From NCBI GenBank assembly GCA_021414245.1, contig JAIOOU010000003.1, forward strand, positions 434,001 to 498,000: a DNA stretch of 64,000 nucleotides. Direction: 5' to 3'. Below the pieces are notes generated by a model. It was given only the letters and a program-made list of their open reading frames with translations. It was not told the origin of the DNA and searched no databases. Each line of letters opens with the position of its first letter. The first letter of the stretch is position 1. Source of the DNA: Chloroflexota bacterium. Its GTDB lineage: Bacteria; Chloroflexota; Anaerolineae; Anaerolineales; Villigracilaceae. This document shows positions 1 through 64,000 of the stretch, one piece after another. The position numbers and the translations under genes are program-made.

Positions 1-1286
1 TGACGGCCGGTTAGCCGGTCCACTTCGGCGTGCAATTGGCCCGCGGTTTTTTTATCGGCATCATCCACAAATCGCAGCCAGGAGCCGTATAACGGATCGT
101 AGGTCCAGCCCGATTGATTGAGCAGCGCCACATATATATCAAGTTGACTTGCAGGAACGCCGCCTGCGGGCGGTTCGTCTGTGAATAAATTGCTGGCGTA
201 ATTGAAGTTATTGGAGGTGTGTTTTTTATTGTCTTCTGCCAGGGCTTTAAAGCGGTCCAGTTGCAGCATCGAACCGCCGCCCGCGAAGTTGTGCGTCACG
301 AAGGCGCAATGTGGAATTTGCTCCAGCACTTCCTCCGATGCAAAGGCATAGATCAGGCATGAACTTTGAAAGAAGCCGGCGATATCGGCATATATTAAAC
401 GTCCCGAGCGGACCGGCCCGATCTCGGCTTTTGGCATTGGGGTGGATTGATTTGGATCAGGGATTCCCTGTTCGGACGGGATCAGGCCTGCGTCGATGGA
501 AAGAAGCGTGGACTGAAGGTCCGCTTCGACCTTGCCTGATTGCGGGTCGGCGTCGCTATCGGCATTTTCATCCCCGACGTTTGGACTCGTGAACTGCAGC
601 CACTCCGGTAAAACGAACTCGAGACTGTATTTTCCTGGGCTGACGTTGAATCCGTAGTAGCCGTTTGAATCCGTGGTCGTGGATTGGATCAAGCTTCCGG
701 TTGAATCGTAAAGACGTACACACACACCGCCCACGCCCGGTTCATAGGATTCCTGACGCCCATTCCTGTTTTTGTCGAGCCAGACCTGGTTGCCAAGCAA
801 CAGGGCGGTTTGAGTAAAAACCCCGGTGCGGATTTCGCAATTGCCTGTGACAGGAATCTCCGGTTCGGGAAAAGCCCCATGAAACACGGATAGAAAACGG
901 GTGGCGCCTTCGGTGATGTAAAACTCAAAGACCCAGGGCGCAAAGGACAACCCTGCCTGTGGACGGGCGGCCGGGGGAAAATGGGATATAGAAACCAGCA
1001 TGGCCGGGTAGGTTAATAGATTCGGGTCCTCGACGGGCAATCCCGAAAGCGGATTGTAGCCGTCCGGAAAATTTTCCTTTTCCGGTCCAAAGGTGTTCGG
1101 CGCGGAAAAGGACTGCGGTGTGGGACTTAAAGTTGGCAGGGGAATTGGGCTGGCAGTTTGCGAAGAAAGCGCGGTGTTTGCCGGGCTTGGTGCTTTGCCC
1201 TTGGTGCATGAAACAGCCAAAGCCAAAAGAATGTACAGTCCCAGGCCCTGGCGGAATTTATATTTTGATTTGTATGGATCGATCAT
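1..1286 (-). CDS. DUF3048 (YerB-type) lipoprotein with inserted SdrD-like B domain, partial
   Basis: The reading frame is open from an ATG at 1286, preceded by GGAGA, to the window edge, so at least 428 residues are visible and the C-terminus is missing. Residues 1-27 form a lipoprotein signal ending in LAVSC, followed by a Pro/Ser/Thr linker. Residues about 75-136 (NPLSGLPVEDP, AARPQAGLSFAPWVFEFYI, ITEGATRFLSVF) match the start of the DUF3048 domain, and the fold resumes at about 288 with IGPVRSGRLIYADI. Between them, about 163-265 resemble a calcium-type SdrD B repeat (LGNQVWLDKNRNG, EPGVGGV, DSNGYYGF). DUF3048 proteins are cell-surface lipoproteins of unknown function. The domain assignment is by motif recognition; the insertion inside the domain is unusual. 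Confidence 0.8.
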   Translation of the reverse strand, partial: MIDPYKSKYKFRQGLGLYILLALAVSCTKGKAPSPANTALSSQTASPIPLPTLSPTPQSFSAPNTFGPEKENFPDGYNPLSGLPVEDPNLLTYPAMLVSISHFPPAARPQAGLSFAPWVFEFYITEGATRFLSVFHGAFPEPEIPVTGNCEIRTGVFTQTALLLGNQVWLDKNRNGRQESYEPGVGGVCVRLYDSTGSLIQSTTTDSNGYYGFNVSPGKYSLEFVLPEWLQFTSPNVGDENADSDADPQSGKVEADLQSTLLSIDAGLIPSEQGIPDPNQSTPMPKAEIGPVRSGRLIYADIAGFFQSSCLIYAFASEEVLEQIPHCAFVTHNFAGGGSMLQLDRFKALAEDNKKHTSNNFNYASNLFTDEPPAGGVPASQLDIYVALLNQSGWTYDPLYGSWLRFVDDADKKTAGQLHAEVDRLTGR

Positions 1287-1367
1287 TCAGTCTCCGATTT
1301 CAGCAATGATGGCGGCTGTGTGATGTTATGTCATTCCCCCGTTCGTCATGTCCTGGCAGTGATGACC

Positions 1368-1850
1368 TTATTTTTCAAAAGCCTCGCGCACTCTTTTATA
1401 GGTATCTTCCAGGGCTTCGGGCAGCACGCGCGTCTCTCCCACGGAGGACATAAAATTCGTGTCACCGGCCCAGCGCGGAACAATATGAATGTGGACGTGC
1501 CCTTTTACGCCCGCGCCTGCTGCCTCGCCGATATTGATGCCCACGTTGAAGGATTCCGCCTTGTAGATCTCGCGCAGGACGGTAGTGCAGCGCGAAGCCA
1601 GCTCCATCATCTCGGCGCGGGTCTCCGCATTCAATTCCTCCAGATTGGGTTTGTGCTCAAAGGGGATGGACATCAAATGTCCGCTGGTGTAGGGAAACCG
1701 GTTGAGGATCACATACGCATTCCTGCCGCGGAAGGCGATCAGATTGTCGGGGCCGTCCGCTTTGGCCTGTGCATTGCAGAATACACAGCCGTCCTCTTTT
1801 TCATGGTTTTCAATGTATGTCATACGCCAGGGTGACCAGAGTTGTTTCAT
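1368..1850 (-). CDS. HIT family hydrolase (Ap4A phosphorylase/hydrolase-like)
   Basis: 160 residues. The C-terminal half carries the histidine triad HVHIHIVPRW (about residues 118-127), the nucleophile site of HIT nucleotidyl hydrolases/transferases. The N-terminus starts with LWSPWRMTYI and has a CVFC pair (about 22-25), typical of the zinc-containing branch related to diadenosine tetraphosphate phosphorylases. The likely role is cytoplasmic cleavage of a nucleoside phosphoester, such as Ap4A or AMP-lysine type substrates; the exact substrate cannot be read from sequence. It is divergent from xseA with about 100 bp between the starts, so the two probably use separate back-to-back promoters. 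Confidence 0.9.
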   Translation of the reverse strand: MKQLWSPWRMTYIENHEKEDGCVFCNAQAKADGPDNLIAFRGRNAYVILNRFPYTSGHLMSIPFEHKPNLEELNAETRAEMMELASRCTTVLREIYKAESFNVGINIGEAAGAGVKGHVHIHIVPRWAGDTNFMSSVGETRVLPEALEDTYKRVREAFEK

Positions 1851-1948
1851 GGGATGGAATGATTTTAGCAGAGAATCAAGTCTTTTCGCTTTTATCTTGG
1901 ACGCTTCCTCCTTCCGAAATCATTCGTTTTCGATTATGCTCCTTGGCA

Positions 1949-3160
1949 ATGCAGCCCAGTTTGTTCTCCTCGATCCACCTCACCGTTACGCAGGTGACCT
2001 TCCACATCCGCAAGCAATTGGAGGAAGACCCCACCCTGCAGGATGTCTGGGTGGAGGGGGAGATCTCCAATCTCTCGCGGCCCGCCTCGGGTCATGTCTA
2101 TTTCACGCTCAAGGACAGGAATGCCTCCCTGCGCTGCGTAATGTGGAAGGCCGATGCAGCCCGCCTGCGGGTCAACCTGCAGGATGGCATGGCTGTCGAA
2201 GCGCATGGCAGGATCACGGTCTACGAACCACAGGGGCAATACCAGCTTGCGGCCAATCTCATTCAACCCAAAGGCGAAGGCGCCTTGTATCAGGAATTTC
2301 TGCGTCTGAAATCCATGCTTGAAGCCGAGGGTTTGTTCGATCCCGAACGCAAACGACCCATTCCGGAACTTCCGGCCAGGATTGGTATCATCACTTCCGG
2401 GACGGGCGCGGCCTTACGCGATATGCTCAATACACTGCGCCGGCGCCTGCCTCTGGCTCAGGTGCTGCTCGCAACCTCCCCCGTGCAGGGCGTCGAGGCG
2501 CCGCCAGCCCTGGTCGCTGCCCTGGAATCACTGAATAAACACAAGCCAGACGTCATTCTGCTCGCGCGCGGCGGTGGTTCAATTGAAGACTTGTGGGCCT
2601 TTAACGATGAACGCGTGGTACGGGCTGTGGTGGGTTCGAAAGCGCCTGTCATTTGCGGCGTGGGCCACGAAACGGATTTCACCCTGTGCGATTTTGCCGC
2701 GGACTTGCGGGCTCCTACTCCGACCGCCGCCGCAGAGTTGGCTTCACAAATCACTGTCGACGACCTTCGATCCCAACTCGATACCCAATTATCACGGCTC
2801 GCTTCCCTGACCTTGGAACTGGTCGCTCGACAAAAGACCGGGGTCTCCTCCCTGCTTTCGCGTTTGAAATACATCTCACCGGAGCGACGCATCCAGTCGG
2901 ATTCGCAAACCCTGGACGAACTCTCCCGGCGCGCATTCTCTGCCCTAAGCCACCACCTCCGGTTACAATCCGGGCATGTGGAGGGTATGTCGAAAAGGCT
3001 GGCCTCTTTAAACCCGGAAGGTGTGCTGGCCCGCGGATATGCTATCATCACCAGAAAAGATGATGGTGCGGTTGTTTCCAGAGTTTCCCAGGCGCAGGGC
3101 GGATTGAAAGTCCGTGTGAGCGACGGCGAGTTTGCGGCAACTACAGATCGTAAATCGTAA
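1949..3160 (+). CDS. xseA: Exodeoxyribonuclease VII large subunit
   Basis: 403 residues from the ATG at 1949, chosen because the protein then begins just before the conserved LTVTQVTFHIRKQLEED segment; the frame extends further upstream but that part overlaps the divergent HIT gene. The N-terminal OB-fold (VWVEGEISNLSRPASGHVYF) binds single-stranded DNA. The catalytic core follows with PARIGIITSGTGAALRDML, LARGGGSIEDLWAFNDE and GVGHETDFTLCDFAADLRAPTP, then a helical C-terminus. It degrades ssDNA in both directions as a complex with XseB, encoded 15 bp downstream. The gene order xseA-xseB is the usual one. I see no anomalies. Confidence 0.96.
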   Translation: MQPSLFSSIHLTVTQVTFHIRKQLEEDPTLQDVWVEGEISNLSRPASGHVYFTLKDRNASLRCVMWKADAARLRVNLQDGMAVEAHGRITVYEPQGQYQLAANLIQPKGEGALYQEFLRLKSMLEAEGLFDPERKRPIPELPARIGIITSGTGAALRDMLNTLRRRLPLAQVLLATSPVQGVEAPPALVAALESLNKHKPDVILLARGGGSIEDLWAFNDERVVRAVVGSKAPVICGVGHETDFTLCDFAADLRAPTPTAAAELASQITVDDLRSQLDTQLSRLASLTLELVARQKTGVSSLLSRLKYISPERRIQSDSQTLDELSRRAFSALSHHLRLQSGHVEGMSKRLASLNPEGVLARGYAIITRKDDGAVVSRVSQAQGGLKVRVSDGEFAATTDRKS

Positions 3161-3175
3161 TTCCATGGAGTCAGT

Positions 3176-3427
3176 ATGGCAAAATCAGCTGCCAAAAAAA
3201 CGGATAAATCGATCGAGGGATTAACTTATGAAGAAGCCTTGACCGAACTCGAAGCCATTGTCGCATCCCTGGAAGAGGAACAGAATCCTCTCGAAGAATC
3301 GATGAGGCTCTTTGAGCGGGGCCAGGCTCTGGCTGCGTATTGCAGCGGTCTGCTTGAGACAGCCCAGCTCAAGGTGCAGAAACTGACCGGTGAGTCCACG
3401 GCGGCCTTTGAGGAAGAATCCGAATGA
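3176..3427 (+). CDS. xseB: Exodeoxyribonuclease VII small subunit
   Basis: 83 residues, the usual size for XseB. The core motif is LTYEEALTELEAIVASLEEE followed by NPLEESMRLFERGQALAAYC, a two-helix hairpin that assembles along the XseA helical arm. A GGAGT Shine-Dalgarno lies before the ATG. It follows xseA closely and its stop overlaps the start of the DUF212 gene (ATGA at 3424-3427), suggesting translational coupling. The N-terminal AKSAAKKTDK stretch is a short basic extension outside the family core. Confidence 0.95.
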   Translation: MAKSAAKKTDKSIEGLTYEEALTELEAIVASLEEEQNPLEESMRLFERGQALAAYCSGLLETAQLKVQKLTGESTAAFEEESE

Positions 3428-3876
3428 ACATTGGCGTAATTCTTGACAACAAGGTTTTGATTGCCGTGTTGACGGGCTGGCTGCTTGCCCAGGCATTAAA
3501 GATCCCAACCGAATACCTGCGTTCGCGGCGTTGGATGTGGGCCATGTTCTTCGCGGCCGGGGGCATGCCTTCGTCCCATTCCGCCCTGCTTGTTTCCGGG
3601 ACCCTGGCTGTGGGCCTGTATCAAGGGTTTGACAATCCCCTGTTTGGGATCGCGGTTGCCATTACTATGATCGTGGTTCATGATGCGGCAGGCGTACGCA
3701 GACAGGCAGGCATGCATGCCGAGCGCATCAACCTGCTTTTCGAGGAATTGCTAAAGGGTCACATGTGGGATGAAAATGAATTAAAGGAAGTCATCGGCCA
3801 TACGCCGCTCGAGGTCGTGGGCGGGATCTTATTGGGATTTTTGGTGGCGATCACCCAATGGCTGCTCTGGCCATAG
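3424..3876 (+). CDS. DUF212 family membrane protein (acid phosphatase/haloperoxidase-related)
   Basis: 150 residues with about four membrane segments (roughly 8-25, 42-60, 72-88, 128-148). Family motifs are visible: RRWMWAMFFAAGGMPSSHSA, then VVHDAAGVRRQAGMHAERIN and GHTPLEVVGGILLG. This family (YuiD-like) is distantly related to PAP2 phosphatases and vanadium haloperoxidases; GMPSSHSA corresponds to the phosphatase signature, but the activity is unproven. In Chloroflexota and Firmicutes it often lies in housekeeping clusters near xseA/xseB or isoprenoid genes. Here it overlaps xseB by 4 bp and is convergent with murJ, 16 bp away, with no clear hairpin in the gap. Confidence 0.9.
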   Translation: MNIGVILDNKVLIAVLTGWLLAQALKIPTEYLRSRRWMWAMFFAAGGMPSSHSALLVSGTLAVGLYQGFDNPLFGIAVAITMIVVHDAAGVRRQAGMHAERINLLFEELLKGHMWDENELKEVIGHTPLEVVGGILLGFLVAITQWLLWP

Positions 3877-3892
3877 GCCATACAAGCAGGAA

Positions 3893-5476
3893 TTATTGAT
3901 TTTTGCCCAGTTTTTTTATCATGGTCCCGGCCAGGGACTTGAGTTCCGGTATCCCCAAAACCCATAAAACAATAAAGTAAACGGCTCCGCCGGCAGCCAC
4001 TCCAATGATGGAGAGAATCCAGACATTGAAATCTCTTCCAAGGCTGAGCCAGCCGTAAATCGACAATGACATTGCCAGCGCAGCGATCAGTGAGGGAATG
4101 ATCCCGCGCAGGATCTGGCCGCCTTCAATTCCAACCAAACGCTTGCGCATCAATATGAACAGGACTACTGCTTCCAGTGCGGTGGCAAAGGAATTTGCCA
4201 GTGCCAGTCCGCCATGAGGCATCCAGCCGGCCATCTCAAATAATTTTGCAAATGCAAAGCTGAATAAGGCATTCAATCCCATGGCGATCGTTCCAACGAT
4301 CACGGGAGTTTTTGTATCGTGCAGCGCGTAGAAGGCCCGTGAAAGGATTTCGACCACCGAGTGTCCCACCAGCCCGGCCGTATACCACATCAAGGCCCAT
4401 GAAACCATTTCCGTGGAGTTTGCATCGAAGGCGCCGTGTTGGAACAAGGCAGCCACCAGCGGCTGGCGCAGCAGGATCAAACCAAGTGTGGATGGAATTG
4501 AAAGCAGGAAGATGCCGCGCAGGGTGGCGGCCAGGGATGAGCGCATTTCGCCCAGTTCCCCGCGCGAAACCTGCATCGCAAAGGTCGGCAGGGCGGCGGT
4601 CGCGATCGATTGGGCGATGACAAAGAGTGGCATGGTCATCACCATGCGGGAAACATTGATCGCGGAAAGACTGCCTTCGCCCAGGCCGGCCGCGATGACG
4701 GCGTTAATCACAAAATTAACCTGGACCGCCATTACGCCCACGAGCCGCGGTCCCATCAGGCGCGCCACTTCACGTACTGCCGGGTCCTTGACGCCCAAAG
4801 CTGGGAAATATCGCCGCCCTGGAAGTTTCAGCAGGCCAGGGATTTGTATGGCGAGATGCATGAGCGCACCAATGATATATCCCCAGGCCAGACCGTAAAT
4901 GCCCATGACTGGAACCAGAAAAACAATTCCGAGGATCCAGCCGATCCAGTTGAAGACCGGCGCAAGGGCGGGCATCAGGAACTGTTGATGGGTATTCAGG
5001 ATCGCCATGCACAGGCCGCTGATGCCAAAAATGGCCGGGGCGATCAAAATGATCCGCAGCAGATTCGTGGTCAGGGTTTGCAAAGCGGGATCAAGCTCGG
5101 GCTTGAGAATGAACAGGACATGCTCAACAAGCTGGGGTGCGAAAAGAGCGGAGAGTCCGCTGAAGAAGGCCAGTGCCAGACCGGAAAGATTCATGACCGA
5201 GGAAGCCAGTTTCCAGGCGCCCTCACGATTTTCCTTTGATAAAAATCCAGTGAAGGTCGGGATGAAGGCGGAGGCCAGTGCGCCGCCAGCCATCAGGTTG
5301 AATAACAGATCAGGCAAAGTTGCCGCAGCGTAAAACGCATCCAGGGAACTGTCGGTTCCAAAGGCATTGGAGACGAGAATCTGGCGGACGAGACCGACCA
5401 GATTACTCAGAATAAAGGCCAGCATCACGGTGCCGGTGGCCCGTGCGATTTGTTTGGTGGCGTTGGATTCAGTCAT
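3893..5476 (-). CDS. murJ: Lipid II flippase MurJ (MviN family)
   Basis: 527 residues with about 14 hydrophobic segments. Conserved MOP-superfamily features appear at the start (ATGTVMLAFILSNLVGLVRQ, then FYAAATLPDLLFNLMAGGALASAF) and in the middle (GPRLVGVMAVQVNFVINAVI, ALPTFAMQVSRGE). The protein is expected to flip lipid-linked peptidoglycan precursors across the inner membrane, although in Chloroflexota it could also flip other undecaprenyl-linked glycans. The ATG lies 54 bp from the divergent PLD-like gene; the gap contains TATAAT-like boxes in both orientations. Confidence 0.93.
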   Translation of the reverse strand: MTESNATKQIARATGTVMLAFILSNLVGLVRQILVSNAFGTDSSLDAFYAAATLPDLLFNLMAGGALASAFIPTFTGFLSKENREGAWKLASSVMNLSGLALAFFSGLSALFAPQLVEHVLFILKPELDPALQTLTTNLLRIILIAPAIFGISGLCMAILNTHQQFLMPALAPVFNWIGWILGIVFLVPVMGIYGLAWGYIIGALMHLAIQIPGLLKLPGRRYFPALGVKDPAVREVARLMGPRLVGVMAVQVNFVINAVIAAGLGEGSLSAINVSRMVMTMPLFVIAQSIATAALPTFAMQVSRGELGEMRSSLAATLRGIFLLSIPSTLGLILLRQPLVAALFQHGAFDANSTEMVSWALMWYTAGLVGHSVVEILSRAFYALHDTKTPVIVGTIAMGLNALFSFAFAKLFEMAGWMPHGGLALANSFATALEAVVLFILMRKRLVGIEGGQILRGIIPSLIAALAMSLSIYGWLSLGRDFNVWILSIIGVAAGGAVYFIVLWVLGIPELKSLAGTMIKKLGKNQ

Positions 5477-5529
5477 AAGCGTCGGGATTATAACATCCGC
5501 GCTATAATCCCCTGTGGAGATTTATTAAT

Positions 5530-6648
5530 ATGAAGAAGACCATTCATGTTTTGATGTTTTTATCCATGCTGTTGACCGCCTGTAGTTCGATTCCCTTGAC
5601 AGTGGCAGTGCCGGTTCCAACCGACCCCGCAGCGGATCCTGCTTCGGCGGTTTCCCCTGCGCCGGCGGAAATCCCACTGGGCGCAGGCTACGGCGTGGAT
5701 GGTGGCTGGTATGAATTGTATTTTACAAACCCGAAAAGCCCGCTTGCATCCCAGAAAACCGGCGGCCCGGATGGCCCGCTGGCTGCTGCGATCGATTCCG
5801 CGCGCCTGACCGTGGATGTTGCCGTGTACAGTCTGAGCTTGAACAGCATCCGGGATGCCTTGTTGCGCGCTCACGACCGCGGGGTCCAGGTCCGCATGGT
5901 GATGGAAAGTGACAACCTGGACCGGGTCGATCCGCAAAAACTGAAGGATGCAGGCATCCCCGTTCTCGGCGATCGACGCGAAGGTCTAATGCACGATAAA
6001 TTCATGGTCATTGACCATTCGGAAGTGTGGACCGGTTCGATGAATTATACAGACAGCGGTGCCTATGAGGATAATAACAACCTGATGCGCATCCGGTCGG
6101 TCAAGCTGGCGGAGGATTACACCAAGGAATTCGAGGAAATGTTCGTGGACGACAAGTTTGGCCCGGATGTGGTCCCGCAGACTCCCAATCCGCGTGTCAC
6201 GATCGACGGTACGCCCGTCGATATCTACTTTTCACCCGACGACCATGTTGAAGACGGTTTTATTGACCTGGTAAATAACGCCCGCCAGAGCATTTATTTC
6301 ATGGCCTATTCCTTCACAGCCGATCCGATCGGTGACGCAGTGCGTGCCCGTGCCCGGGACGGGGTGACCATTGCGGGAGTGATGGAGGACGAACAGATCA
6401 ATTCAAATGCAGGTACCGAGTTCGATGCATTCAAGCAGGCGGGATTGGATGTGCTGCGCGATGGGAATGAAGGACAAATGCACCACAAGGTGATGGTGGT
6501 CGACCAGGACATTGTCATTTTCGGGTCATACAACTTCACGAACAGCGCCGAAACCAAAAATGACGAGAATTTGCTGGTTATTTATAACTCGGAAATAGCG
6601 GCGCAATTCATTGCCGAATTTCAAAGGGTGTACGCCCAGGCAAGGTAG
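5530..6648 (+). CDS. Phospholipase D-fold lipoprotein with two HKD motifs
   Basis: 372 residues. The N-terminus is a lipoprotein signal (MKKTIHVLMFLSMLLTACSS) followed by a Pro/Ala linker. Two PLD half-sites are intact: HDKFMVID with GSMN (about residues 155-175) and HHKVMVVD with GSYN (about 318-338). Both histidines and lysines are present, so catalysis is expected. The size and layout resemble the Nuc endonuclease / cardiolipin-synthase-like group. Acting outside the membrane, it could cut nucleic acids or phosphodiesters; the substrate is not decidable. It is transcribed alone, upstream of a DUF5666 lipoprotein gene 125 bp away. Confidence 0.88.
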   Translation: MKKTIHVLMFLSMLLTACSSIPLTVAVPVPTDPAADPASAVSPAPAEIPLGAGYGVDGGWYELYFTNPKSPLASQKTGGPDGPLAAAIDSARLTVDVAVYSLSLNSIRDALLRAHDRGVQVRMVMESDNLDRVDPQKLKDAGIPVLGDRREGLMHDKFMVIDHSEVWTGSMNYTDSGAYEDNNNLMRIRSVKLAEDYTKEFEEMFVDDKFGPDVVPQTPNPRVTIDGTPVDIYFSPDDHVEDGFIDLVNNARQSIYFMAYSFTADPIGDAVRARARDGVTIAGVMEDEQINSNAGTEFDAFKQAGLDVLRDGNEGQMHHKVMVVDQDIVIFGSYNFTNSAETKNDENLLVIYNSEIAAQFIAEFQRVYAQAR

Positions 6649-6772
6649 GAGATCCCTTTTCCATGGTTTTCCAGAACGGCTGCCTTCGGAGCGGATTTCG
6701 GAGGCAGCCGTAACTTTTTCATTTCCCGTGCGACTATTCAAATGTAACCAAAACTATCCTAGAGGTGAAAAA

Positions 6773-7525
6773 ATGAAAAAGTTCTCCAATTTGTTCATTC
6801 CAATGCTTGTTCTGGCCACAGTTCTGCTTAGCGCCTGTTCAGGCGTTTCCGCCCCTGAGGGCATCTCGCTTGCCAATAAGGTGCAGGCTGCCCCGGTTCA
6901 ATTTACCGGCGTGATCGAAGCCATGGACGGTAATCAATGGGTGGTGGATGGTCAGGCCATTACCGTTGACCCGACCGTGCTGCGCGACGGCCCCTTTGTT
7001 GTGGGAGACACCGTCAAGGTGGAAGTGGTCGTTCAAACGGACGGATCCCTGGTGGTCACGCGCGTGGAAGCCCCGGAGGCGGAAGATGCTGAATTATCCA
7101 GCACCCCGGATCCTTCTGTTACGCCTTCCCCCGTTCTTCCCGGCGGATTGGCCTTTGATAATAACGGTACCGAAGCCTTTGGAACCGTGGAGAGCATTAC
7201 GGTCGATACCGTGGTGATCGACGGACAAACCTTCACGATTGCAAATGGTGCCGAGTTCAAGGACCTGATCCAGGCTGGTGACTTCGTCAAGGTGCATTTC
7301 TCCCTGAATGCGGATGGAACCATGTCCATTACCGAGATTGAGATCTCGGACCCCGCTTCGGTGAATGGAGACGACCTGGGTGATGATAACGGCGTCGACA
7401 TCAATGACCTCAATGATGACAATGGGGATGACAGTAATGACGACAGCAGCAGCGAAGACAGCAGCCATGATCAGAATGATGATGACTCCAGTGGCAGTGA
7501 GAACTCCGGCTCGGGTGGAGGGTAA
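6773..7525 (+). CDS. DUF5666 domain lipoprotein with Asp/Ser-rich tail
   Basis: 250 residues from ATG 6773, preceded by AGAGGTG. The signal peptide ends at LLSACSG, a lipobox. Two beta-rich DUF5666 repeats follow: residues about 42-95 (FTGVIEAMDGNQWVVDGQAI) and about 133-190 (FGTVESITVDTVVIDGQTF). The last 55 residues are a low-complexity acidic tail made of Asp, Asn, Ser and Gly, of a kind that may bind calcium. The function of DUF5666 is not established; such proteins are often encoded next to ECF sigma factors, as here, suggesting a surface role under the same control. An inverted repeat at 7545-7580 follows the gene. Confidence 0.82.
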   Translation: MKKFSNLFIPMLVLATVLLSACSGVSAPEGISLANKVQAAPVQFTGVIEAMDGNQWVVDGQAITVDPTVLRDGPFVVGDTVKVEVVVQTDGSLVVTRVEAPEAEDAELSSTPDPSVTPSPVLPGGLAFDNNGTEAFGTVESITVDTVVIDGQTFTIANGAEFKDLIQAGDFVKVHFSLNADGTMSITEIEISDPASVNGDDLGDDNGVDINDLNDDNGDDSNDDSSSEDSSHDQNDDDSSGSENSGSGGG

Positions 7526-7544
7526 TAATAAGCTCTGATTTGAT

Positions 7545-7580
7545 CCACCCCGGTTTGGAATCGACCTCCGGCCGGGGTGG
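7545..7580 (+). terminator. Hairpin between DUF5666 gene and ECF sigma gene
   Basis: Nine-base arms CCACCCCGG (7545-7553) and CCGGGGTGG (7572-7580) form a strong stem. There is no T tract; instead a TATACT box (7581-7586) follows immediately. It may be a weak terminator or attenuator, or a structure positioned over the sigma-gene promoter. Confidence 0.45.
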
Positions 7581-7640
7581 TATACTCCGATGAAAGAAAT
7601 AACCATTCCAACAAACTTTCAGCGGGGGGCCGCGTTCTTT

Positions 7641-8189
7641 ATGTCAATACCAGATGACAGGCGTGCGCTGGATGGTCTGCGGGAGCTTGATCAGCAGACC
7701 ATTGGCGCCATCTACGACCAGTATTTTTCCGAAATCTATCGCTATGTGCTTTATCGAATTGGGGATTCTGTCCTCGCCGAAGATATTACCAGCGACGTGT
7801 TTTTGCGTTTGCTTGAGGCGGCACGCGGCCGCTCGGCACCCCAAACCAATCTCAAAGGCTGGCTGATCGGCACGGCTTCCCATGTGGTCACGGATCATTT
7901 GCGAAGAAAATATCGCCGTCCAGAACAGGAAATTTCCGAATCATTGCCGGACCTGACCCCGGGTCCTGTTTCCGAAGTGGATCAACGCGAACAAAATCGC
8001 ATCGTCCAAAATGCGTACGCCCAACTTACCTCCGAACAACAACATGTGCTTGCCCTTCGCTTTGGGCAGGGATATTCCCTTGATGAGACCGCGGCCTTTA
8101 TGAATAAGAATGTGAATGCGGTAAAAGCCCTCCAGTTCCGCGCGCTGGCTGCACTTCAGCGTGAGGTTGGCGAGGTGGATTATGAATAA
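7641..8189 (+). CDS. ECF-type RNA polymerase sigma factor
   Basis: 182 residues from ATG 7641. An upstream ATG at 7590 is in frame, but it lies directly behind a TATACT promoter-like box and would leave almost no leader; family members begin near SIPDDRRALDGL. Region 2 is clear (AIYDQYFSEIYRYVLYRIGD, AEDITSDVFLRLLEAA, NLKGWLIGTASHVVTDHLRR) and region 4 ends with QQHVLALRFGQGYSLDETAA and NVNAVKALQFRALAALQRE. It should direct RNA polymerase to an alternative promoter set. The downstream gene overlaps by 8 bp and encodes a membrane protein that could be its partner or anti-sigma factor. Confidence 0.9.
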   Translation: MSIPDDRRALDGLRELDQQTIGAIYDQYFSEIYRYVLYRIGDSVLAEDITSDVFLRLLEAARGRSAPQTNLKGWLIGTASHVVTDHLRRKYRRPEQEISESLPDLTPGPVSEVDQREQNRIVQNAYAQLTSEQQHVLALRFGQGYSLDETAAFMNKNVNAVKALQFRALAALQREVGEVDYE

Positions 8190-9345
8190 TAAATTATTTG
8201 ATCTTTTGGAAATCTGTCTGCAGGAACTTGAGAGCGGCTCCGACCTCGAGTCTGTTCTTGCGCGCCACGCCGAATTTAAAGAGGAACTCCGGCCGATCCT
8301 TGAAGCTTCCCTTAAGGCCCGCAGCCTGGCTGTGCCTGCCCCTTCAGCGGACGTGGTCCGTCGTGGACGGGCGAAACTGTTGCAGCAGGCCGCTGAAATG
8401 CGCGAGCAGAAGGCTTCTCCGCGAAAACGCATGATTCCCGCCTTCCAGCGGCTGGCCATCTCCTTTTCATTGACAGCGGCTTTTCTTGCGAGTGGAACCG
8501 GTCTGGTGGGCGCGTCTTCAACGGCCCTGCCCGGCGAAAACCTGTATCCGGTTAAACGCACCTGGGAGGATGTCCGTTTGTTCTTCACATTCAATCCCAC
8601 CCACAAGGAATTGTTGGAAAGCGAGTTTGAAAGTGAACGTCTGGGTGAGGTCAGTGAATTGCTTGCCGAAGGCCGGCATGAAACCATTCAATTCGCGGGT
8701 GTATTTATGCAGGTTAATGGCGTGACCTATGTGTCCGGTGTCACTGTCATCATTCCTTCCAATTTACAGGTCCCCGCAGAGGGGGCGGCTGTCGTCGTCA
8801 CCGGCAGGACCAATGCGCAGGGCTTTGTCGAGGTTGAGGCCATAGAATTGCTTCCCGAAGGTTCGATGGTGCCGGTTGGAAATCCCGTCGAAGTGGATAA
8901 TGAATCAGACTCGAATTCAGGCCCCGGTTCGGAAGGTGGATCCGATTCAAATTCAGGTCCCGGCTCGGATAACGAATCAGGCTCTGGGTCCGAAAATGAA
9001 GCGCAGGCAACTCCGGTCGTGAGAACTCCTGAAGCAGGCCGGCAATCCTTTGAAACCACCGGCGCCGTTCAGTCGATCACCGGCAACTCCCTGATGATCA
9101 ACGGTCAGAAATATATTCTGCAAAATGCCCGGATTCAGGGTGTTTTGCAGCCGGGCGTAAATGTAGAGATTAAAGGCTATTATGCATCGGATGGAAGTTT
9201 TATTGTGACTGAAGTAAAGGTAAAGGATTCCGGCTTGTCCGGCGGCGGATCTTCAAGTTCAGGCTCCGATGATGGCGGCAGTTCAGATGGAAGTGATGAT
9301 GGCAGCGATTCTGAGTCCGACTCCGGCGGGGGCGGCGACGACTGA
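8182..9345 (+). CDS. DUF5667/DUF5666 single-pass membrane protein, putative sigma-factor partner
   Basis: 387 residues from ATG 8182, preceded by GAGGTGG and overlapping the sigma gene. Residues 1-80 are cytoplasmic and helical (ELESGSDLESVLARHAEFKE). A membrane segment follows at about 90-110, then a DUF5667 segment with STALPGENLYPVKRTWEDVR. Two DUF5666-like beta units follow, about 170-230 and 291-345. Between and after them are Ser/Gly/Asp-rich stretches with repeated SNSGPGS units. The topology (N-terminal inside, long extracytoplasmic part) fits a transmembrane regulator of the co-encoded sigma factor, which is my inference; it lacks a recognisable zinc-binding anti-sigma motif. Confidence 0.8.
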   Translation: MNNKLFDLLEICLQELESGSDLESVLARHAEFKEELRPILEASLKARSLAVPAPSADVVRRGRAKLLQQAAEMREQKASPRKRMIPAFQRLAISFSLTAAFLASGTGLVGASSTALPGENLYPVKRTWEDVRLFFTFNPTHKELLESEFESERLGEVSELLAEGRHETIQFAGVFMQVNGVTYVSGVTVIIPSNLQVPAEGAAVVVTGRTNAQGFVEVEAIELLPEGSMVPVGNPVEVDNESDSNSGPGSEGGSDSNSGPGSDNESGSGSENEAQATPVVRTPEAGRQSFETTGAVQSITGNSLMINGQKYILQNARIQGVLQPGVNVEIKGYYASDGSFIVTEVKVKDSGLSGGGSSSSGSDDGGSSDGSDDGSDSESDSGGGGDD

Positions 9346-9347
9346 TC

Positions 9348-9384
9348 AAAAAATCTGCGAGGATATCCCCGCAGATTTTTTATT
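9348..9384 (+). terminator. Rho-independent terminator after the sigma cassette
   Basis: Arms AAAAAATCTGCG (9348-9359) and CGCAGATTTTTT (9370-9381) form a 12-bp stem around a palindromic GGATATCC, ending in a T run just after the DUF5667 gene stop. Confidence 0.85.
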
Positions 9385-9509
9385 TGCCCTGAAATTAATT
9401 TGCCTTTTGGAATAAAATCGATTAAATTAATAGCCTAGCACGAACGTTCTATGGATTCCCTTTATGAAGGGCCTGGTTCCCGTCATAATACAACAACTGG
9501 AGAGAGATC

Positions 9510-12083
9510 ATGGCAGATTCGAGTTTTTATTTGGGCCGTTTGGTGGATTCAAAAACCGCAAAGGTCACCGCAAAGGATGTGGCCTATGACCCGGCGGACC
9601 TGACCACGCATGCGGTCGTGACCGGCATGACCGGCTCCGGCAAAACCGGCTTGTGCGTGGCCATGCTGGAAGAGGCCGCCCTTCAAAATGTGCCGGCCAT
9701 CATTATCGACCCCAAGGGGGATCTCACCAATCTGCTTTTGCATTTCCCAAAGCTGCTTCCCCAGGATTTTCAACCCTGGATCGATCCCGAAATGGCGCGC
9801 CGCACCGGCCGGTCCATGGAGGAGATCGCCGATGAAGCCTCCTCCGCGTGGGGCAATGGATTAAAGGAATGGGGCATCAGCGAAGACCGCATTCTTAAGT
9901 TGCAGAACGCCGCAAAATTTGCCATCTTTACACCCGGCTCAGATTCCGGGATTCCCGTCAGCGTGCTTTCCTCACTCGCCGCGCCAAAACTGGATTGGGA
10001 GGGCAATCGCGAGGTTCTTCGTGAACGTATTTCCAGCACGGTCACGGCGCTATTGGGTTTGGTCGGCATGAATGACATCGATCCGATCCGCTCCCGTGAA
10101 CATATCCTGCTTTCCAATATTTTTGAATTCCATTGGAGCGAAGGCAAGGATCTCGACCTGACCGAATTGATCCTGCAAACCCAGACGCCTCCTTTTCCAA
10201 ACCTGGGTGCCTTTTCCGTGGATGCCTTCTTCCCGCCCAAGGACCGCATGGATCTGGCCATGGTGTTGAATAACATTCTGGCAGCACCGGCTTTTGAGGC
10301 TTGGCGTGAGGGTGAGTCGCTGGATATTCAGTCCCTGCTCTTCACTCCGGAAGGCAAACCTCGTCACAGCATTTTCTATCTCGCCCATCTTTCCGATGGC
10401 GAGCGCATGTTCTTTGTCACGCTGCTCCTTTCCGCCGTCGAAACCTGGATGCGTACACAGGCTGGCTCCGCTTCCCTGCGTGCCCTGCTTTACATGGATG
10501 AAATTTACGGCTATCTTCCACCCACGGCCAACCCGCCTTCAAAACAGCCTTTGCTGCGCATGCTCAAACAGGCCCGCGCTTTTGGTCTCGGTCTTTTACT
10601 CGCCACGCAAAATCCGGTTGACATGGATTACAAAGCCCTTTCCAATACGGGCACCTGGTTCATCGGCAAGTTGCAAACCGAGCGCGATAAGAATCGTCTG
10701 CTCGACGGTCTCGAAAGCGCCACTGGCGCCGGCATCCCTCGTGCGGCCATGGATAAATTGATCTCGTCGCTTGGCAAACGCGTCTTCGTGATGCACAACG
10801 TCCATGAAAAAATGCCCGTCTTAATCCAGACACGCTGGACGATGAATTTTCTGGCCGGCCCGATGACCCGAACCCAGATTCCCGCCCTCAATCAATTGGT
10901 GGGCGCCGGATCTTCGCTTCAAACCCCGCCGACAGCTGCTCCTGCCTCGAGACAGGCGGCCGCCCCGAAGCCTTCCATCGAATCCCTGCAGCCTGTGTCT
11001 GTCCCTTCGGCAGCCTCGGCACCTGTGTTTACTCCTCAACCTGCCGCCCCTGTCAGCCGTCCCTCAAATGGCAACGGCAATGGTGGCAGCCTGACCAAAC
11101 CCTCCATTCCGGCCGGAGTTCGCGAATACTTCCTTCCGCAAAATTTCAGTCTGCCGAAGGCTTTTCAATCTGCGGGCAGACCGATGCCCGCCCAGGCCAT
11201 GATTCAGGGCATCTTGTATCGTCCCGCCCTGCTCGCCGCTGCCCAGGTACGGTTATTGGATCGCAAGTATGGTGTGGACACGGAGATCACCCGCGCCGCA
11301 TTGGTGGAGACTCTCGACCGCCGTGGAATTGTCCGTTGGGAGGATTTTACGTACGGCGGCCCCTCTCTCGATAAGATCGAAACCGCTCCGGCAGCCTCGG
11401 CACGTTTTGGCACGATTGACTCACCCTTGAACGACTCGAAATTAATGACCGCTCTGCAAAAGGACTTCACCGACTGGCTCTTCCGGAATTCTGAAGTGAC
11501 CGCACGGGCCAATGTCAAATTGAAGGTCTTCGGCGGACCGGATGTCAGCCAGGCGGAATTCATGAAGGCCTGTTCAGATACCGCCCGGGATGCCCGCGAT
11601 GCGGAACTTCAGAAGAAGACTGCTGCGATTGACAAGAAGATCAAGAGCGTGCAAGATAAGTTGATGAAAGAGGAACGCGAGTTGCGCCAGGATGAACAGG
11701 ATTTGCGAAACCGCAACATCGAGACCGGGCTCAGCGGCGCTGAAGCAGTTGCGGGTCTGTTTGGCTTGGGACGCAAGAAGAGCCTTTCTACTTCGGTCTC
11801 GAAATATCGCATGGCGCAAAACGCCAGGGAAGATGTGCAGGAATCAGTTGACTCGATCTCGCAATATAAAAAGGATCTCGCCGACCTTGAACGCCAGCGC
11901 GAAGACATTACAGCCGAAGTCAACAATACTTGGGGCAGTGTGGTCAACGATATCAGCGAGGTGAGCATCAAACCGAAGAAGACGGATATTTATGTCAATA
12001 TTTTTGGGGTGGCCTGGAAGCCATATTATGTGGTGCAGGCGGGCGGTGAATCTGTCGAACTGGCGGCCTTTGGAGCGGAATAA
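9510..12083 (+). CDS. HerA-like FtsK-HerA superfamily ATPase with coiled-coil C-terminus
   Basis: 857 residues. Walker A is GMTGSGKT (39-46), followed by IIIDPKGDLTNLL; Walker B lies at about 326-331 (LLYMDEIYG), and a later ATQNPVDMDYKALSN segment fits sensor/arginine-finger regions of HerA-like ATPases. Residues about 480-530 are a Pro/Ala/Ser linker. The C-terminal third includes a helical domain and a long charged coiled coil (about 690-800). HerA proteins are hexameric DNA-pumping motors usually paired with the nuclease NurA or another effector; no such partner lies beside it here. Ribosome site GGAGAGAG precedes the ATG. Its target is unknown. Confidence 0.85.
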   Translation: MADSSFYLGRLVDSKTAKVTAKDVAYDPADLTTHAVVTGMTGSGKTGLCVAMLEEAALQNVPAIIIDPKGDLTNLLLHFPKLLPQDFQPWIDPEMARRTGRSMEEIADEASSAWGNGLKEWGISEDRILKLQNAAKFAIFTPGSDSGIPVSVLSSLAAPKLDWEGNREVLRERISSTVTALLGLVGMNDIDPIRSREHILLSNIFEFHWSEGKDLDLTELILQTQTPPFPNLGAFSVDAFFPPKDRMDLAMVLNNILAAPAFEAWREGESLDIQSLLFTPEGKPRHSIFYLAHLSDGERMFFVTLLLSAVETWMRTQAGSASLRALLYMDEIYGYLPPTANPPSKQPLLRMLKQARAFGLGLLLATQNPVDMDYKALSNTGTWFIGKLQTERDKNRLLDGLESATGAGIPRAAMDKLISSLGKRVFVMHNVHEKMPVLIQTRWTMNFLAGPMTRTQIPALNQLVGAGSSLQTPPTAAPASRQAAAPKPSIESLQPVSVPSAASAPVFTPQPAAPVSRPSNGNGNGGSLTKPSIPAGVREYFLPQNFSLPKAFQSAGRPMPAQAMIQGILYRPALLAAAQVRLLDRKYGVDTEITRAALVETLDRRGIVRWEDFTYGGPSLDKIETAPAASARFGTIDSPLNDSKLMTALQKDFTDWLFRNSEVTARANVKLKVFGGPDVSQAEFMKACSDTARDARDAELQKKTAAIDKKIKSVQDKLMKEERELRQDEQDLRNRNIETGLSGAEAVAGLFGLGRKKSLSTSVSKYRMAQNAREDVQESVDSISQYKKDLADLERQREDITAEVNNTWGSVVNDISEVSIKPKKTDIYVNIFGVAWKPYYVVQAGGESVELAAFGAE

Positions 12084-12166
12084 CCTTTCGCACAAAAACC
12101 GGGATGAATGTAATGTAAGGCAGTGACGGCCCCGGGTCGTCACTGTGCTTTAAAGGAAAAAATGTC

Positions 12167-12748
12167 ATGAGTATTGTGAAATTACTTCTTTCAATGGCAC
12201 TATGGGGGGTTGTGCATTCGCTGCTCGCCTCGCACTTTGCCAGGGACATGCTGCGCGGCACACTTGGAGGTGCATATCGCCTAGCCTATAATGCCTTTGC
12301 GGGGATCAGTTTTCTGCCGATTCTGTATTTGATGAGAACGTTGCCTGACCAGCCGGTATACAACGTCCCTGAGCCGTGGAATCTCGTCATGTTTGCCGGG
12401 CAGGGTTTGGCTGCCCTGTTCCTTCTGGTGGCCTTCCTGCAAACTGATTTTCTTTCCTTTGTCGGCTTGCGCCAGCTTTTCGAGGCGGAGACCGGTCCAG
12501 GCCGGCTCGTCACGCACGGACTATACCGTGTGGTCCGGCATCCGTTATACACTTTTAGTCTGCTTTTTATCTGGCTCAGTCCCACGATGACGCAAAATTC
12601 GCTCGCGGTATATTTTGGCGCAACGGTCTATGTGGTGATCGGAGCGTATTTCGAAGAACGCAAGTTGTTGCGCGATTTCGGCGAAGCGTACGCGCAATAC
12701 AGGCAACGCACCCCCATGCTCATTCCGGGCTGGCTGGCTGTGAAATAG
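12167..12748 (+). CDS. NnrU/isoprenylcysteine methyltransferase-like membrane protein
   Basis: 193 residues with four to five membrane segments. The C-terminal signature GLYRVVRHPLYTFSLLF and later EERKLLRDFGEAYAQYRQRT with PMLIPG is shared by isoprenylcysteine carboxyl methyltransferases, phospholipid methyltransferases and NnrU-like proteins, and forms the SAM pocket in characterised ICMTs. A membrane-embedded methyltransferase role is plausible but the substrate is unknown. The N-terminal half (WGVVHSLLASHFARDMLR) is NnrU-like. It ends in a perfect bidirectional terminator. Confidence 0.75.
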   Translation: MSIVKLLLSMALWGVVHSLLASHFARDMLRGTLGGAYRLAYNAFAGISFLPILYLMRTLPDQPVYNVPEPWNLVMFAGQGLAALFLLVAFLQTDFLSFVGLRQLFEAETGPGRLVTHGLYRVVRHPLYTFSLLFIWLSPTMTQNSLAVYFGATVYVVIGAYFEERKLLRDFGEAYAQYRQRTPMLIPGWLAVK

Positions 12749-12790
12749 ATAAAAACAAGCCCCGTCCATGGACGGGGCTTGTTTTTATCT
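12747..12790. terminator. Bidirectional hairpin terminator, 21-bp perfect stem
   Basis: Arms 12747-12767 and 12770-12790 are exact inverted copies (core AAGCCCCGTCC / GGACGGGGCTT) flanked by A and T runs, so it can stop transcripts from both convergent neighbours. Confidence 0.93.
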
Positions 12791-13042
12791 GCGTGGTGAA
12801 AATTTTTTGGAGATCTCATTCAAACCTTTGTAATTCTCCGCCTGAAACTCAGTGTAACCGCATGCGCCGCAAATATCTGCCAGAAACTGGCTGCGCGCGT
12901 TTTGCGGCATCCAAATGAAGGGACGATTGGGCGGGTCGGGTTCGACGATGTCAACATAAACGGTCCGGGTATCCCCACCCTGCACATGCAGGCCGGAAAT
13001 GATCTCGGCTGAACCGCACCTCGGACATGTTCCATTGTTCAT
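12785..13042 (-). CDS. Small zinc-ribbon protein
   Basis: 85 residues from ATG 13042, which has AAGGAG at good spacing; an upstream in-frame start would add an unlikely basic tail. Two CxxC pairs, CPRCGSAEII near the N-terminus and CGACGYTEF at about residue 59, form a treble-clef or ribbon zinc site. The middle part carries VYVDIVEPDPPNRPFIWM. No specific function is recognised. It is convergent with the NnrU-like gene and lies upstream of the terminator at 12747-12790. Confidence 0.75.
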   Translation of the reverse strand: MNNGTCPRCGSAEIISGLHVQGGDTRTVYVDIVEPDPPNRPFIWMPQNARSQFLADICGACGYTEFQAENYKGLNEISKKFSPRR

Positions 13043-13140
13043 AAAGAAATACTCCTTATCCTTGAAGGGGACAAGCTTAATCGGGCGATCCGCCTGTGAC
13101 AATCCACCAAAAGGTGGAAGGCTTTTGATTGGTCCCGGAT

Positions 13141-13911
13141 CTACTTAACCAGATTTGGATCAACGATCATCGGCCACCACTCCGGTTTGAGTGCGGATGC
13201 CCAATTGATCTCGTTTTGACCGTATTCGACCCCGTCCGGTGCGCGATGCACGGTCCCGTGTTCGATCAACCATTGTTCGAATTCATTTTTTGGCGCGGGG
13301 ATCGGCTGCTGGCGGTAAAGCCGGTTCTGAAAATCCTGTGAATCGAAATGCCTGGAAAGCATGCTCTCCGCGCGGTGCCCGAAACTGTGGATCATTTCAT
13401 TCAGGCCGCGCTGATAATTGAATCCCATGACGATGAAGCGCCTGCAGTTCTGCTCGATGGCCGGCGAGTTGCACCAAAAGGCGTTCCTTCCGACCATCTG
13501 GCTTTCATAGAAACCGAAAAATGGACCGCCGAATATCCAAACCTCGTCGATCTGGTTGCTTTGAATTCCCTGAATGATCTTATATCCCTGCAGGATCCGC
13601 TGGTAATCCGCCAGCATATAGTTTCCGTGCGCATCCCGGATGGCAGTCCTGTCGTCGGTCATGGCCTGTGACCAGGTAATGTCGTTATATTGCATGCCGT
13701 TCGTCAGGACCGGGTAGGCGGATATTTCCTGTTTCGCCACGATCTTGAAGATAGCGATTTTGTGGCTGATCTGGGTCATGGCTTCGCTGAATTCTTCAGC
13801 CAGACCGAGGGCGTTTCTCCATTCGGGCGGGACTGCCGGGGGACGAAAATCGAGCAGCAAAACCTTCGGCACCTTGATCTTTAACGGGTTTCTTCTAAAG
13901 TTGAATGGCAT
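13141..13911 (-). CDS. Conserved protein of unknown function
   Basis: 256 residues, no signal peptide and no membrane segment. It opens with basic RRNPLKIKVPKVLLLDFRP. A striking block at about 125-180 reads VWIFGGPFFGFYESQM, then a CNSPAI segment, then MGFNYQRGLNEMIHSFGHR. I recall similar GGP-x(4)-YES and NYxRGxxE-x(5)-H blocks in other uncharacterised bacterial proteins, where conserved Glu and His could be catalytic or metal-binding, but I cannot name the family. It lies between the zinc-ribbon gene and the TolB-like lipoprotein gene on the same strand. Confidence 0.65.
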   Translation of the reverse strand: MPFNFRRNPLKIKVPKVLLLDFRPPAVPPEWRNALGLAEEFSEAMTQISHKIAIFKIVAKQEISAYPVLTNGMQYNDITWSQAMTDDRTAIRDAHGNYMLADYQRILQGYKIIQGIQSNQIDEVWIFGGPFFGFYESQMVGRNAFWCNSPAIEQNCRRFIVMGFNYQRGLNEMIHSFGHRAESMLSRHFDSQDFQNRLYRQQPIPAPKNEFEQWLIEHGTVHRAPDGVEYGQNEINWASALKPEWWPMIVDPNLVK

Positions 13912-13980
13912 TTTGCCTCCTGTTCATGAATGAAGCCGGGCGAACTTCGGTCCAAGGCGATCAGAACCTGATCCATAAAA

Positions 13981-15423
13981 CTAGGGCATCCAAATGGCCT
14001 GGTTGATGCCTTCTCCCAAATTCCCGATCAGACGCGGGGTAAATTCCGGAGAGGCTGCCGTGTACAGTGAACCATCATCCTGCACGATCAAAAGTGTTTC
14101 CCCCGCGATCGGGTCCCAGATCAATGCTTTTACAAATCCGTCGAGGATCGTCCGCCAATCCCCGCCGGGGACCATCAGCATGGTGCGGCCCTGCCGGTTT
14201 TGGATCACCTCCCAGGCCTGGTATTCCTTTTTGGATACTGCGGGATGATAGGAACTGTCCGGCACGGGCGGTTCATAGCGTTTGTTTCCATCGGGGGAGA
14301 ACAGGGCTACCGGATATGCCTGAAAAACGCCACTCTCCGTCAGCCAGCTGACCTCATAGGCGAGTGTGTCTCCCAGCCTGGTCGGAGTCGTTTGACCCGC
14401 GGGCAGGAGAAAGATTCCCTCGCCGGGGGAGTCTGCGCATCCGCTCGTGGTCGAAAATAGCAATGCTTGATTTTCCGGAGACTGGGCAACATCATAGTAG
14501 AAACTGTAGGGCATGAGCGGGACGGATTGTCCGTTGGCCACATCCACGGATCGCAGATTTCTCGAATAACATTCCGGGTCGCTGTCGTAGGTGATGTAGT
14601 GCGAATCATCGAGCCAGCCGGAAAAATCGTCCATGATGCTTTTGGGTTTGGGCAGGTCGATCACTTGTCCGTCGGAGACCCGAACGGACCAGGCTCCATC
14701 GAGATGATTGGCCCCGCCGATCGCGCCACCGAAAGGCGGTACCCAGCTGACGCCGAAGTGCAGAATATATTTTCCATCTGGAGACCAGTTCGGGTCAATG
14801 GCCTGGGATGGACCGTTGGTTAATTGTGTGATTTCCCCGGTTTGAGAATCGTAGACATACAGGTCAGAGGTCGGGTCGTTGATCGCGCCGACAAAGGCCA
14901 GCAGCCGTCCTTCGCCCGGCTGCCAGACCGCGTTATCGTAAAAGCCGGTAATGGCATACGAAACGATCGCCTTTCGACTCACGGCGTCCATGAGTTCCTC
15001 CGGGGTCACGCTGAGTAAATGGGCGATCAATTTTGTTTCACCGCCCGGGATCCTGACCTCCACCAGGTCCATGCCCTGATCGTTGACGGTCACAAGTGCG
15101 AGCCGGTCTCCGCCCGGTGATAATGCGCGGCGCAGGTTTTGCATACCGATGTCCAGGTCCGAGATTTTGGTTGGAAAGCTTCCATCCGGATTGGTGATCC
15201 AGATCCCGGATGAGCCGCTGAAAAGGACATACGGCCCGCTTGTGTTCAGACTGGCCGGCTGCTGTGTTTCAGGTGTTGACTCGGCGGCGGGAAGAGTGGC
15301 AGGCGAGAGAGGAACAGGAGTTTCGGTTGGGGCACCGGTAAGAAATTTACAGGACAGGGAAACAATCAATACGAACAATGCCGTGAGCATCGTTCGCTGT
15401 TTTTTGAAAAAAAGGGGGGTCAT
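13981..15423 (-). CDS. TolB-like beta-propeller lipoprotein
   Basis: 480 residues from ATG 15423 with AAGGAGA upstream. A lipoprotein signal ends at LIVSLSC (about 19-25), followed by a Thr/Pro-rich linker. WD40/PD40-type blades are recognisable from DPNWSPDGKYILHFG (about 200-215), also SPGGDRLALVTV, and short DLYVYDSQTGEITQL strands. The protein is probably an extracytoplasmic periplasm-like or surface-attached propeller acting in binding; no partner is evident. The 3' neighbour is the unknown gene at 13141-13911, about 70 bp away. Confidence 0.8.
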   Translation of the reverse strand: MTPLFFKKQRTMLTALFVLIVSLSCKFLTGAPTETPVPLSPATLPAAESTPETQQPASLNTSGPYVLFSGSSGIWITNPDGSFPTKISDLDIGMQNLRRALSPGGDRLALVTVNDQGMDLVEVRIPGGETKLIAHLLSVTPEELMDAVSRKAIVSYAITGFYDNAVWQPGEGRLLAFVGAINDPTSDLYVYDSQTGEITQLTNGPSQAIDPNWSPDGKYILHFGVSWVPPFGGAIGGANHLDGAWSVRVSDGQVIDLPKPKSIMDDFSGWLDDSHYITYDSDPECYSRNLRSVDVANGQSVPLMPYSFYYDVAQSPENQALLFSTTSGCADSPGEGIFLLPAGQTTPTRLGDTLAYEVSWLTESGVFQAYPVALFSPDGNKRYEPPVPDSSYHPAVSKKEYQAWEVIQNRQGRTMLMVPGGDWRTILDGFVKALIWDPIAGETLLIVQDDGSLYTAASPEFTPRLIGNLGEGINQAIWMP

Positions 15424-15480
15424 CGAAATCTCCTTGGAAGTCCGCGTGAAGGCGTGTCATTCATATTCTAGCACTTCGAG

Positions 15481-15523
15481 GCAATAAAAAATGTCCCGCT
15501 TCAAGCGGGACATTTTTTATTGC
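15481..15523. terminator. Bidirectional hairpin terminator, 21-bp perfect stem
   Basis: Arms 15481-15501 and 15503-15523 are exact inverted copies (core ATGTCCCGCTT / AAGCGGGACAT) with A and T runs outside. It directly follows the stop of the minus-strand gene at 15533. Confidence 0.92.
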
Positions 15524-15532
15524 GAAATCCGC

Positions 15533-16087
15533 CTATTTGAAGAGCGGGATCAAACTTGCAAACACCCCGACGAAGACCGGGATCAGGGTCACCAGAATGA
15601 TCAGGAGCACAAAGGCGGTGATGCCGCATCCCAGCCACATGGACATGCGCGTCACACTGCTGACCGTTTTTGCAGTTTCGGCCATGATCGGGGCGTAGAT
15701 CTGCTGCATGCTTTGCATGTTGCCCGATACGAATTCATAGGATTGATAGCCTGCCAGCCCGCTGACCATGCGTGCGGCGGTGGCTTCGTCTCCCCCCGTC
15801 AGGGCCATGTATTTTTTGATGGCTTCGGATCTGTTCCCGCTTTGGGCCAGTTGAACGATCTCGCCCCAGTGCGTGCCGTAGCCGACCATTGCATTCATAT
15901 CGATGCCGGAGAAGATGCTGGCAGGTTGGCTGACGGCGGCCTCTTTGGGCAGGCGCAGGCTTTCGGGAATCACAACCAGATTGTTGCAGTAGGGACACTT
16001 CATCGTGCTTTCACCGGCCGGTGGGTCAAGCGGACCCCCGCAAGCCGGACATTTTAATAAACGCATACTGAGTGTGGGTGTGGGCAC
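15533..16087 (-). CDS. Zinc-ribbon membrane protein
   Basis: 184 residues from a GTG at 16087, chosen because GGAGG lies 8 bases before it; the ATG at 16066 has no such site. The N-terminus has two CxxC pairs, CPACGG and CPYCNN, a zinc ribbon like those of the TFIIB/YqaF-like small membrane proteins. The middle is helical (IVQLAQSGNRSEAIKKYMAL, an EAIK-type repeat) and the C-terminus has one long membrane segment (about 150-180). The function is unknown. A hairpin terminator follows. Confidence 0.75.
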   Translation of the reverse strand: MPTPTLSMRLLKCPACGGPLDPPAGESTMKCPYCNNLVVIPESLRLPKEAAVSQPASIFSGIDMNAMVGYGTHWGEIVQLAQSGNRSEAIKKYMALTGGDEATAARMVSGLAGYQSYEFVSGNMQSMQQIYAPIMAETAKTVSSVTRMSMWLGCGITAFVLLIILVTLIPVFVGVFASLIPLFK

Positions 16088-16240
16088 AGGATTTTCCTCC
16101 AAAACAGCTAAATCAATAACAACAATTGGGTTATTATCGCCCAGTTTATGATTTTGTCCAGCACCCAAAGGGGGCAGTGTGAGCCCGGCCTCCCGCTTCT
16201 GACTTTGGTCAGGTTATAATATCGGAAAGGAAAAAAATAA

Positions 16241-16660
16241 ATGCTTTCATTAATCTACGTCAGTACCTCCGTCAAACTCTTGAATGACCAGGAATTGCTG
16301 GATATTCTAAAGGTCAGCCGCGAAAATAACCTGTCCGGCGCAGTGACCGGGCTTTTGCTCTATAAGGGCGGGAATTTCATGCAGGTCCTGGAAGGCGAAG
16401 AGGCAGTCGTCACCGCCCTGTATGAAAAGATCAAGGCCGATCCCCGCCATAAGGATGTTTCCATTATTTCAAAAGAGCAAATTCAGGCGCGTCAATTCCA
16501 TGCCTGGGAAATGGCATTTCAGAATTTGGACAATCCCGCCGTCAAAAATGAACCGGGCTACAGCCAGTTTCTTCATGATGACTTTACCGATGCCGTTTAT
16601 CGCACGAATCCTCTGCGGGCTTACATCATGCTCCTGACCTTTCGTGACAACCTGCGTTGA
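16241..16660 (+). CDS. Single-domain BLUF blue-light sensor
   Basis: 139 residues. The whole protein is one BLUF domain: LIYVSTS with the flavin-pocket Tyr at residue 6, NNLSGAVTGLLLYKGGNFMQ carrying the conserved Asn and Gln, VLEG, and FHAWEMAF near residue 90 with the semi-conserved Trp/Met. BLUF domains bind FAD and change hydrogen bonding in blue light. There is no output domain, so it probably works through a separate partner, as short BLUF proteins do. A TATAAT box (16215-16220) and AAAGGA precede the ATG. Together with the CarH-like locus at 58-59 kb it shows that the organism senses light by two chemistries. Confidence 0.93.
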   Translation: MLSLIYVSTSVKLLNDQELLDILKVSRENNLSGAVTGLLLYKGGNFMQVLEGEEAVVTALYEKIKADPRHKDVSIISKEQIQARQFHAWEMAFQNLDNPAVKNEPGYSQFLHDDFTDAVYRTNPLRAYIMLLTFRDNLR

Positions 16661-16683
16661 TATTTCCGGCATTCAGCCGGAAT

Positions 16684-16727
16684 AAAAAAGCAAGAGCCTT
16701 CGTCTTACTTAAGTCGAAGGCTCTTGC
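16684..16727 (-). terminator. Rho-independent terminator of the SUMF1-fold gene
   Basis: Arms GCAAGAGCCTTCG (16690-16702) and CGAAGGCTCTTGC (16715-16727) form a 13-bp stem; on the minus strand it is followed by TTTTTTATT. Confidence 0.85.
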
Positions 16728-16756
16728 GTTAAGTTGGATGATTTGGATTTAAACGG

Positions 16757-18400
16757 CTAGCAGTTATCGCAGACACAATCGCATATATTGGGATCCCATT
16801 TGTAATTTACATCGCAGCTTTTGACTGGACAGCCTGGCGCAATCCCATTGTCTCCGGTAATTCCATCCCGCGTGCAGGATTTGAACACAATGTTTTCAGC
16901 CTTGCAAAACATTGGGCTGGTCGTGACCGAGATGCACTGGATGCCATCGAAAGTGGTGCCGGCCGGGCAGGATGGGAACTCCGGACTGCAGGAAGGATTA
17001 ACCTGCCTGATGCCCGTTATGCACACAGGGGTCCCATCGGTTGCGGGTCCGGTCAGTTGCGGGGGGGTAAACATACAACATTGTCCGGCGGCGTCCGTTT
17101 GATCCGGCGCGAGGGGCGTTGTCGGGTTGTTGTTTCTCAGTGTTCGGATCGATGTGCTTGTGAACCCCGGCAGACACGTATTGGACTTGCTCTGGCTGTT
17201 TACCACACAGGTCTTTGATCCGTCGTCAAACCTGTACCCCTGTGGGCAAAGTGGCGGGCTGGTGAGTGTGGTGGTGCATTTATAACAGGCGCTGAAAAAG
17301 TCACTCTGCCTGTCACAGACAAATTTAAGGGAATTGCCTTGTTGATCACAGGTTGATTCTATGGTGTAGATAGGTCCGCCGGAGACAGTGATGTTGGTGG
17401 TCGGTCTGATTCCATTGCAGTAGGGGTTCTGGATGGCTGAAATCTCCGGACAATCCACGACACTTTGCGGCCCGCTGGTGCTTCCGCCGATCCCATCTGT
17501 ACCGTACGTAGCCGGGTATTCGCAGAATGGGGCAAAATAAGTGACGTCCTGCGCGCCCACCACGCAGCGAAAGCCCAGATTATTGCGCTGCGTGTCCGGG
17601 GCTGAGTGAAATCGGTTGAACGCCTGGGCTTGATTGCCCCCGCTGTTGAATGCACTGGAACGCACAGACCGGTCCCGGCCTTCGCCTGGTCCTTGCGGAT
17701 CATTTGCCGGTGCATCAAGATAATAATTTATCTGATACCAATCCGCCACCCATTCCAGGGTATTTCCTTCCATGTCAAAGACCTGATAGTAGCTCCGGCC
17801 GGTCGGGTAGGTGTTGACGGAAGTGGTGGAGCCCACACACGTTCCGTAATTCAGCAGATCACAGCCTGGCGCACCGTCGCCCCACGGATAGATGTTGCCG
17901 TCCGGACCGCGGGCGGCTTTTTCCCATTCAGCTTCGGTTGGCAGCCGGCCGTGGACAAAGCTGCAATAGGCGGCGGCTTGATCGTAGTTCACGCCCACCA
18001 TTGGATCATTGATATGCAAGGGGTCTTCAAAAACCGGATTATGCTTTTTCAGCTCTGGAAGTGTGCAATTCCCCATTGCAACACAATACGCGTATTGACC
18101 GTTCGTGACCTTGGTGCTGTAGATCCAGAAATCAGAGAGCGTGACTTGATGCTGTGGATTGTCCACCCCGCCGGCCCCCATGATAAAAGGTCCGCCCGGG
18201 ACTGCTGCCAGCACACTGCCGTCGGCGTAGAGAAATGTTGAACCCACGATCATCTGCGGACCGGCCAGGTCCATCGGAACGAATACCGGGTTTTCCGTCG
18301 GTTCGGTTGGGATGGATGAAGGAGTTGTTTGGGAGCTGCATGCACTTATTAATATAAGCTGAAATATGAGGACATAATATTTAAAACGGGGGATGTTCAT
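16757..18400 (-). CDS. SUMF1/FGE-fold lipoprotein with cysteine-rich C-terminal tail
   Basis: 547 residues from ATG 18400 with GAGGAG upstream. The signal ends at ILISACSS, a lipobox. Residues about 70-310 form an FGE-sulfatase fold (PGGPFIMGAGGVDNPQHQV, GRLPTEAEWEKAARGP, NTLEWVADWY, NNLGFRCVVG). The segment that holds the paired catalytic cysteines in formylglycine-generating enzymes (GG-x-x-C) reads NSGGNQAQAFNRFHSAP here, with no Cys, so formylglycine formation is unlikely. The last 240 residues have about 25 cysteines in changing spacing, suggesting a disulfide-stabilised surface domain. Its role is probably binding or recognition; I cannot name a partner. Confidence 0.82.
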   Translation of the reverse strand: MNIPRFKYYVLIFQLILISACSSQTTPSSIPTEPTENPVFVPMDLAGPQMIVGSTFLYADGSVLAAVPGGPFIMGAGGVDNPQHQVTLSDFWIYSTKVTNGQYAYCVAMGNCTLPELKKHNPVFEDPLHINDPMVGVNYDQAAAYCSFVHGRLPTEAEWEKAARGPDGNIYPWGDGAPGCDLLNYGTCVGSTTSVNTYPTGRSYYQVFDMEGNTLEWVADWYQINYYLDAPANDPQGPGEGRDRSVRSSAFNSGGNQAQAFNRFHSAPDTQRNNLGFRCVVGAQDVTYFAPFCEYPATYGTDGIGGSTSGPQSVVDCPEISAIQNPYCNGIRPTTNITVSGGPIYTIESTCDQQGNSLKFVCDRQSDFFSACYKCTTTLTSPPLCPQGYRFDDGSKTCVVNSQSKSNTCLPGFTSTSIRTLRNNNPTTPLAPDQTDAAGQCCMFTPPQLTGPATDGTPVCITGIRQVNPSCSPEFPSCPAGTTFDGIQCISVTTSPMFCKAENIVFKSCTRDGITGDNGIAPGCPVKSCDVNYKWDPNICDCVCDNC

Positions 18401-18515
18401 TTGAAATGCTCCTCGAGGCAGATTTTTCCAACCGATCAGAAAACCCACTATTTAGATATGGTAAGTCCAAATCAGGAATAACACAATAGCAATATCACCT
18501 GTTTGGTGGCATAAA

Positions 18516-18555
18516 AGAAAAGCCCTTCATTCCTGATGGAATGAAGGGCTTTTCT
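18516..18555 (-). terminator. Hairpin terminator of the RRM gene
   Basis: Eighteen-base arms 18516-18533 and 18538-18555 (core AAGCCCTTCATTCC) with loop TGAT; on the minus strand it follows the RRM gene stop within about 25 bp. Confidence 0.85.
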
Positions 18556-18577
18556 ACGATGTGTTTTTCTGTTGTTC

Positions 18578-18832
18578 TTATCCGACCTTGGGTTTGGCTA
18601 CATTGACCTTGAGCGCGCTGTCCGCCAGGGAATAGGCGTTGAACATGCTGATGGCTTTTTCGGCTTCGGCCTGGTCGGGCATGGACACGAACGCGAAGCC
18701 CTTTGAAAGGCCCGTGCCCTTGTCCATGATGAGTTCCGTCGAAGTGACTTTTCCGGCGGTGGCGAACAAGCTGTTGATCTCGTCCTGCGTGGTGCTCTTG
18801 GCCAAATTTCCTACATAAATTCGAATATCCAT
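18578..18832 (-). CDS. RRM-type RNA-binding protein
   Basis: 84 residues, one RRM. RNP2 is IYVGNLA at the N-terminus and RNP1 is KGFAFVSM at about 44-51. The length and layout match the small cold-inducible Rbp proteins of cyanobacteria and Chloroflexota, which bind RNA as single domains. It is monocistronic, with a hairpin terminator behind it and a structured leader in front (18865-18904) that resembles an attenuator. Confidence 0.92.
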   Translation of the reverse strand: MDIRIYVGNLAKSTTQDEINSLFATAGKVTSTELIMDKGTGLSKGFAFVSMPDQAEAEKAISMFNAYSLADSALKVNVAKPKVG

Positions 18833-18864
18833 TTGTTACATCCTTTTCCAGCGCGTGCTGGAGA

Positions 18865-18904
18865 ATAAAAAAATGACCGGGACCCGATAAGTGGGTCGGC
18901 GGTC
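18865..18904 (-). promoter_or_regulatory. Hairpin with T tract in the leader of the RRM gene
   Basis: On the minus strand a stem of GACCC/GGGTC and GACC/GGTC is followed by ATTTTTTTATT, the layout of an intrinsic terminator, about 35 bases before the AAAAGGA ribosome site of the RRM gene. A second small hairpin (CCAGC/GCTGG) lies between. It could be an attenuator or the end of a short upstream RNA. Confidence 0.5.
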
Positions 18905-19010
18905 AAGGTGGGACACGGATCCAGTTATTTGATTGCCTCTTCAGTTTAACACGTATTCCGGCCCCAGACGGGGCAATAAATATTTCAACAGGAAAAGGTT
19001 TGCTGTGCAT

Positions 19011-19039
19011 TTGACATCCTATCTCTTTTTTGCTACACT
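19011..19039 (+). promoter_or_regulatory. Sigma-70 type promoter for the purine operon
   Basis: TTGACA (19011-19016), a 17-base spacer, and TACACT (19034-19039), 46 bp before the ATG of the amidohydrolase gene. It is close to consensus. Confidence 0.75.
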
Positions 19040-19042
19040 TGA

Positions 19043-19057
19043 AGTTGTCAGACAACT
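19043..19057 (+). promoter_or_regulatory. Palindromic operator, GntR-like
   Basis: AGTTGTC-A-GACAACT is a perfect inverted repeat lying 3 bases after the -10 box. Its TTGTCnGACAA core fits the general GntR-family operator pattern. A GntR regulator is encoded 4 kb downstream; a related site lies at 31208-31219. It probably blocks transcription initiation. Confidence 0.6.
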
Positions 19058-19084
19058 ATCGCGAAACGATACGGCCACCAGCTC

Positions 19085-20464
19085 ATGACAACCCTCCTCG
19101 TCAAGAACGCACACATCGTAAGCATGGACGACCATCAGCGGGAAATTCCCGAGGGTGGTCTTTTTGTTCGAAACGGGATCATCGAAGAGGTCGGCCCGAC
19201 CCGCGATCTTCGTTCCAGTGCCGATGAAGTCCTCGACCTGACCGGTCATATCCTGCTGCCCGGTCTGGTCAATACCCATCACCATTTTTATCAAACCCTC
19301 ACGCGTGCCGTCCCGGCCGCCCAGGATGCCAACCTGTTCAACTGGTTGAAAACCCTGTATCCCATTTGGGCGCGCCTGACTCCCGAGGATATTTTTATTT
19401 CGACTCAGACCGCACTGGCCGAGCTGGCCCTTTCGGGCTGTACCACCGCATCGGATCATCTCTACCTTTTTCCAAACGGTTCAAAGCTGGACGATGAAAT
19501 TGCCGCAGCCTCCGAGATCGGGATGCGCCTGCAGGCATCGCGCGGCTCGATGAGCCTGGGCGAGTCCAAAGGCGGACTCCCGCCCGATTCAGTGGTTGAT
19601 ACCGAAGAGAACATTCTCAAGGATTCGCAGCGCCTGATCGAAAAATATCACGACGCCAAACCCGGCGCGATGACCCAGATCGTGCTTGCACCTTGTTCGC
19701 CGTTCAGCGTCACCTCGGACCTGATGAAACAGTCTGCGAAGCTGGCGCGCGAATACGGCGTGCATCTGCATACACACCTTGCCGAAACCGAAGACGAGGA
19801 ACAATTCTGCATGAAAATGTTCGGTCACCGGCCGGTGGGATACATGCAGGAAGTGGACTGGGTCGGCAGTGACGTGTGGTTCGCACATGCGGTCTGGGTG
19901 AATGACGAGGAGATCCAGGTCTTCGCCAAACATGACTGCGGCGTGGCGCACTGTCCCACCTCAAACATGCGCCTGGCCTCCGGCATTGCGCCCGTCAGGC
20001 AATACCGCGCCGCCGGCGTGAACGTCGGCTTGGGCGTGGACGGCTCCGCTTCCAATGACGGTTCGCATTTGCTGGGAGAGGTCCGCAACGCCATGCTGCT
20101 CTCGCGGCTTAAGGAAGGCATTACCGGTTATTCCTTGTCCGCCGACCCGGATCGAAAATTGATGACGGCCCGCGAAGCGCTGCACCTCGGCACCCGTGGG
20201 GGAGCGGCCGTGCTGGGCCGCAACGATATCGGCAGCCTGGAAGCCGGCAAATGCGCCGACTTCTTCGCGGTCAATTTGAACAAACTCGGCTACGCTGGCA
20301 TGCATGATCCCGTGGCGGCGGTTGTCTTTGGCCAGCCGGTCACCGTGGATTACACTGTGGTCGCCGGAAAATTTATTGTCAGGGAAGGCCGGCTGGTGAC
20401 GGTGGATGAACATAAGCTGGTGGAAAAACACAACCGGGCCGCAAAACGATTATTGGCAGGATAA
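19085..20464 (+). CDS. 8-oxoguanine deaminase-like / SsnA-type amidohydrolase
   Basis: 459 residues, amidohydrolase superfamily. The metal site is visible: NTHHHFYQTLTR (His-x-His near residue 65), HLHTHLAETEDEE (about 220), the HAVWV histidine at about 265 and the GLGVDGSASNDG aspartate at about 320. The HHHFYQTLTRAVP and LPGLVNTHHH pattern is the one of 8-oxoguanine deaminases and the related SsnA proteins found with selenium-dependent molybdenum hydroxylases. The reaction would be hydrolytic deamination of an oxidised purine or relative to ammonia and a urate-type product. It starts the purine region, directly behind a promoter and palindromic operator. Confidence 0.85.
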   Translation: MTTLLVKNAHIVSMDDHQREIPEGGLFVRNGIIEEVGPTRDLRSSADEVLDLTGHILLPGLVNTHHHFYQTLTRAVPAAQDANLFNWLKTLYPIWARLTPEDIFISTQTALAELALSGCTTASDHLYLFPNGSKLDDEIAAASEIGMRLQASRGSMSLGESKGGLPPDSVVDTEENILKDSQRLIEKYHDAKPGAMTQIVLAPCSPFSVTSDLMKQSAKLAREYGVHLHTHLAETEDEEQFCMKMFGHRPVGYMQEVDWVGSDVWFAHAVWVNDEEIQVFAKHDCGVAHCPTSNMRLASGIAPVRQYRAAGVNVGLGVDGSASNDGSHLLGEVRNAMLLSRLKEGITGYSLSADPDRKLMTAREALHLGTRGGAAVLGRNDIGSLEAGKCADFFAVNLNKLGYAGMHDPVAAVVFGQPVTVDYTVVAGKFIVREGRLVTVDEHKLVEKHNRAAKRLLAG

Positions 20465-20476
20465 CTGGAGAAAATA

Positions 20477-20941
20477 ATGACAGACACTCAAATCCACAAG
20501 GTTTTGGCGGGGGAAGACCGTTTCGGTGAGCATCGCGGACTCGGTATCAGTGAGATTTCGTTCAAGGTGGTGCCGCAGGATTCCAACGGTCTCTTTATTA
20601 TTGAGAACACCTTTCACGCGAAAGGCGGCCCCGCAAAACACCTGCACTTTGACCAGGATGAATGGTTCTATGCAGCCGAAGGCGAATTCCTGATCGAGAT
20701 CGGGCCGGATCGCTTCACAATGAAGCCCGGTGACTCTTTGCTTGCGCCGCGCAAAATTCCGCATGTTTGGGCTTTCGCAGGCAACTCTCCGCGCGGCAGG
20801 ATGTTGATCACTTTCATGCCGGCCGGAAAAATGGAGGATTTTTTCCGTGAGGTGACGGAGGCCAATGCCATGCCACCTCAGGATCCTGAATTATGGAAGG
20901 CGCACGGCATGGAGCTGTTGGGTCCGCCGTTACAAGTCTAG
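20477..20941 (+). CDS. Cupin-fold protein
   Basis: 154 residues, one cupin domain. HLHFDQDEWFYAAEGEFLIE (about 55-75) carries the first metal-binding motif, and PHVWAFAGNSPRGRML (about 95-110) the second. Small cupins of this kind bind a metal and may act as isomerases, dioxygenases or sugar-binding proteins; no substrate can be assigned. It lies 12 bp after the amidohydrolase gene in the same operon, so a role in purine or ureide breakdown is possible but unproven. Confidence 0.82.
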   Translation: MTDTQIHKVLAGEDRFGEHRGLGISEISFKVVPQDSNGLFIIENTFHAKGGPAKHLHFDQDEWFYAAEGEFLIEIGPDRFTMKPGDSLLAPRKIPHVWAFAGNSPRGRMLITFMPAGKMEDFFREVTEANAMPPQDPELWKAHGMELLGPPLQV

Positions 20942-20953
20942 CGGGAAATCACC

Positions 20954-21265
20954 TTGGACATCCTTATCCCCATTCTCTTCTGGTCGTCCATCCTGCTTTC
21001 TCTGGCACTTTCGGTCCTGGGAGCCGTGAAGGGAAAATACTGGCTGCTGCTGACCGGCGCCGTGTTGTTCCTTCCGATCTGTTATTACTTTAACGGTTCG
21101 CCGGTTTTTCATGGATATTTTATTTATGTGCCGGCTTTTCAAGTCATGGGTGCGGCGGCGGTCCGGCAGGGACGCAAGGTATGGGCCTGGCTGCTTTTGG
21201 CGCCCGCGTTCCTTACCGCGATTTGGTTTTTTACCTTTGCCACGCTCAACCTGGTCCCGGAATAA
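20954..21265 (+). CDS. Small four-helix membrane protein
   Basis: 103 residues, with an apparent TTG start at 20954 (no ATG in frame near the beginning). Four hydrophobic segments lie at about 3-22, 27-48, 55-70 and 78-100. No family is recognised. It sits between the cupin and the adenine deaminase genes and shares their direction, with gaps of 12 and 36 bp, so it is likely co-transcribed. The start codon is uncertain because the ribosome site is weak (GGGAAA). Confidence 0.55.
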   Translation: MDILIPILFWSSILLSLALSVLGAVKGKYWLLLTGAVLFLPICYYFNGSPVFHGYFIYVPAFQVMGAAAVRQGRKVWAWLLLAPAFLTAIWFFTFATLNLVPE

Positions 21266-21301
21266 CGGCCGGAAAAAGTCTTTGAATTGGAGCAGACCAA
21301 A

Positions 21302-23092
21302 ATGACCTCATCCACCAAGCTGACCCGTTCCCTCGTTGATACCGCCATGGGACGCACGCCCGCGGACCTTGTAATCCGCGGCGGCAAATGGGTCTGCGTG
21401 CAGTCCGGGGAGATCATTCCAAACACGGATATTGCCATTGTGGACGGGCATATTGCCTATGTCGGACCGGATGCAGGTCATGCCATTGGGAAAAAGACAA
21501 AGGTCATTCAAGCGGCAGGACGGTTCCTTGTACCCGGTTTGATCGACGCGCACATGCATGTCGAATCGGGCATGGTCACTGTGACTGAATTCGTGCGTGC
21601 GGTGGCGGTGCGCGGTACGACCGGCATGTTCATTGACCCGCATGAGATCGCAAATATCTTCGGCCTGAAAGGCGTCAAGTTGATGGTGGATGAGGCCCAA
21701 AAGCAGCCCATTCACGTTTGGGTGCAAATGCCGTCCTGTGTTCCATCTGCTCCGGGGTTGGAGACTCCCGGCTCTTCGATCGGCGTTAAAGAAGTTGCTG
21801 AAGCGATGAAGTGGAAAGGCATTATCGGCCTTGGAGAGATGATGAACTTCCCCGGCGTGTTTATGGGCGATAAAAAGATGCTGGACGAAATGTCCGTGAC
21901 GTATGCAGCCGGCAAAACCATCGGTGGGCATTACGCCTCCCCGGATCTCGGACTTCCATTTCATGGATATGTGGCAGGTGGCGCGGAGGATGATCACGAA
22001 GGTACACGCGCTGAAGATGCGATCGCCCGCGTGCGACAGGGAATGAAGGCTGTACTGCGCTATGGTTCGGCATGGCATGACGTGGAGAATCAGGTGAAAG
22101 CGATCACGGAAGGGAAATTGGATTCGCGGCGCTTCCTGCTGTGCACGGATGATTCACATGCAGAGACATTGACCAGCGAAGGTCACATGGATCGGGTGTT
22201 GAGGCACGCCATTTCGGAAGGGCTGAGCCCCATGACCGCCATTCAAATGATGACGATCAATTCGGCCGAGCATTTTGGCCTCAGCAAAGAGATGGGCATG
22301 ATCGCCCCGGGCCGTTGGGCGGATGTATTGTTGGTGGATGATTTGATGAATTTCAAGGCTGATTTGGTCATTGCGAAAGGCCAGATTATCGCTGAGAATG
22401 GCGAATGGCAGGTGAAGCTGCCGGTGGTGAAATATCCCAAGTGGGTCACCAAGTCAATCCATTTAAAGAGAAATCTCAAAGCGAAGGATTTTGTCCTTCG
22501 GACGCGCGCAGCCAATGGGTCCGAGGTGGAAGCGCATGTCATTGGTGTGATCGAAAATCAAGCCCCGACTCGTCACCTAAGGATCAAGGTTAAGGCGGAG
22601 AACGGCGAAGTCAAGGCAGATATCAAACGGGATCTTGCGAAAGTTGCGTTGGTGGAGCGTCACCGCGCAACAGGCAGGGTCACGATTGGGCTGGTGAGTG
22701 GTTTTGAATTAACGCGCAAATGTGCGCTTGGTTCGACGGTGGCGCACGACAGTCATCACATGATCGTGGTGGGCACAGACGAGGAATGCATGGCAATTGC
22801 CGCGAATGAACTGGCGAAATGCGGCGGCGGTCAGATCGTGGTGCTCGACGGCAAGGTGGTTGGGCTTGTGGATTTACAGATCGCGGGATTGATGTCCAAT
22901 GAACGCGCGGATCTGGTCGCAAAGAAGGCTGACACTGTACTTGAAGGTTTTAAGTTGTGCGGCTGTGAATTGAATAACCCCAACATACAATTAAGTTTTT
23001 TGGGGTTGGTGGTCATTCCCGAATTAAGAATTTCGGATAAGGGTTTGGTGGATGTGACGCAATTTGGTTTTATTTCCGTGTTGGATGATTGA
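21302..23092 (+). CDS. ade: Adenine deaminase
   Basis: 596 residues from ATG 21302 with GGAG upstream; an in-frame TTG lies 15 bases earlier. This is the bacterial amidohydrolase-type Ade: DAHMHVESG binds metal (near residue 80), then HEIANIFG, MPSCVPSAPGLETPG, GHYASPDLG, CTDDSH and a C-terminal domain with GSTVAHDSHHMIVVG. Size and motifs match the family (about 570-600 residues). It converts adenine to hypoxanthine, which the molybdenum hydroxylase encoded 15 kb downstream could oxidise to xanthine/urate. It is followed by the GntR gene after 6 bp. Confidence 0.95.
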   Translation: MTSSTKLTRSLVDTAMGRTPADLVIRGGKWVCVQSGEIIPNTDIAIVDGHIAYVGPDAGHAIGKKTKVIQAAGRFLVPGLIDAHMHVESGMVTVTEFVRAVAVRGTTGMFIDPHEIANIFGLKGVKLMVDEAQKQPIHVWVQMPSCVPSAPGLETPGSSIGVKEVAEAMKWKGIIGLGEMMNFPGVFMGDKKMLDEMSVTYAAGKTIGGHYASPDLGLPFHGYVAGGAEDDHEGTRAEDAIARVRQGMKAVLRYGSAWHDVENQVKAITEGKLDSRRFLLCTDDSHAETLTSEGHMDRVLRHAISEGLSPMTAIQMMTINSAEHFGLSKEMGMIAPGRWADVLLVDDLMNFKADLVIAKGQIIAENGEWQVKLPVVKYPKWVTKSIHLKRNLKAKDFVLRTRAANGSEVEAHVIGVIENQAPTRHLRIKVKAENGEVKADIKRDLAKVALVERHRATGRVTIGLVSGFELTRKCALGSTVAHDSHHMIVVGTDEECMAIAANELAKCGGGQIVVLDGKVVGLVDLQIAGLMSNERADLVAKKADTVLEGFKLCGCELNNPNIQLSFLGLVVIPELRISDKGLVDVTQFGFISVLDD

Positions 23093-23098
23093 GGTGCC

Positions 23099-23815
23099 AT
23101 GTCGAATTTTCCTTTTCAACGCCTGCAGGCCGATCTGGCCGAACTGATCGCCAAAACACCGCCGGGCCAGCGCCTGGTTTCGGAGCCTGATCTTGCCAAA
23201 CAACTTGGAGTTTCCCGCGCCACATTGCGGGAGGCCATGCGTTCATTTGAAACGCAGGGGTTGATCCGCCGCCGGCAGGGCTCGGGAACTTTTGTGGTCG
23301 GCAAGGTCCAGGCATTGGACAGCGGCCTGGAGGTTCTGGAAAGCCTGGAGACCATGGCGAAGCGCCTGGGCCTGGATGTCTCTGTCAGCGATCTAAATAT
23401 CGAAGCGATCTTTGCGGATACGGAACTGGCGGCCGCTTTGAATGTCCCGGAAGACAGCCCTCTGACGCGGGTGCGGCGTGTGATCCGCGCGGACAACCGC
23501 CCGGTGGCTTATCTTGTGGACACCCTGCCCGAAAAGACCCTGAATCCCGATGATCTGCTGGCCGACTTCCACGGTTCGGTGCTGGACTTTTTGCTTGCGC
23601 GCGGCGATTCTGTGGCATCCTCCCGTGCCAATGTAAGCGCCATCGGTGGAACGGCTGAGGTCGCCAAGGCCCTGGAAGTGCAGCGCGGCGATGTTCTCCT
23701 GCATTTTTATTCCCAGTTGTTCGATCACAACGGCAGGGTCGTGGATTACTCGTTGAGTTACTTTATTCCCGGATACTTCAATTTTCACGTTGTCCGGCGG
23801 GTTGGGATTTCCTAG
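23099..23815 (+). CDS. GntR/HutC-family transcriptional regulator with UTRA domain
   Basis: 238 residues. Winged HTH at 1-65 (GQRLVSEPDLAKQLGVSR, RATLREAMRSFETQGLIRRR, QGSGTFV). The C-terminal UTRA-type effector domain (about 80-235) has PLTRVRRVIRADNRPVAYLV and a KALEVQRGDVLLHFYSQLFD core. UTRA domains sense small metabolites; given its place inside the purine operon, a purine or degradation intermediate is the natural candidate, which is inference. Candidate operators are the palindromes at 19043-19057 and 31208-31219. Confidence 0.88.
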   Translation: MSNFPFQRLQADLAELIAKTPPGQRLVSEPDLAKQLGVSRATLREAMRSFETQGLIRRRQGSGTFVVGKVQALDSGLEVLESLETMAKRLGLDVSVSDLNIEAIFADTELAAALNVPEDSPLTRVRRVIRADNRPVAYLVDTLPEKTLNPDDLLADFHGSVLDFLLARGDSVASSRANVSAIGGTAEVAKALEVQRGDVLLHFYSQLFDHNGRVVDYSLSYFIPGYFNFHVVRRVGIS

Positions 23816-23869
23816 GTATTAACAGGGCCGCCTGCGAGCGGCTCTTCAAATCAATTTTTGAGGTGTTTA

Positions 23870-25081
23870 ATGAGCATTGTGAACGATATAAAGAAAAAAG
23901 TGCAGGCCAATCGTGAGAACATCATTCAATTCCTGCGGGATATTGTGGCCATCCCGAGCATGGACGGCCAGTTGAAGGAAGTGGGCGAACGCATCGGCGC
24001 GGAAATGACGAAACTGGGTTTCGAGGAAGTCCGTTTTGACAAAATGGGCAATATCATGGGCCGCATCGGTTCCGGCAAGCGTGTCATTGTCTATGATTCG
24101 CATGTGGATACCGTCGGTGTAGGGGACCCGGCCAGTTGGGCCTGGGACCCGTTCAAGGGCAAGGTGGAGAACGGGATCCTTTATGCGCGCGGCACCTGCG
24201 ATGAAAAAGGTTCAACCCCGGGCATGATCTACGGCCTGTCTTTTGCGAAGGAACTGGGCCTGCTCGAAGATACGACTGCCTGGTACTTTGGAAACATGGA
24301 GGAGTGGTGCGATGGCATCGCCCCGAATACCTTTGTGGAAGTTGACCCGAAGATCAAACCGGATTTTGTGGTCATCGGCGAGCCAACCAAAATGCAGGTA
24401 TATCGCGGTCATAAGGGACGCGTGGAACTCAAGGTCATGTCCACCGGGAAATCGGCGCATGCGGCCTCCCATCACCTGGGCGACAGCGCGCTTTACAAGA
24501 TGCTGTCCGTGATCTCGGGCATCCGCGATCTGGACGCTCATTTGCACACGGATCCCTTCCTCGGCAAAGGCACGATCATGGTCACCGACACACGCATCAG
24601 CACCGCGTCCATCAACGCCGTGCCGGATGGCTTCACCATTTTCATTGACCGCCGTTTGACCTTTGGCGAGTCAAAGGAACAGGCCGTGCAGCAGGTCAGG
24701 GACCTGATCCCGGGATTCCTGCGCAATCAGATCACTGTGGAGGAAATGTTCTATGACGAGCCCTCCTACACCGGTTTCGTGTTCCCGGTGGACAAGTATT
24801 ATCCGGCCTGGGCGCTGGAAGAGTCTCATCCCATTGTGCAGGCAGGCCAGGACACCATTCAACAGCTATGGAATGAGAAACGCCCAGCCAGCAAATGGAG
24901 TTTCTCGACGAACGGCACCTATTGGGCCGGCAAGGCGGGCATTCCGTCGATCGGGTTCGGTCCCGGCGATGAGATCTATGCCCACACCAGCAACGAACAA
25001 ATTCCGCTGGACGAGGTGGTGGCCGCAACGGAGTTCTACGCCCTCTTCCCGCAGATGCTGGCGGAGAAAACCAAAAAGTAG
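23870..25081 (+). CDS. ygeY: YgeY-type M20 metallohydrolase
   Basis: 403 residues from ATG 23870, preceded by GAGGTG. M20 family metal ligands are seen: YDSHVDTVGVGD, GTCDEKGSTPGMIYGL and MEEWCDG, then GEPTKMQVYRGHKGRVELKV with a STGKSAHAASH dimerisation segment. The sequence pattern is that of the YgeY group that occurs with selenium-dependent molybdenum hydroxylases. Reaction candidates are hydrolysis of a carbamoyl or acylated amino acid intermediate; the true substrate is unknown. It lies between the GntR regulator and the first carbamoyltransferase gene. Confidence 0.83.
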   Translation: MSIVNDIKKKVQANRENIIQFLRDIVAIPSMDGQLKEVGERIGAEMTKLGFEEVRFDKMGNIMGRIGSGKRVIVYDSHVDTVGVGDPASWAWDPFKGKVENGILYARGTCDEKGSTPGMIYGLSFAKELGLLEDTTAWYFGNMEEWCDGIAPNTFVEVDPKIKPDFVVIGEPTKMQVYRGHKGRVELKVMSTGKSAHAASHHLGDSALYKMLSVISGIRDLDAHLHTDPFLGKGTIMVTDTRISTASINAVPDGFTIFIDRRLTFGESKEQAVQQVRDLIPGFLRNQITVEEMFYDEPSYTGFVFPVDKYYPAWALEESHPIVQAGQDTIQQLWNEKRPASKWSFSTNGTYWAGKAGIPSIGFGPGDEIYAHTSNEQIPLDEVVAATEFYALFPQMLAEKTKK

Positions 25082-25203
25082 ATTGTGTCCGGCCGTTGAA
25101 CTAGGCCGTAGTCAAGAAAGAACCGCCAAAGAAGGATTCAACCGGAGTTATATAGGAGAATTTGCCGCCGTCAAAATCAACCACAATTGAATAGGAGGTT
25201 CGT

Positions 25204-26157
25204 ATGCGTAGTTTCGCTGGTCGTGACATCCTCTCGCTCAAGGAGTTTGAGCGCAATGAGTTCTTCCACGTGTTCGATGTGGCCCGCAGGATGGAGCCGA
25301 TCGCCCGCGCAAGAAAGAACGTGGATCTGCTCAGGGAGAAAACGCTGGTAACGGCTTTTTATCAGCCTTCGACGCGCACGCGTCTGGCGCATGAATCCGC
25401 CATGCACCGCCTCGGCGGTCATGTGACCGGTTTTTCGGATGCCAAGATGACCCGCGCCGGCGACTTCTATCAGGAGTCGATCAAGGATACGGTCAAGATG
25501 CTGGAATTTTATGGTGATGTGATCGTGATGCGCCATTTCCAGCAGGGCGCCCCGCATGAAGCCGCGAAGTGGGCGAGCGTGCCCATCATCAACGGCGGAG
25601 ACGGCTGGGGCGAGCATCCCACCCAGATCCTGACAGACCTGTTCACCGTGCTGGTCGAGAAGGGCCGCATTGATGGTCTCAAGTGGCTGGCGGTCGGTGA
25701 CATGCGCATGCGAACGATGCACTCCCTCGGATACGCGTTGAGTCAATTCGATTGTCCGATCACCTTTGTGGCGCCGCCAGAGATGAGTCTCACACCGGAA
25801 TTCAAGCAGGAGCTCAGGCAATACAGCGTGAATTTCAAGGAGGTGGATCATGTTGAAAAGGCCATTGCGGAAGCGGATGTGATCCTGGTTGAACCGGTCG
25901 TGCAACCCGATTACACCAAGTCGCGCGACGAGCGCAGCGGAGAGTTGAACCTGACCCCCGCAAATTACAAGATCACGCGTGAGCTGTTGGAGAAGAAGGC
26001 CAAGCCGGATGCAATCCTTCTGCATTCCCTCCCGCGCATGGACGAGATTCCGACCGATGTGGACATTACGCGCTGGTCGCGCTACTGGCAGGAAGCCTTC
26101 AATGGCGTGGTGATGCGCATGACCCTGCTGGCGCTTGTGCTTGGCGCGATGGAATGA
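25204..26157 (+). CDS. Aspartate-carbamoyltransferase-like enzyme, paralogue 1
   Basis: 317 residues. The carbamoyl-phosphate site is intact: FYQPSTRTRLAHESAMHRLG (about 55-75), MRHFQQGAPHEAA and GGDGWGEHPTQILTDLFT, and the C-terminal HSLPRMDEIPTDVD resembles ATCase rather than ornithine-type enzymes. The amino-acid acceptor loop differs from bona fide PyrB (no pyrimidine genes nearby). As it lies in an operon with carbamate kinase, it may run backward, making carbamoyl phosphate from a ureido compound. TAGGAGG lies just before the ATG. The acceptor is not determinable here. Confidence 0.85.
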   Translation: MRSFAGRDILSLKEFERNEFFHVFDVARRMEPIARARKNVDLLREKTLVTAFYQPSTRTRLAHESAMHRLGGHVTGFSDAKMTRAGDFYQESIKDTVKMLEFYGDVIVMRHFQQGAPHEAAKWASVPIINGGDGWGEHPTQILTDLFTVLVEKGRIDGLKWLAVGDMRMRTMHSLGYALSQFDCPITFVAPPEMSLTPEFKQELRQYSVNFKEVDHVEKAIAEADVILVEPVVQPDYTKSRDERSGELNLTPANYKITRELLEKKAKPDAILLHSLPRMDEIPTDVDITRWSRYWQEAFNGVVMRMTLLALVLGAME

Positions 26158-26190
26158 ACCTTCGATGAATTCATGAAAAAGGAGTTCAAA

Positions 26191-26481
26191 ATGACCATAT
26201 TCGACGACCTTCGCAAGCGATACGGCACCTCCAGCCCCGAGCAAAAATTGATCGCTCTTCGACATGAGTTGTTGAGACCCATCATTACCGTTGAATCTTC
26301 AGCGCATCTGCTGCAAACGGCCAGCGACAAGATTTGTGATTGTCTGCCTGAAGAGGTTACCGCGGAGGAGTTCAAGAACACGGTCACCTGGCTGACCGAG
26401 GCGGCACGCGATCTGCACCAGATCCTGGATGCCCTGACGCTCGACACTTCCAGGGTTCAGGAGCAGCACGGATTCGAGTAG
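26191..26481 (+). CDS. Small helical protein resembling a histidine-kinase dimerisation segment
   Basis: 96 residues from ATG 26191, chosen for the AAGGAG 6 bases before it. Residues about 18-45 read EQKLIALRHELLRPIITVES, similar to the H-box region (R/S-HELRTPL) of HisKA dimerisation domains, but no ATPase domain follows and no HATPase gene is adjacent. Two helices with TWLTEAARDLHQILDAL complete it. It could be a free-standing phosphotransfer-like or scaffolding protein. It lies between the ATCase-like gene and a histidine phosphatase gene. I do not recognise a family. Confidence 0.6.
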   Translation: MTIFDDLRKRYGTSSPEQKLIALRHELLRPIITVESSAHLLQTASDKICDCLPEEVTAEEFKNTVTWLTEAARDLHQILDALTLDTSRVQEQHGFE

Positions 26482-26556
26482 AGTTCCGGCGCATTGAAAG
26501 CTGATTCGTTTGCGGCGGGATGAGCAGCCATCCAAATTTTATTCTTAGAGATGTCC

Positions 26557-27072
26557 ATGAAAATTTTAGAGATAAGAAGACACAGCATTCGAACCGGAGA
26601 CCATCTAAGTCAAACAGGCGTGACCCTGGCCAGATTGGTGGGTCAGAACATCGGCCCCTTTGACCGCGTGGTCACCTCCACACTGCCGCGGGCATTGGAA
26701 ACCGCCCTTGCCATGGGGTTTGCAGTCGACGAGCAAAACGAATTACTGAGCACCTATGGCAACGCGGTGGAAAAAGAAGCCCCCTGGCCGCAGCCTTTTG
26801 GCGTCTATGCAGAGATCATCCGGAACGGCGGACCCGCCGCCCGCTATGCCCACAAGCTTGCGAGGTACTACGCGGGAGTGATGGAATATATTTCCGAAGG
26901 TCGTTCCGCGCTGGCGATCAACCACGGCGGGGTCGTGGAATTGGGTGTGGTCGGCTGTCTGCCGGAGTTTGATTTTTCCTCGTGGAGCGAACCTGTCAAT
27001 TATTGCGAAGGCGCCAGGCTGTACTGGGAGAACAAATTTATTCGTGCTGAGGTATTGCGTGTTAATCAATAA
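26557..27072 (+). CDS. Histidine phosphatase (phosphoglycerate mutase-like) family protein
   Basis: 171 residues from ATG 26557. ILEIRRHSIR contains the RH catalytic core in a variant RRHS rather than the usual RHG; VVTSTLPRALETALAMG provides the second arginine/histidine cluster region, and ALAINHGGVVELG near residue 125 contributes the later catalytic His. The family hydrolyses phosphate esters through a phosphohistidine. Its substrate is unknown. The variant RRHS motif should be kept in mind when assigning activity. It is tightly placed among carbamoyltransferase genes. Confidence 0.75.
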   Translation: MKILEIRRHSIRTGDHLSQTGVTLARLVGQNIGPFDRVVTSTLPRALETALAMGFAVDEQNELLSTYGNAVEKEAPWPQPFGVYAEIIRNGGPAARYAHKLARYYAGVMEYISEGRSALAINHGGVVELGVVGCLPEFDFSSWSEPVNYCEGARLYWENKFIRAEVLRVNQ

Positions 27073-27124
27073 ACCCGGTTGTTGTTCCGCTGGGTAGAAA
27101 TCATACAAATCAAGGAGATAAAAA

Positions 27125-28114
27125 ATGCAGACAAATTTTCGCGGTCGTGATTTTATCGGCGACCTCGACTTCAGCAAAGAGGAAGTCGAAACGGTTTTGG
27201 AAGTGGCGTGGGACCTGAAACGCAAGCGCGCCCTCGGCGAGCCTCATCCCTACCTGCGCGATAAGGCCCTGGCTATGCTGTTCTTCTTCTCATCCACCCG
27301 TACACGCGGATCATTCGAAGCGGGCATGGCCCAGCTGGGCGGACATGGGGCCTTCATCGACAGCAACACCACCCAGATCTCGCACGGAGATACTCCGGTC
27401 GAGATCGGCGAGATCTTTGGCCGTTATTTCGATGGCATTGCCATCCGCCATTGTGACTTCGGGGACGGCAATAAATATCTGAATGCGGTTGCAAAATCCA
27501 GCCGCGCTCCCGTCCTGAACATGCAATGCGATATCTATCATCCCTTCCAGTGTCTGGCGGATTTGATGACCATCATGGAAAAGAAGGGCAAGGATCTGCG
27601 CAAAAAGAAGATCGTGGTTTCGTGGGCATACGCCGCCTCCTATCTTAAGCCGATCTCTGTGCCCCAATCCCTGATCCTGCAGATGCCGCGCTTCGGTATG
27701 GACGTGACCCTGGCTTACCCGCCTGAATTTTCATTGATGCCCGATATTGTTGCGCAGGCCAGGGAACAGGCCAGGATCGCCGGCACCAAGTTTGAGATCG
27801 TCGACACGAAGAACGGCATGACCGAAGCCTGCAAGGATGCGGATGTGATCTACGCCAAATCCTGGGGTCCGCTGTTGACCACCAACGACAAGGTCGAAGG
27901 GAAGAAGCTGCAGGACATGTACAAAAACTGGATCATGGACGATGCCAAATTGAAGGTTGCCCACAAGGACGCCATTTACATGCATCCCCTGCCGGCGGAC
28001 CGCGACATCGAAGTTACCAGTTCGGTCCTCGATGGGCCGCAGTCCGTGGTTTTTGACGAAGCTGAGAATCGCCTGCATGCGCAAAAAGCCGTCATGGCGT
28101 TGACGATGGGTTAG
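27125..28114 (+). CDS. Ornithine/N-acyl-ornithine-carbamoyltransferase-like enzyme, paralogue 2
   Basis: 329 residues. The carbamoyl-phosphate motif is FFFSSTRTRGSFEAGMAQLG (about 53-72), followed by IRHCDFGDG and HPFQCLADLMTIME. The C-terminal MHPLPADRDIEVTSSVL fits ornithine and acetylornithine types more than aspartate types. It is only distantly similar to the paralogue at 25204, so it likely uses a different acceptor. It lies 9 bp before the carbamate kinase gene. Role inferred: phosphorolysis of a carbamoylated nitrogen compound to carbamoyl phosphate, which the kinase then turns into ATP. Confidence 0.85.
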   Translation: MQTNFRGRDFIGDLDFSKEEVETVLEVAWDLKRKRALGEPHPYLRDKALAMLFFFSSTRTRGSFEAGMAQLGGHGAFIDSNTTQISHGDTPVEIGEIFGRYFDGIAIRHCDFGDGNKYLNAVAKSSRAPVLNMQCDIYHPFQCLADLMTIMEKKGKDLRKKKIVVSWAYAASYLKPISVPQSLILQMPRFGMDVTLAYPPEFSLMPDIVAQAREQARIAGTKFEIVDTKNGMTEACKDADVIYAKSWGPLLTTNDKVEGKKLQDMYKNWIMDDAKLKVAHKDAIYMHPLPADRDIEVTSSVLDGPQSVVFDEAENRLHAQKAVMALTMG

Positions 28115-28122
28115 GAGCAGGC

Positions 28123-29073
28123 ATGACAAAACTTGCAGTCGTTGCGATCGGCGGCAATTCGCTGATCAAGGATGATAAGAATGTTACCGTGGAAGACCAA
28201 CAGGCCGCGCTTCGAGAGACCGCCACGCACCTGGTGGATATGATCGAGGCGGGCTGGGACCTGGCGATTGGTCACGGCAATGGCCCGCAGGTCGGTTTTA
28301 TCCTGCGACGTTCGGAAATTGCCGCGAAAGCGGAGGGCATGCATGAGGTTCCCCTGGATGTGTGCGGCGCGGATTCGCAGGGCGCGATTGGTTATGAACT
28401 GCAGCAGGCCCTGCATAACGAATTCCTGAAACGCAAAGTCAACAAGAAATCCTGTACGATTGTGACCCAGGTCCGCGTGGACCAAAACGACCCGGCCTTT
28501 CAAAAGCCGACCAAACCCATCGGTTCCTTTATGGAGGAGGCCGAAGCCAAACGGCGTGAAAAGGAGATGGGCTGGTCCGTCGTCGAGGATGCAGGCCGCG
28601 GCTGGAGAAGAGTCGTCGCCTCGCCTTTGCCGAAGGAAATCGTCGAGTTCGAATCGGTCAAGTTGTTGCTGAATGCCGGTCATGTTGTCATCACAGTGGG
28701 CGGGGGCGGCATCCCTGTAGTGGCCCGTGAAGATGGCGAACTTGTGGGAACGGCGGCCGTGATCGACAAGGATTTTGCGTCCTCCCTGCTTGCGCAAAGC
28801 ATCCGGGCGGATATGCTTCTGATCGCGACAGCCGTGGAGAAGGTGGCGATCAACTTCGGCAAGCCCGGACAAAAATGGCTTGATAAAATGACGGTGGCGG
28901 AAGCAAAGGCATATTTGGCGGAAGGCACGCATTTTGCGAAGGGTTCCATGGCGCCGAAGATCCAGGCCGCGATCTGGTATCTTGAAAATGGCGGACGCGA
29001 GGCCTTGATCACCAACCCCGAAAATATCGGCCGCGCACTGAAAGGTGAAACCGGCACCCGGATCGTCCCGTAG
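28123..29073 (+). CDS. arcC: Carbamate kinase
   Basis: 316 residues, the usual ArcC size. Motifs: VVAIGGNSLIKDD (phosphate-binding loop), LAIGHGNGPQVGFILRR, AVIDKDFASSLLAQSIRADM and the closing GTRIVP. It transfers phosphate from carbamoyl phosphate to ADP, giving ATP, ammonia and CO2. It is the terminal energy-yielding step for the two upstream carbamoyltransferases. No arginine deiminase gene is visible, so the pathway is more likely ureide or purine breakdown than arginine fermentation. Confidence 0.95.
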   Translation: MTKLAVVAIGGNSLIKDDKNVTVEDQQAALRETATHLVDMIEAGWDLAIGHGNGPQVGFILRRSEIAAKAEGMHEVPLDVCGADSQGAIGYELQQALHNEFLKRKVNKKSCTIVTQVRVDQNDPAFQKPTKPIGSFMEEAEAKRREKEMGWSVVEDAGRGWRRVVASPLPKEIVEFESVKLLLNAGHVVITVGGGGIPVVAREDGELVGTAAVIDKDFASSLLAQSIRADMLLIATAVEKVAINFGKPGQKWLDKMTVAEAKAYLAEGTHFAKGSMAPKIQAAIWYLENGGREALITNPENIGRALKGETGTRIVP

Positions 29074-29078
29074 TTACA

Positions 29079-29116
29079 AACGGCCATGGGAGAGACTTGC
29101 CTTTCCCATGGCCGTT
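29079..29116 (+). terminator. Hairpin after carbamate kinase
   Basis: Exact 13-base arms AACGGCCATGGGA (29079-29091) and TCCCATGGCCGTT (29104-29116). There is no clear T run, so it may be a weak or processing-type terminator. Confidence 0.55.
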
Positions 29117-29156
29117 CAGAAAATGATATAAAGACATACGACGGCGAGCACTTAAT

Positions 29157-31160
29157 TTGAAAAAATATTTTGACTTATCAAAGAGAAGAATACATCCGGC
29201 CATCTTTTTATTGGCGGTGGCTTTCCTTGCCTATGGGCTGTTCTTTTGGAAGCGCGGATTCTATTGGGATGAGTTTCCCTGGGCCTGGATCTATTTCCGC
29301 CTCGGCCCGGATGTATTAACCAAGACCTTTTCCACCAGCCGCCCGTTTTGGGGGATGATCTACCAGCTTACCCTGCCTGTTATCGGTCCAAATCCGTGGG
29401 CCTGGCAGTTGATCGCCGTGTTCATGCGTTGGATCACCGCCTTGTTATTTTGGATGGTCCTGCGCGCCATGTGGCCGCAGCATCCGCGGCCGGCTTTGTG
29501 GGCAAGCCTGCTTTTCCTGGTCTATCCCGGGATGGGTCAGCATTTCATCTCGATGATGTACAGCCATTTTTACATTGTCCTCTCGTGTTATCTTCTGTCC
29601 CTTTATTTAACCATTCTGGCTGTGCGGTCGGAGAAATACCGATTGGCTCTTTGGGCTGCCTCCTGTTTATTCGCTGCGGTAAACCTGTTGACCATGGAAT
29701 ATTTTTATTTCCTGGAGTTTGCGAGACTCTTTTTGATCTGGCAGGTTTTGGAGGGGTCGGTCAGGGTCCGTTTGCGAAAGACAGCATTGTATTTCACCCC
29801 CTTCCTTGCCATCTTCCTCGGTGTGACCTTCTGGCGCATGTTTTTCTTTACCTTTCAGAATGCCAGCTACAAGTATGTCCTGCTGGATGCGATTAAGGCG
29901 GATCCCGTTTCAGGATTGTGGCTGCTGGCCGGGAATGTCCTGCTAAGTTTTTGGCGGACTGTTTTTGAAGTTTGGATCTATCCCTTCTTTACCATTGGCA
30001 TGACCGGTCTGGGTCCGCTCACACTGATCTTGATGCTGGTCCTGTTGTATTTTGTAATTCTGTTGGTTGGAATTTTCCTGTTTATCCAGGATCCGGATCA
30101 GGCCAATGACCTGGATTTTGCCAGACGAGCTTCCCTGATCGGACTGGTTTTTTGGGGTCTGTCCGGCGGGTCGGTTTGGATTATTGGCATTGTTCCACAA
30201 TTGAATTTTTCAATCGACCGATTCATGCTTCCCTTCATGTTGGGAGCCAGTCTGCTGATTGCCTGTTTGATCGCTCTGATTAAAAACCGGCGTTCTCAAA
30301 TGATTGTGCTGGCCCTCCTGGTCGGGTTTGCGGTTAGCAGGCAGTTTCGGCTGGAGGAGGTCTTTCGCTCTGACTGGGCCACCCAGCAAAATTTATTCTG
30401 GCAAATGTCCTGGCGGATGCCGGCTCTTGAGAAGGGCTCCATTTTGATCTCCAACGACATTCCGGTCACTTATTATTCCGATAATTCGCTGACCGGTCCG
30501 TTAAACTGGATCTATAGCCCGCCGGGCGAGATGAATGTGGTCCTATATTTTGCATCTGTGCGTGTCGGAAAAAAATTGCCCAGTCTTGAACCGGGCCAGT
30601 CCCATGAGCTGTATTATGTCGGCCCGACCTTTTACGGAAACACGTCGAATATCCTGATCTTTAATTTTGAGCCGCCCGGCTGCCTGCGTATCATCGATCC
30701 CGAGGTCGATGGGGTGAACCGTCTGCTGCCACAGTCTCTGCGGACCATTACACAATATTCCCATCAGGATGTGATCGGGTTTGACCGGGAGGCCGTATTG
30801 CCCCGCCAGTTCTATGGTGACGAACCCCCGCACGGCTGGTGTTTTTACTTCGAACAGGCGGATCTGGCGCGTCAGCAGGGGGATTGGGCGCAGGTGGTTG
30901 AACTTGCAAATAACGCCTTCGCCCTTGACGATCATCCCAATGACCCCGCCGAATATTTTGTTTTCATCGAGGCATATGCCCATCAGGGCGAGTGGCAAAA
31001 AGCGATGGAATTATCAAGGATCGCATATAAAACTTCGAAATACTATGTCGGTCCGCCCCTCTGTAAACTATGGACTCGAATTGGCAGACAAACGGTAGAT
31101 ACACCAGAGCAGAAAGTCACCATGGAGTCAGTACAAAATAAATTTGAGTGTGTGCCTTAA
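29157..31160 (+). CDS. Polytopic membrane protein with C-terminal TPR-like region
   Basis: 667 residues with a TTG start at 29157 (poor ribosome site). About 10-11 hydrophobic segments fill residues 1-400, and the first extracytoplasmic loop has an acidic FYWDEFPWAW motif, which resembles the DE-containing loop of GT-C glycosyltransferases (PMT/ArnT-like). The C-terminal soluble part (about 560-650) includes EQADLARQQGDWAQVVELAN, reading as one or two TPR-like repeats. A membrane glycosyltransferase is my best suggestion, not a certainty. It stands alone between the carbamate kinase and transporter genes and looks unrelated to purine use. Confidence 0.6.
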   Translation: MKKYFDLSKRRIHPAIFLLAVAFLAYGLFFWKRGFYWDEFPWAWIYFRLGPDVLTKTFSTSRPFWGMIYQLTLPVIGPNPWAWQLIAVFMRWITALLFWMVLRAMWPQHPRPALWASLLFLVYPGMGQHFISMMYSHFYIVLSCYLLSLYLTILAVRSEKYRLALWAASCLFAAVNLLTMEYFYFLEFARLFLIWQVLEGSVRVRLRKTALYFTPFLAIFLGVTFWRMFFFTFQNASYKYVLLDAIKADPVSGLWLLAGNVLLSFWRTVFEVWIYPFFTIGMTGLGPLTLILMLVLLYFVILLVGIFLFIQDPDQANDLDFARRASLIGLVFWGLSGGSVWIIGIVPQLNFSIDRFMLPFMLGASLLIACLIALIKNRRSQMIVLALLVGFAVSRQFRLEEVFRSDWATQQNLFWQMSWRMPALEKGSILISNDIPVTYYSDNSLTGPLNWIYSPPGEMNVVLYFASVRVGKKLPSLEPGQSHELYYVGPTFYGNTSNILIFNFEPPGCLRIIDPEVDGVNRLLPQSLRTITQYSHQDVIGFDREAVLPRQFYGDEPPHGWCFYFEQADLARQQGDWAQVVELANNAFALDDHPNDPAEYFVFIEAYAHQGEWQKAMELSRIAYKTSKYYVGPPLCKLWTRIGRQTVDTPEQKVTMESVQNKFECVP

Positions 31161-31171
31161 AAGTTTATAAT
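31144..31171 (+). promoter_or_regulatory. Sigma-70 type promoter for the BMP transporter genes
   Basis: TTGAGT (31144-31149), a 16-base spacer, TATAAT (31166-31171), overlapping the end of the preceding membrane-protein gene and lying about 130 bp before the lipoprotein ATG. Confidence 0.6.
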
Positions 31172-31207
31172 GGATTCATGCTATACAAGGTAGGCTCTTT
31201 TCGGTAG

Positions 31208-31219
31208 AATTGTCCAGAC
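31208..31219 (+). promoter_or_regulatory. Candidate GntR-like operator upstream of the purine importer
   Basis: TTGTC-CA-GACAA, an inverted repeat like the one at 19043-19057 but with two central bases instead of one. It lies about 37 bases after the proposed -10 box. Shared regulation of importer and catabolic genes is inferred. Confidence 0.4.
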
Positions 31220-31298
31220 AAATTGAAAAGGAGGCTCCCGGCATAAATAGATCCTGCAAGTTTCGTTTGAAATACACAAATTTCATAAGGAGAAGAAG

Positions 31299-32522
31299 AT
31301 GAAAAAGCAAATGATGAACCTCGCACTTTTGGCGATGGCCCTCGTGTTGGTTCTTTCCGCCTGTGGCGGTGGAACGGCAGCGACCGCTGCCCCCGCTGAT
31401 AATAGTGGCGGCTTGCAGATCCCCGAAGTTCAAGAAGGAAAATACAACGTGGCCATGGTTTTGATCGGACCCCACGATGATGGCGGCTGGTCACAGGCTC
31501 ACTATGAAGGCCTGCTCTATCTTGAAAAGAATGTTCCCAATGTTCACGTAGCTTATATTGAGAACGTTCCTGAAGGGGCGGATTCCGAACAGGTCTTCCG
31601 TTCCCTGGCCCGCAAGGGTTTCAAGCTGATCTTCGGCACCTCCTTCGGTTATATGGACCCCATGGAAACTGTTGCCGGTGAATTCCCCGATAGCACTTTT
31701 ATCCATATCAGTGGTTACAAGACCAACGGCAAAAACTTTGGCAACCTGTTCGGTGCCATGGAAGATATGAAGTATCTTGCGGGCATGCTCGCTGGTTCCC
31801 GTGCAAAGGTGGATGGCAATCCGAAATTGGGTTACATGGCCACCTTCCCGATTCCCGAAGAACTCCGCCTGGGCAACGCCTTTATGTTGGGCGCCAGGCA
31901 GACTTGTCCGGAATGTACCATGGACGTTCGCTGGATTAACACCTGGCACGATCCCGTGGCCGAGAAGGAAGGCGCCGCTTCCCTGTTTGATGCAGGCGCC
32001 CAGGTTGTTCTGACCGGTGCGGATACCCCTGCGGTTGCAGACGTTGCCCAGGAAAAAGGCAAATGGGGCATCACTTATGACTATGTGGGTTCCTGCAAAG
32101 TCGAACGCTGCCTAACTACCATCTATTGGAATTGGGGCCCCATTTATACCAAGGTTGCCAATGGGGTTGCGGACGGTACGTATGTCCCTGGCTTTGACTA
32201 CTTTGATGCTGATAGCGGCAGTCTTGGTTTGTTCGGTTTCATGGAAGGCCAGACAATGACCTCCGGCACAGCTGACCTGCCTGCTGCAGATATCCAGTTG
32301 GTGAAGGATACACTGGCGAAGATGCTTTCCGGTGAATTTACCCGCTTCGATGTCTTCAAGGGACCGATCTCGGATAACAAGGGGAACGTTGTCCTCGCTG
32401 ATGGTGTCTCCCTCGAACAACTTGATCTTGATCAGTTCAAGGAATGGAATCCCGATGTGAAGATCGGGATGTACTGGTGGGCAGAAGGCGTAACCGCCGA
32501 ATTGCCGTCTCTCAGCCAATAA
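31299..32522 (+). CDS. BMP family ABC transporter substrate-binding lipoprotein
   Basis: 407 residues. The lipoprotein signal ends at VLVLSACGGG. The Med/BMP fold is recognisable: KYNVAMVLIGPHDDGGWSQA, LARKGFKLIFGTSFGYMD, HISGYKTNGKNFGNLFGAME and GWINTWHDP-type strand. BMP-family lipoproteins bind purine nucleosides (PnrA) or related compounds. The downstream ATPase and two permeases have nucleoside-type architecture, so this is the binding component of that importer. Placement between purine catabolic genes supports a purine or nucleoside ligand. Confidence 0.92.
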   Translation: MKKQMMNLALLAMALVLVLSACGGGTAATAAPADNSGGLQIPEVQEGKYNVAMVLIGPHDDGGWSQAHYEGLLYLEKNVPNVHVAYIENVPEGADSEQVFRSLARKGFKLIFGTSFGYMDPMETVAGEFPDSTFIHISGYKTNGKNFGNLFGAMEDMKYLAGMLAGSRAKVDGNPKLGYMATFPIPEELRLGNAFMLGARQTCPECTMDVRWINTWHDPVAEKEGAASLFDAGAQVVLTGADTPAVADVAQEKGKWGITYDYVGSCKVERCLTTIYWNWGPIYTKVANGVADGTYVPGFDYFDADSGSLGLFGFMEGQTMTSGTADLPAADIQLVKDTLAKMLSGEFTRFDVFKGPISDNKGNVVLADGVSLEQLDLDQFKEWNPDVKIGMYWWAEGVTAELPSLSQ

Positions 32523-32531
32523 GATTTAATG

Positions 32532-32574
32532 GAGGGCCAGAGTCTGTTTCGACTTTGGCCCTCTTTTGTGTTTT
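32532..32574 (+). terminator. Terminator after the BMP lipoprotein gene
   Basis: Arms GAGGGCCA (32532-32539) and TGGCCCTC (32556-32563) with an inner AGTC/GACT helix, followed by TTTTGTGTTTT. It likely lowers expression of the ATPase/permease genes relative to the binding protein. Confidence 0.8.
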
Positions 32575-32678
32575 CATTACATCCGCTATTATTTTTTTAT
32601 TATCAGGTAATTCCCGATAAAAGCAACACCACCGTGCGCGTCATATCTCAATTAAAGGATATCCGATAACGGACAATT

Positions 32679-34265
32679 ATGAATACATCCAAGACAGCTC
32701 CCGACCCGTCCCTGGTGGTTGAAATGCGCGGCATCGTCAAACGTTTTCCAGGGGTATTGGCGAATGACCATGTGGATTTTGAGCTCCGCCATGGTGAGAT
32801 CCACGGCCTGCTGGGTGAGAACGGGGCGGGAAAAAGCACCTTGATGAATGTTCTGGCTGGTATGTATCGCCAGGAGGCCGGGATTATTTTGGTCAATGGC
32901 GAACCGAAAAATTTTTCATCCCCGCGGGATGCCATTAATTTCGGGATCGGCATGGTCCATCAGCATTTTATGCTGGTGCCGTCCCAGACCGTCACGGAAA
33001 ATGTTTTGCTTGGCCTGGATGACCCCCGCTTCTTTTTGCGCCTGCCCGATTACGACCTGAAGATTGCGGAACTGGGTGAACGCTTCGGATTAAAAGTCGA
33101 TCCACGTGCAAAAATCTGGCAGTTGTCGGTGGGGGAGCAGCAGCGTGTTGAAATCCTGAAGATGCTGTATCGCGGCGTCGATGTGCTTATTATGGATGAA
33201 CCCACCGCCGTTCTGGCTCCGCAGGAGATTGAAGGTTTGTTTGTCACTTTGCGGGCCATGGTTGCCCAGGGAAAATCGGTCATCTTTATCAGCCATAAAT
33301 TGCAGGAAGTCAGCGCGATTGCAGACCGGGTGACCGTTCTGCGGCGGGGTGTGGTCACTGCCGCTGGGGTGGCCTCGAAAGGGGTCTCCCGCCAGGAGCT
33401 GGCACGTTTGATGGTGGGACGGGATGTCATTTTTGCGGTCGATAAAAAACCCTGCCAGCCGGGTGAAATCGTTTTGGATGTGCGCGATGTGCATGCGGAC
33501 AACGATAAAGGATTGCCCGCTCTGCGTGGCCTGTCCTTGAATGTCCGGGCCGGTGAAATTGTGGGGTTGGCCGGGGTCGCCGGCAATGGGCAAAGCGAAC
33601 TGTCACAGGTTATTTCCGGGATGCGTGAATGCAAGCAGGGGAAGGTTACCCTCGGCGGAGATACTGTCAGCAATCGCACCACTTTATTTGGAATTCAACA
33701 TGGGATGGCCTACGTTCCTGAAGATCGCACGCATGTAGGCAGCGCCCCAAATTTAAGCATTACCGATAATGTCATCATGAAGAAATACCGCAAGGCGCCC
33801 ATCTCGAATCGCGGCTTGCTGGACATGAAGGTGGCGGCAAAACTTGCCAATGAACTTAAACAGGCCTATGACATCGTCGTGCCGAATGTGTCCACCCCGG
33901 TTCGTTTATTGTCCGGGGGAAATCTTCAGCGCGTGATTCTGGCCCGCGAGATCTCCGGACTGCCTTCCTTTATGGTCGCCGTGCAGCCCACGCGGGGTTT
34001 GGATGTGGGTGCGATCGAGGGAGTCCATCGGTTGTTATTATCCCAGCGGGAGGCGGGCGCTGCTGTTTTGCTGGTCTCTGAAGAGCTTGAGGAATTACTT
34101 TCCCTGAGCGATCGGGTGTATGTCATTTATGAAGGGAAGATCATGGGAGAAGTGGCGATTGGAGGCGAAGTGCCGGACGAGAATTTGGTGGAGACGATTG
34201 GTCAAATGATGACGGGTACGCCGCTCGAACAGATCCGCAAGGAAGGGGTCGCCAGCCATGACTGA
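32679..34265 (+). CDS. ABC transporter ATP-binding protein with two nucleotide-binding domains
   Basis: 528 residues. The first ABC domain has Walker A GENGAGKST (about residue 47) and LSVGEQQRVEILKMLYRG as signature, LIMDEPTAVL as Walker B. The second domain begins around 265; its Walker A region reads GVAGNGQSELSQ (degenerate, GNGQ in place of GKST), with LSGGNLQRVILAREI as signature. This split layout is typical of sugar and nucleoside importers (RbsA/NupA-like). It should energise the two permeases encoded directly downstream, whose first gene overlaps by ATGA. Confidence 0.93.
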   Translation: MNTSKTAPDPSLVVEMRGIVKRFPGVLANDHVDFELRHGEIHGLLGENGAGKSTLMNVLAGMYRQEAGIILVNGEPKNFSSPRDAINFGIGMVHQHFMLVPSQTVTENVLLGLDDPRFFLRLPDYDLKIAELGERFGLKVDPRAKIWQLSVGEQQRVEILKMLYRGVDVLIMDEPTAVLAPQEIEGLFVTLRAMVAQGKSVIFISHKLQEVSAIADRVTVLRRGVVTAAGVASKGVSRQELARLMVGRDVIFAVDKKPCQPGEIVLDVRDVHADNDKGLPALRGLSLNVRAGEIVGLAGVAGNGQSELSQVISGMRECKQGKVTLGGDTVSNRTTLFGIQHGMAYVPEDRTHVGSAPNLSITDNVIMKKYRKAPISNRGLLDMKVAAKLANELKQAYDIVVPNVSTPVRLLSGGNLQRVILAREISGLPSFMVAVQPTRGLDVGAIEGVHRLLLSQREAGAAVLLVSEELEELLSLSDRVYVIYEGKIMGEVAIGGEVPDENLVETIGQMMTGTPLEQIRKEGVASHD

Positions 34266-35382
34266 ATCCACTTCCCTGCAAAAAAAACGGGCGGCCTGGC
34301 GGATTCGCATTGAACCGCATCTGAACGAACCCCCGCCCTGGTACCCGGTTTTGGTTTCCATCGGCGCTTTGATCATCGCCTTGATCCTGGGCGGCATCCT
34401 GATCCTGGTGGCGGGCGGCGATCCGATCCGTTCGTATCAGCATATCGCAAAAGCCGCTTTTGGGAACGTGGGTGTGCTCTCGGACACCATCGTCAAAGCG
34501 ACGCCAATCCTGCTGGCCGCACTGGCCTGCTCGGTGGCTTTTCGGATGAAGTTATGGAATATCGGCGCGGAGGGACAATTCATCATGGGCGCCTTCGGTG
34601 CAAGCGCAATCATCCTGACCCCGATCCTGCCAGCCGAGACCCCGCGCTGGATCTTTATCCCGGTCATGATGATGGCGGGCATGGCGGCCGGCGCAGTCTG
34701 GGGATTTATTCCCGGCTATCTCAAGGCGAAGTTTAATGTCAACGAGATCATCAGCACCTTGATGTTGAATTATGTTGCCATCGCATGGATCAATTTCTGG
34801 ATCTTTGGGGTGTGGACCGAGGGCGGTTTCCAGATGACGGCGAAATTCCCTGAAAATTCCTGGCTGCCCCGTTTGCTGGATTATGCAGAGACCTTTCCGG
34901 TCTTCCGCGGACTGACAACCCACTTTGGCCTGGTCATTGGTATTTTGGCGGCCATCGTTTTATGGCTGATCGTATATCGCAGCCGCTGGGGATATGAGAT
35001 CCGGCTGATCGGCGATAATCCGCATGCGGCTCAATACGCCGGCATCAATATCATGCGGAATACCATCTGGGTCATGATGCTTTCCGGCGCGCTGGCAGGT
35101 CTGGGCGGGATGTCCGAGGTGACTGGTGTGGTTCATCGCCTGCAGACTTCGCCGGTCGCAGCCGGATACGGCTTTACGGGCATCATCGTAGCCTGGCTTG
35201 CAAAATTAAATCCCCTTGTGATCATTTTGGTATCGATTCTTTTTGGCGGGCTGATCCTGGCTGGGCGTGAGATTCAGCCTTCGGGTGTGCCCAAGATGAT
35301 TCAGGGCATTATCCTGGTGTGTTTGATCGCCAGTGACTTCCTGCTGCGCTACCGCATTTCCATCGAACGGGGAGAGGAATAA
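34258..35382 (+). CDS. ABC transporter permease, nucleoside-type, subunit 1
   Basis: 374 residues, about nine membrane segments after a cytoplasmic N-terminus. Branched-chain/ribose-type permease motifs are present: LAALACSVAFRMKLWNIGAE, GQFIMGAFGAS, and the cytoplasmic loop with GDNPHAAQYAGINI and GALAGLGGMSEVTGVVHRL. It forms the channel with the second permease encoded 2 bp later. The start overlaps the ATPase stop. Confidence 0.92.
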   Translation: MTESTSLQKKRAAWRIRIEPHLNEPPPWYPVLVSIGALIIALILGGILILVAGGDPIRSYQHIAKAAFGNVGVLSDTIVKATPILLAALACSVAFRMKLWNIGAEGQFIMGAFGASAIILTPILPAETPRWIFIPVMMMAGMAAGAVWGFIPGYLKAKFNVNEIISTLMLNYVAIAWINFWIFGVWTEGGFQMTAKFPENSWLPRLLDYAETFPVFRGLTTHFGLVIGILAAIVLWLIVYRSRWGYEIRLIGDNPHAAQYAGINIMRNTIWVMMLSGALAGLGGMSEVTGVVHRLQTSPVAAGYGFTGIIVAWLAKLNPLVIILVSILFGGLILAGREIQPSGVPKMIQGIILVCLIASDFLLRYRISIERGEE

Positions 35383-35384
35383 TC

Positions 35385-36353
35385 ATGGACTTTACCATCA
35401 TCCTGCAGGCCGGCGTTGCCAGCGGAACCGTCCTGCTGTTCGCGACGATCGGCGAGTTGTTTGCGGAACGTTCAGGCGTGCTAAATCTGGGGGTGGAGGG
35501 CATGATGTTGATCGGCGCGATGAGTGCCTTCAGCACCACGATCGCCACTGGCAATCCATGGCTGGGGGTGCTTGTGGCCATGTTCCTGGCGGGGCTGATC
35601 AGCCAGATCCACGCTTTTATTGTCATTACGCTGCAGGCAGACCAGGTGGTCAGCGGCCTCTCGCTCACTTTTCTGGGAACAGGCATCAGCCTGGTCCTGG
35701 GCGAGGGTCTGAGCAAGGCCGGGACCGTTTCCCTGCTTCCGAACTTTTCCATTCCACTTCTCAGCCTGATCCCGGTCCTTGGAAAGATATTCTTCACCAG
35801 CCAAAGTGTACTGGTCTATATCGGCTACCTGCTGGTTCCATTGTCCTGGTATTATATTAATCGCACGCGTCCGGGCCTGCATCTGCGGGCGATCGGTGAA
35901 TACCCCGCTGCCGCCGATGCACTGGGCATCAGTGTTTTTGGCATGCGTTATTTCTACGTTTTTGTTGGCGGCATGCTGGCTGGTCTGGCAGGCGCCACCA
36001 TTAGTCTCGCGGTTTCCCCCGGCTGGTTCAGTGAATTGACCACGGGCGGTCAGGGCTGGATCGCCATTGGCCTGGTGATCTTTGCGCAATGGGACCCGAT
36101 CCGCGCCGCAGTCGGATCATACGCTTTTGGCGCCCTTCGCCGTCTGATCCTCGATATCCAGGGGCCGACCCTGCTGCTGGGATTTGCCAATCCCTTTTAT
36201 TACAATCCCTATCTTGGGTTTTTCCTGCAAATGCTGCCGTATCTGTTTACGGTTTTCGTCCTGGTGATCGGATCGCGTGAAGCCATGCGCAAGCGCATCG
36301 GAGCTCCGGCTGCGCTCGGCAATCCGTATATTCGCGGTGAGCGTGGAAAATAA
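35385..36353 (+). CDS. ABC transporter permease, nucleoside-type, subunit 2
   Basis: 322 residues, about eight membrane segments. Typical permease elements: GELFAERSGVLNLGVEGMML, QADQVVSGLSLTFLGTGISL and the loop LRAIGEYPAAADALGISVFG. It is the second half of the importer. The gap to the next gene (xdh FAD subunit) is 105 bp and contains a possible RNA fold (36372-36422). Confidence 0.92.
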   Translation: MDFTIILQAGVASGTVLLFATIGELFAERSGVLNLGVEGMMLIGAMSAFSTTIATGNPWLGVLVAMFLAGLISQIHAFIVITLQADQVVSGLSLTFLGTGISLVLGEGLSKAGTVSLLPNFSIPLLSLIPVLGKIFFTSQSVLVYIGYLLVPLSWYYINRTRPGLHLRAIGEYPAAADALGISVFGMRYFYVFVGGMLAGLAGATISLAVSPGWFSELTTGGQGWIAIGLVIFAQWDPIRAAVGSYAFGALRRLILDIQGPTLLLGFANPFYYNPYLGFFLQMLPYLFTVFVLVIGSREAMRKRIGAPAALGNPYIRGERGK

Positions 36354-36458
36354 AATAGCAAATAAATAAATCCATCGGTTCGGTGGTCGCTGCCAACCCC
36401 AGCGGCGTTGGGTAACCATCGAAAAGTGCCGCCGTCCAAATCAAGGAAGGGTCCACCA

Positions 36459-37334
36459 ATGAACCTTTGGCAGAACTATATCCAGCCGAAAACCTTGTCC
36501 GAGGCAATGGACGCGTTTGCAAACGCGCCGCGTCCGCTTGCGCCGGTTGCAGGCGGCACAGATCTGTTGTTGGATCTGGAGCAGGGCCGCCATTCCCCCG
36601 TTCAAACTTTAATGGATGTGACTGGGATCAGGGAGATGCTCGCGCTCGAAGTGCGGGACGAATTCCTTTTTATTGGTGCCGGCATCCCCGTCAACCGCGT
36701 CGTTGCGGACCCGCTGACTGCCCGCCATGCCCGGGCCTTGGTCGAAGCCGGGAGTTTGATCGCAGGTCCGCAGGTGCGCAATGTGGCCACGTTGGGCGGC
36801 AATGTGGCCCATGCCCTGCCTGCCGCGGATGGTACGATCGCCCTGCTGGCTTTGGATGCACAAGCCGAGATTGCAGGCGAATCGGGCACCCGGCTTGTTC
36901 CATTCAGGGAATTATTTCTTGGCCCCGGGAAATCAACATTGAAGCATGGGGAAGAACTCCTGGTTGGTTTCTACTTGCCACTTTCCACTCCCCACCAAGC
37001 CTCCTGCTTCAAGCGCATCATGCGTCCGCAGGGAGTGGCGTTGCCCATCTTGAATTGCGCATCCTGGCTCGAGCGTGACGGGGATCTGGTCAAGGAGATT
37101 CGGATCGCCGTCGGACCCGGCGGTGGGACTCCCTTCCGTGCCAGCGAAGCCGAAAATGTTTTACGTGGAGATTCCTTCAATGAAGAATCTCTAAACCATG
37201 CGCTCACTTCTCTTTTGTCCCAGGCCCAATTCCGCACCAGCCCCCGGCGTGCCAGCGCTGAGTACCGTCAGCACATTGTAGATGGGTTGTTTAGGGATGT
37301 GTTGAACACCGCGTGGGGAAGAGCAGAGAGTTAA
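36459..37334 (+). CDS. Molybdenum hydroxylase FAD-binding subunit (xanthine dehydrogenase-type)
   Basis: 291 residues from ATG 36459. FAD-binding elements of the CO-dehydrogenase/xanthine-dehydrogenase medium subunit: LAPVAGGTDLLLDLEQG (VAGGTDL), IGAGIPVNRV, and SLIAGPQVRNVATLGGNVAH (the RNxAT-GGN loop). It passes electrons from the iron-sulfur clusters to FAD and an acceptor. Its partner, the fused iron-sulfur/molybdenum subunit, lies 540 bp downstream, with a GxxExxY gene and repeats inserted between. The stop codon TAA lies within the left repeat arm. Confidence 0.92.
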   Translation: MNLWQNYIQPKTLSEAMDAFANAPRPLAPVAGGTDLLLDLEQGRHSPVQTLMDVTGIREMLALEVRDEFLFIGAGIPVNRVVADPLTARHARALVEAGSLIAGPQVRNVATLGGNVAHALPAADGTIALLALDAQAEIAGESGTRLVPFRELFLGPGKSTLKHGEELLVGFYLPLSTPHQASCFKRIMRPQGVALPILNCASWLERDGDLVKEIRIAVGPGGGTPFRASEAENVLRGDSFNEESLNHALTSLLSQAQFRTSPRRASAEYRQHIVDGLFRDVLNTAWGRAES

Positions 37335-37360
37335 ACCACAGAGACACAGAGACACTGAGA
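37331..37360 (+). repeat. Left arm of inverted repeat flanking the GxxExxY gene
   Basis: Sequence family TTAAACCACAGAG-ACACAGAGACACTGAG. The right arm at 37830-37857 is the imperfect reverse complement. The pair brackets the GxxExxY gene, so the unit is 527 bp. Confidence 0.75.
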
Positions 37361-37389
37361 TTCTTTCGATGATTGGAAGAAGATAATCT

Positions 37390-37806
37390 ATGCAGCATAA
37401 ATTTCCTGTTTTGCACAATAAGCATGCAACCCCTTTGTTGGAAAAGGATCTGACCGATAAAATTATTGGTGCAGCCATTGAAGTTCATCGGGCTTTGGGA
37501 CCCGGTTTGTTGGAATCAGCTTATCAATTATGTCTTGCACAAGAATGCAAATTACAGAAACTTTCTTTTGAACAACAAGTATTGCTTAAGTTGAATTATA
37601 AAGGTGTTGAACTGGATGGTGGGTATCGAATCGATTTCGTTTTTGATAAACGTGTTGTTGTCGAACTTAAAGCAGTCGAAGAGGTTTTGCCAGTCCATGA
37701 AGCGCAATTGCTCACCTACTTGATGCTTACAGGGATTCGTGTTGGCCTGTTGCTCAACTTCAACACCCCTGTTTTGAAAGATGGTATTTATCGCCGAGTC
37801 CTTTGA
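37390..37806 (+). CDS. GxxExxY family protein (PDDEXK-like)
   Basis: 138 residues. The naming motif is GLLESAY (about residue 38-44), within IIGAAIEVHRALGPGLLESA; the conserved IDFVF strand and VVELKAVEEVLP (about 90-105) supply the D and E-x-K of a PDDEXK nuclease-like core. GxxExxY proteins are common, poorly understood and probably nuclease-related. This copy is AT-richer than its neighbours and lies between two subunit genes of the same enzyme, bracketed by inverted repeats. It looks like a transferred or repeat-associated unit. It reads in the same direction as the operon, so it can be co-transcribed without breaking it. Confidence 0.85.
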   Translation: MQHKFPVLHNKHATPLLEKDLTDKIIGAAIEVHRALGPGLLESAYQLCLAQECKLQKLSFEQQVLLKLNYKGVELDGGYRIDFVFDKRVVVELKAVEEVLPVHEAQLLTYLMLTGIRVGLLLNFNTPVLKDGIYRRVL

Positions 37807-37829
37807 ATTTTAGGGGCTAACCTAACAAA

Positions 37830-37857
37830 CTCCGTGTCTCAGTGCCTCCGTGGTTAA
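37830..37857 (-). repeat. Right arm of inverted repeat flanking the GxxExxY gene
   Basis: On the minus strand it reads TTAACCACGGAGGCACTGAG then ACACGGAG, matching the left arm at 37331-37360. It ends about 5 bases before the ribosome site of the molybdenum subunit gene. Confidence 0.75.
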
Positions 37858-37876
37858 ATTCTTTGAGGAAAAGATT

Positions 37877-40837
37877 ATGGACAATAAAATTTATCTTACC
37901 GTTAACGGCGCCAAACATACAATCGATGCCCTTCCCGGTGAGACACTCTCCACCCTCCTCCGTGAGCGATTACGCCTGACCGGAACAAAGATCGGATGCG
38001 GCGAAGCGGAGTGCGGCGCATGTACTGTTCTTGTGGATGGCGAACCGATCATGTCGTGCGTTTACCCTGCCGCGCGTGCGGATGGGAAAACGGTCGTAAC
38101 CATTGAAGGCCTTGCAGGAGAATTTACCGCGAAGGACGCAACACTTGCACCTGCGGCAAGTGCAGGTGAGGAAGAACAATTAAACCTTAGCGATCTTGGC
38201 GCTCTTAGCGGTGCAAAAGCTCTTCATCCCTTGCAGGAAGCCTTTGTCGAACATGGCGCCGTACAGTGCGGATTTTGCATCCCGGGCCAGATCATGACGG
38301 CGCATGCCCTGCTCAAACATAATCCGAATCCAAACAGCGATGATATTCGCTTTGCGTTGAAGGATACGCTCTGCCGTTGCGCGGGCTATCCAGCCATCGA
38401 GAATGCCATTATCGCCGCCGCTGAATCCCTGCGGACAGGGGAGCCTGTCAGGAAGCCGAATATTCCAGATTCAATTCACGAACATCGATCGGTTGGACAC
38501 ACACATACCCGTCACGATGGCGTGGATAAAGTCATTGGCAGCGCAGTCTACACGGATGATCTCGTGTTCGACGGCATGTTGTATGCCAAAGCCAGACGCG
38601 CGATGATTCCGCATGGTTTTTTGACGAAGCTGGATATTTCCAAGGCAAAGGCATTGAAAGGTGTTGTTTCAGTTTTAACTGCGGAAGATATCAAAGGCGA
38701 AAAGAACCACGGTTTGGTCATTTACGACTGGCCTGTGTTGGTGGGGATCGGGGAACGCGTGCGCTATGTGGGCGATGCCATTGCCATCGTGGCGGCAGAG
38801 ACTCAAGAGATCGCCGAGCAGGCGTCCGCGTTGATTGAGGCGGAGTTTGACCTACAGCCTGTCATCACGAATCCGGTCCAGGCCCGTCAGGAAGGTGTTC
38901 CGCAGCTTCATGAAAAGGGGAATTTGCTCAAGCACATCAAGGTCCGCAAGGGCGATATGGACAAAGGTTTCGCCGAGTCTGATGTGGTCCTCGAACACAT
39001 GTTTCATACCCCCACCACCGACCATGCCTTCCTCGAACCCGAATGCAGCATTGGTGTGCCGCTGCCCGATGGCCGCATGGAGATTTACTGCGGCTCGCAA
39101 ATTCCGTATCAGGATCGAACACAGGTGGCGCGCGCAATGGGCTGGCCCGAAGAACGCGTGCGGGTGATCGGGCAGTTGATGGGCGGCGGCTTTGGCGGCA
39201 AGGAGGACATCATGGGGCAGATCCATGTCGCCATGCTGGCGGACGCCACGCAGCGCCCCGTGAAATTATTGTTCGACCGTCATGAAAGCCTGCTTGTGCA
39301 TCCGAAGCGGCATGCCACGCAGATTCGCGTGAAGATCGGCGCGAAGAAAAATGGGCGCATCGTGGCGTGTGAATCGGAACTGTATGGCGATACAGGTGCG
39401 TACGCGTCACTCGGTGAAAAGGTGATGACCCGTGCCACCACGCACTCGGCCGGTCCGTACGACATTCCAAATGTGCGCGCCGATTGCTACGCCATGTATA
39501 CCAACAATCCGCCCGCGGGTGCGTTCCGCGGTTTCGGGGTGACCCAATCTGCGTTTGCGGTTGAGTCGATGATGGACATGCTGGCTGAGAAATTGAATGT
39601 CGAGCCTGTCGAGTTGCGCCGAATGAATGCACTGCACGTGGGCAGCATCACCAACACGGGACAGGAATTGCGCGAGTCGGTCGGTTTGACGGAATGTATT
39701 GACCGCGTGGATGCGGAGATGCGCAAGCACAACCCGAATCCATTTGTGCCGAGAGTTGTTGCTGCGGGACAGGACGAGCAATCAACCGCGAAGGACGCTA
39801 AGAAAGAAGAAAGAGGAAAGAATCTTGGTGCTCTTGGCGAGCTTCGCAGTTCAAAAGATTCTCACTTGGTGCGCGCCTGGGGATTTGCCGCAGCTTATAA
39901 GAACACGGGACTGGGCGGCGGCGCGCCCGACATCTCCGGCGCGGACGTGGAGTTGTACGAAGACGGCACCTTTCAGGTCCGCAGCTCCTCCGCCGAAATG
40001 GGGCAGGGACTCGTGACCGTCATGCGCACCATCGTCGCGGAGGAAATGTCCGTATCGCCTGAAAAAGTGCGTGTGCTGGTGATGGACACGGACCTGACCC
40101 CGAACGGCGGCCCAACGACCGCATCCCGCCAGACTTTTGTCACAGGCAATGCTTCACGCTATGCGGCGAAAACTTTACGTGAAGAAATCACTGCAACGAT
40201 GGCGGAAAAATACGATGTGCGCCCCGAGCAGATCCGTTTCGAGAATGGCATTATGCATGTCAACGGACATTCGATGTCGTATGCGGATGTGTATCGGGAA
40301 ATGAATGCCCTCGGAAAGCAACCCAAAGTCCGTTACGTCTATGAAGCGCCGAAGACTCAACCGCTTGGGACAGGCGGGGACATGCACTTCGCATTCTCCT
40401 TTGGCGTACAGGCTGCCGAGGTGGAGGTCAATAAGCTGACGGGTGAAGTTCGCGTGTTGAAGGTCATCTCCGCCAATGATGTGGGCATGGCGGTCAATCC
40501 GCTCGGCCTGCAGGGACAGGTCGAAGGCGGCGTGATGATGGGCCTCGGCAATGCGCTCACCGAGGAATTCATCATGGAGGATGGCAATGTGGTCACGGAC
40601 CACCTTGCGCGATACCGCGTCCCTGGCATCATGCTCACGCCGGAGATCACTTCCATCATTGTGGAGCATCCTGTTTCCACGGGGCCGTATGGAGCCAAGG
40701 GCGTGGGCGAGATATGCAGCATCCCTACCACGCCCGCCATCACGAACGCGATTTACAATGCGGTGGGAGTGCGGGTGTTCAAGACGCCTGTCGATCAGGA
40801 GTTGATCGCAAGGGAAATTTGGGAACGGGAGAAGTAA
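37877..40837 (+). CDS. Molybdenum hydroxylase, fused [2Fe-2S] and molybdopterin subunit (xanthine dehydrogenase-type)
   Basis: 986 residues from ATG 37877 with GAGG upstream. Residues 1-80 are a plant-type ferredoxin domain (CGEAECGACTVLVDGEP, later Cys 61). Residues 120-190 carry the second cluster (QCGFCIPGQ and CRCAGYP). The molybdopterin domains run from about 205, with MGGGFGGKED, PAGAFRGFG and the C-terminal GAKGVGEICSIPT, which includes the catalytic Glu. It oxidises a purine or similar heterocycle. Two peptide inserts that match genomic repeats lie at about 84-112 and 637-658 (see findings). The family includes selenium-dependent forms; no motif here settles that. Confidence 0.92.
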   Translation: MDNKIYLTVNGAKHTIDALPGETLSTLLRERLRLTGTKIGCGEAECGACTVLVDGEPIMSCVYPAARADGKTVVTIEGLAGEFTAKDATLAPAASAGEEEQLNLSDLGALSGAKALHPLQEAFVEHGAVQCGFCIPGQIMTAHALLKHNPNPNSDDIRFALKDTLCRCAGYPAIENAIIAAAESLRTGEPVRKPNIPDSIHEHRSVGHTHTRHDGVDKVIGSAVYTDDLVFDGMLYAKARRAMIPHGFLTKLDISKAKALKGVVSVLTAEDIKGEKNHGLVIYDWPVLVGIGERVRYVGDAIAIVAAETQEIAEQASALIEAEFDLQPVITNPVQARQEGVPQLHEKGNLLKHIKVRKGDMDKGFAESDVVLEHMFHTPTTDHAFLEPECSIGVPLPDGRMEIYCGSQIPYQDRTQVARAMGWPEERVRVIGQLMGGGFGGKEDIMGQIHVAMLADATQRPVKLLFDRHESLLVHPKRHATQIRVKIGAKKNGRIVACESELYGDTGAYASLGEKVMTRATTHSAGPYDIPNVRADCYAMYTNNPPAGAFRGFGVTQSAFAVESMMDMLAEKLNVEPVELRRMNALHVGSITNTGQELRESVGLTECIDRVDAEMRKHNPNPFVPRVVAAGQDEQSTAKDAKKEERGKNLGALGELRSSKDSHLVRAWGFAAAYKNTGLGGGAPDISGADVELYEDGTFQVRSSSAEMGQGLVTVMRTIVAEEMSVSPEKVRVLVMDTDLTPNGGPTTASRQTFVTGNASRYAAKTLREEITATMAEKYDVRPEQIRFENGIMHVNGHSMSYADVYREMNALGKQPKVRYVYEAPKTQPLGTGGDMHFAFSFGVQAAEVEVNKLTGEVRVLKVISANDVGMAVNPLGLQGQVEGGVMMGLGNALTEEFIMEDGNVVTDHLARYRVPGIMLTPEITSIIVEHPVSTGPYGAKGVGEICSIPTTPAITNAIYNAVGVRVFKTPVDQELIAREIWEREK
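38126..38212 (+). repeat. Palindromic repeat copy A, in frame within the molybdenum subunit gene
   Basis: 87 bp (29 codons), beginning ACCGCGAAGGACGC and ending CTTGGCGCTCTTAGCGGT. Terminal arms ACCGCGAAG / CTT(A)GCGGT are inverted. It encodes TAKDATLAP through DLGALSG, sitting in the linker between the two iron-sulfur domains. Confidence 0.8.
39785..39850 (+). repeat. Palindromic repeat copy B, in frame within the molybdenum subunit gene
   Basis: 66 bp (22 codons), beginning ACCGCGAAGGACGCTAAG and ending CTTGGCGAGCTTCGCAGT. It encodes TAKDAKKEERGKNLGALGEL. Same frame and same orientation as copy A. Confidence 0.8.
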
Positions 40838-40854
40838 TCGAAGCTCTTTTGAAC

Positions 40855-40942
40855 CGCGAAGCCCGCACATCGTCCCGATGTCCTTCGGGAAAGAACGCAA
40901 AGAAAATCTTTAAAACTTAGCGACCTTGGCGCTCTTCGCGGT
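40855..40942 (+). repeat. Palindromic repeat copy C, intergenic
   Basis: Begins ACCGCGAAG and ends CTTGGCGCTCTTCGCGGT, the same family as copies A and B; its left part holds a nested hairpin (TCCCGA-TGTCC-TTCGGGA). It lies 18 bp after the molybdenum subunit gene. Confidence 0.75.
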
Positions 40943-40961
40943 GGGAAATTTTTTGAAACAA

Positions 40962-40997
40962 AAAAGGACTCTCACGCATTGGCATGGGAGTCCTTTT
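40962..40997 (-). terminator. Hairpin terminator of the small helical gene
   Basis: Arms AAAAGGACTC (40962-40971) and GAGTCCTTTT (40988-40997); on the minus strand it is followed by TTTTTTG, 19 bp after the stop of the gene at 41016. The plus strand also has a short T run. Confidence 0.7.
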
Positions 40998-41015
40998 GAA
41001 TGATTGTGGTCAGGG

Positions 41016-41378
41016 TTATGCGGACTTTGCCCTGCGGGCGGGCGCCTTGTACTCGGACTTTTTCTTCAGGCCCAGAGACTGGACCTGATCGGAGCTTTTG
41101 CCGAATTGGGCAATGACCTGTTCCTTGACCCCCAGCAGGGTGTTGTAGAAATCCCATTCGGCGGCGGTGGCGGCATCACGGGCGGTGGCCAGGGCCACCT
41201 GTGCGGCCAGCTCCGCGTCCTGCGCGGTTTTCAGGGCGGTATATTTGGCGGTGACTGCGGTCTTGGCGTAGGCGGCGTTGGCGGGCGCATAGGTGCTGAT
41301 GCCCAGCCAGGCGGTGTAGGCGTCGAGGTCTGCTTGGATGAGGGCGGGTGCGAGTCGTTTGTTTTGATTCTTAGCCAT
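41016..41378 (-). CDS. Small helical protein of unknown function
   Basis: 120 residues from ATG 41378, preceded by AAAGGAG. It is rich in Ala, Lys, Thr and Gln (TAVTAKYTALKTAQDAELAA) and reads as an antiparallel helical bundle, with a basic tail (KKKSEYKAPARRAKSA). No signal or membrane segment. I do not recognise a specific family; comparable short alanine-rich proteins occur widely in environmental genomes. Its upstream sequence is a 21-bp tandem array, so its promoter must lie in or beyond that array. Confidence 0.6.
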   Translation of the reverse strand: MAKNQNKRLAPALIQADLDAYTAWLGISTYAPANAAYAKTAVTAKYTALKTAQDAELAAQVALATARDAATAAEWDFYNTLLGVKEQVIAQFGKSSDQVQSLGLKKKSEYKAPARRAKSA

Positions 41379-41414
41379 GTGGGTCTCCTTTTTTGGCTGT
41401 TTCAATAATTTCAG

Positions 41415-41624
41415 GCTGATCTTCAGCCTGATGACGACATCTTCCTCTGTGAGACGCAAATCTGCATGTACAGGAGGGTGCTCCTGTACTGCGGGATTGT
41501 CATCCTCATGAATGGGATGACAATCCTCCTTTCCAGGATCGAACTCTTCTTTTGTGGGATTTCAATCTTGCTTTGTCGTCTGACAATCCTCCTTTCTGGT
41601 GGCGCGCTCCTACGGTTTGCGCTC
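41415..41624 (-). repeat. Tandem array of ten degenerate 21-bp units
   Basis: Units start at 41415, 41436, 41457, 41478, 41499, 41520, 41541, 41562, 41583 and 41604. The best match is ACAATCCTCCTTT at units 6 and 9; others vary around an n-n-AATCnTCnT core. Because 21 is a multiple of three, every frame reads as a heptad repeat, e.g. RRIVIPF and RMTIPQY on the minus strand. Some units are reverse complements of their neighbours, giving hairpins (GGATTGTCATCC / GGATGACAATCC). There are no spacers, so it is not a CRISPR. Confidence 0.75.
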
Positions 41625-41638
41625 ATGCCCCCACCCTT

Positions 41639-41706
41639 CCTCCCCCAAATACGACATAATAATTTTCAAAATTTATGAAGCATTTATCTGTCGTATTTGG
41701 GGGAGG
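41639..41706. repeat. Inverted-repeat element with perfect 18-bp arms
   Basis: Arms CCTCCCCCAAATACGACA (41639-41656) and TGTCGTATTTGGGGGAGG (41689-41706) flank 32 AT-rich bases. It ends 22 bp from the stop of the DUF262-HNH gene. The structure suggests a non-coding mobile element or a strong terminator. Confidence 0.75.
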
Positions 41707-41727
41707 TGCCGAAGGCGGAGGGGGTAT

Positions 41728-42891
41728 TTAGCGATTTCCCTTTGCCCGATTGTGTGTCTTACATAACATTTGACAGTTCTTGATATTGGTCCCGCCGCCT
41801 TTGCTCCAGGCTGCCACATGGTCGGCGTCCATTTCGTTCAGCTTCCAGATTTTGCTCTTGTTGGCGTCATGTCCAAGGGCGCAAAGCGGACAGTTTGATT
41901 CAGCCTTCTTTTCAGCTTTGGCTGTTTGTGTTGAGTAAACACTTTTCTTGGTCGCTTCATCAAAGACCCTGACATCTAATAACTTTGTATCCGTTGAACC
42001 GCCAAGAATGTATTCGAAAACACCTTTTCGATTCTTGACGTACGGATCACCGTACAGTTTTTGCACCTCTTTTGAGACCTTGGTTGGGTTATAAGCTGTC
42101 TTGTGATACTCTTCGTACAGTCGTCCCCATTCCAATCCGCGCATCTCGCTCTCTACATCTACGAATACGGTGGAAACCCAATCAATCACACTGTTGAAAT
42201 ATGTCTTTAACTCTGTGATGTTTTTATCTTTGCGGTGACGACTCATATAATCGTCAATGTTTCCTTTGCTGACCCAATCCAGAGCGCGTTCCAGAAAATC
42301 CTGCCGATTGGCATTGCCTGAGATATACGCGCCCCATTTTTGGATATTGGCATTCTGGCTGTTGCTAAACTCCGCCTTGCCGAGGGTCACAAAAGGCCCT
42401 GAGTACACGGCATTCAAGATTTCCTGAGGATTGACGGGCACACCATAAATATTGATAGTTCTGAACCAATCTTTGATCTCGGTTTCCTCGCCTTCGCATT
42501 CGTAGATCAGCAGTTTCGTTTCGAGGATTTTCTTGCGTTGATCCCCCGCGATGCCATCGAAATATTGCTGCATCCCGCGCTCATCCTGGATGGCAAATTT
42601 ATTGGTGACAAAGCGCCCAAAACTGGTGATGCGCTGCTGCCCGTCCAACACTTCGAGGACATCGTCACTTACCTTATTGAAATAGATCAAGCCCAGCGGA
42701 TAGCCCTTCAGGATGGATTCGATAACCGCCACGTCTCTTTTACCGTCGGCATAAATGTAGTTGCGCTGGTATTCGGGCTGGATGGTGAGTTTGCCCGCCA
42801 GGCCGAACAAGCCCTTGCCTTCCAGCTCGTTGTAGACGAACCCATCGCAAATATCTTTGACTGTGATGTCGGTTTTTAGCGTCGTTTTCAT
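41728..42891 (-). CDS. DUF262 domain-HNH endonuclease fusion
   Basis: 387 residues from ATG 42891. The N-terminal DUF262/ParB-like domain has [29 protein letters not shown] and the nucleotide-site motif [10 protein letters not shown]. The C-terminal 60 residues are a zinc-bound HNH nuclease: CPLCALGHD, then [20 protein letters not shown] and [10 protein letters not shown]. This layout is similar to the GmrSD/BrxU group of modification-sensing restriction enzymes, with a classical HNH in place of DUF1524. The adjacent gene is an adenine methyltransferase, so the nuclease may be restrained by methylation. Its ribosome site and start codon are duplicated 140 bp upstream. Confidence 0.87.
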
Positions 42892-42906
42892 TTTGTTCTT
42901 TTCCTC
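42874..42906 (-). repeat. 33-bp direct duplication, downstream copy
   Basis: Holds the ribosome site, start codon and first codons of the DUF262-HNH gene. It matches 43016-43048 at 31 of 33 positions. Confidence 0.8.
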
Positions 42907-42911
42907 GTTAG

Positions 42912-43013
42912 TGTCATCCTGAGCGGAGCGAAGGGTCTCCAAGATAGTCGTAGGGATTCTTCGCTCACTTGCACCGCGCTGCGGATGCAGTGCGGGTGTC
43001 GCTCAGAATGACA
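42912..43013. repeat. Palindromic element of about 102 bp
   Basis: Ends TGTCATCCTGAGCG (42912-) and CGCTCAGAATGACA (-43013) are near-perfect inverted copies. Inner GAGCGAAG-type arms extend the palindrome. It lies exactly between the two copies of the 33-bp duplication, as an inserted element would. Confidence 0.75.
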
Positions 43014-43015
43014 TA

Positions 43016-43048
43016 TTTTAGAGTTGTTTTCATTTTGTTCTTTTCCTC
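43016..43048 (-). repeat. 33-bp direct duplication, upstream copy
   Basis: Second copy of the DUF262-HNH start region. It opens a 22-codon reading frame, 43033 down to 42965, that begins with the same MKTTLK as the real gene and then runs into the palindromic element. Confidence 0.8.
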
Positions 43049-43058
43049 TCCGCAAGGT

Positions 43059-43091
43059 AAGTGACAGTCACCTCGCAGGTGACTGTCACTT
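43059..43091. repeat. 33-bp palindrome, copy 1
   Basis: Perfect 15-base arms AAGTGACAGTCACCT and AGGTGACTGTCACTT with loop CGC, 9 bp after the methyltransferase stop. The same family occurs at 44181-44213. Confidence 0.8.
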
Positions 43092-43100
43092 GGCGAAATT

Positions 43101-44165
43101 TCATTTTGTGGCTTTCCTGTGTCTAATAAATATTCTTTTGAAAGTTTCCTTGCCGTCAATATTAGATCCACGACCATAAACACGTGTTGGATCTTGATCA
43201 ACCCCTCGATTTGAACCAAGAAGTTCAAACTGATCTGGGTTATATTTATCTAGAAAGCTAATCGGCACACCCATCACGCCATCGTAATCACTCGGAATGG
43301 CATCGGTAAATGGAACTTCTATGGCATCGTAGTTATCGTATTTTTGATAACCTTTGATCTGAATTTCCTTGTGCTTGCTGTATTTCAAGTTATCTGCCAT
43401 TGTCATGAGTGGCAGAGGCTGGTGACGCCTTCCATGATCTATGTTTGAAAACCAGACTGAGGACACATTTTTCATATTTACGCCTTCAATCACTTTATCA
43501 ATGTCAGTAGGGTCTTTTGTTTCAAACCACAGCCCACCAGACCATTCGGTTCGTCCTGACCACATTTTATTTTCCATAAACAGAGGAAAAACTTCTTTAT
43601 AAATAACGCAGTTTTTATTTCCGATTATTACAAACTGTTTGCTAGCCTCCACAATCCACGCCAAAAACTCACGAAACAGCGAGAAAGGCGGGTTGGTAAT
43701 GATGATGTCGGCTTCATCGCGCAAGGCTTTGATCTCCGCGCTTCTAAAATCACCATCGCCCTCCAAGTAATGCCATTCCAGGTCATCCACATTGATTGTA
43801 TGGTCGCCCGTCTTGTCACGGGTGAGGGTGAAAATCTTTCCGTTTTTCTTGGTTTTGACTTTGTCGTAATAAGGCGCGCTGGTTTCAAAGAGCGTGGGCT
43901 GGTAAGCACCTTTATAGGTCTTGCTTTCCACCGCGTAACTGGTGCTGATGAGTTTCTTCAGCCTAAGCCTCTCAAAGTTTTGGGCAAAATACTTGGTAAA
44001 GTTGCTCCATTCCGGGTCATCGCAGGGTAACAGCAGCGTCTTGCCCCGAAACACATCCGGGTTGTATTCCAAATAGGCCGTAATTTCTTTTTCAATATCG
44101 GCGTATTGGGTGTAGAACTCGTCGTTCTTTGCCCGTTTGGCTTTTGTGAGGTTGCTGTTAGCCAT
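43101..44165 (-). CDS. EcoRI-type adenine-specific DNA methyltransferase
   Basis: 354 residues. The opening AKNDEFYTQYADIEKEI is the characteristic start of the EcoRI methylase family; IIITNPPFSLFREFLAW (about 150-165) holds the NPPF catalytic motif of N6-adenine methyltransferases. Other family pieces are GNKNCVIYKEVFPLF, WSGGLWFETKD and MGVPISFLDKYNPDQFE. It should methylate adenine in a specific DNA site, using SAM. It is transcribed toward the DUF262-HNH gene, about 210 bp away, giving a methylase-nuclease pair. The gene is bracketed by two copies of a 33-bp palindrome. Confidence 0.92.
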   Translation of the reverse strand: MANSNLTKAKRAKNDEFYTQYADIEKEITAYLEYNPDVFRGKTLLLPCDDPEWSNFTKYFAQNFERLRLKKLISTSYAVESKTYKGAYQPTLFETSAPYYDKVKTKKNGKIFTLTRDKTGDHTINVDDLEWHYLEGDGDFRSAEIKALRDEADIIITNPPFSLFREFLAWIVEASKQFVIIGNKNCVIYKEVFPLFMENKMWSGRTEWSGGLWFETKDPTDIDKVIEGVNMKNVSSVWFSNIDHGRRHQPLPLMTMADNLKYSKHKEIQIKGYQKYDNYDAIEVPFTDAIPSDYDGVMGVPISFLDKYNPDQFELLGSNRGVDQDPTRVYGRGSNIDGKETFKRIFIRHRKATK

Positions 44166-44180
44166 AGCTTATCCAATTAA

Positions 44181-44213
44181 AGGTGACAGGCATCTCAACG
44201 ATGACTGTCACCT
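44181..44213. repeat. 33-bp palindrome, copy 2
   Basis: Arms AGGTGACAG (44181-44189) and CTGTCACCT (44205-44213). Same length as copy 1 and recognisably the same sequence, on the other side of the methyltransferase gene. Confidence 0.75.
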
Positions 44214-44468
44214 GGCCTTTCGGTTAAATGCAAACAGCGCGGATGCAAAGTATCCACGCTGAGATTGAAGGATTTGAATTTTCTTAAATGGGGGGGGGGG
44301 CGTTAAAAGAAAGAACTACAAGAGGGCTTGTACATTCTTCCGCACTACTTATGTTTCTTCGGGTGGCGTTTCTCATTGCTTCTCTCCGGCGGGGCATTCC
44401 CCGCTGAATGGCTTAAGGATACAGGATTAACGAAAATGTGTCCAGCTATCGGGTAAAATTACCTCATT
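44214..44468. other. Intergenic stretch with an 11-G run
   Basis: The 300 bp between the methyltransferase start and thrC contain the palindrome above, an uninterrupted run of 11 G (44290-44300) and a short GCGGGG-CATT-CCCCGC hairpin near 44392-44407. I see no gene, no clear promoter consensus and no T-box-like leader. The G run is either a slippage-prone tract or an assembly artefact. Confidence 0.5.
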
Positions 44469-45737
44469 ATGAAAAACTTCTCTGGCTACAAATGTTCACT
44501 TTGCGGCGCAGAATACCTGCAGGGACAGGTGACCTATACCTGCCCGAAAGACGGCGGAAACCTGGATGTCATCCTCGACTATGACCTGATCAAAAAGAAA
44601 TTTCAACCCGAAGACATCACCTCGCGGACGGAATTCTCGCTGTGGAGGTATTTGCCGCTTCTGCCGGTGGACGAACCTGCAGGCGATTCCACACCCTTGC
44701 ACGCAGCCGGCTGGACCCCGGTGTTTGGCCTGCCGCGATTGGCAGACCAGCTCAAACTGAAGCATCTCTGGCTTAAGGATGAGTCGCGAAATCCGACTGC
44801 CTCCTTCAAGGACCGCGCCAGTGCGGTGGTTGTGACCCGCGCCCGCGAGATCAAGGCTGACGTGGTGGTGACTGCCTCGACCGGCAATGCAGGCGCCGCC
44901 CTGGCGGGCATGTCTGCGGCGGTGGGGCAGAAGGCGGTCATCTTTGCGCCCAAATCCGCTCCGCAGGCCAAGGTGGCTCAACTGCTTATTTTTGGCGCCA
45001 AGGTCATTTTGGTGGATGGGAGTTACGATGACGCCTTCGATCTAAGCATCCAGGCCTCCAATGAATTCGGCTGGTACTGCCGAAACACAGGCTATAACCC
45101 CTTTACCCTTGAAGGCAAGAAAACCGCCGCTTTCGAGATTTGGGAATGGTGGGTGGAAGCGCATCAGGAATGGCACCAGAAGGATAATCCGCTGGATGAA
45201 CATGCGCCGCTGACCATTTTTGTCTCGGTCGGGGATGGCAACATCATCTCCGGTATTCACAAGGGTTTCAAGGATCTCTTCGAACTGGGCTGGATCCCCA
45301 ACCTGCCGCGCATTGTGGGTGTGCAGGCGGAAGGGTCCGCGGCGATTGCGAATGCCTTTCATGCGGATACGGAGACGATCACGCCGGTCTCTGCGAAAAC
45401 GATCGCGGACAGCATTTCGGTCGATCTGCCCCGTGACGGGGTCCGCGCTGTGCGGGCTGCCAGGCAAACAGGCGGTACCTATATTACGGTTTCGGACGAT
45501 GAGATCATTCAGTCCATTGCCGAGCTTGGCAAAATGGGCGTATTTGCCGAACCAGCCGGGGCCACCGCGTATGCCGGTCTGGTCCGTGCGGCAGCTTCGG
45601 GCGCGGTCCGAAGCGATGATCCCGTCCTGGTGTTGAATACCGGCAGCGGACTCAAGGATGTCCGCGCGGCCATGCAGGCGGTGGCTGCGGCGCCTGTTAT
45701 CGAGCCAACTTTATCTGCGGTGAAAAAATTATTATGA
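44469..45737 (+). CDS. thrC: Threonine synthase
   Basis: 422 residues. The N-terminal zinc ribbon (CSLCGAEYLQGQ, CPKDGG) is typical of the archaeal/Chloroflexi class of threonine synthases. The PLP lysine is in NPTASFKDRASAVVV (about residue 117); the phosphate-binding ASTGNAGAALAGMSAAVG and the VGDGNIISGIHKGFKDL glycine-rich loop follow. It converts O-phosphohomoserine to threonine. It overlaps the next gene by ATGA. The same fold also covers other beta-replacement enzymes, but size and motifs favour ThrC. Confidence 0.9.
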   Translation: MKNFSGYKCSLCGAEYLQGQVTYTCPKDGGNLDVILDYDLIKKKFQPEDITSRTEFSLWRYLPLLPVDEPAGDSTPLHAAGWTPVFGLPRLADQLKLKHLWLKDESRNPTASFKDRASAVVVTRAREIKADVVVTASTGNAGAALAGMSAAVGQKAVIFAPKSAPQAKVAQLLIFGAKVILVDGSYDDAFDLSIQASNEFGWYCRNTGYNPFTLEGKKTAAFEIWEWWVEAHQEWHQKDNPLDEHAPLTIFVSVGDGNIISGIHKGFKDLFELGWIPNLPRIVGVQAEGSAAIANAFHADTETITPVSAKTIADSISVDLPRDGVRAVRAARQTGGTYITVSDDEIIQSIAELGKMGVFAEPAGATAYAGLVRAAASGAVRSDDPVLVLNTGSGLKDVRAAMQAVAAAPVIEPTLSAVKKLL

Positions 45738-46906
45738 AAAATAAAAATGGGAGCCAGTGGAACGATTCGTTTCGTTACGTGGTTGGGATCATTCTCTTTA
45801 TTGCCTGCGTGGCGTTGTTGATCTATGCACATGAAGCGGTGCGGGCCCTGGTGATCGCCGCCTTTGTAGCCTATCTGATCAGCCCGGTCGTGAACTACCT
45901 GAGGGAAAAGACGAAACTTTCCCGCACGGCCGCGGTGAACATCGTTTATTTTACAGCTTTGATCGTGCTGGTGGGTGTACCTGCCACACTGACGCCGATC
46001 TTCTTTGACGAGATCAAGATCGTGGCGCGGGATATCCTCGATCTTTCCGGTGAGTTCAGTACCATCCTTTCCCGTCCGGTTCAGTTCGGCGGCATGGTCT
46101 TCCACTTTGAGCAGCTGGGCAGCAGCCTTTCTCATTTGCAGGATACCGTCCTGACGCCCCTTCCGGAGCAGGCTCTGGCTCTGTTGGAAACCACCTCGGT
46201 CAATGTGCTCTGGTTTTTGGTGATCATTGTCAGCGTGCACCTGTTCATGACGGAGTGGCCGCGCATGCGCGAAGCGATCGTGGAGCTTGCTCCGGAGCCC
46301 TACCAGGAGGATATGCGTGAAATATTCAAGCGCCTGCGCCGCGTTTGGATGGCCTACCTGCGCGGGCAGATCGTCCTGATGATCGTGGTTGGGATCGTAT
46401 TTACGATCGCCTGGCTGATCATGGGCATTCCGGGCGCTCTGGTATTGGGCGTGCTGGCCGGGTTGTTCACGCTCGTGCCGGATGTCGGACCTTTCCTTGC
46501 GGCGATCCTGGCCATGGCGGTGGCGCTGTTGGAAGGTTCGACCTGGATCCCGTTATCCAATTTCTGGGTGGCAGGCATCGTTTTCGTCGTGTATCTGGTT
46601 CTGATCAATTTGAAGAATTTCTGGCTGCGTCCCTACATCATGGGTCGCAGTGTTCACATGAACGAGGCGCTGATCTTTATCGCCATTATGATCGCCACGA
46701 TTCTGGAGGGCATCATGGGCGCCCTGTTGATCGTTCCACTGCTCGCCTCCATGGCGGTCATTTTGGAATATTTGCGCCGCCGTGTGTTGGGCCTGCCGCC
46801 CTTTGGAGATGATGTCAGCAGGCAGTTTGTCGCACCGGAGGAAAGCATAAGACGGCCGCGCCGGCTCTCTTCTCGGAATCGAGAAAAACGGAACAAGGAA
46901 TCATGA
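45734..46906 (+). CDS. AI-2E family transporter (PerM/TqsA-type)
   Basis: 390 residues, about seven or eight membrane segments. The family pattern is present: cytosolic FVAYLISPVVNYLREKTKLS, a large extracytoplasmic loop, then MAYLRGQIVLMIVVGIVFTI and FTLVPDVGPFLAAILAMAVA with RPYIMGRSVHMNEALIFI. Members move small molecules or ions, autoinducer-2 being one example only; function here is open. It overlaps thrC and the next glycosyltransferase gene by 4 bp on each side, so the three form one operon. Confidence 0.9.
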   Translation: MKNKNGSQWNDSFRYVVGIILFIACVALLIYAHEAVRALVIAAFVAYLISPVVNYLREKTKLSRTAAVNIVYFTALIVLVGVPATLTPIFFDEIKIVARDILDLSGEFSTILSRPVQFGGMVFHFEQLGSSLSHLQDTVLTPLPEQALALLETTSVNVLWFLVIIVSVHLFMTEWPRMREAIVELAPEPYQEDMREIFKRLRRVWMAYLRGQIVLMIVVGIVFTIAWLIMGIPGALVLGVLAGLFTLVPDVGPFLAAILAMAVALLEGSTWIPLSNFWVAGIVFVVYLVLINLKNFWLRPYIMGRSVHMNEALIFIAIMIATILEGIMGALLIVPLLASMAVILEYLRRRVLGLPPFGDDVSRQFVAPEESIRRPRRLSSRNREKRNKES

Positions 46907-47838
46907 AAGTTACCTACTCAATCATTGCCCCGATCTACAATGAAATTGATAACCTGCCTGAACTGCACCGCCGGGTCAGTGAGGTGATGAAGTCCTCCGG
47001 CGAATCGTGGGAGTTCATCCTGGTGGATGATGGTTCCACCGATGGGTCGACGGATAAGATCCGTGAACTTGCCAAAAAAGATAAACACGTACGGCCAGTC
47101 ATCTTTGCCCGTAATTTTGGACATCAAGTGGCCATCACCGCCGGTTGGGATTATGCCCGCGGCGATGCGGTTGTCATTATTGATGCCGACCTGCAGGACC
47201 CGCCTGAGACCATCCTTGAACTTGCAAAGAAATGGAAGGAAGGGTACGAGGTTGTCTACGCGGTACGGGGCGAGCGCGAGGGTGAATCCTGGTTCAAGAA
47301 ATTTACGGCTGCAATGTTCTATCGGATCATCTACAGCATTACCGATGTGAAGATCCCCGTCGATACCGGCGACTTCCGCTTGATGGACCGCAAGGTGGTG
47401 GATGTGCTCAAGCAAATGAAGGAGCGCCACCGCTTCCCGCGCGGCATGTCCGCATGGGTGGGTTTCCGGCAGATCGGCGTGACCTACAGGCGCGCCGCCC
47501 GGGTTGCCGGTGTAACGAAGTATCCTTTCAGCAAGATGCTCAAGCTGGCTTTGAATGCGATCACCGGCTTCTCTTATTTCCCGCTGCAGCTGGCCACGTA
47601 TTTCGGCTTTGCCTCGGCCGGCATCTCCGTGATTGCCATCCCGGTCGTCATTTATATGCGCATCATGGGGTCCGGCGCGTTTTTTGGTCAGGCTTCCACC
47701 TTGATTGCCGTGTTGTTCTTTGGCGGTGTGCAGTTGATTTCGCTGGGTGTGCTCGGTGAATATATCGGCCGTTTATATGATGAGGCCAAAGGCCGGCCCC
47801 TTTACATTGTCCGTGAGGCCCCCGAAGATCAAAAATAG
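46903..47838 (+). CDS. GT2 glycosyltransferase with two C-terminal membrane helices (DPMS/GtrB-like)
   Basis: 311 residues. The GT-A catalytic domain has IIAPIYNEIDNLPELHRRV, ILVDDGSTDGSTDKIRE, IDADLQDPPE (DxD-type) and DTGDFRLMDRKVVDVL. Two membrane helices lie at about 230-255 and 265-290. This is the arrangement of polyprenyl-phosphate sugar transferases such as GtrB and DPMS. It would make a lipid-linked sugar from a nucleotide sugar for later cell-surface glycosylation. Confidence 0.9.
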   Translation: MKVTYSIIAPIYNEIDNLPELHRRVSEVMKSSGESWEFILVDDGSTDGSTDKIRELAKKDKHVRPVIFARNFGHQVAITAGWDYARGDAVVIIDADLQDPPETILELAKKWKEGYEVVYAVRGEREGESWFKKFTAAMFYRIIYSITDVKIPVDTGDFRLMDRKVVDVLKQMKERHRFPRGMSAWVGFRQIGVTYRRAARVAGVTKYPFSKMLKLALNAITGFSYFPLQLATYFGFASAGISVIAIPVVIYMRIMGSGAFFGQASTLIAVLFFGGVQLISLGVLGEYIGRLYDEAKGRPLYIVREAPEDQK

Positions 47839-47935
47839 GGTAATCTAGAGGTTTCCTTGACCAGTCGGCGGCCATCCGAAAGGAGCCGCCTTCTTTATAT
47901 CGCTGATTTTGGTGATCAAATCATTTTTTCCACCC

Positions 47936-49297
47936 ATGAATCTCTCCTTTCTGCGCGACCGAAAATTTTTAAGTGAATTGCTGGTCATCGCAATTCCCAT
48001 TTCCTTTCAACAACTCATCAACGCCTCGCTTAATATGATCGACGTGATCATGGTGGGGCAGTTGGGCGAGACTGCCATTGCCGCGCTGGGTCTGTCAAAT
48101 CAGGTATTCTTTGTTTTGATCCTGCTGCTGTTCGGCGCCACCAGCGGCATGGCCATCTTTACGGCCCAATTCTGGGGCAAGCAGGAGATCGAGCCAATTC
48201 GCAAGGTGCTCGGCATGAGCTTGATCGTATCCACCGCAATGGCACTCGTTTTTACCCTGGCGGCAACCCTGATTCCGGGCACGATCCTTGGTTTTTATAC
48301 GCGGGATAAAGCCGTGATCGAGCTCGGCAGCAGTTATCTGCGCATCGTGGGGTTCACCTACATTCCGGTCGCGATCGCCACAGCTTATATTGCCGTGCTG
48401 CGAAGTCTGCAATTGATACGCTTGACCGTGATTGCCACGGTTTCCGCTTTGATCCTGAAGACGATCCTGGGATATTGCCTGATCTTTGGTATTGCGGGGT
48501 TCCCGGCGCTCGGCGTGCGGGGAGCTGCGATTGGCACCGCTTTTGGCTGGACCTTTGAATTGGTCCTGCTGCTGATCCTGATCTACACCCAGAAAACCCC
48601 CCTGGCCGCCAACCCTTTGAGTTTCTTCACCTTCGACATGTCCTTTTTCGGGCGCGTCCTAAGAACCGTGCTGCCGGCTGTTGCGAATGAAATGTTCTGG
48701 TCGGTTGGGATCACCACCTATAATGCCATCTACGCCCACATCGGCACGGACTCCATTGCCGCGATCAATGTCAATGCCACCATCGAAGAATTGGGCTTTG
48801 TCGTCTTTCTTGGGCTCGGTAATGCCTGCGCTGTCATGGTCGGCAACCGCATCGGCGCGGAGCGCGGCGAGGAAGCCTATGAGATCGTCCGGCGGGTGAT
48901 GGTTATGGGGGTTGCTTTTGCCGCCCTGATCGGGGTCGCGATCTTCTTTTTGCGGGATGTTGTGGTCGGCTTGTACGACCTCTCTCCGAGCGGCGTCTAT
49001 AATGTGCGCATGTTAATGCTGGTGATGGCCTGCTGTTTATGGATCCGTATGTTCAATTTCACAGTTTTTGTCGGCGCTCTGCGCGCAGGCGGCGACACCC
49101 GCTTTGCCCTCTTGATGGAGATCTGTTCCATCTGGCTGATCGGCGTCCCGGCGGCCTACACCGGTGCTTTCATTTTGCACCTGCCGGTGTATTTGGTGTA
49201 TCTCATGGTCATTCTGGAGGAGGTCGCCAAGGCACTGGTCAGCTGGTGGAGATTTAGGTCGCGGCGCTGGATTCACGATCTTGTAAATATCGCCTGA
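47936..49297 (+). CDS. MATE family multidrug/organic cation exporter
   Basis: 453 residues from ATG 47936; an in-frame GTG at 47909 is possible and neither start has a good ribosome site. Twelve membrane segments; NorM/DinF-like motifs ELLVIAIPISFQQLINAS, MIDVIMVGQLGETAIAALGL, and the repeat-half ANEMFWSVGITTYNAIYAHI. It should use an ion gradient to export drugs or metabolites. A terminator follows, shared with the convergent carotenoid operon. Confidence 0.9.
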   Translation: MNLSFLRDRKFLSELLVIAIPISFQQLINASLNMIDVIMVGQLGETAIAALGLSNQVFFVLILLLFGATSGMAIFTAQFWGKQEIEPIRKVLGMSLIVSTAMALVFTLAATLIPGTILGFYTRDKAVIELGSSYLRIVGFTYIPVAIATAYIAVLRSLQLIRLTVIATVSALILKTILGYCLIFGIAGFPALGVRGAAIGTAFGWTFELVLLLILIYTQKTPLAANPLSFFTFDMSFFGRVLRTVLPAVANEMFWSVGITTYNAIYAHIGTDSIAAINVNATIEELGFVVFLGLGNACAVMVGNRIGAERGEEAYEIVRRVMVMGVAFAALIGVAIFFLRDVVVGLYDLSPSGVYNVRMLMLVMACCLWIRMFNFTVFVGALRAGGDTRFALLMEICSIWLIGVPAAYTGAFILHLPVYLVYLMVILEEVAKALVSWWRFRSRRWIHDLVNIA

Positions 49298-49300
49298 TGA

Positions 49301-49330
49301 AAAGCCGCAGGATGTTCTGCGGCTTTTTTG
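49301..49330. terminator. Hairpin terminator between MATE and lycopene cyclase genes
   Basis: Arms AAAGCCGCAG (49301-49310) and CTGCGGCTTT (49317-49326), followed by TTTT on the plus strand. It probably also closes the long minus-strand operon. Confidence 0.85.
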
Positions 49331-49331
49331 T

Positions 49332-50138
49332 TCAGCTTCCCTTTTGGCCGGTCCATTTTTTGTAAACAGCCTGCAATTCTTTGAGTCTGCCGGGGCTTTC
49401 ATTGGCCAGCAAAAGGGTCATGCCGAAAACGATCAGGATGTTTGTAATGAAAAAGAAAACCACCTCTTCCAGAGGCAGGATCCCGAAGTATAGAATACCC
49501 GTCGTCTGTCCTTTTGAGATCGACCAGGTTGTTTCCGAGAGGGCGACAATATCCATTAATGACAGGTAGATGCCGGGAATGAGGATGCCAAGCGTGACGA
49601 GCTTGCGATGATGCCAGAGGATATCGGCTCCATAAATCACCTGGGGCAGGATCGCGGGCAGGGCCCAAAAAAGCGTGATCGAAAGATAGGTAAGCGGATC
49701 GGCACCGTTAAAGAAGATTATTGTGAAAATGATCCATGTTGTGATGAGCAGGCTTGCGGCAATGACGCGGATTTTTTGATTGGGCATGAATTCCTGCGCG
49801 GGAGCGGCCAGCCGCCGGGCCAGAAACCACCACCACAGCCCGCTCAGGATGGTTTCGACCACAAAGAAGGTATATTCCTCGATGGGTACATAGCCAAGGA
49901 CAAGCCCGGTGACGAGCGAAGGGTTGTAATACCATACACCTGTCGCCACCAGATAGTTATCCCATGGAGTGGTGTATACGACCGCAAGGACGACATGGAT
50001 AAGGATCGCAACCCACACGGCGCGCCCATTTTGGAATCCGAGGTTGAGTTTGTTTTTTCCATTGTCCCGGAGCGTGATCAGCAGAAGGAACACGATGGGC
50101 GTAAAAAGAAAGCGAAAAAGGAATCCGAAATACGTCAT
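49332..50138 (-). CDS. Lycopene cyclase, fused CrtYc-CrtYd type
   Basis: 268 residues, about seven membrane helices. The first half matches CrtYc (PWDNYLVATGVWYYNPSLVT, GYVPIEEYTFFVVETIL) and the second repeats the pattern as CrtYd (GILYFGILPLEEVVFF). In actinobacteria the halves are separate subunits; fused forms occur in other groups and in fungi and archaea. It would turn lycopene into beta-ring carotenoids. It is the last gene of the carotenoid operon, 3 bp after the P450 gene. Confidence 0.9.
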   Translation of the reverse strand: MTYFGFLFRFLFTPIVFLLLITLRDNGKNKLNLGFQNGRAVWVAILIHVVLAVVYTTPWDNYLVATGVWYYNPSLVTGLVLGYVPIEEYTFFVVETILSGLWWWFLARRLAAPAQEFMPNQKIRVIAASLLITTWIIFTIIFFNGADPLTYLSITLFWALPAILPQVIYGADILWHHRKLVTLGILIPGIYLSLMDIVALSETTWSISKGQTTGILYFGILPLEEVVFFFITNILIVFGMTLLLANESPGRLKELQAVYKKWTGQKGS

Positions 50139-50141
50139 GAT

Positions 50142-51488
50142 TTAGTTTCCGATGTTTGGCATCCGATGTTTGACTTTCATCATAACGCCGGGACGGGGTT
50201 CGAGAGTGGCACCCATGTGGGCATGGATTTTTCCAGCATTGAGCGGCTCAAATGTAAAGGACTGCAGGAGGCGGGTCATCACAACCCGCGCCTCGTATTG
50301 ACCAAAAACCGCGCCGATGCAGGCCCGCGGACCACCGCCAAAAGGGATGTAGCTCATGGGTGGTGTTTTATTTCCACCCTGGGCAAAGCGTTCCGGACAG
50401 AAATCATCAGGGTTTTCCCAGATGGCCGGATCACGCTGGGTAAGGTAGATCGAGTAGAAAAGACGTTCGCCCTTCGGCGCCTTGTTTCCGTCAAAATCCA
50501 TTTCTTCAGCGATGAGGCGGTTACCGATATGGATGGGCGGATAAAGCCGCAGGCTTTCCTTGATGACCTGATCCAGAAGAATGGACCGGCCGTCGTGATG
50601 GATCTGTTCAATGAGCCGGACATGCGTCTGCGGATGCTGACCCAACAGGACAAATATCCAGGCCAGCAGGGCGGTGGATGTGTCGTGCCCGGCGATCAGC
50701 ATCGTCAGCATCTGATCGCGGATGATTTCATCGGTCAGGCCGGCGTCGATCAAATGCTGGAGCAGGTCGTTGGGTATGTCATTTTGAGTGGCCCCTGGGG
50801 GCAAAGTGTCTTCATCATGCGAAGGCAATCCTTCGTTGCTGTTGCCCAACAACATGACCTGCTTTTTTCTGCGCTCCGAAATGATCCCAAATAAATAATC
50901 ATCCAGTTGCTTGAGCGGTTTGCGAAAACCGGGCCGGGGAATCCCGCGCCAAATGATCCATGCTCCTGGGGAGATATATTCGATCGCCTTGAGAATCGGC
51001 GTCCAGATGCGTGGCAGATCGTCCCATACGTCCCGGCTGAAGAGGGCCTGCATGATGATGAGCAGGGCGATCTTGCGGCTTTCGATCAGCATGTCCACCG
51101 TCTCGCCTTCTTTCCAGCGCGAAATAACCCGGTCGGTTTGTTCGATCATCATGCGGGTATATCCCGGCAATTGGGACGGGTGCAGCGGCGGTTCCATCAG
51201 TTTGCGATAGTGATCGTGTTCCTCACCGTCGGTGATGAGCAGGCCGTGATGCAGGAGATCGGTCACGGGATCGGTATTTCGCCAGAGCACCTTGTTTCGT
51301 TCCGTTACCAAAACCCTGCGCACCGATTCCGGTCCGAACACAACATAGGGCCGGAATCCAGGCAGGGGAATTTGAAAGAAACGGCCGACGTGTTCCGCCA
51401 TTACTTTCAAGGGGCCCAGCGGGGACCTGTCTTTGAGCAGGGCCCGCAGCGCGGCGCGGCCGGTATCGGGGGAAATCTTTTTGGTCAT
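50142..51488 (-). CDS. Cytochrome P450, probable carotenoid hydroxylase
   Basis: 448 residues from ATG 51488, which overlaps the upstream gene stop; a longer frame upstream is spurious. P450 marks: I-helix LIAGHDTSTALLAWIF, ExxR in IKESLRLYPP, heme loop YIPFGGGPRACIGAVFGQYE with the axial Cys. Its position with crtB, crtI, a CarH-like regulator and photolyase mirrors the Thermus cluster where a P450 hydroxylates beta-carotene to zeaxanthin. That substrate is therefore likely, by context, and not proven. Redox partners are not encoded nearby. Confidence 0.9.
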   Translation of the reverse strand: MTKKISPDTGRAALRALLKDRSPLGPLKVMAEHVGRFFQIPLPGFRPYVVFGPESVRRVLVTERNKVLWRNTDPVTDLLHHGLLITDGEEHDHYRKLMEPPLHPSQLPGYTRMMIEQTDRVISRWKEGETVDMLIESRKIALLIIMQALFSRDVWDDLPRIWTPILKAIEYISPGAWIIWRGIPRPGFRKPLKQLDDYLFGIISERRKKQVMLLGNSNEGLPSHDEDTLPPGATQNDIPNDLLQHLIDAGLTDEIIRDQMLTMLIAGHDTSTALLAWIFVLLGQHPQTHVRLIEQIHHDGRSILLDQVIKESLRLYPPIHIGNRLIAEEMDFDGNKAPKGERLFYSIYLTQRDPAIWENPDDFCPERFAQGGNKTPPMSYIPFGGGPRACIGAVFGQYEARVVMTRLLQSFTFEPLNAGKIHAHMGATLEPRPGVMMKVKHRMPNIGN

Positions 51489-52039
51489 TGAAATTTTCTT
51501 TCTTCCGTTTCGATTATGAGACAGCCGGCATTCGTGGGGTGATCCTGCACGGAGGTGCCGGGTTTGATGGTCCGGATGACCCACAGGATGAGAAAATCCC
51601 CGCATGCGGCGGTCGTGTATAAAAGTCCAAACAAAAATTGCATTCCATTCGCTGTAAACAGGCTGATCAACCAGGGCACGAAGCCAAGTAAAAACCCCGG
51701 CGCGAACGAACCAATCCGGTAGGGACGAATGTCCATCGGTTCGCGGCAATGTGCATAGGGAGTGAAGGAGCTCAATTGAAAGCCAAGTTTGAAGGCCCTC
51801 AGTGACTTTTTGGCAAAGAAGGCCCATACAAACATGTGGATCAGTTCATGCACGAAGATGCCGAATAACAGCAGGAAGGCATATAAGGCCATGTCCGCCC
51901 GCGTGGGGAGTGCCGAAAATCCATTGACCGAATAAAACAAGCCGGTTTGAAGAACTGCAACCGGGATGGCGATGATCAGGGATTTGCCCGCAGCTTCCTT
52001 CATTGGAATGGAAACGTCCAGTCCGGTTTTGGTCATCAT
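51485..52039 (-). CDS. DUF3267 membrane protein with HExxH zinc motif
   Basis: 184 residues, four membrane segments. [14 protein letters not shown] in the second segment provides the HExxH motif of membrane zinc proteases, and a second element [13 protein letters not shown] fits a third ligand helix (D). DUF3267 members are related to site-2-like metalloproteases but activity is unconfirmed. It overlaps the photolyase stop and the P450 start by 4 bp each, so the genes are translated together. Confidence 0.82.
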
Positions 52040-53397
52040 TTAATCCCGATTTTCGAATGACGATAGGCGTTCATGGCCCTCTCTTTGACAATGGCACGAT
52101 CCACAATGGGCCGGGCAGGATAGTCCGGAACTTCGATACCCCATTCCCAGGGTGCATGAATCACTTTTGCATCCAGTGCGCGCAATTCAGGGACCCATTT
52201 ACGAATATACCCCCCTTGAGGGTCAAACTTTACACTCTGCAAGACCGGATTGAAGATTCGAAAATACGGCGCGGCATCCGTGCCGGTGCCGGCCGTCCAT
52301 TGCCAGCCGCCATTGTTTGCCGCAGGATCTCCATCGAGTAATTTTTCCATGAACCAGGCCTCGCCCCAGCGCCAATCGATCAATAAATCTTTTACCAAGA
52401 AAGATGCCGCGATCATTCGGGCACGATTATGCATCCAGCCGGTTTCCCGGAGCTGGCGCATGGCCGCGTCCACAATTGGCACGCCGGTAAGGCCGTCCTT
52501 CCAGGCAGCAAATTCGGATTCCTGGTTGCGCCAGGGGATGTTTGCCAGAGACAGGTTAAATGCCGTCCGGCTGACCTGCGGGAAGTGATACAGGATCTGG
52601 ATATAGAACTCGCGCCAGATGAGTTCGTTCAGCCAGGTCTCCGCTCCCTGATTTTCCTGAACGCTTCCCGCCTGACCTTGGGCCAGCTGCGCCATTCTGA
52701 CAGCCTGCCTTAATCCGAGCATTCCAAAGCGAAGATACGGCGAAAGGCTGGATGTGCCGTCCAGGTCCATGCGGTCCCTGGTTTCCCGGTAATTGAATAT
52801 CCGTCTGGATGCAAAATCTTTTAATCGTCTCAGGGCCTCTGCCTCCCCGGCCGGAAAATCTGGATTTCCTGTAAAAGCGGGAATGCCTTCGTTTTTTATC
52901 CCGGCTGGTGTGCTGATATGCCCGGGCGCAGACAACAGGTTGATTTCCCTGAGAAGGGATTTCCATATTTTTGAATAAGGTGTGAAGATCGTATAAGGTC
53001 TGCCATCGGTTTTTTTGACAAACTCAGGATGATGCACGGTTTGTCCAAGTACTAGTTGTAGCGGAAGCTGATTTGCAACTTGGGTATCCCGTTTACGCGC
53101 ATAAGGTGTGTAGTCTTCTTCAGCGAAAATGGAGTTGGCACCCGATTCCTCAACGAGTTGGCGTAGCACATCCACCGGCCTGCCGGCGCGAATGACTAGG
53201 TATGATCCGCGGGTTTGCAGGTCCTTATCTAATACTTCAAGGCCTTCGTATAGAAAATTCCGTCGGCGCTGCGATGGATTGGAAAAGGCCGGGTCGAGGA
53301 CAAAGACAGGGAGCACATCGCCCGCCTCGAGCGCGGAATGAAGCGCGGGGTTATCCGTCAGCCTTAGATCACGGCGAATCCACCAGATTGAAGTCAT
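52036..53397 (-). CDS. phrB: Deoxyribodipyrimidine photo-lyase
   Basis: 453 residues. The N-terminal alpha/beta domain begins [17 protein letters not shown]; the FAD domain contains [39 protein letters not shown], the conserved [19 protein letters not shown] and the closing [16 protein letters not shown] region with [15 protein letters not shown]. This is class I CPD photolyase layout: it splits UV-made pyrimidine dimers with near-UV/blue light. Putting it under the same control as carotenoid genes gives a light-protection regulon. Confidence 0.95.
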
Positions 53398-54014
53398 CTG
53401 GATGGAGTCTCCACTGGGCGGCCATTAATCTCAAGCTTGATCGTGTTGTCCCGATCGACTGAGAGTTTTCCGGAGTTATTTGCATTGTCGCTGAAGTTCA
53501 AAAATCCATAAGCGCGGATGCGAGTTCTGCCAATCAAGGAAAGCGCCAGTTCGCTGGTCAGCAACCCGCTTAATTCAGCCTCGTAGGATCCCGTCCGGAA
53601 ATTGAATTGGGAGGGTGCAGGCATGCCCAAACCGCGCAAGCCGATGGTGGTACCGGTAATCTCTTCATGCCCTGAAAACACATCCCCGCCGGGCATGCTG
53701 GCGCTGTAGGTGATCAAATAGTGCGGTGAGGTCGATACCAATTTTGCCGTGACCAGCGCACCAGTCTGCGGATCAGCTTCCATGATATCCGCTCCAACGG
53801 AGTTAAACTGCGGTTGATAGTAGGCGCGCCCAAAGGAGGTTGAAGAGGTCACAGCATACATGGCGATTCGCGCCAGGGCCATTTCACTTTTATTTTCAGC
53901 AAGCAATACTGAGACAGGCGTGAGCCAGTCCGTTTTGTGCATGCGGCGGACCACATATCCCAGCAGGGTGATCCCGGCTGGAGGCAATTCATAGCGAGTG
54001 ATGCTGTCAGACAT
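53394..54014 (-). CDS. Conserved protein of unknown function in the carotenoid operon
   Basis: 206 residues, no signal peptide or membrane segment. Beta-rich in appearance ([38 protein letters not shown]). I do not recognise the family. Its start codon context and tight placement between the MFS exporter (10 bp) and the photolyase gene (4-bp overlap) make it a real gene. A soluble lipid- or pigment-related role is conceivable only because of the operon. Confidence 0.7.
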
Positions 54015-54024
54015 GATTCGCTTT

Positions 54025-55245
54025 TTAATCCGCCGCCGGAGCGTGAGCGGTCTTGTTTTGATTCAAGGTAAACACGATCGGATGGTTGAAGATTTTCCGA
54101 AAAATAAAGATGCTGATGCCGGTCATAAGCACCGCACCGAACATTCCGGGCGCCCAGGTGCCGATCTGTTGCAGAAGCAGGCCGCCAAGCAGCGGGGCGA
54201 TGATACGGGTTGAACTTTCCACTGCAGCTGACAACCCGAGAATGCCGCCAATTTCCTGCGGGGCGACCGCTTTTGTTAAAGTACTCGACAGCAAAGTATT
54301 CAATAATCCGCCGGAAAGGGCGGTGGGGGTCATGATGATATACAGCCAGATCAGGGAGGGTGCCAGTGCCCAGCCGAGCAGCGATATACCCATCAGGACG
54401 GCGGAGAATGTAATCAGCAGATCCTCCCGGAATCGAGTGGTGAGGCGTCCCACCAAAAAACCCTGGACGATCACGGACAAAACCCCCACGTAAGTCAATA
54501 CAAAGCCGGTGTCACGGGCGGTGAGGTTGAACTTGGCCAGTGCGTACAGGGAAAAGATGGTCTGGAAGATCGCGAAAGCCAGGCCGAAGAAAAAACGCGT
54601 GATCAGGATCGAGCCGGTGAATGGGCGTTGAAAAGCCACCCATAATGCTTTCAACGTTACCGCTGGTCTCTTTTCCGTCATTTGGCTGCGTTTCTCATCG
54701 GTCAGCGATTCTGGCAGCCATGCATAGATCAAGACCAGATTGATGAAGGAGATCGCGGCGGCTGCAAAAGCGGGAACCGCATAGCCCCATTGGCTCAATA
54801 ACCCGCCCGTGACCGGGCCAATGATGAAGCCGAGACCGAAAGCGGCGCCGATCATTCCAAGACCCCTGGAGCGGCTTTTTTCATCGGTCACATCCGAGAT
54901 GTATGCCTGGGCTACACTTAAATTGCCCCCGGTCAATCCATCCAGAATCCGGCTGGCAAAAAGCATCCAAAGGGAGTTGGCGAAACCGAGCAGCAGGAAA
55001 CCAAGGAAGGTGCCAAATATACTCAGCAGCAGGACCGGGCGGCGTCCGAAGCGGTCAGAGAGGCGGCCAAGGATCGGGGCGCCGATCAGTTGCATCAGGG
55101 CATACGATGCGATCAACAGGCCGGTGGTGGTCTGGCTGGCATTAAAGGTCTTTGCATAATACGGCAGCAGGGGCAGGATCAGGCTGAAGCCCAGCAGGTC
55201 GATAAACACCACCAGAATAATGGAGAAGAGACGTTTGTTATTCAT
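54025..55245 (-). CDS. MFS transporter (TetA/MdtG-like exporter)
   Basis: 406 residues, twelve membrane helices. Loop 2-3 carries GAPILGRLSDRFGRRPVLLL, the MFS signature A, and helix 5 has the exporter motif C region (GAAFGLGFIIGPVTGGLL). The family exports drugs or metabolites with proton exchange. Its cargo is unknown; a pigment precursor or siderophore cannot be excluded. Confidence 0.9.
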   Translation of the reverse strand: MNNKRLFSIILVVFIDLLGFSLILPLLPYYAKTFNASQTTTGLLIASYALMQLIGAPILGRLSDRFGRRPVLLLSIFGTFLGFLLLGFANSLWMLFASRILDGLTGGNLSVAQAYISDVTDEKSRSRGLGMIGAAFGLGFIIGPVTGGLLSQWGYAVPAFAAAAISFINLVLIYAWLPESLTDEKRSQMTEKRPAVTLKALWVAFQRPFTGSILITRFFFGLAFAIFQTIFSLYALAKFNLTARDTGFVLTYVGVLSVIVQGFLVGRLTTRFREDLLITFSAVLMGISLLGWALAPSLIWLYIIMTPTALSGGLLNTLLSSTLTKAVAPQEIGGILGLSAAVESSTRIIAPLLGGLLLQQIGTWAPGMFGAVLMTGISIFIFRKIFNHPIVFTLNQNKTAHAPAAD

Positions 55246-55255
55246 TGTTTCCTTT

Positions 55256-56113
55256 TTATTTCAAGTATTTGGAGCGATAGGCTTCCTGATAATGCAGCTC
55301 AAATTCAATGTCCTTGCCGGTTTTGGTGAGATTCTCCCAGGCAACCTTCAGCAGACCGAGCAGGGGAGTCCATGGCTTGAATAATTTGATTTCAGAGAAT
55401 TCCTGATTATGGCTGGATACGGCTTTCACCAATTTGGCTGAAGCATGCCCGGCGGGCTGGCCGAGGAAGCGCAGAACGAATCCGAAGTTCTTCAGCATTT
55501 CCTTTCCGCGTTCGCCGATCACGACCGGGCTGGTAAGCATATCGGTTGTCATCATGCCAGGGCTGAAACCGAGGATCTGTATTCCGCTTCCCCTTAACTC
55601 GACCGCAAGACTGCGTGTAAAGGAGCTGATCCAGGCTTTGGTCGCGCCGTATAGGCCGGTTGGAGAGGCGGGCCGTAAAAAACTTCCATTTCCATAAATA
55701 TTGACCAACAGCCCCTGCCTGCGGGGCAGCATGTAGTGCATGATCGCCTGCGTACAACGCAGGGTGCCGAGGTCGTTGGTGAGAAACATGTCGAGGGCAT
55801 CCAACGGATCCATCTCCAGCATCAAGCCGGCGGCATTCGAGTAGCCTGCATTATTGATCCAAATGTCAATGCGACCAAATTCCTTGAGGACATCCTCGAC
55901 CAGTTGATAAATCTGCTCCTCTTCGCGAACGTCCATCACGAATCCGCTCACACGACCCTTAGGCTGTAAGCCGGCCAATGCGCCATCCACTGCCTGACGG
56001 CTTCTGGCGGTAATGGCGACGACAGCGCCCGCCTCAAGGAAGGAATTGGCAATCGCATATCCGAATCCGCGCGATGAGCCGGTCACTACAACGATCTTAT
56101 CCTTTAACTCCAT
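55256..56113 (-). CDS. Short-chain dehydrogenase/reductase
   Basis: 285 residues from ATG 56113 with GGAG 5 bases upstream. Rossmann start VVVTGSSRGFGYAIANSF (TGxxxGxG), NNAG motif in WINNAGYSNAAG, catalytic GLYGATKAW (Y-x-x-x-K) at about residue 155. NAD(P)-dependent alcohol or keto oxidoreductase of unknown substrate. In a carotenoid operon a ring-oxidising step is possible, but SDRs are too varied to conclude. Confidence 0.9.
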   Translation of the reverse strand: MELKDKIVVVTGSSRGFGYAIANSFLEAGAVVAITARSRQAVDGALAGLQPKGRVSGFVMDVREEEQIYQLVEDVLKEFGRIDIWINNAGYSNAAGLMLEMDPLDALDMFLTNDLGTLRCTQAIMHYMLPRRQGLLVNIYGNGSFLRPASPTGLYGATKAWISSFTRSLAVELRGSGIQILGFSPGMMTTDMLTSPVVIGERGKEMLKNFGFVLRFLGQPAGHASAKLVKAVSSHNQEFSEIKLFKPWTPLLGLLKVAWENLTKTGKDIEFELHYQEAYRSKYLK

Positions 56114-56198
56114 GCTTCTCCTTCGCAGAAAAATGCGCTGTTTGAAAATACTTCGGGCCATTTTGCATTAGATCGACCTGTCCAATTTCAGTTTTGGA

Positions 56199-56684
56199 TT
56201 ATTGTTGAACCCGTTCCAGGTTAATTCGATTAAGCAGTTCAAGAATTTCCTCATTGGCTGGAATATCACTGGAGCCGCTGCTGTAATGAACATAGCGTGC
56301 CACTCCGCATCTGTCTATGATCATCTGGGCCGGGACCCTTCCAAATTTGAAGAGGTTGACCTCCTGACCGTATAACTTCAGAACACTGAGGGTCGGATCC
56401 GGCAGGCCCGGGAAGGGCAGATCGTGTTTTTGCCAGTATCCGGCAAAAGAGCCGGCATCTTCACGCCCAATGACCAGGATTTCCGTATTCACTTCAACAT
56501 ATTTGTCGTATTGCTGACGCAACTGCGCCATGTGGTTTTGGCAGTGCCGTCAAAACAAACCGCGATTGAAGATCAGGAGTACATTCCTGCGGGCATGATA
56601 ATCAGCCAGTCTGATCTCCCTCCCATGGAAATCCTGCAAGATGAATTCAGGGGCGGGTTTGTTAAGTTCGATGCGGGTGCTCAT
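56199..56684 (-). CDS. Peroxiredoxin (AhpC/TSA-like), candidate selenoprotein with in-frame TGA
   Basis: Reading through one TGA at 56550-56552 gives 161 residues from ATG 56684. The N-terminal part (MSTRIELNKPAPEFILQDFH, VLLIFNRGLF) and the C-terminal part (RHCQNHMAQLRQQYDKY, LPFPGLPDPTLSVLKLYGQE, GRVPAQMIIDRCG) together form a complete AhpC/TSA-type protein; relatives have the peroxidatic Cys exactly at the TGA (codon 45), giving a U-x-x-C motif with Cys48. The frame is intact on both sides and translationally coupled to the upstream gene. A 38-base hairpin starts at the TGA. Decoding as selenocysteine is favoured; a mutation of Cys TGT/TGC to TGA is the alternative. Confidence 0.75.
56515..56552 (-). 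promoter_or_regulatory. SECIS-like hairpin at the in-frame TGA
   Basis: On the minus strand TGACG pairs with CGTCA at the base (56548-56552 with 56515-56519); after a 2x2 internal loop, ACTGC pairs with GCAGT. Total length 38 bases with the UGA at the foot of the stem, similar in placement to bacterial selenocysteine insertion elements. The apical loop differs from the E. coli type. Confidence 0.55.
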
Positions 56685-56687
56685 GTT

Positions 56688-57029
56688 CTAGATGACCAGA
56701 ATAATGCCGAAGATGACCTCAACCGTCAGGCTGACCCAGTTTGAAGTAACCAGGGATTTGTCGATGAACATCGAAATGGCCCGGACGGACCCAATCCCAA
56801 GATAGGAGACGCCCAGCATGGTATAGGCAATGGGGGAGCCAGCCAGCAGAGGAAAAAGCCCCAGTGCAATGAACAGACCGCCGAAGATTGCCCGGATCTC
56901 GGTAATTCCCCGGCCGCTGAGAGAGCTGAGGCCCGTGAAGCCTGTGATGGCAGTTGGTTTGAGCATCGAGAACAGTCCGGTCAGGATGGTCGCGGCGGCC
57001 GCGATAATCTGCAAAATTTGAATAATCAT
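56688..57029 (-). CDS. DUF4345 family small membrane protein
   Basis: 113 residues, four membrane helices. The GITEIRAIFGGLFIALGLFP and MLGVSYLGIGSVRAISMFID segments match DUF4345. The function is unknown. It lies 3 bp before the peroxiredoxin gene and 20 bp after the DUF3159 gene. Confidence 0.8.
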   Translation of the reverse strand: MIIQILQIIAAAATILTGLFSMLKPTAITGFTGLSSLSGRGITEIRAIFGGLFIALGLFPLLAGSPIAYTMLGVSYLGIGSVRAISMFIDKSLVTSNWVSLTVEVIFGIILVI

Positions 57030-57049
57030 TTTAGTTCTCCAAAACTGCT

Positions 57050-57769
57050 TTAAAAACCACGCTGTTGACCCTGCCAGGGAGCAGGCGTGTCATGCCTGTA
57101 TTCCTCGACACTGGGTCCGCGCAACTGTCTCAACCGCCGCGTGCCATATAAATAACTGGCGATCAAAAGCAGGATGGTTGCCGGCCAGCCAGTCAAAAAA
57201 TTTGAAACTGCAAGTTGATCGATGTATTTGTGATCAAATAATGAAAATTGTAGATATAGGCGCGCCGCAAAGAACAAGGCCCAGGCCAGCGTAACTTCGC
57301 TATAAGCAGGCCGCACCAGAGGATGCCAGTACCAATCCAGAGGCCAGCGGCGGGCGATGTAACTGGTCCATGCCACCATGGGCCGGCGGATCAAAAGACT
57401 AACAATGGTCAGGAGCAGGGTCATGCTGCCACTGATCAGGCCGGGCAGGAAAAAGGCTTCCGATCTCCCCAGCCACCATGCAATGACAATTGCAATTCCC
57501 ACACTTCCGGCGCCTGCCAGGGAATACAGCAGGGATTGTTTCCTCAAAATGCGTAAAATTGCGAATCCCATTGAAACGATCAAAGCACTGCCCATGGCTG
57601 CCTGAAATCCCAGCAGTCCATTGACCAGCAGGAAAATGAGTGGTGGAAGGATTGCGTCGAGAAAGGAATTGCGTCCCGTCAGGAAAGAGCTGAGCTCCTC
57701 GAGCAGCTCGTGCAATTTATCCGGTTTTTCATCCGACCCGGCTAATTGATGTTCATGCATGTTTTCCAA
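57050..57769 (-). CDS. DUF3159-like membrane protein
   Basis: 239 residues, five or six membrane helices. DAILPPLIFLLVNGLLGFQA, LIRRPMVAWTSYIARRWPLD and a WYWHPLVRPAYSEVTLAWAL region follow the DUF3159 pattern known mainly from actinobacteria. The role is unknown. The start overlaps the end of the upstream DUF1475 gene by 17 bp. An N-terminal charged 40 residues precede the first helix. Confidence 0.72.
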   Translation of the reverse strand: MENMHEHQLAGSDEKPDKLHELLEELSSFLTGRNSFLDAILPPLIFLLVNGLLGFQAAMGSALIVSMGFAILRILRKQSLLYSLAGAGSVGIAIVIAWWLGRSEAFFLPGLISGSMTLLLTIVSLLIRRPMVAWTSYIARRWPLDWYWHPLVRPAYSEVTLAWALFFAARLYLQFSLFDHKYIDQLAVSNFLTGWPATILLLIASYLYGTRRLRQLRGPSVEEYRHDTPAPWQGQQRGF

Positions 57770-58079
57770 GCCAGAATAAACGCCAGTCGTTTTTGCTTTT
57801 TTGAAGGGCGATGAAAGTGTACAGACTGCCCGCGAAAAAACCCAGGGTCATCATGGCGATTGTCCATAAGATGGCAGACAGGCTGGATTTTTCCCGATAG
57901 ATGATCCAGGCGGAAAAAAGCATGAAGCCGGTGTACAAGTCGACCAGGGATACAATACCCCACGGCATGGAAGCCAGCCGGGCACCCTCCTTCGCGAAAT
58001 CACCGATGGTAAAGCCATAGATCAGCACCGCGGTCATGGACAAAATGCCCAATATGGAAATGAATTTAGCAAGTCGCAT
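57753..58079 (-). CDS. DUF1475-like small membrane protein
   Basis: 108 residues, three membrane helices. SMPWGIVSLVDLYTGFMLFS is the recognisable part of DUF1475. It lies 33 bp after the CarH-like gene in the same operon. No function is established. Confidence 0.72.
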   Translation of the reverse strand: MRLAKFISILGILSMTAVLIYGFTIGDFAKEGARLASMPWGIVSLVDLYTGFMLFSAWIIYREKSSLSAILWTIAMMTLGFFAGSLYTFIALQKSKNDWRLFWLGKHA

Positions 58080-58112
58080 GGTTTCCTCTTTTTTTTATAA
58101 AATGTCCGGGTT

Positions 58113-59438
58113 TCACGCTTCCCGACCGGCCTGTACCCGCAGCCAATGCTTGATCGGTTCACCCTGGCCGTTGATATGCCTGTCGACCGCCTGGGAGTAA
58201 TTATTCATAAAATCAACCAGCTCCTGGGCGGGCCTTTCATGGGATTGAAGCAGGATCTTCAACCATTCCATTTCATTGGTGACGTGTTCCATGTCGCCAA
58301 GCTGCAAGGCTGCTGCAATATTGTCTCCAAGGAATTGTATACCGGTGTTGATACCTTCCGGGCTTGGTAGAAAGGGCGGGATCATTTCCTTGACGGTGCT
58401 TTCAATGTGGGTACGTTTCGAAACAAAGGCTTGGTGCGCCGCCAGATATTCCTGGGATGCCGTCCTGAGTTGATGAGGAACGCCTTTACCCTTAAGCAGC
58501 TTTTCGACTTCCTCCAGGGAAGACCCGATGGTGTCTCCAAGGTAATTTCCCGGGATATGGTCGACAATATCCGGCCGAATGATGAAAATACGCCCCCCAA
58601 AACTGACCGGAATGCGCAAGCCAGTGAGGGCCAGTGCCGTCAACTGCAGGGCGGCAGAACTTGCCAGAGTCTGCGAAACAAGTATGACCAGATTGGCTTT
58701 AACCGAGGAAACGGTCTCTTCGAAGCGATCCGTTGGGACATTGGCTCCGAGGTAGATCACATTAAGTCCACGGCGGCGGAGAAGCAGGGCCAGCAGCAGA
58801 GGTGTAAAGGTGTGCCATTCATTGGGAGGGCAGCCCACCAGCACGGTTTGATTCCGGGAAGGGGCAGGAGAGGCGCTCAACAATGCATCCAGCCGGCGCA
58901 TGGCCAGGCCGGAAGCAAAGTGTTCCTGCTGCACGGAGGCCTTGTTGGCATACCAAAGGCTGCCGATCTCGACCATGCCCTTTTGCAGGATTTCCATGCA
59001 GACTGATTCAACGGGAAAAATTGAAAAGGCCTGATTCAGTACCTGCTCTGAACCTGCCTCGCTGAACTTCATGCAGGCCGCGATCCATTGCGCCCGCAAA
59101 ACTTCCAGATTTGTTTCCATCGAGGCCGATAAGGCAAGAGTTGTTTGAGAGGATGGCAATGCCGAAGGGGCAACATCAGCCAGCGGGTCCAGGCTGGAAC
59201 CGGTTTTTTCGTTCCACAAATCCACTGCCCGAGAGATCGAGAGTCCCTCGGCCTGACGGGCCAGCAGCCATTTAATTGTCTCAATATCATATTGTGAGTA
59301 AAGACGATGACCTCCTGCCGTGCGCTGCGGCATGGGCAGACCATAGCGTCTTTCCCAGGCGCGCAAAGTGTCGGCTGCAATGTTGGTCTCTTGCAGGACA
59401 GCTTTTAAGTTGTATGCAGGATTTTTGCTGAGGGACAT
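58113..59438 (-). CDS. carH: CarH/LitR-like B12-dependent light-responsive MerR regulator with C-terminal extension
   Basis: 441 residues from ATG 59438 (GGAGA upstream). MerR HTH at 8-75 (ADTLRAWERRYGLPMPQRTA, GGHRLYSQYDIETIKWLL). The B12-binding half has W162, E172-H173 and H209, spaced like W131, E141-H142 and H177 of Thermus CarH; H209 (NEWHTF) would be the lower cobalt ligand. Residue 163, corresponding to CarH H132, is Tyr. About 120 residues (320-441) extend beyond the usual CarH end. CarH forms a dark tetramer on DNA with adenosylcobalamin and falls apart in light. It should repress the divergent crt promoters. Confidence 0.9.
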   Translation of the reverse strand: MSLSKNPAYNLKAVLQETNIAADTLRAWERRYGLPMPQRTAGGHRLYSQYDIETIKWLLARQAEGLSISRAVDLWNEKTGSSLDPLADVAPSALPSSQTTLALSASMETNLEVLRAQWIAACMKFSEAGSEQVLNQAFSIFPVESVCMEILQKGMVEIGSLWYANKASVQQEHFASGLAMRRLDALLSASPAPSRNQTVLVGCPPNEWHTFTPLLLALLLRRRGLNVIYLGANVPTDRFEETVSSVKANLVILVSQTLASSAALQLTALALTGLRIPVSFGGRIFIIRPDIVDHIPGNYLGDTIGSSLEEVEKLLKGKGVPHQLRTASQEYLAAHQAFVSKRTHIESTVKEMIPPFLPSPEGINTGIQFLGDNIAAALQLGDMEHVTNEMEWLKILLQSHERPAQELVDFMNNYSQAVDRHINGQGEPIKHWLRVQAGREA

Positions 59439-59462
59439 ATGATTCTCCAAAATGGGTAATTT

Positions 59463-60998
59463 TTAATCAGATGCAGCAAGCACGGCTTTCGCCATGTTTT
59501 GCACAGATATTGTACCCATTTCCTTGAGAATTCGTTCGGTTGTTAAGCGAGCGGAAAGCAGGACAATCGGGAGGCCGGTTCCAGGGTGGGTGGAGGCGCC
59601 GGCAAAGTACAGGTTCTTATATTTGTTGTGGCGATTGTGTGGACGCAGATATCCAACCTGCCAGAAATTATGACTCAAGCCGAAAGCGGAGCCGTTCACC
59701 AGATTGAAGCGTTCTTTCCATGTTTTGGGCTGATACACGATCTCGAACTTGATGTGACTCTCCAGGTCGGTTGCCCCCATTTCCTTTCCGAGGCGGTTCA
59801 ACACGGTTTGGCGGGCCCGCTTGACGAGTGCGTCCCAATCCTGGCTGCTGCGTGCATCCAGGTGACCGACAGGCATGAGGACGTATAAAGTATCCTGGCC
59901 TTCCGGGCCGGCGGCAGGGTCAGTCCGCTTGGGTGCGTGCACATAAAAGGAGGGGATTTCGGGCAGGGTGTGCTCATTGAAGATCTTCTCAAAGGAGGCT
60001 TTGTAATCGCCGCCCAGAAAAACATTATGGTGTGCGATCTGGGGATATTCCTTGTCCACGCCCCAATAGAACATGATCGTGGAGCAGGTATAGAGTTTAT
60101 CCTCGATGAGTTTGCGGGCTTCTGCCCGATCAGGGAGCAGTTGATCATAAATATATGGAAGGTCCGCGTTGCCGACGAATAGATCTGCGTGGAACTGGCG
60201 GCCGTCTTCAAGTTCTGCGCCGATAACTTTTGACCTATCCACATGCAGGCGTTTGACCGGCGCGTTGAAAATGAATTTCACGCCAAGTTTTTCAGCCAGG
60301 GCCGTCAGCGCCAGGATGCCGGCGTACATGCCGCCCATCGGATACCAAACCCCTTCAGCCAGTTCAGTGTATTGCAATAGGGAGTAGGTGGCGGGTGCGT
60401 CATACGGACTGAGGCCCAGATACATGTTTTGGAAAGTGAAGGCGGCCTTTAATCGTTCGTCCTTAAAGAAGCGGCCTGTGTTGCGGTAATGTTTGTCAAG
60501 GGCCTTGAGCTTGAAGATCAGGGGCAGGTTGGAGAGACTGAAATATTCGAAGATATTGAAGAAGTTACGCCCCACGAATTTCTCAAGCGAGATCTTGTAG
60601 TGCCGGCTGCCTTCCGCAATGTAGTTCAGAAAACCTGTAAAGGCGGTCTTTTCCACCTTTTCCAGCTGACTTTGCATCTTGCCAATATCGGAAGTGAGTT
60701 CGAGCTGCAAGCCGTCGTCGAAGCGGACCTTGTAGGTCGGGTCAATACGACGCAGGTCGATATGGTCGCTCATCTTTTCGCCCAGGGAGGCAAAGGTCTC
60801 CTCCCAAACCTCGGGCATGAGAAACAGGGTCGGGCCGATATCGAAACGGTGTCCGTCTTTGATGATCTGATTGCAGCGGCCGCCCGGAGTGTCATTCTTT
60901 TCCAGTACGGTCACATCGTATCCATTTTTTGCCAGTCGGGCGGCAGTGGCGATTCCGCCGATACCTGCGCCAATGATTAAGGCAGTTTGTTTTTGCAT
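59463..60998 (-). CDS. crtI: Phytoene desaturase
   Basis: 511 residues, AAGGAG upstream. FAD-binding ALIIGAGIGGIATAARLAKN at the start, then EKNDTPGGRCNQI; the CrtI family C-terminal block has TGLPIVLLSARLTTERIL and GASTHPGTG. It desaturates phytoene stepwise to lycopene. It is the first gene of the long minus-strand operon and diverges from crtB. Confidence 0.95.
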   Translation of the reverse strand: MQKQTALIIGAGIGGIATAARLAKNGYDVTVLEKNDTPGGRCNQIIKDGHRFDIGPTLFLMPEVWEETFASLGEKMSDHIDLRRIDPTYKVRFDDGLQLELTSDIGKMQSQLEKVEKTAFTGFLNYIAEGSRHYKISLEKFVGRNFFNIFEYFSLSNLPLIFKLKALDKHYRNTGRFFKDERLKAAFTFQNMYLGLSPYDAPATYSLLQYTELAEGVWYPMGGMYAGILALTALAEKLGVKFIFNAPVKRLHVDRSKVIGAELEDGRQFHADLFVGNADLPYIYDQLLPDRAEARKLIEDKLYTCSTIMFYWGVDKEYPQIAHHNVFLGGDYKASFEKIFNEHTLPEIPSFYVHAPKRTDPAAGPEGQDTLYVLMPVGHLDARSSQDWDALVKRARQTVLNRLGKEMGATDLESHIKFEIVYQPKTWKERFNLVNGSAFGLSHNFWQVGYLRPHNRHNKYKNLYFAGASTHPGTGLPIVLLSARLTTERILKEMGTISVQNMAKAVLAASD

Positions 60999-61032
60999 GT
61001 TTTCTCCTTGATTGCGCTAAGACAATAAATTC

Positions 61033-61060
61033 ATTATATCTCTTGTCTACTATTTGTCAA
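61033..61060 (-). promoter_or_regulatory. crtI promoter (consensus sigma-70)
   Basis: On the minus strand TTGACA (61060-61055), a 16-base spacer and TATAAT (61038-61033). The -35 lies in the left arm of the shared inverted repeat. Confidence 0.85.
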
Positions 61061-61100
61061 GGTTTATTTAAATATTCCTTTGCAAAACCTTGACAAATAG
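61050..61100. promoter_or_regulatory. Inverted repeat, candidate CarH operator region
   Basis: Perfect 16-base arms CTATTTGTCAAGGTTT (61050-61065) and AAACCTTGACAAATAG (61085-61100) contain both -35 boxes. TTGACAAATAG is followed in register by TAGACAAGAGA on the crtI side, a spacing of 11 bases as in CarH direct-repeat operators. Confidence 0.75.
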
Positions 61101-61117
61101 GATAAATCCTGTAAAAT
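61090..61117 (+). promoter_or_regulatory. crtB promoter
   Basis: TTGACA (61090-61095), a 16-base spacer, TAAAAT (61112-61117), about 50 bp before the crtB ATG. Confidence 0.8.
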
Positions 61118-61167
61118 ACCCCTACGAAAGCAAAGTCAACCAAAAGAGAATGACGCAGGAGAACAAT

Positions 61168-62115
61168 ATGCAAGTACAGGCGAACTGGGAAAATCAACTT
61201 CTTGACCTCGCAGGTCACATTCAACACCCGTCCACCCGGCCTTTTTTTTCATATTGGGCTGGCGACGCGGCCTTGCGCAAGGCCTATCAACAGGCTTCGC
61301 TGATCACGGCCCAACACAGTAAATCCTTTCATTTTGCATCCGGTTTACTCCCGGAGGAAAAGCGCTCGGCAGCCCGGGCCTTATACGCCTTCTGCCGTAC
61401 GGTTGATGACATTGTGGATGAAGTTGAGTTAAAGAAAGACCGGGATTTTGAGCTGGATTATTGGAGGAATGTGGTTCAAACCGCTTCCAGTCCGACCGAT
61501 GACCTGATTGCCTCCGCCTGGGCGGATACGCTCATCCGATACCATATTCCGCGTCATTATGCCCTGCAGTTGATCGACGGTGTGGCCCGTGACCTTTCCC
61601 AATCCCGCTACCAGACCTTTGACGATCTCGCCACATATTGTTACGGGGTGGCTTCCACGGTCGGGTTGATGAGCATGTATATTGTCGGTTTTGAGGGTCA
61701 CGAAGCCGTTTCGTACGCGATCAAGCTGGGCGTGGCTCTGCAAATGACCAATATTTTGCGCGACGTGGGGGAGGACTACCGCAACGGACGCTTATATCTG
61801 CCCCGTGAAGAACTCGTCTTTTACGGAATTGATGAGGCCGATATCGCGGCTGGCAGGGTAACCGAACACTGGCGCCGCTTTATGAAATTCCAGATCGACC
61901 GGACCCGCCAACTGTACCGGGAATCCTGGGCCGGGGTCAAAATGCTGGAGCGCGAAGGTCAGCTCGCCATTGGTGCGGCCTCCACTTTTTACAGCGGCAT
62001 CCTGGACGATATTGAAAAACACGATTACAACGTATTTACCCGCCGGGCGAGTCTGTCGGCTTGGGGTAAGGTCAGTCGCATTCCGGGGCTTTGGTTGAAA
62101 ATACGATCGCTCTAA
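61168..62115 (+). CDS. crtB: Phytoene synthase
   Basis: 315 residues from ATG 61168, which has AGGAG 7 bases upstream; the in-frame ATG 18 bases earlier has none. The aspartate-rich motifs are ALYAFCRTVDDIVDEVE and NILRDVGEDYRNGRLYLP, which bind the diphosphates through magnesium. It joins two geranylgeranyl diphosphates into phytoene, the first carotenoid step. It is divergent from crtI under the shared control region. Confidence 0.95.
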   Translation: MQVQANWENQLLDLAGHIQHPSTRPFFSYWAGDAALRKAYQQASLITAQHSKSFHFASGLLPEEKRSAARALYAFCRTVDDIVDEVELKKDRDFELDYWRNVVQTASSPTDDLIASAWADTLIRYHIPRHYALQLIDGVARDLSQSRYQTFDDLATYCYGVASTVGLMSMYIVGFEGHEAVSYAIKLGVALQMTNILRDVGEDYRNGRLYLPREELVFYGIDEADIAAGRVTEHWRRFMKFQIDRTRQLYRESWAGVKMLEREGQLAIGAASTFYSGILDDIEKHDYNVFTRRASLSAWGKVSRIPGLWLKIRSL

Positions 62116-62129
62116 GGGATATGGTTTCC

Positions 62130-62171
62130 AAACCACATTGGGACATTCGCAAGAATGTCCCAATGTGGTTT
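62130..62171 (+). terminator. Perfect 19-bp hairpin after crtB
   Basis: Arms 62130-62148 and 62153-62171 (core ACCACATTGGGACATTC) with loop GCAA. The T run after it is short (TTTAAT). It separates crtB from the hydrolase gene. Confidence 0.7.
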
Positions 62172-62234
62172 AATCAAGAAATGCGGAAGCTGTGGCTTCC
62201 GGGTTTCTTATTTTTGAATTTTTGCGGAGGTCCC

Positions 62235-62864
62235 TTGACAACCCCTGTTCCAGCTCCCCGGCCCGTTCGATTTCTTGCCTTGGGAGATTCGTATACCATT
62301 GGGGAAAGTGTTCCGGAAGGGGAGCGCTGGCCCATTCAACTTTCCGGGATGCTGGCGGAAAAAGGGTTTGCAGCTGATGTCACCATCATTGCCCGTACCG
62401 GCTGGACCACCGCCGAGCTCTGGCAGGGCATCCAGGATAACCCGCCTTCAGGAACTTATGACCTGGTTTCGCTGCTGGTCGGGGTCAATAATCAATATCG
62501 CGGGTATGACCAGACCGAATATCGTGAACAGTTTCGCTTTCTGCTGTCCAGGTCCATTGAGTATGCAGCCGGGAAAAGCAACCATGTGGCCGTCCTGTCC
62601 ATACCGGATTGGGGGGTGACTCCATATGCCGCCGGCCGGGATCGTGCCGGGATCGCTGATGAAATTGATGCCTATAATTCGATTAACCGCGAAGAGACGC
62701 TCTCGATCGGTGCGAATTATTTGGACATTACCCCAGCTTCAAGGGAGGCGGTGGACGATCCCAGCCTGATCGCTGTGGATGGTTTACACCCTTCCGGAAA
62801 AATGTACGCAGCCTGGGCCGGCCAAACCCTGCCCATCGCACTGGATATTTTAAATAAGAAGTAA
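62235..62864 (+). CDS. SGNH/GDSL-type hydrolase
   Basis: 209 residues from TTG 62235, chosen for the GGAGG just upstream; an ATG at 62181 is also in frame and would add a short hydrophobic leader ending in FLNFC, a poor lipobox. Block I is FLALGDSYTIGESV (GDS serine), then LLVGVNNQYRG with Asn (block III), and VDGLHPSGKMYAAW with the D-x-x-H pair. It should be an esterase or lipase acting on an unknown ester. The start codon is the main uncertainty. Confidence 0.85.
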   Translation: MTTPVPAPRPVRFLALGDSYTIGESVPEGERWPIQLSGMLAEKGFAADVTIIARTGWTTAELWQGIQDNPPSGTYDLVSLLVGVNNQYRGYDQTEYREQFRFLLSRSIEYAAGKSNHVAVLSIPDWGVTPYAAGRDRAGIADEIDAYNSINREETLSIGANYLDITPASREAVDDPSLIAVDGLHPSGKMYAAWAGQTLPIALDILNKK

Positions 62865-62880
62865 AATCCTAATACGAGGA

Positions 62881-63288
62881 ATGATGCCAAAAATCAAATC
62901 TGTCAATCATGTAGCCGTCGTTGTGGATGACATGCAAAAATCCCTTGCCTTCTGGCGCGATGCGCTTGGGATCGAACTGCACGAACTGCGGGATGTCCCC
63001 GCCGAAAATTCCCAGGTCGCTTTTTTGCCGATTGCCGGCGCCGAAGTGGAACTGGTCCTGCCAACCACGGACGATTCCGGTATTGCCAAATACCTGGCAA
63101 AACGGGGGCCGGGTATGCATCATATCTGTCTTGAAGTGGATGATATTGCCGGGATGATGTCCCATTTGAAATTAAAGGGTATTCGCCTTATTAATGAGCA
63201 ACCGCGCACGGGTGCAGATGGAAAACAATACGCCTTTATTCACCCCGAATCCACGGGTGGGGTGCTGGTTGAGCTGTATCAGATTTGA
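62881..63288 (+). CDS. mce: Methylmalonyl-CoA epimerase
   Basis: 135 residues, vicinal oxygen chelate fold. KIKSVNHVAVVVDDMQKSLA with the first metal His, the VELVLPT Glu segment, MHHICLEVDDI with the second His, and the closing GGVLVELYQI Glu. It interconverts S- and R-methylmalonyl-CoA for propionate or odd-chain use. The mutase that would follow needs adenosylcobalamin, the same cofactor as CarH. Two adjacent ATG codons (62881, 62884) are possible starts. Confidence 0.9.
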   Translation: MMPKIKSVNHVAVVVDDMQKSLAFWRDALGIELHELRDVPAENSQVAFLPIAGAEVELVLPTTDDSGIAKYLAKRGPGMHHICLEVDDIAGMMSHLKLKGIRLINEQPRTGADGKQYAFIHPESTGGVLVELYQI

Positions 63289-63323
63289 TTTTATTGGTTC
63301 CAAATATTTCCCGGTAGCCTGGC

Positions 63324-64000
63324 ATGCCAGAGAATTTTGATGCAATCTTAAGTAAAGAATGCGGTCTTGTGAAAGACCGGCCTGTTATCGCGGGCGTCTC
63401 CGGTGGGCCGGATAGCCTGTGTTTAATGGAGGTGCTGCGTCAGGCAGGCTATCCCGTGATCGTTGCCCATTTTGACCATCAGCTTCGGGAGGAGTCGGGT
63501 CAGGATGCACGCCTCGTGGAAAAGACCGCCACCCGCCTGATGCTTCCGTCCACCATCGATGGCGCGGATGTACGTGCATACGCCGATCGGGAAAAACTTT
63601 CCCTGGAGGAAGCTGCCCGGAATTTGCGCTATCAATTCCTTTTCAGGCTTGCGCGCGACCATAATGCCCAGGCGGTGGCCGTGGGTCATACTGCGGACGA
63701 TCAGGTTGAAACCATTCTGATGCATTTCCTGCGGGGCAGCGCCCTGACTGGTTTAAAGGGCATGTCCCATCGTTCGATCCTGAAAACATTTGATGCGGAT
63801 ATCCCGCTCGTGCGGCCCCTGCTCAACATGTGGCGCGAGGAAACGGTGGTCTATTGTGCGGTGAATGGCATGCGTCCACATTATGATTCAAGTAATGACT
63901 CCCTGAATTTTCAGCGAAATCGCATCCGGCATCTGTTGATCCCGAATTTGGAGACCTATAATCCGAAGTTTCGTGAGGCTGTCCTGCGCATGTCTGAATC
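63324..64000 (+). CDS. tilS: tRNA(Ile)-lysidine synthase, partial
   Basis: 225 residues visible, cut by the window edge. The ATP-pyrophosphatase loop VSGGPDSLCLMEVL (SGGPDS) and VAHFDHQLREES, NLRYQFLFRLA, VGHTADDQVETILMHFLRGS are the TilS signature. It adds lysine to C34 of tRNA-Ile(CAU), changing reading from AUG to AUA; it is normally essential. It starts 35 bp after mce. Confidence 0.93.
   Translation, partial: MPENFDAILSKECGLVKDRPVIAGVSGGPDSLCLMEVLRQAGYPVIVAHFDHQLREESGQDARLVEKTATRLMLPSTIDGADVRAYADREKLSLEEAARNLRYQFLFRLARDHNAQAVAVGHTADDQVETILMHFLRGSALTGLKGMSHRSILKTFDADIPLVRPLLNMWREETVVYCAVNGMRPHYDSSNDSLNFQRNRIRHLLIPNLETYNPKFREAVLRMSE

Follow-up and report, generated by a model that had tools for sequence, protein, structure and literature searches.

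A predicted selenocysteine-containing peroxiredoxin-like protein encoded among carotenoid and photolyase genes of a Chloroflexota bacterium

Introduction

Light-controlled carotenoid operons with regulators of the CarH/LitR type are known from Thermus, Bacillus and Myxococcus. They encode a regulator made up of a MerR and a B12-binding part, containing the motifs RxWERRY and Wx9EH, in the neighbourhood of crt genes, and TnnACA repeats are located over the -35 element. The Wx9EH motif of CarH is described in PMC9304148, where the CarH operators are given as direct repeats of nnnnTnnACAn at 11 bp spacing, overlapping -35 or -10 elements.

Peroxiredoxin (Prx)-like proteins of pfam00578 with UxxC or UxxU motifs are listed among the known selenoprotein families (PMC9312934, PMC13188914), and the UxxC form is named "Prx-like 1" in an ocean metagenome survey (PMC2398784). 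The selenocysteine (Sec)-containing Prx described in these three sources carry TxxU instead. For the bacterial SECIS element (bSECIS), the published model comprises a small apical loop with a G in the first two positions, located 16 to 37 nt after the UGA (PMC13188914).

The gene run described here shares with the CarH/LitR operons a MerR and B12-type regulator with RxWERRY and Wx9EH, neighbouring crt genes and TnnACA repeats over a -35 element. Unlike these operons, it holds a selenoprotein gene, and the B12 motif of its regulator is incomplete. The encoded selenoprotein resembles the Prx-like UxxC/UxxU proteins, of which WP_010940744.1 is the reference, in its AhpC-TSA domain, in having Sec as the leading residue of UxxC and in the SECIS just downstream. 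What sets it apart is its clade, met here mostly in Chloroflexota and in part associated with genes for carotenoids and photolyase. No report on this gene or operon was found by title or abstract in the open-access literature searched.

Results and Discussion

Reading frame and in-frame TGA

The selenoprotein gene is located on the minus strand (56199 to 56684) of the window, the 64,000-nucleotide stretch of genomic DNA analysed here. Frame, Pfam match, alignments and predicted fold assign to it a product of 161 amino acids, a Prx-fold UxxC oxidoreductase with Sec at position 45. From 56684 to 56199 the frame is interrupted by a single TGA, codon 45 (56552 to 56550), and otherwise open; its product reads ...FNRGLF-U-RHC-QNHMAQL..., so that letters and translation agree with the intact frame and the motif U-R-H-C described in an earlier note on this DNA. 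The partner cysteine of the UxxC motif is encoded by codon 48 (TGC, 56541 to 56543, minus strand). When the TGA is translated as an amino acid, AhpC-TSA (PF00578) matches residues 8 to 131 of the product with 70.3 bits (cut-off 26). This match spans residue 45 and a single domain therefore crosses the TGA.

The list of open reading frames holds, in the frame of the gene, only a 110-residue ORF (56531 to 56199, from the ATG at 56531), which is the part that annotation pipelines had been expected to call. This ORF is what might be left of a pseudogene or truncated gene, in which the TGA would be a nonsense mutation and a 110- or 44-residue fragment, or nothing, would be made. Such a history is hardly credible, given that the same TGA occurs across many genera, that synonymous sites downstream of it are frozen within a covarying hairpin and that the Sec machinery of the genome is complete (see below). 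Moreover, the median dN/dS is below 1 on each side of the TGA, 0.249 upstream and 0.181 downstream (259 usable of 780 clade A pairs), a pattern indicative of purifying selection on both flanks. The flanking sequence had been noted before as well preserved in one frame, and the downstream decay that would have spoken against a functional gene was not found.

The neighbourhood of codon 45 also stands out within the window. The window contains 92 TGA triplets preceded by 40 or more open codons and followed by 60 or more. Only one of them, codon 45, is followed by a hairpin of at least five pairs in which the loop is AGUU, AGUC, GGUU or GGUC and begins 19 to 38 nt from the U. The TGA is genuine and almost certainly encodes selenocysteine, and it is, judging by the comparisons below, virtually certain that 56684 to 56199 is a selenoprotein gene. 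It represents a clean case of an ORF list cutting one gene in two, settled by comparison.

SECIS hairpin

Codon usage after the TGA was found to be restricted in clade A (40 genes). Codon +8 is GCG in all 39 genes with Ala, codon +9 is CAG in all 39 genes with Gln, and codon +10 is TTG in 40 out of 40. The pair identities expected for these codons are 0.29, 0.55 and 0.26, respectively, and no other well-conserved clade A column with an expected identity below 0.6 exceeded an observed identity of 0.85. Codons +8 to +10 thus appear frozen at their synonymous sites. The Cys-encoding genes of the group formed by G061, G075 and G088 have ACT-CAA-CTT, TCC-CAA-CTG and GCG-CAG-CTG at these codons.

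The frozen bases form a predicted hairpin (56515 to 56530, minus strand) with a 6-bp stem and an AGUU tetraloop (56524 to 56521), located at positions 29 to 32 after the U of the UGA. In 50 gap-free sequences (39 distinct 48-mers from the 40 clade A genes and 11 from the 11 clade C genes, alignment A1), 95.3% of the stem cells are paired, compared to 87.4% in shuffled alignments, and double changes were counted in 15 cells compared to 2.1; neither value was reached in any of 500 shuffles. A shift of the partner strand by one to three columns lowered the pairing to 21 to 64%. Double changes occur in three of the six pairs, a number that 91 of 500 shuffles reach, and 27 of the 500 gave at least as many pair types as the genuine alignment. 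Related sequences are able to exceed shuffles even without a structure. RNAalifold, with the alignment as its sole input, returned the same six pairs.

The AGUU loop was found at positions 29 to 32 in 39 of 40 genes of clade A, in all 11 of clade C and in 5 of 24 of clade B. In 17 of the 24 clade B genes it is located at positions 20 to 23, i.e. 9 nt nearer to the UGA, as seen in the consensus fold of 19 clade B genes (alignment A2); the five genes omitted from this alignment (L091, L092, L093, L096 and L100) all carry AGTT at the place seen in clade A. The loop was found at neither place in L094, L095 and L063, the last being the second UxxC gene of the source genome, in which AGCU replaces AGUU. 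Manual comparison with the published bSECIS rules gave, for the element in the window, the small AGUU loop, a G in second position and 25 nt between UGA and loop; the predicted hairpin fits the published bacterial SECIS model.

A different, 38-base hairpin starting at the TGA had been pointed out earlier (base stem TGACG/CGTCA, upper stem ACTGC/GCAGT). It can indeed fold (-13.5 kcal/mol), but it is not conserved. In single-sequence folding its z-score was -1.35, and 23 of 200 shuffles folded as well. Its pairing among the homologues (71.0%) equals that of the shuffles (71.0%), with one double change, and it was rejected as the SECIS.

Selenocysteine machinery

The source genome (3.87 Mb, 17 contigs, 98% complete) encodes selA, selB, selC and selD, which the earlier note had proposed to look for. 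The tRNA-Sec (selC) was detected with 66.4 bits (cut-off 47) and by ARAGORN as tRNA-SeC(tca), with a length of 95 bases and a UCA anticodon. SelA was found with 457.3 bits, the C-terminal winged helix of SelB with 64.9 bits, and SelD with 350 bits in a frame that itself holds one TGA. Within the window, ARAGORN found no tRNA genes and no Rfam family was found at its gathering score.

One in-frame UGA that is read through would also be expected if this codon were reassigned in the organism, to Trp or to Cys. UGA, however, serves as the ordinary stop codon for six of the 13 genes listed for the run, the tRNA with a UCA anticodon is the 95-base tRNA-Sec and a SECIS follows the UGA, which makes a reassignment practically inconceivable.

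The SelD gene of the source genome (G000:C6:242576-243508, L060) contains its in-frame TGA in the context CAGUASKL. GACGCA-GGUUC-UGCGUC is located 3' of this TGA, by eye the same kind of hairpin as the SECIS of the selenoprotein gene.

Conservation of the TGA among homologues

A scan of named genomes, all of them metagenome assemblies, yielded 19 loci, and all 19 encode U at position 45 and Cys at position 48. The titles of 17 name Anaerolineales/Anaerolineae, Anaerolinea, Brevefilum or Chloroflexi/Chloroflexota, and those of the other two Actinomycetota and Syntrophaceae. A match better than 2e-28 was counted, among the matches listed, for 62 of 101 genomes (the source genome and relatives); 59 of these carry the TGA, and three (G061, G075 and G088) have no stop codon at this place. 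In a phylum-wide set of 400 genomes, which overlaps the 101, a match at 1e-15 was obtained for 58, and the matches listed mostly have one TGA. The relatives therefore retain the codon in large part, and since it recurs in separate assemblies, a sequencing error was rejected as its origin. These counts show that the Sec-containing clade is spread over many genomes of the Anaerolineales type.

SelA was detected in 57 of the 59 TGA-containing genomes, in some only partially at contig ends. The two fragmented genomes lacking a SelA match (G033 and G050) have a tRNA-Sec above the cut-off.

Residue 45 is U in 75 of 83 distinct aligned homologue segments, Cys in seven and Thr in one. This set comprises the best matches to the window protein and 20 stretches chosen by hand to cover both TGA and non-TGA cases; repeated segments and one match not covering residue 45 were dropped before counting. 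Three of the Cys segments belong to the group of G061, G075 and G088, two to another subclade and two are ResA-like. The alternation of TGA and Cys codons for which such an alignment had been suggested is also seen within a subclade of eight sequences (support 95/95), six with Sec and two with Cys, one of the latter from the source genome. The tree, from which three short sequences (L107, L075 and L081) were left out and which has long branches and open forks, was used for the Sec/Cys alternation in this subclade alone.

Of the genomes with Cys in place of Sec, G075 and G088 are without SelA. In G061, whose SelA is in two pieces, another homologue (L078) carries the TGA, and loss of the machinery and loss of Sec therefore do not match cleanly. 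The SelA of G061 (G061:C6:30584-31485) extends over two frames, possibly reflecting a loss of the Sec trait under way or an assembly error.

Fold, active site and family assignment

The structure predicted by AlphaFold2 from 20 sequences has a pLDDT of 88.6, with residues 109 to 114 poorly modelled. Its best structural match is Bcp1 (3drn_A; Z 22.9, rmsd 1.7, 152 residues), matches within 1 Z being regarded as ties. The whole fold is similar to that of Bcp/PrxQ and AhpE (3drn and 1xxu, Z about 22), and on the level of the fold the protein is a Prx. The active site is different. Canonical Prx have the signature PxxxT/SxxC_P, in which C_P is the peroxidatic cysteine. The corresponding stretch of the window protein is RGLFURHC, with Sec in place of Thr/Ser and Arg in place of Pro. 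In sequence alignments, Sec45 is positioned opposite the Thr/Ser of T/SxxC_P of Bcp-type Prx and opposite the first Cys of the CxxC of ResA, and Cys48 is aligned with C_P. The earlier placement of Sec at the position of the peroxidatic cysteine does not hold, as this position is taken by Cys48.

U45 and C48 are invariant in the protein alignment A3, and Cys48 also in alignment A4, which contains the window protein and 32 of 69 prepared references. Pro46 is present in 32 of the 33 rows of A4; the window protein, with Arg-His separating U from C, has Arg at this place and thus an atypical active site. Arg116 is invariant in both alignments, and its alignment with the catalytic Arg of Prx differs between matches.

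The fold and the alignment of Cys48 with C_P would also suit a true Sec-containing Prx, with Sec45 or Cys48 as the peroxidatic residue of a classic Prx cycle. This is unlikely, as Sec replaces Thr/Ser, the UxxC is aligned with the CxxC of ResA and the Sec-Prx described so far have TxxU (PMC13188914, PMC9312934, PMC2398784). Judged by its Prx-type structural matches and by the UxxC alignment, the protein combines the Prx fold with a thioredoxin-like UxxC. ResA/TlpA proteins, the second-best NCBIfam match, share the CxxC aligned with UxxC; the best Foldseek matches are Prx, the first ResA-type match has rank 13 and no export signal was seen by eye. The best NCBIfam match is NF040769 (SelL-related redox protein), to which all 33 scanned members match at 0.001; the window protein scores 60.5 bits over residues 9 to 106 only, below the cut-off of 120.

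With PF00578 above its gathering score and a UxxC motif (U45-R-H-C48), the predicted protein is by published criteria a Prx-like UxxC selenoprotein, a member of a known family and not a canonical Prx. Of the candidate new selenoprotein inside a carotenoid operon proposed before, the selenoprotein gene and the carotenoid gene run stand, but the family was already known. Within the material covered here, the novelty lies in the clade, marked by its SECIS signature, and in the link to the operon. It is probable that Sec is the attacking group in a UxxC chemistry.

Gene neighbourhood

The selenoprotein gene is part of a run on the minus strand extending from a CrtI-like gene (starting at 60998) to a cyclase-like gene (ending at 49332). 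The first gene encodes a CrtI-like oxidoreductase of the phytoene desaturase type (59463 to 60998; Pfam Amino_oxidase, CrtI from the context), followed by the CarH-like regulator (58113 to 59450), a DUF1475-like small protein (57753 to 58079; Pfam, 27.7 bits), a DUF3159 protein (57050 to 57769; 115.3 bits) and a small DUF4345 protein (56688 to 57029; 27.1 bits, cut-off 26.5), whose gene lies 3 bases ahead of the selenoprotein gene. Downstream of the selenoprotein gene, a short-chain dehydrogenase (55256 to 56161; Pfam adh_short, 138.3 bits), an MFS-type transporter (54025 to 55245), a DNA photolyase (52036 to 53397; FAD_binding_7, 280 bits), a cytochrome P450 (50142 to 51827; p450, 185.4 bits) and, as the last gene, a lycopene cyclase-like carotenoid membrane protein (49332 to 50138) are encoded. 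The transporter and the cyclase-like protein were named by eye and are conserved neighbours; in general, the names CrtI, cyclase, MFS and DUF3267 were given by context or by eye. For 53394 to 54014 no Pfam match was obtained. Phytoene synthase (CrtB; SQS_PSY, 262 bits) is encoded divergently on the plus strand (61090 to 62115); its gene is listed from a TTG within the promoter, and the true start is further in. The unusual feature of the selenoprotein gene is, according to these assignments, its context, a tight run with genes for carotenoid synthesis, a photolyase and a CarH-like B12 regulator behind a strong predicted divergent promoter.

The run was found, in whole or in part and always with the photolyase, at 11 of the 19 named loci (L011 to L021) and is missing at eight. 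At the 11 loci, the photolyase is present in all, a regulator with Wx9EH in ten (cut off in L016) and a CrtI with more than 70% identity in six. Further stretches were chosen by hand, up to 16 kb in length and several shortened by contig ends. Photolyase, crt or CarH-like genes are located near the selenoprotein gene in 6 of 22 further clade A stretches (L108, L114, L119, L121, L122 and L147), at least two of the 22 repeating named loci on the same contigs (L110 with L022 and L124 with L026); a CrtI match of 24% in L117 was excluded from the six. None of 18 clade B loci has such genes nearby (one-sided Fisher test for 6/22 versus 0/18, 0.019, uncorrected for relatedness).

The absence of photoprotection genes from the other 16 of the 22 stretches, some of them cut by contig ends, and the score of the regulator below the CarH cut-off (see below) fit a real selenoprotein whose carotenoid and photolyase neighbourhood is due to descent only, without common light control. 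We regard this as possible but somewhat doubtful. The gaps between the selenoprotein gene and its neighbours are 3 and 37 bases, clade B is devoid of the association (0/18), and two of the stretches are from other families. In L108 (6507 to 8459; the same place as L040), which comes from genome G073 of a different family within the order, the selenoprotein gene is followed directly by DUF4345, and a CarH-like gene containing WHADQASVQQEH, with WH and EWHTLP, is oriented divergently from it. In L119 (G110, another family), CarH-like, CrtI, CrtB and cyclase genes are in line with the selenoprotein gene. Therefore, the association is not just one inherited block, although 16 of 22 stretches are without it. 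L108 can also be viewed as a minimal unit of regulator and selenoprotein.

CarH-like regulator and promoter region

The predicted MerR and B12-binding regulator (58113 to 59450, minus strand) contains the recognition helix motif RxWERRY as RAWERRY and the Wx9EH motif as WYANKASVQQEH. Many CarH proteins have His after the Trp, and the window regulator has Tyr. The B12 motif D/ExHx2G/P...SxT/V...GG is incomplete: EWHTFT lacks the G/P, SQT and GG being present. The relative encoded in L040 has EWHTLP at this place. The score against NCBIfam TransRegCarH is 137.1 bits, below the cut-off of 400. The protein is hence termed CarH-like, and AdoCbl binding and a response to light would be expected of it by analogy.

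The gap between the crtI-like gene and crtB contains two divergent promoter-like sites, TTGACA-16-TATAAT (12/12) ahead of the selenoprotein run (61033 to 61060, minus strand) and TTGACA-16-TAAAAT (11/12) on the other side. A promoter scan over 5.3 kb gave six sites compared to 4.1 expected, so that only their scores and their place favour the two divergent sites. On the CrtI side, the -35 box TTGACA is one of two TnnACA repeats, the second being TAGACA at a distance of 11 bp. No other place in the window shows this arrangement, for which 0.08 occurrences would be expected by chance. Among 107 loci, the two-repeat pattern was found in four, in L015 and L021 before crtI, in L025 about 110 to 130 bases upstream of the selenoprotein gene, and in L040 between the regulator gene and the selenoprotein gene, which are divergent. 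The crtI promoter region of L018 contains TTGACA without a second TnnACA, and a stricter promoter pattern with fixed spacing to TATAAT gave no match.

In addition, a perfect 16-bp inverted repeat (61050 to 61100) covers both divergent -35 boxes, with similar spacing in L015 and L021; similarity between the two divergent -35 regions may account for part of it. From its repeats and position, 61030 to 61110 is possibly an operator of the CarH-like regulator. Light control of the run through this regulator is suggested with reserve.

Proposed function

Taken as a whole, a Sec-containing Prx-fold thiol oxidoreductase with SECIS-driven Sec insertion, encoded in a run that is perhaps opened by light, appears very probable. 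SelB with its Sec-tRNA would bind the AGUU hairpin, which lies within the coding sequence, and insert Sec at the UGA. Attack would be by the selenolate of residue 45, where the first active-site helix begins. A selenenylsulfide would then be closed by Cys48, as happens in thioredoxin-like proteins with UxxC, and be reduced by a donor of the thioredoxin type. The enzyme would probably act on hydroperoxides or oxidised thiols that arise under light and oxygen. In the dark, the run would perhaps be repressed by the CarH-like B12 regulator at the 11-bp-spaced TnnACA repeats over the -35 element; in the light, it would be opened along with carotenoid synthesis and photolyase.

On a more tentative level, the CarH-like protein of this Chloroflexota branch might act as a B12-dependent repressor of a photoprotection regulon, in which the Sec oxidoreductase would act together with carotenoids and photolyase and selenium supply would influence the tolerance towards light and oxygen. 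If light control holds true, selenocysteine would be tied to a B12-sensed photo-oxidative stress response, a link for which no report was found among titles and abstracts of the open-access literature searched.

Further selenium-linked genes

The second UxxC gene of the source genome (G000:C4:107376-107819, L063 and L128), belonging to clade B, is located between genes for an alpha/beta hydrolase and a CysS_C-domain protein. Two more subgroups of Sec-containing Prx-like proteins were observed in the same bacteria, of the types LRHLGU-xPC and VREYNU-xQC (L072 to L075, L069 to L071 and L076 to L078). Both have the same AGUU loop with other stems, and Sec and Cys alternate within the second subgroup.

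Within the window, the gene product of 19085 to 20464 was assigned as an 8-oxoguanine deaminase (678.4 bits, above the cut-off of 532). The molybdenum hydroxylase of a selenium-linked family reported earlier was recovered at 37850 to 40837, close to the model for selenium-dependent xanthine dehydrogenase though below its cut-off (760.8 compared to 830.45 bits). Both genes may belong to a cluster for purine use with a need for a selenium cofactor.
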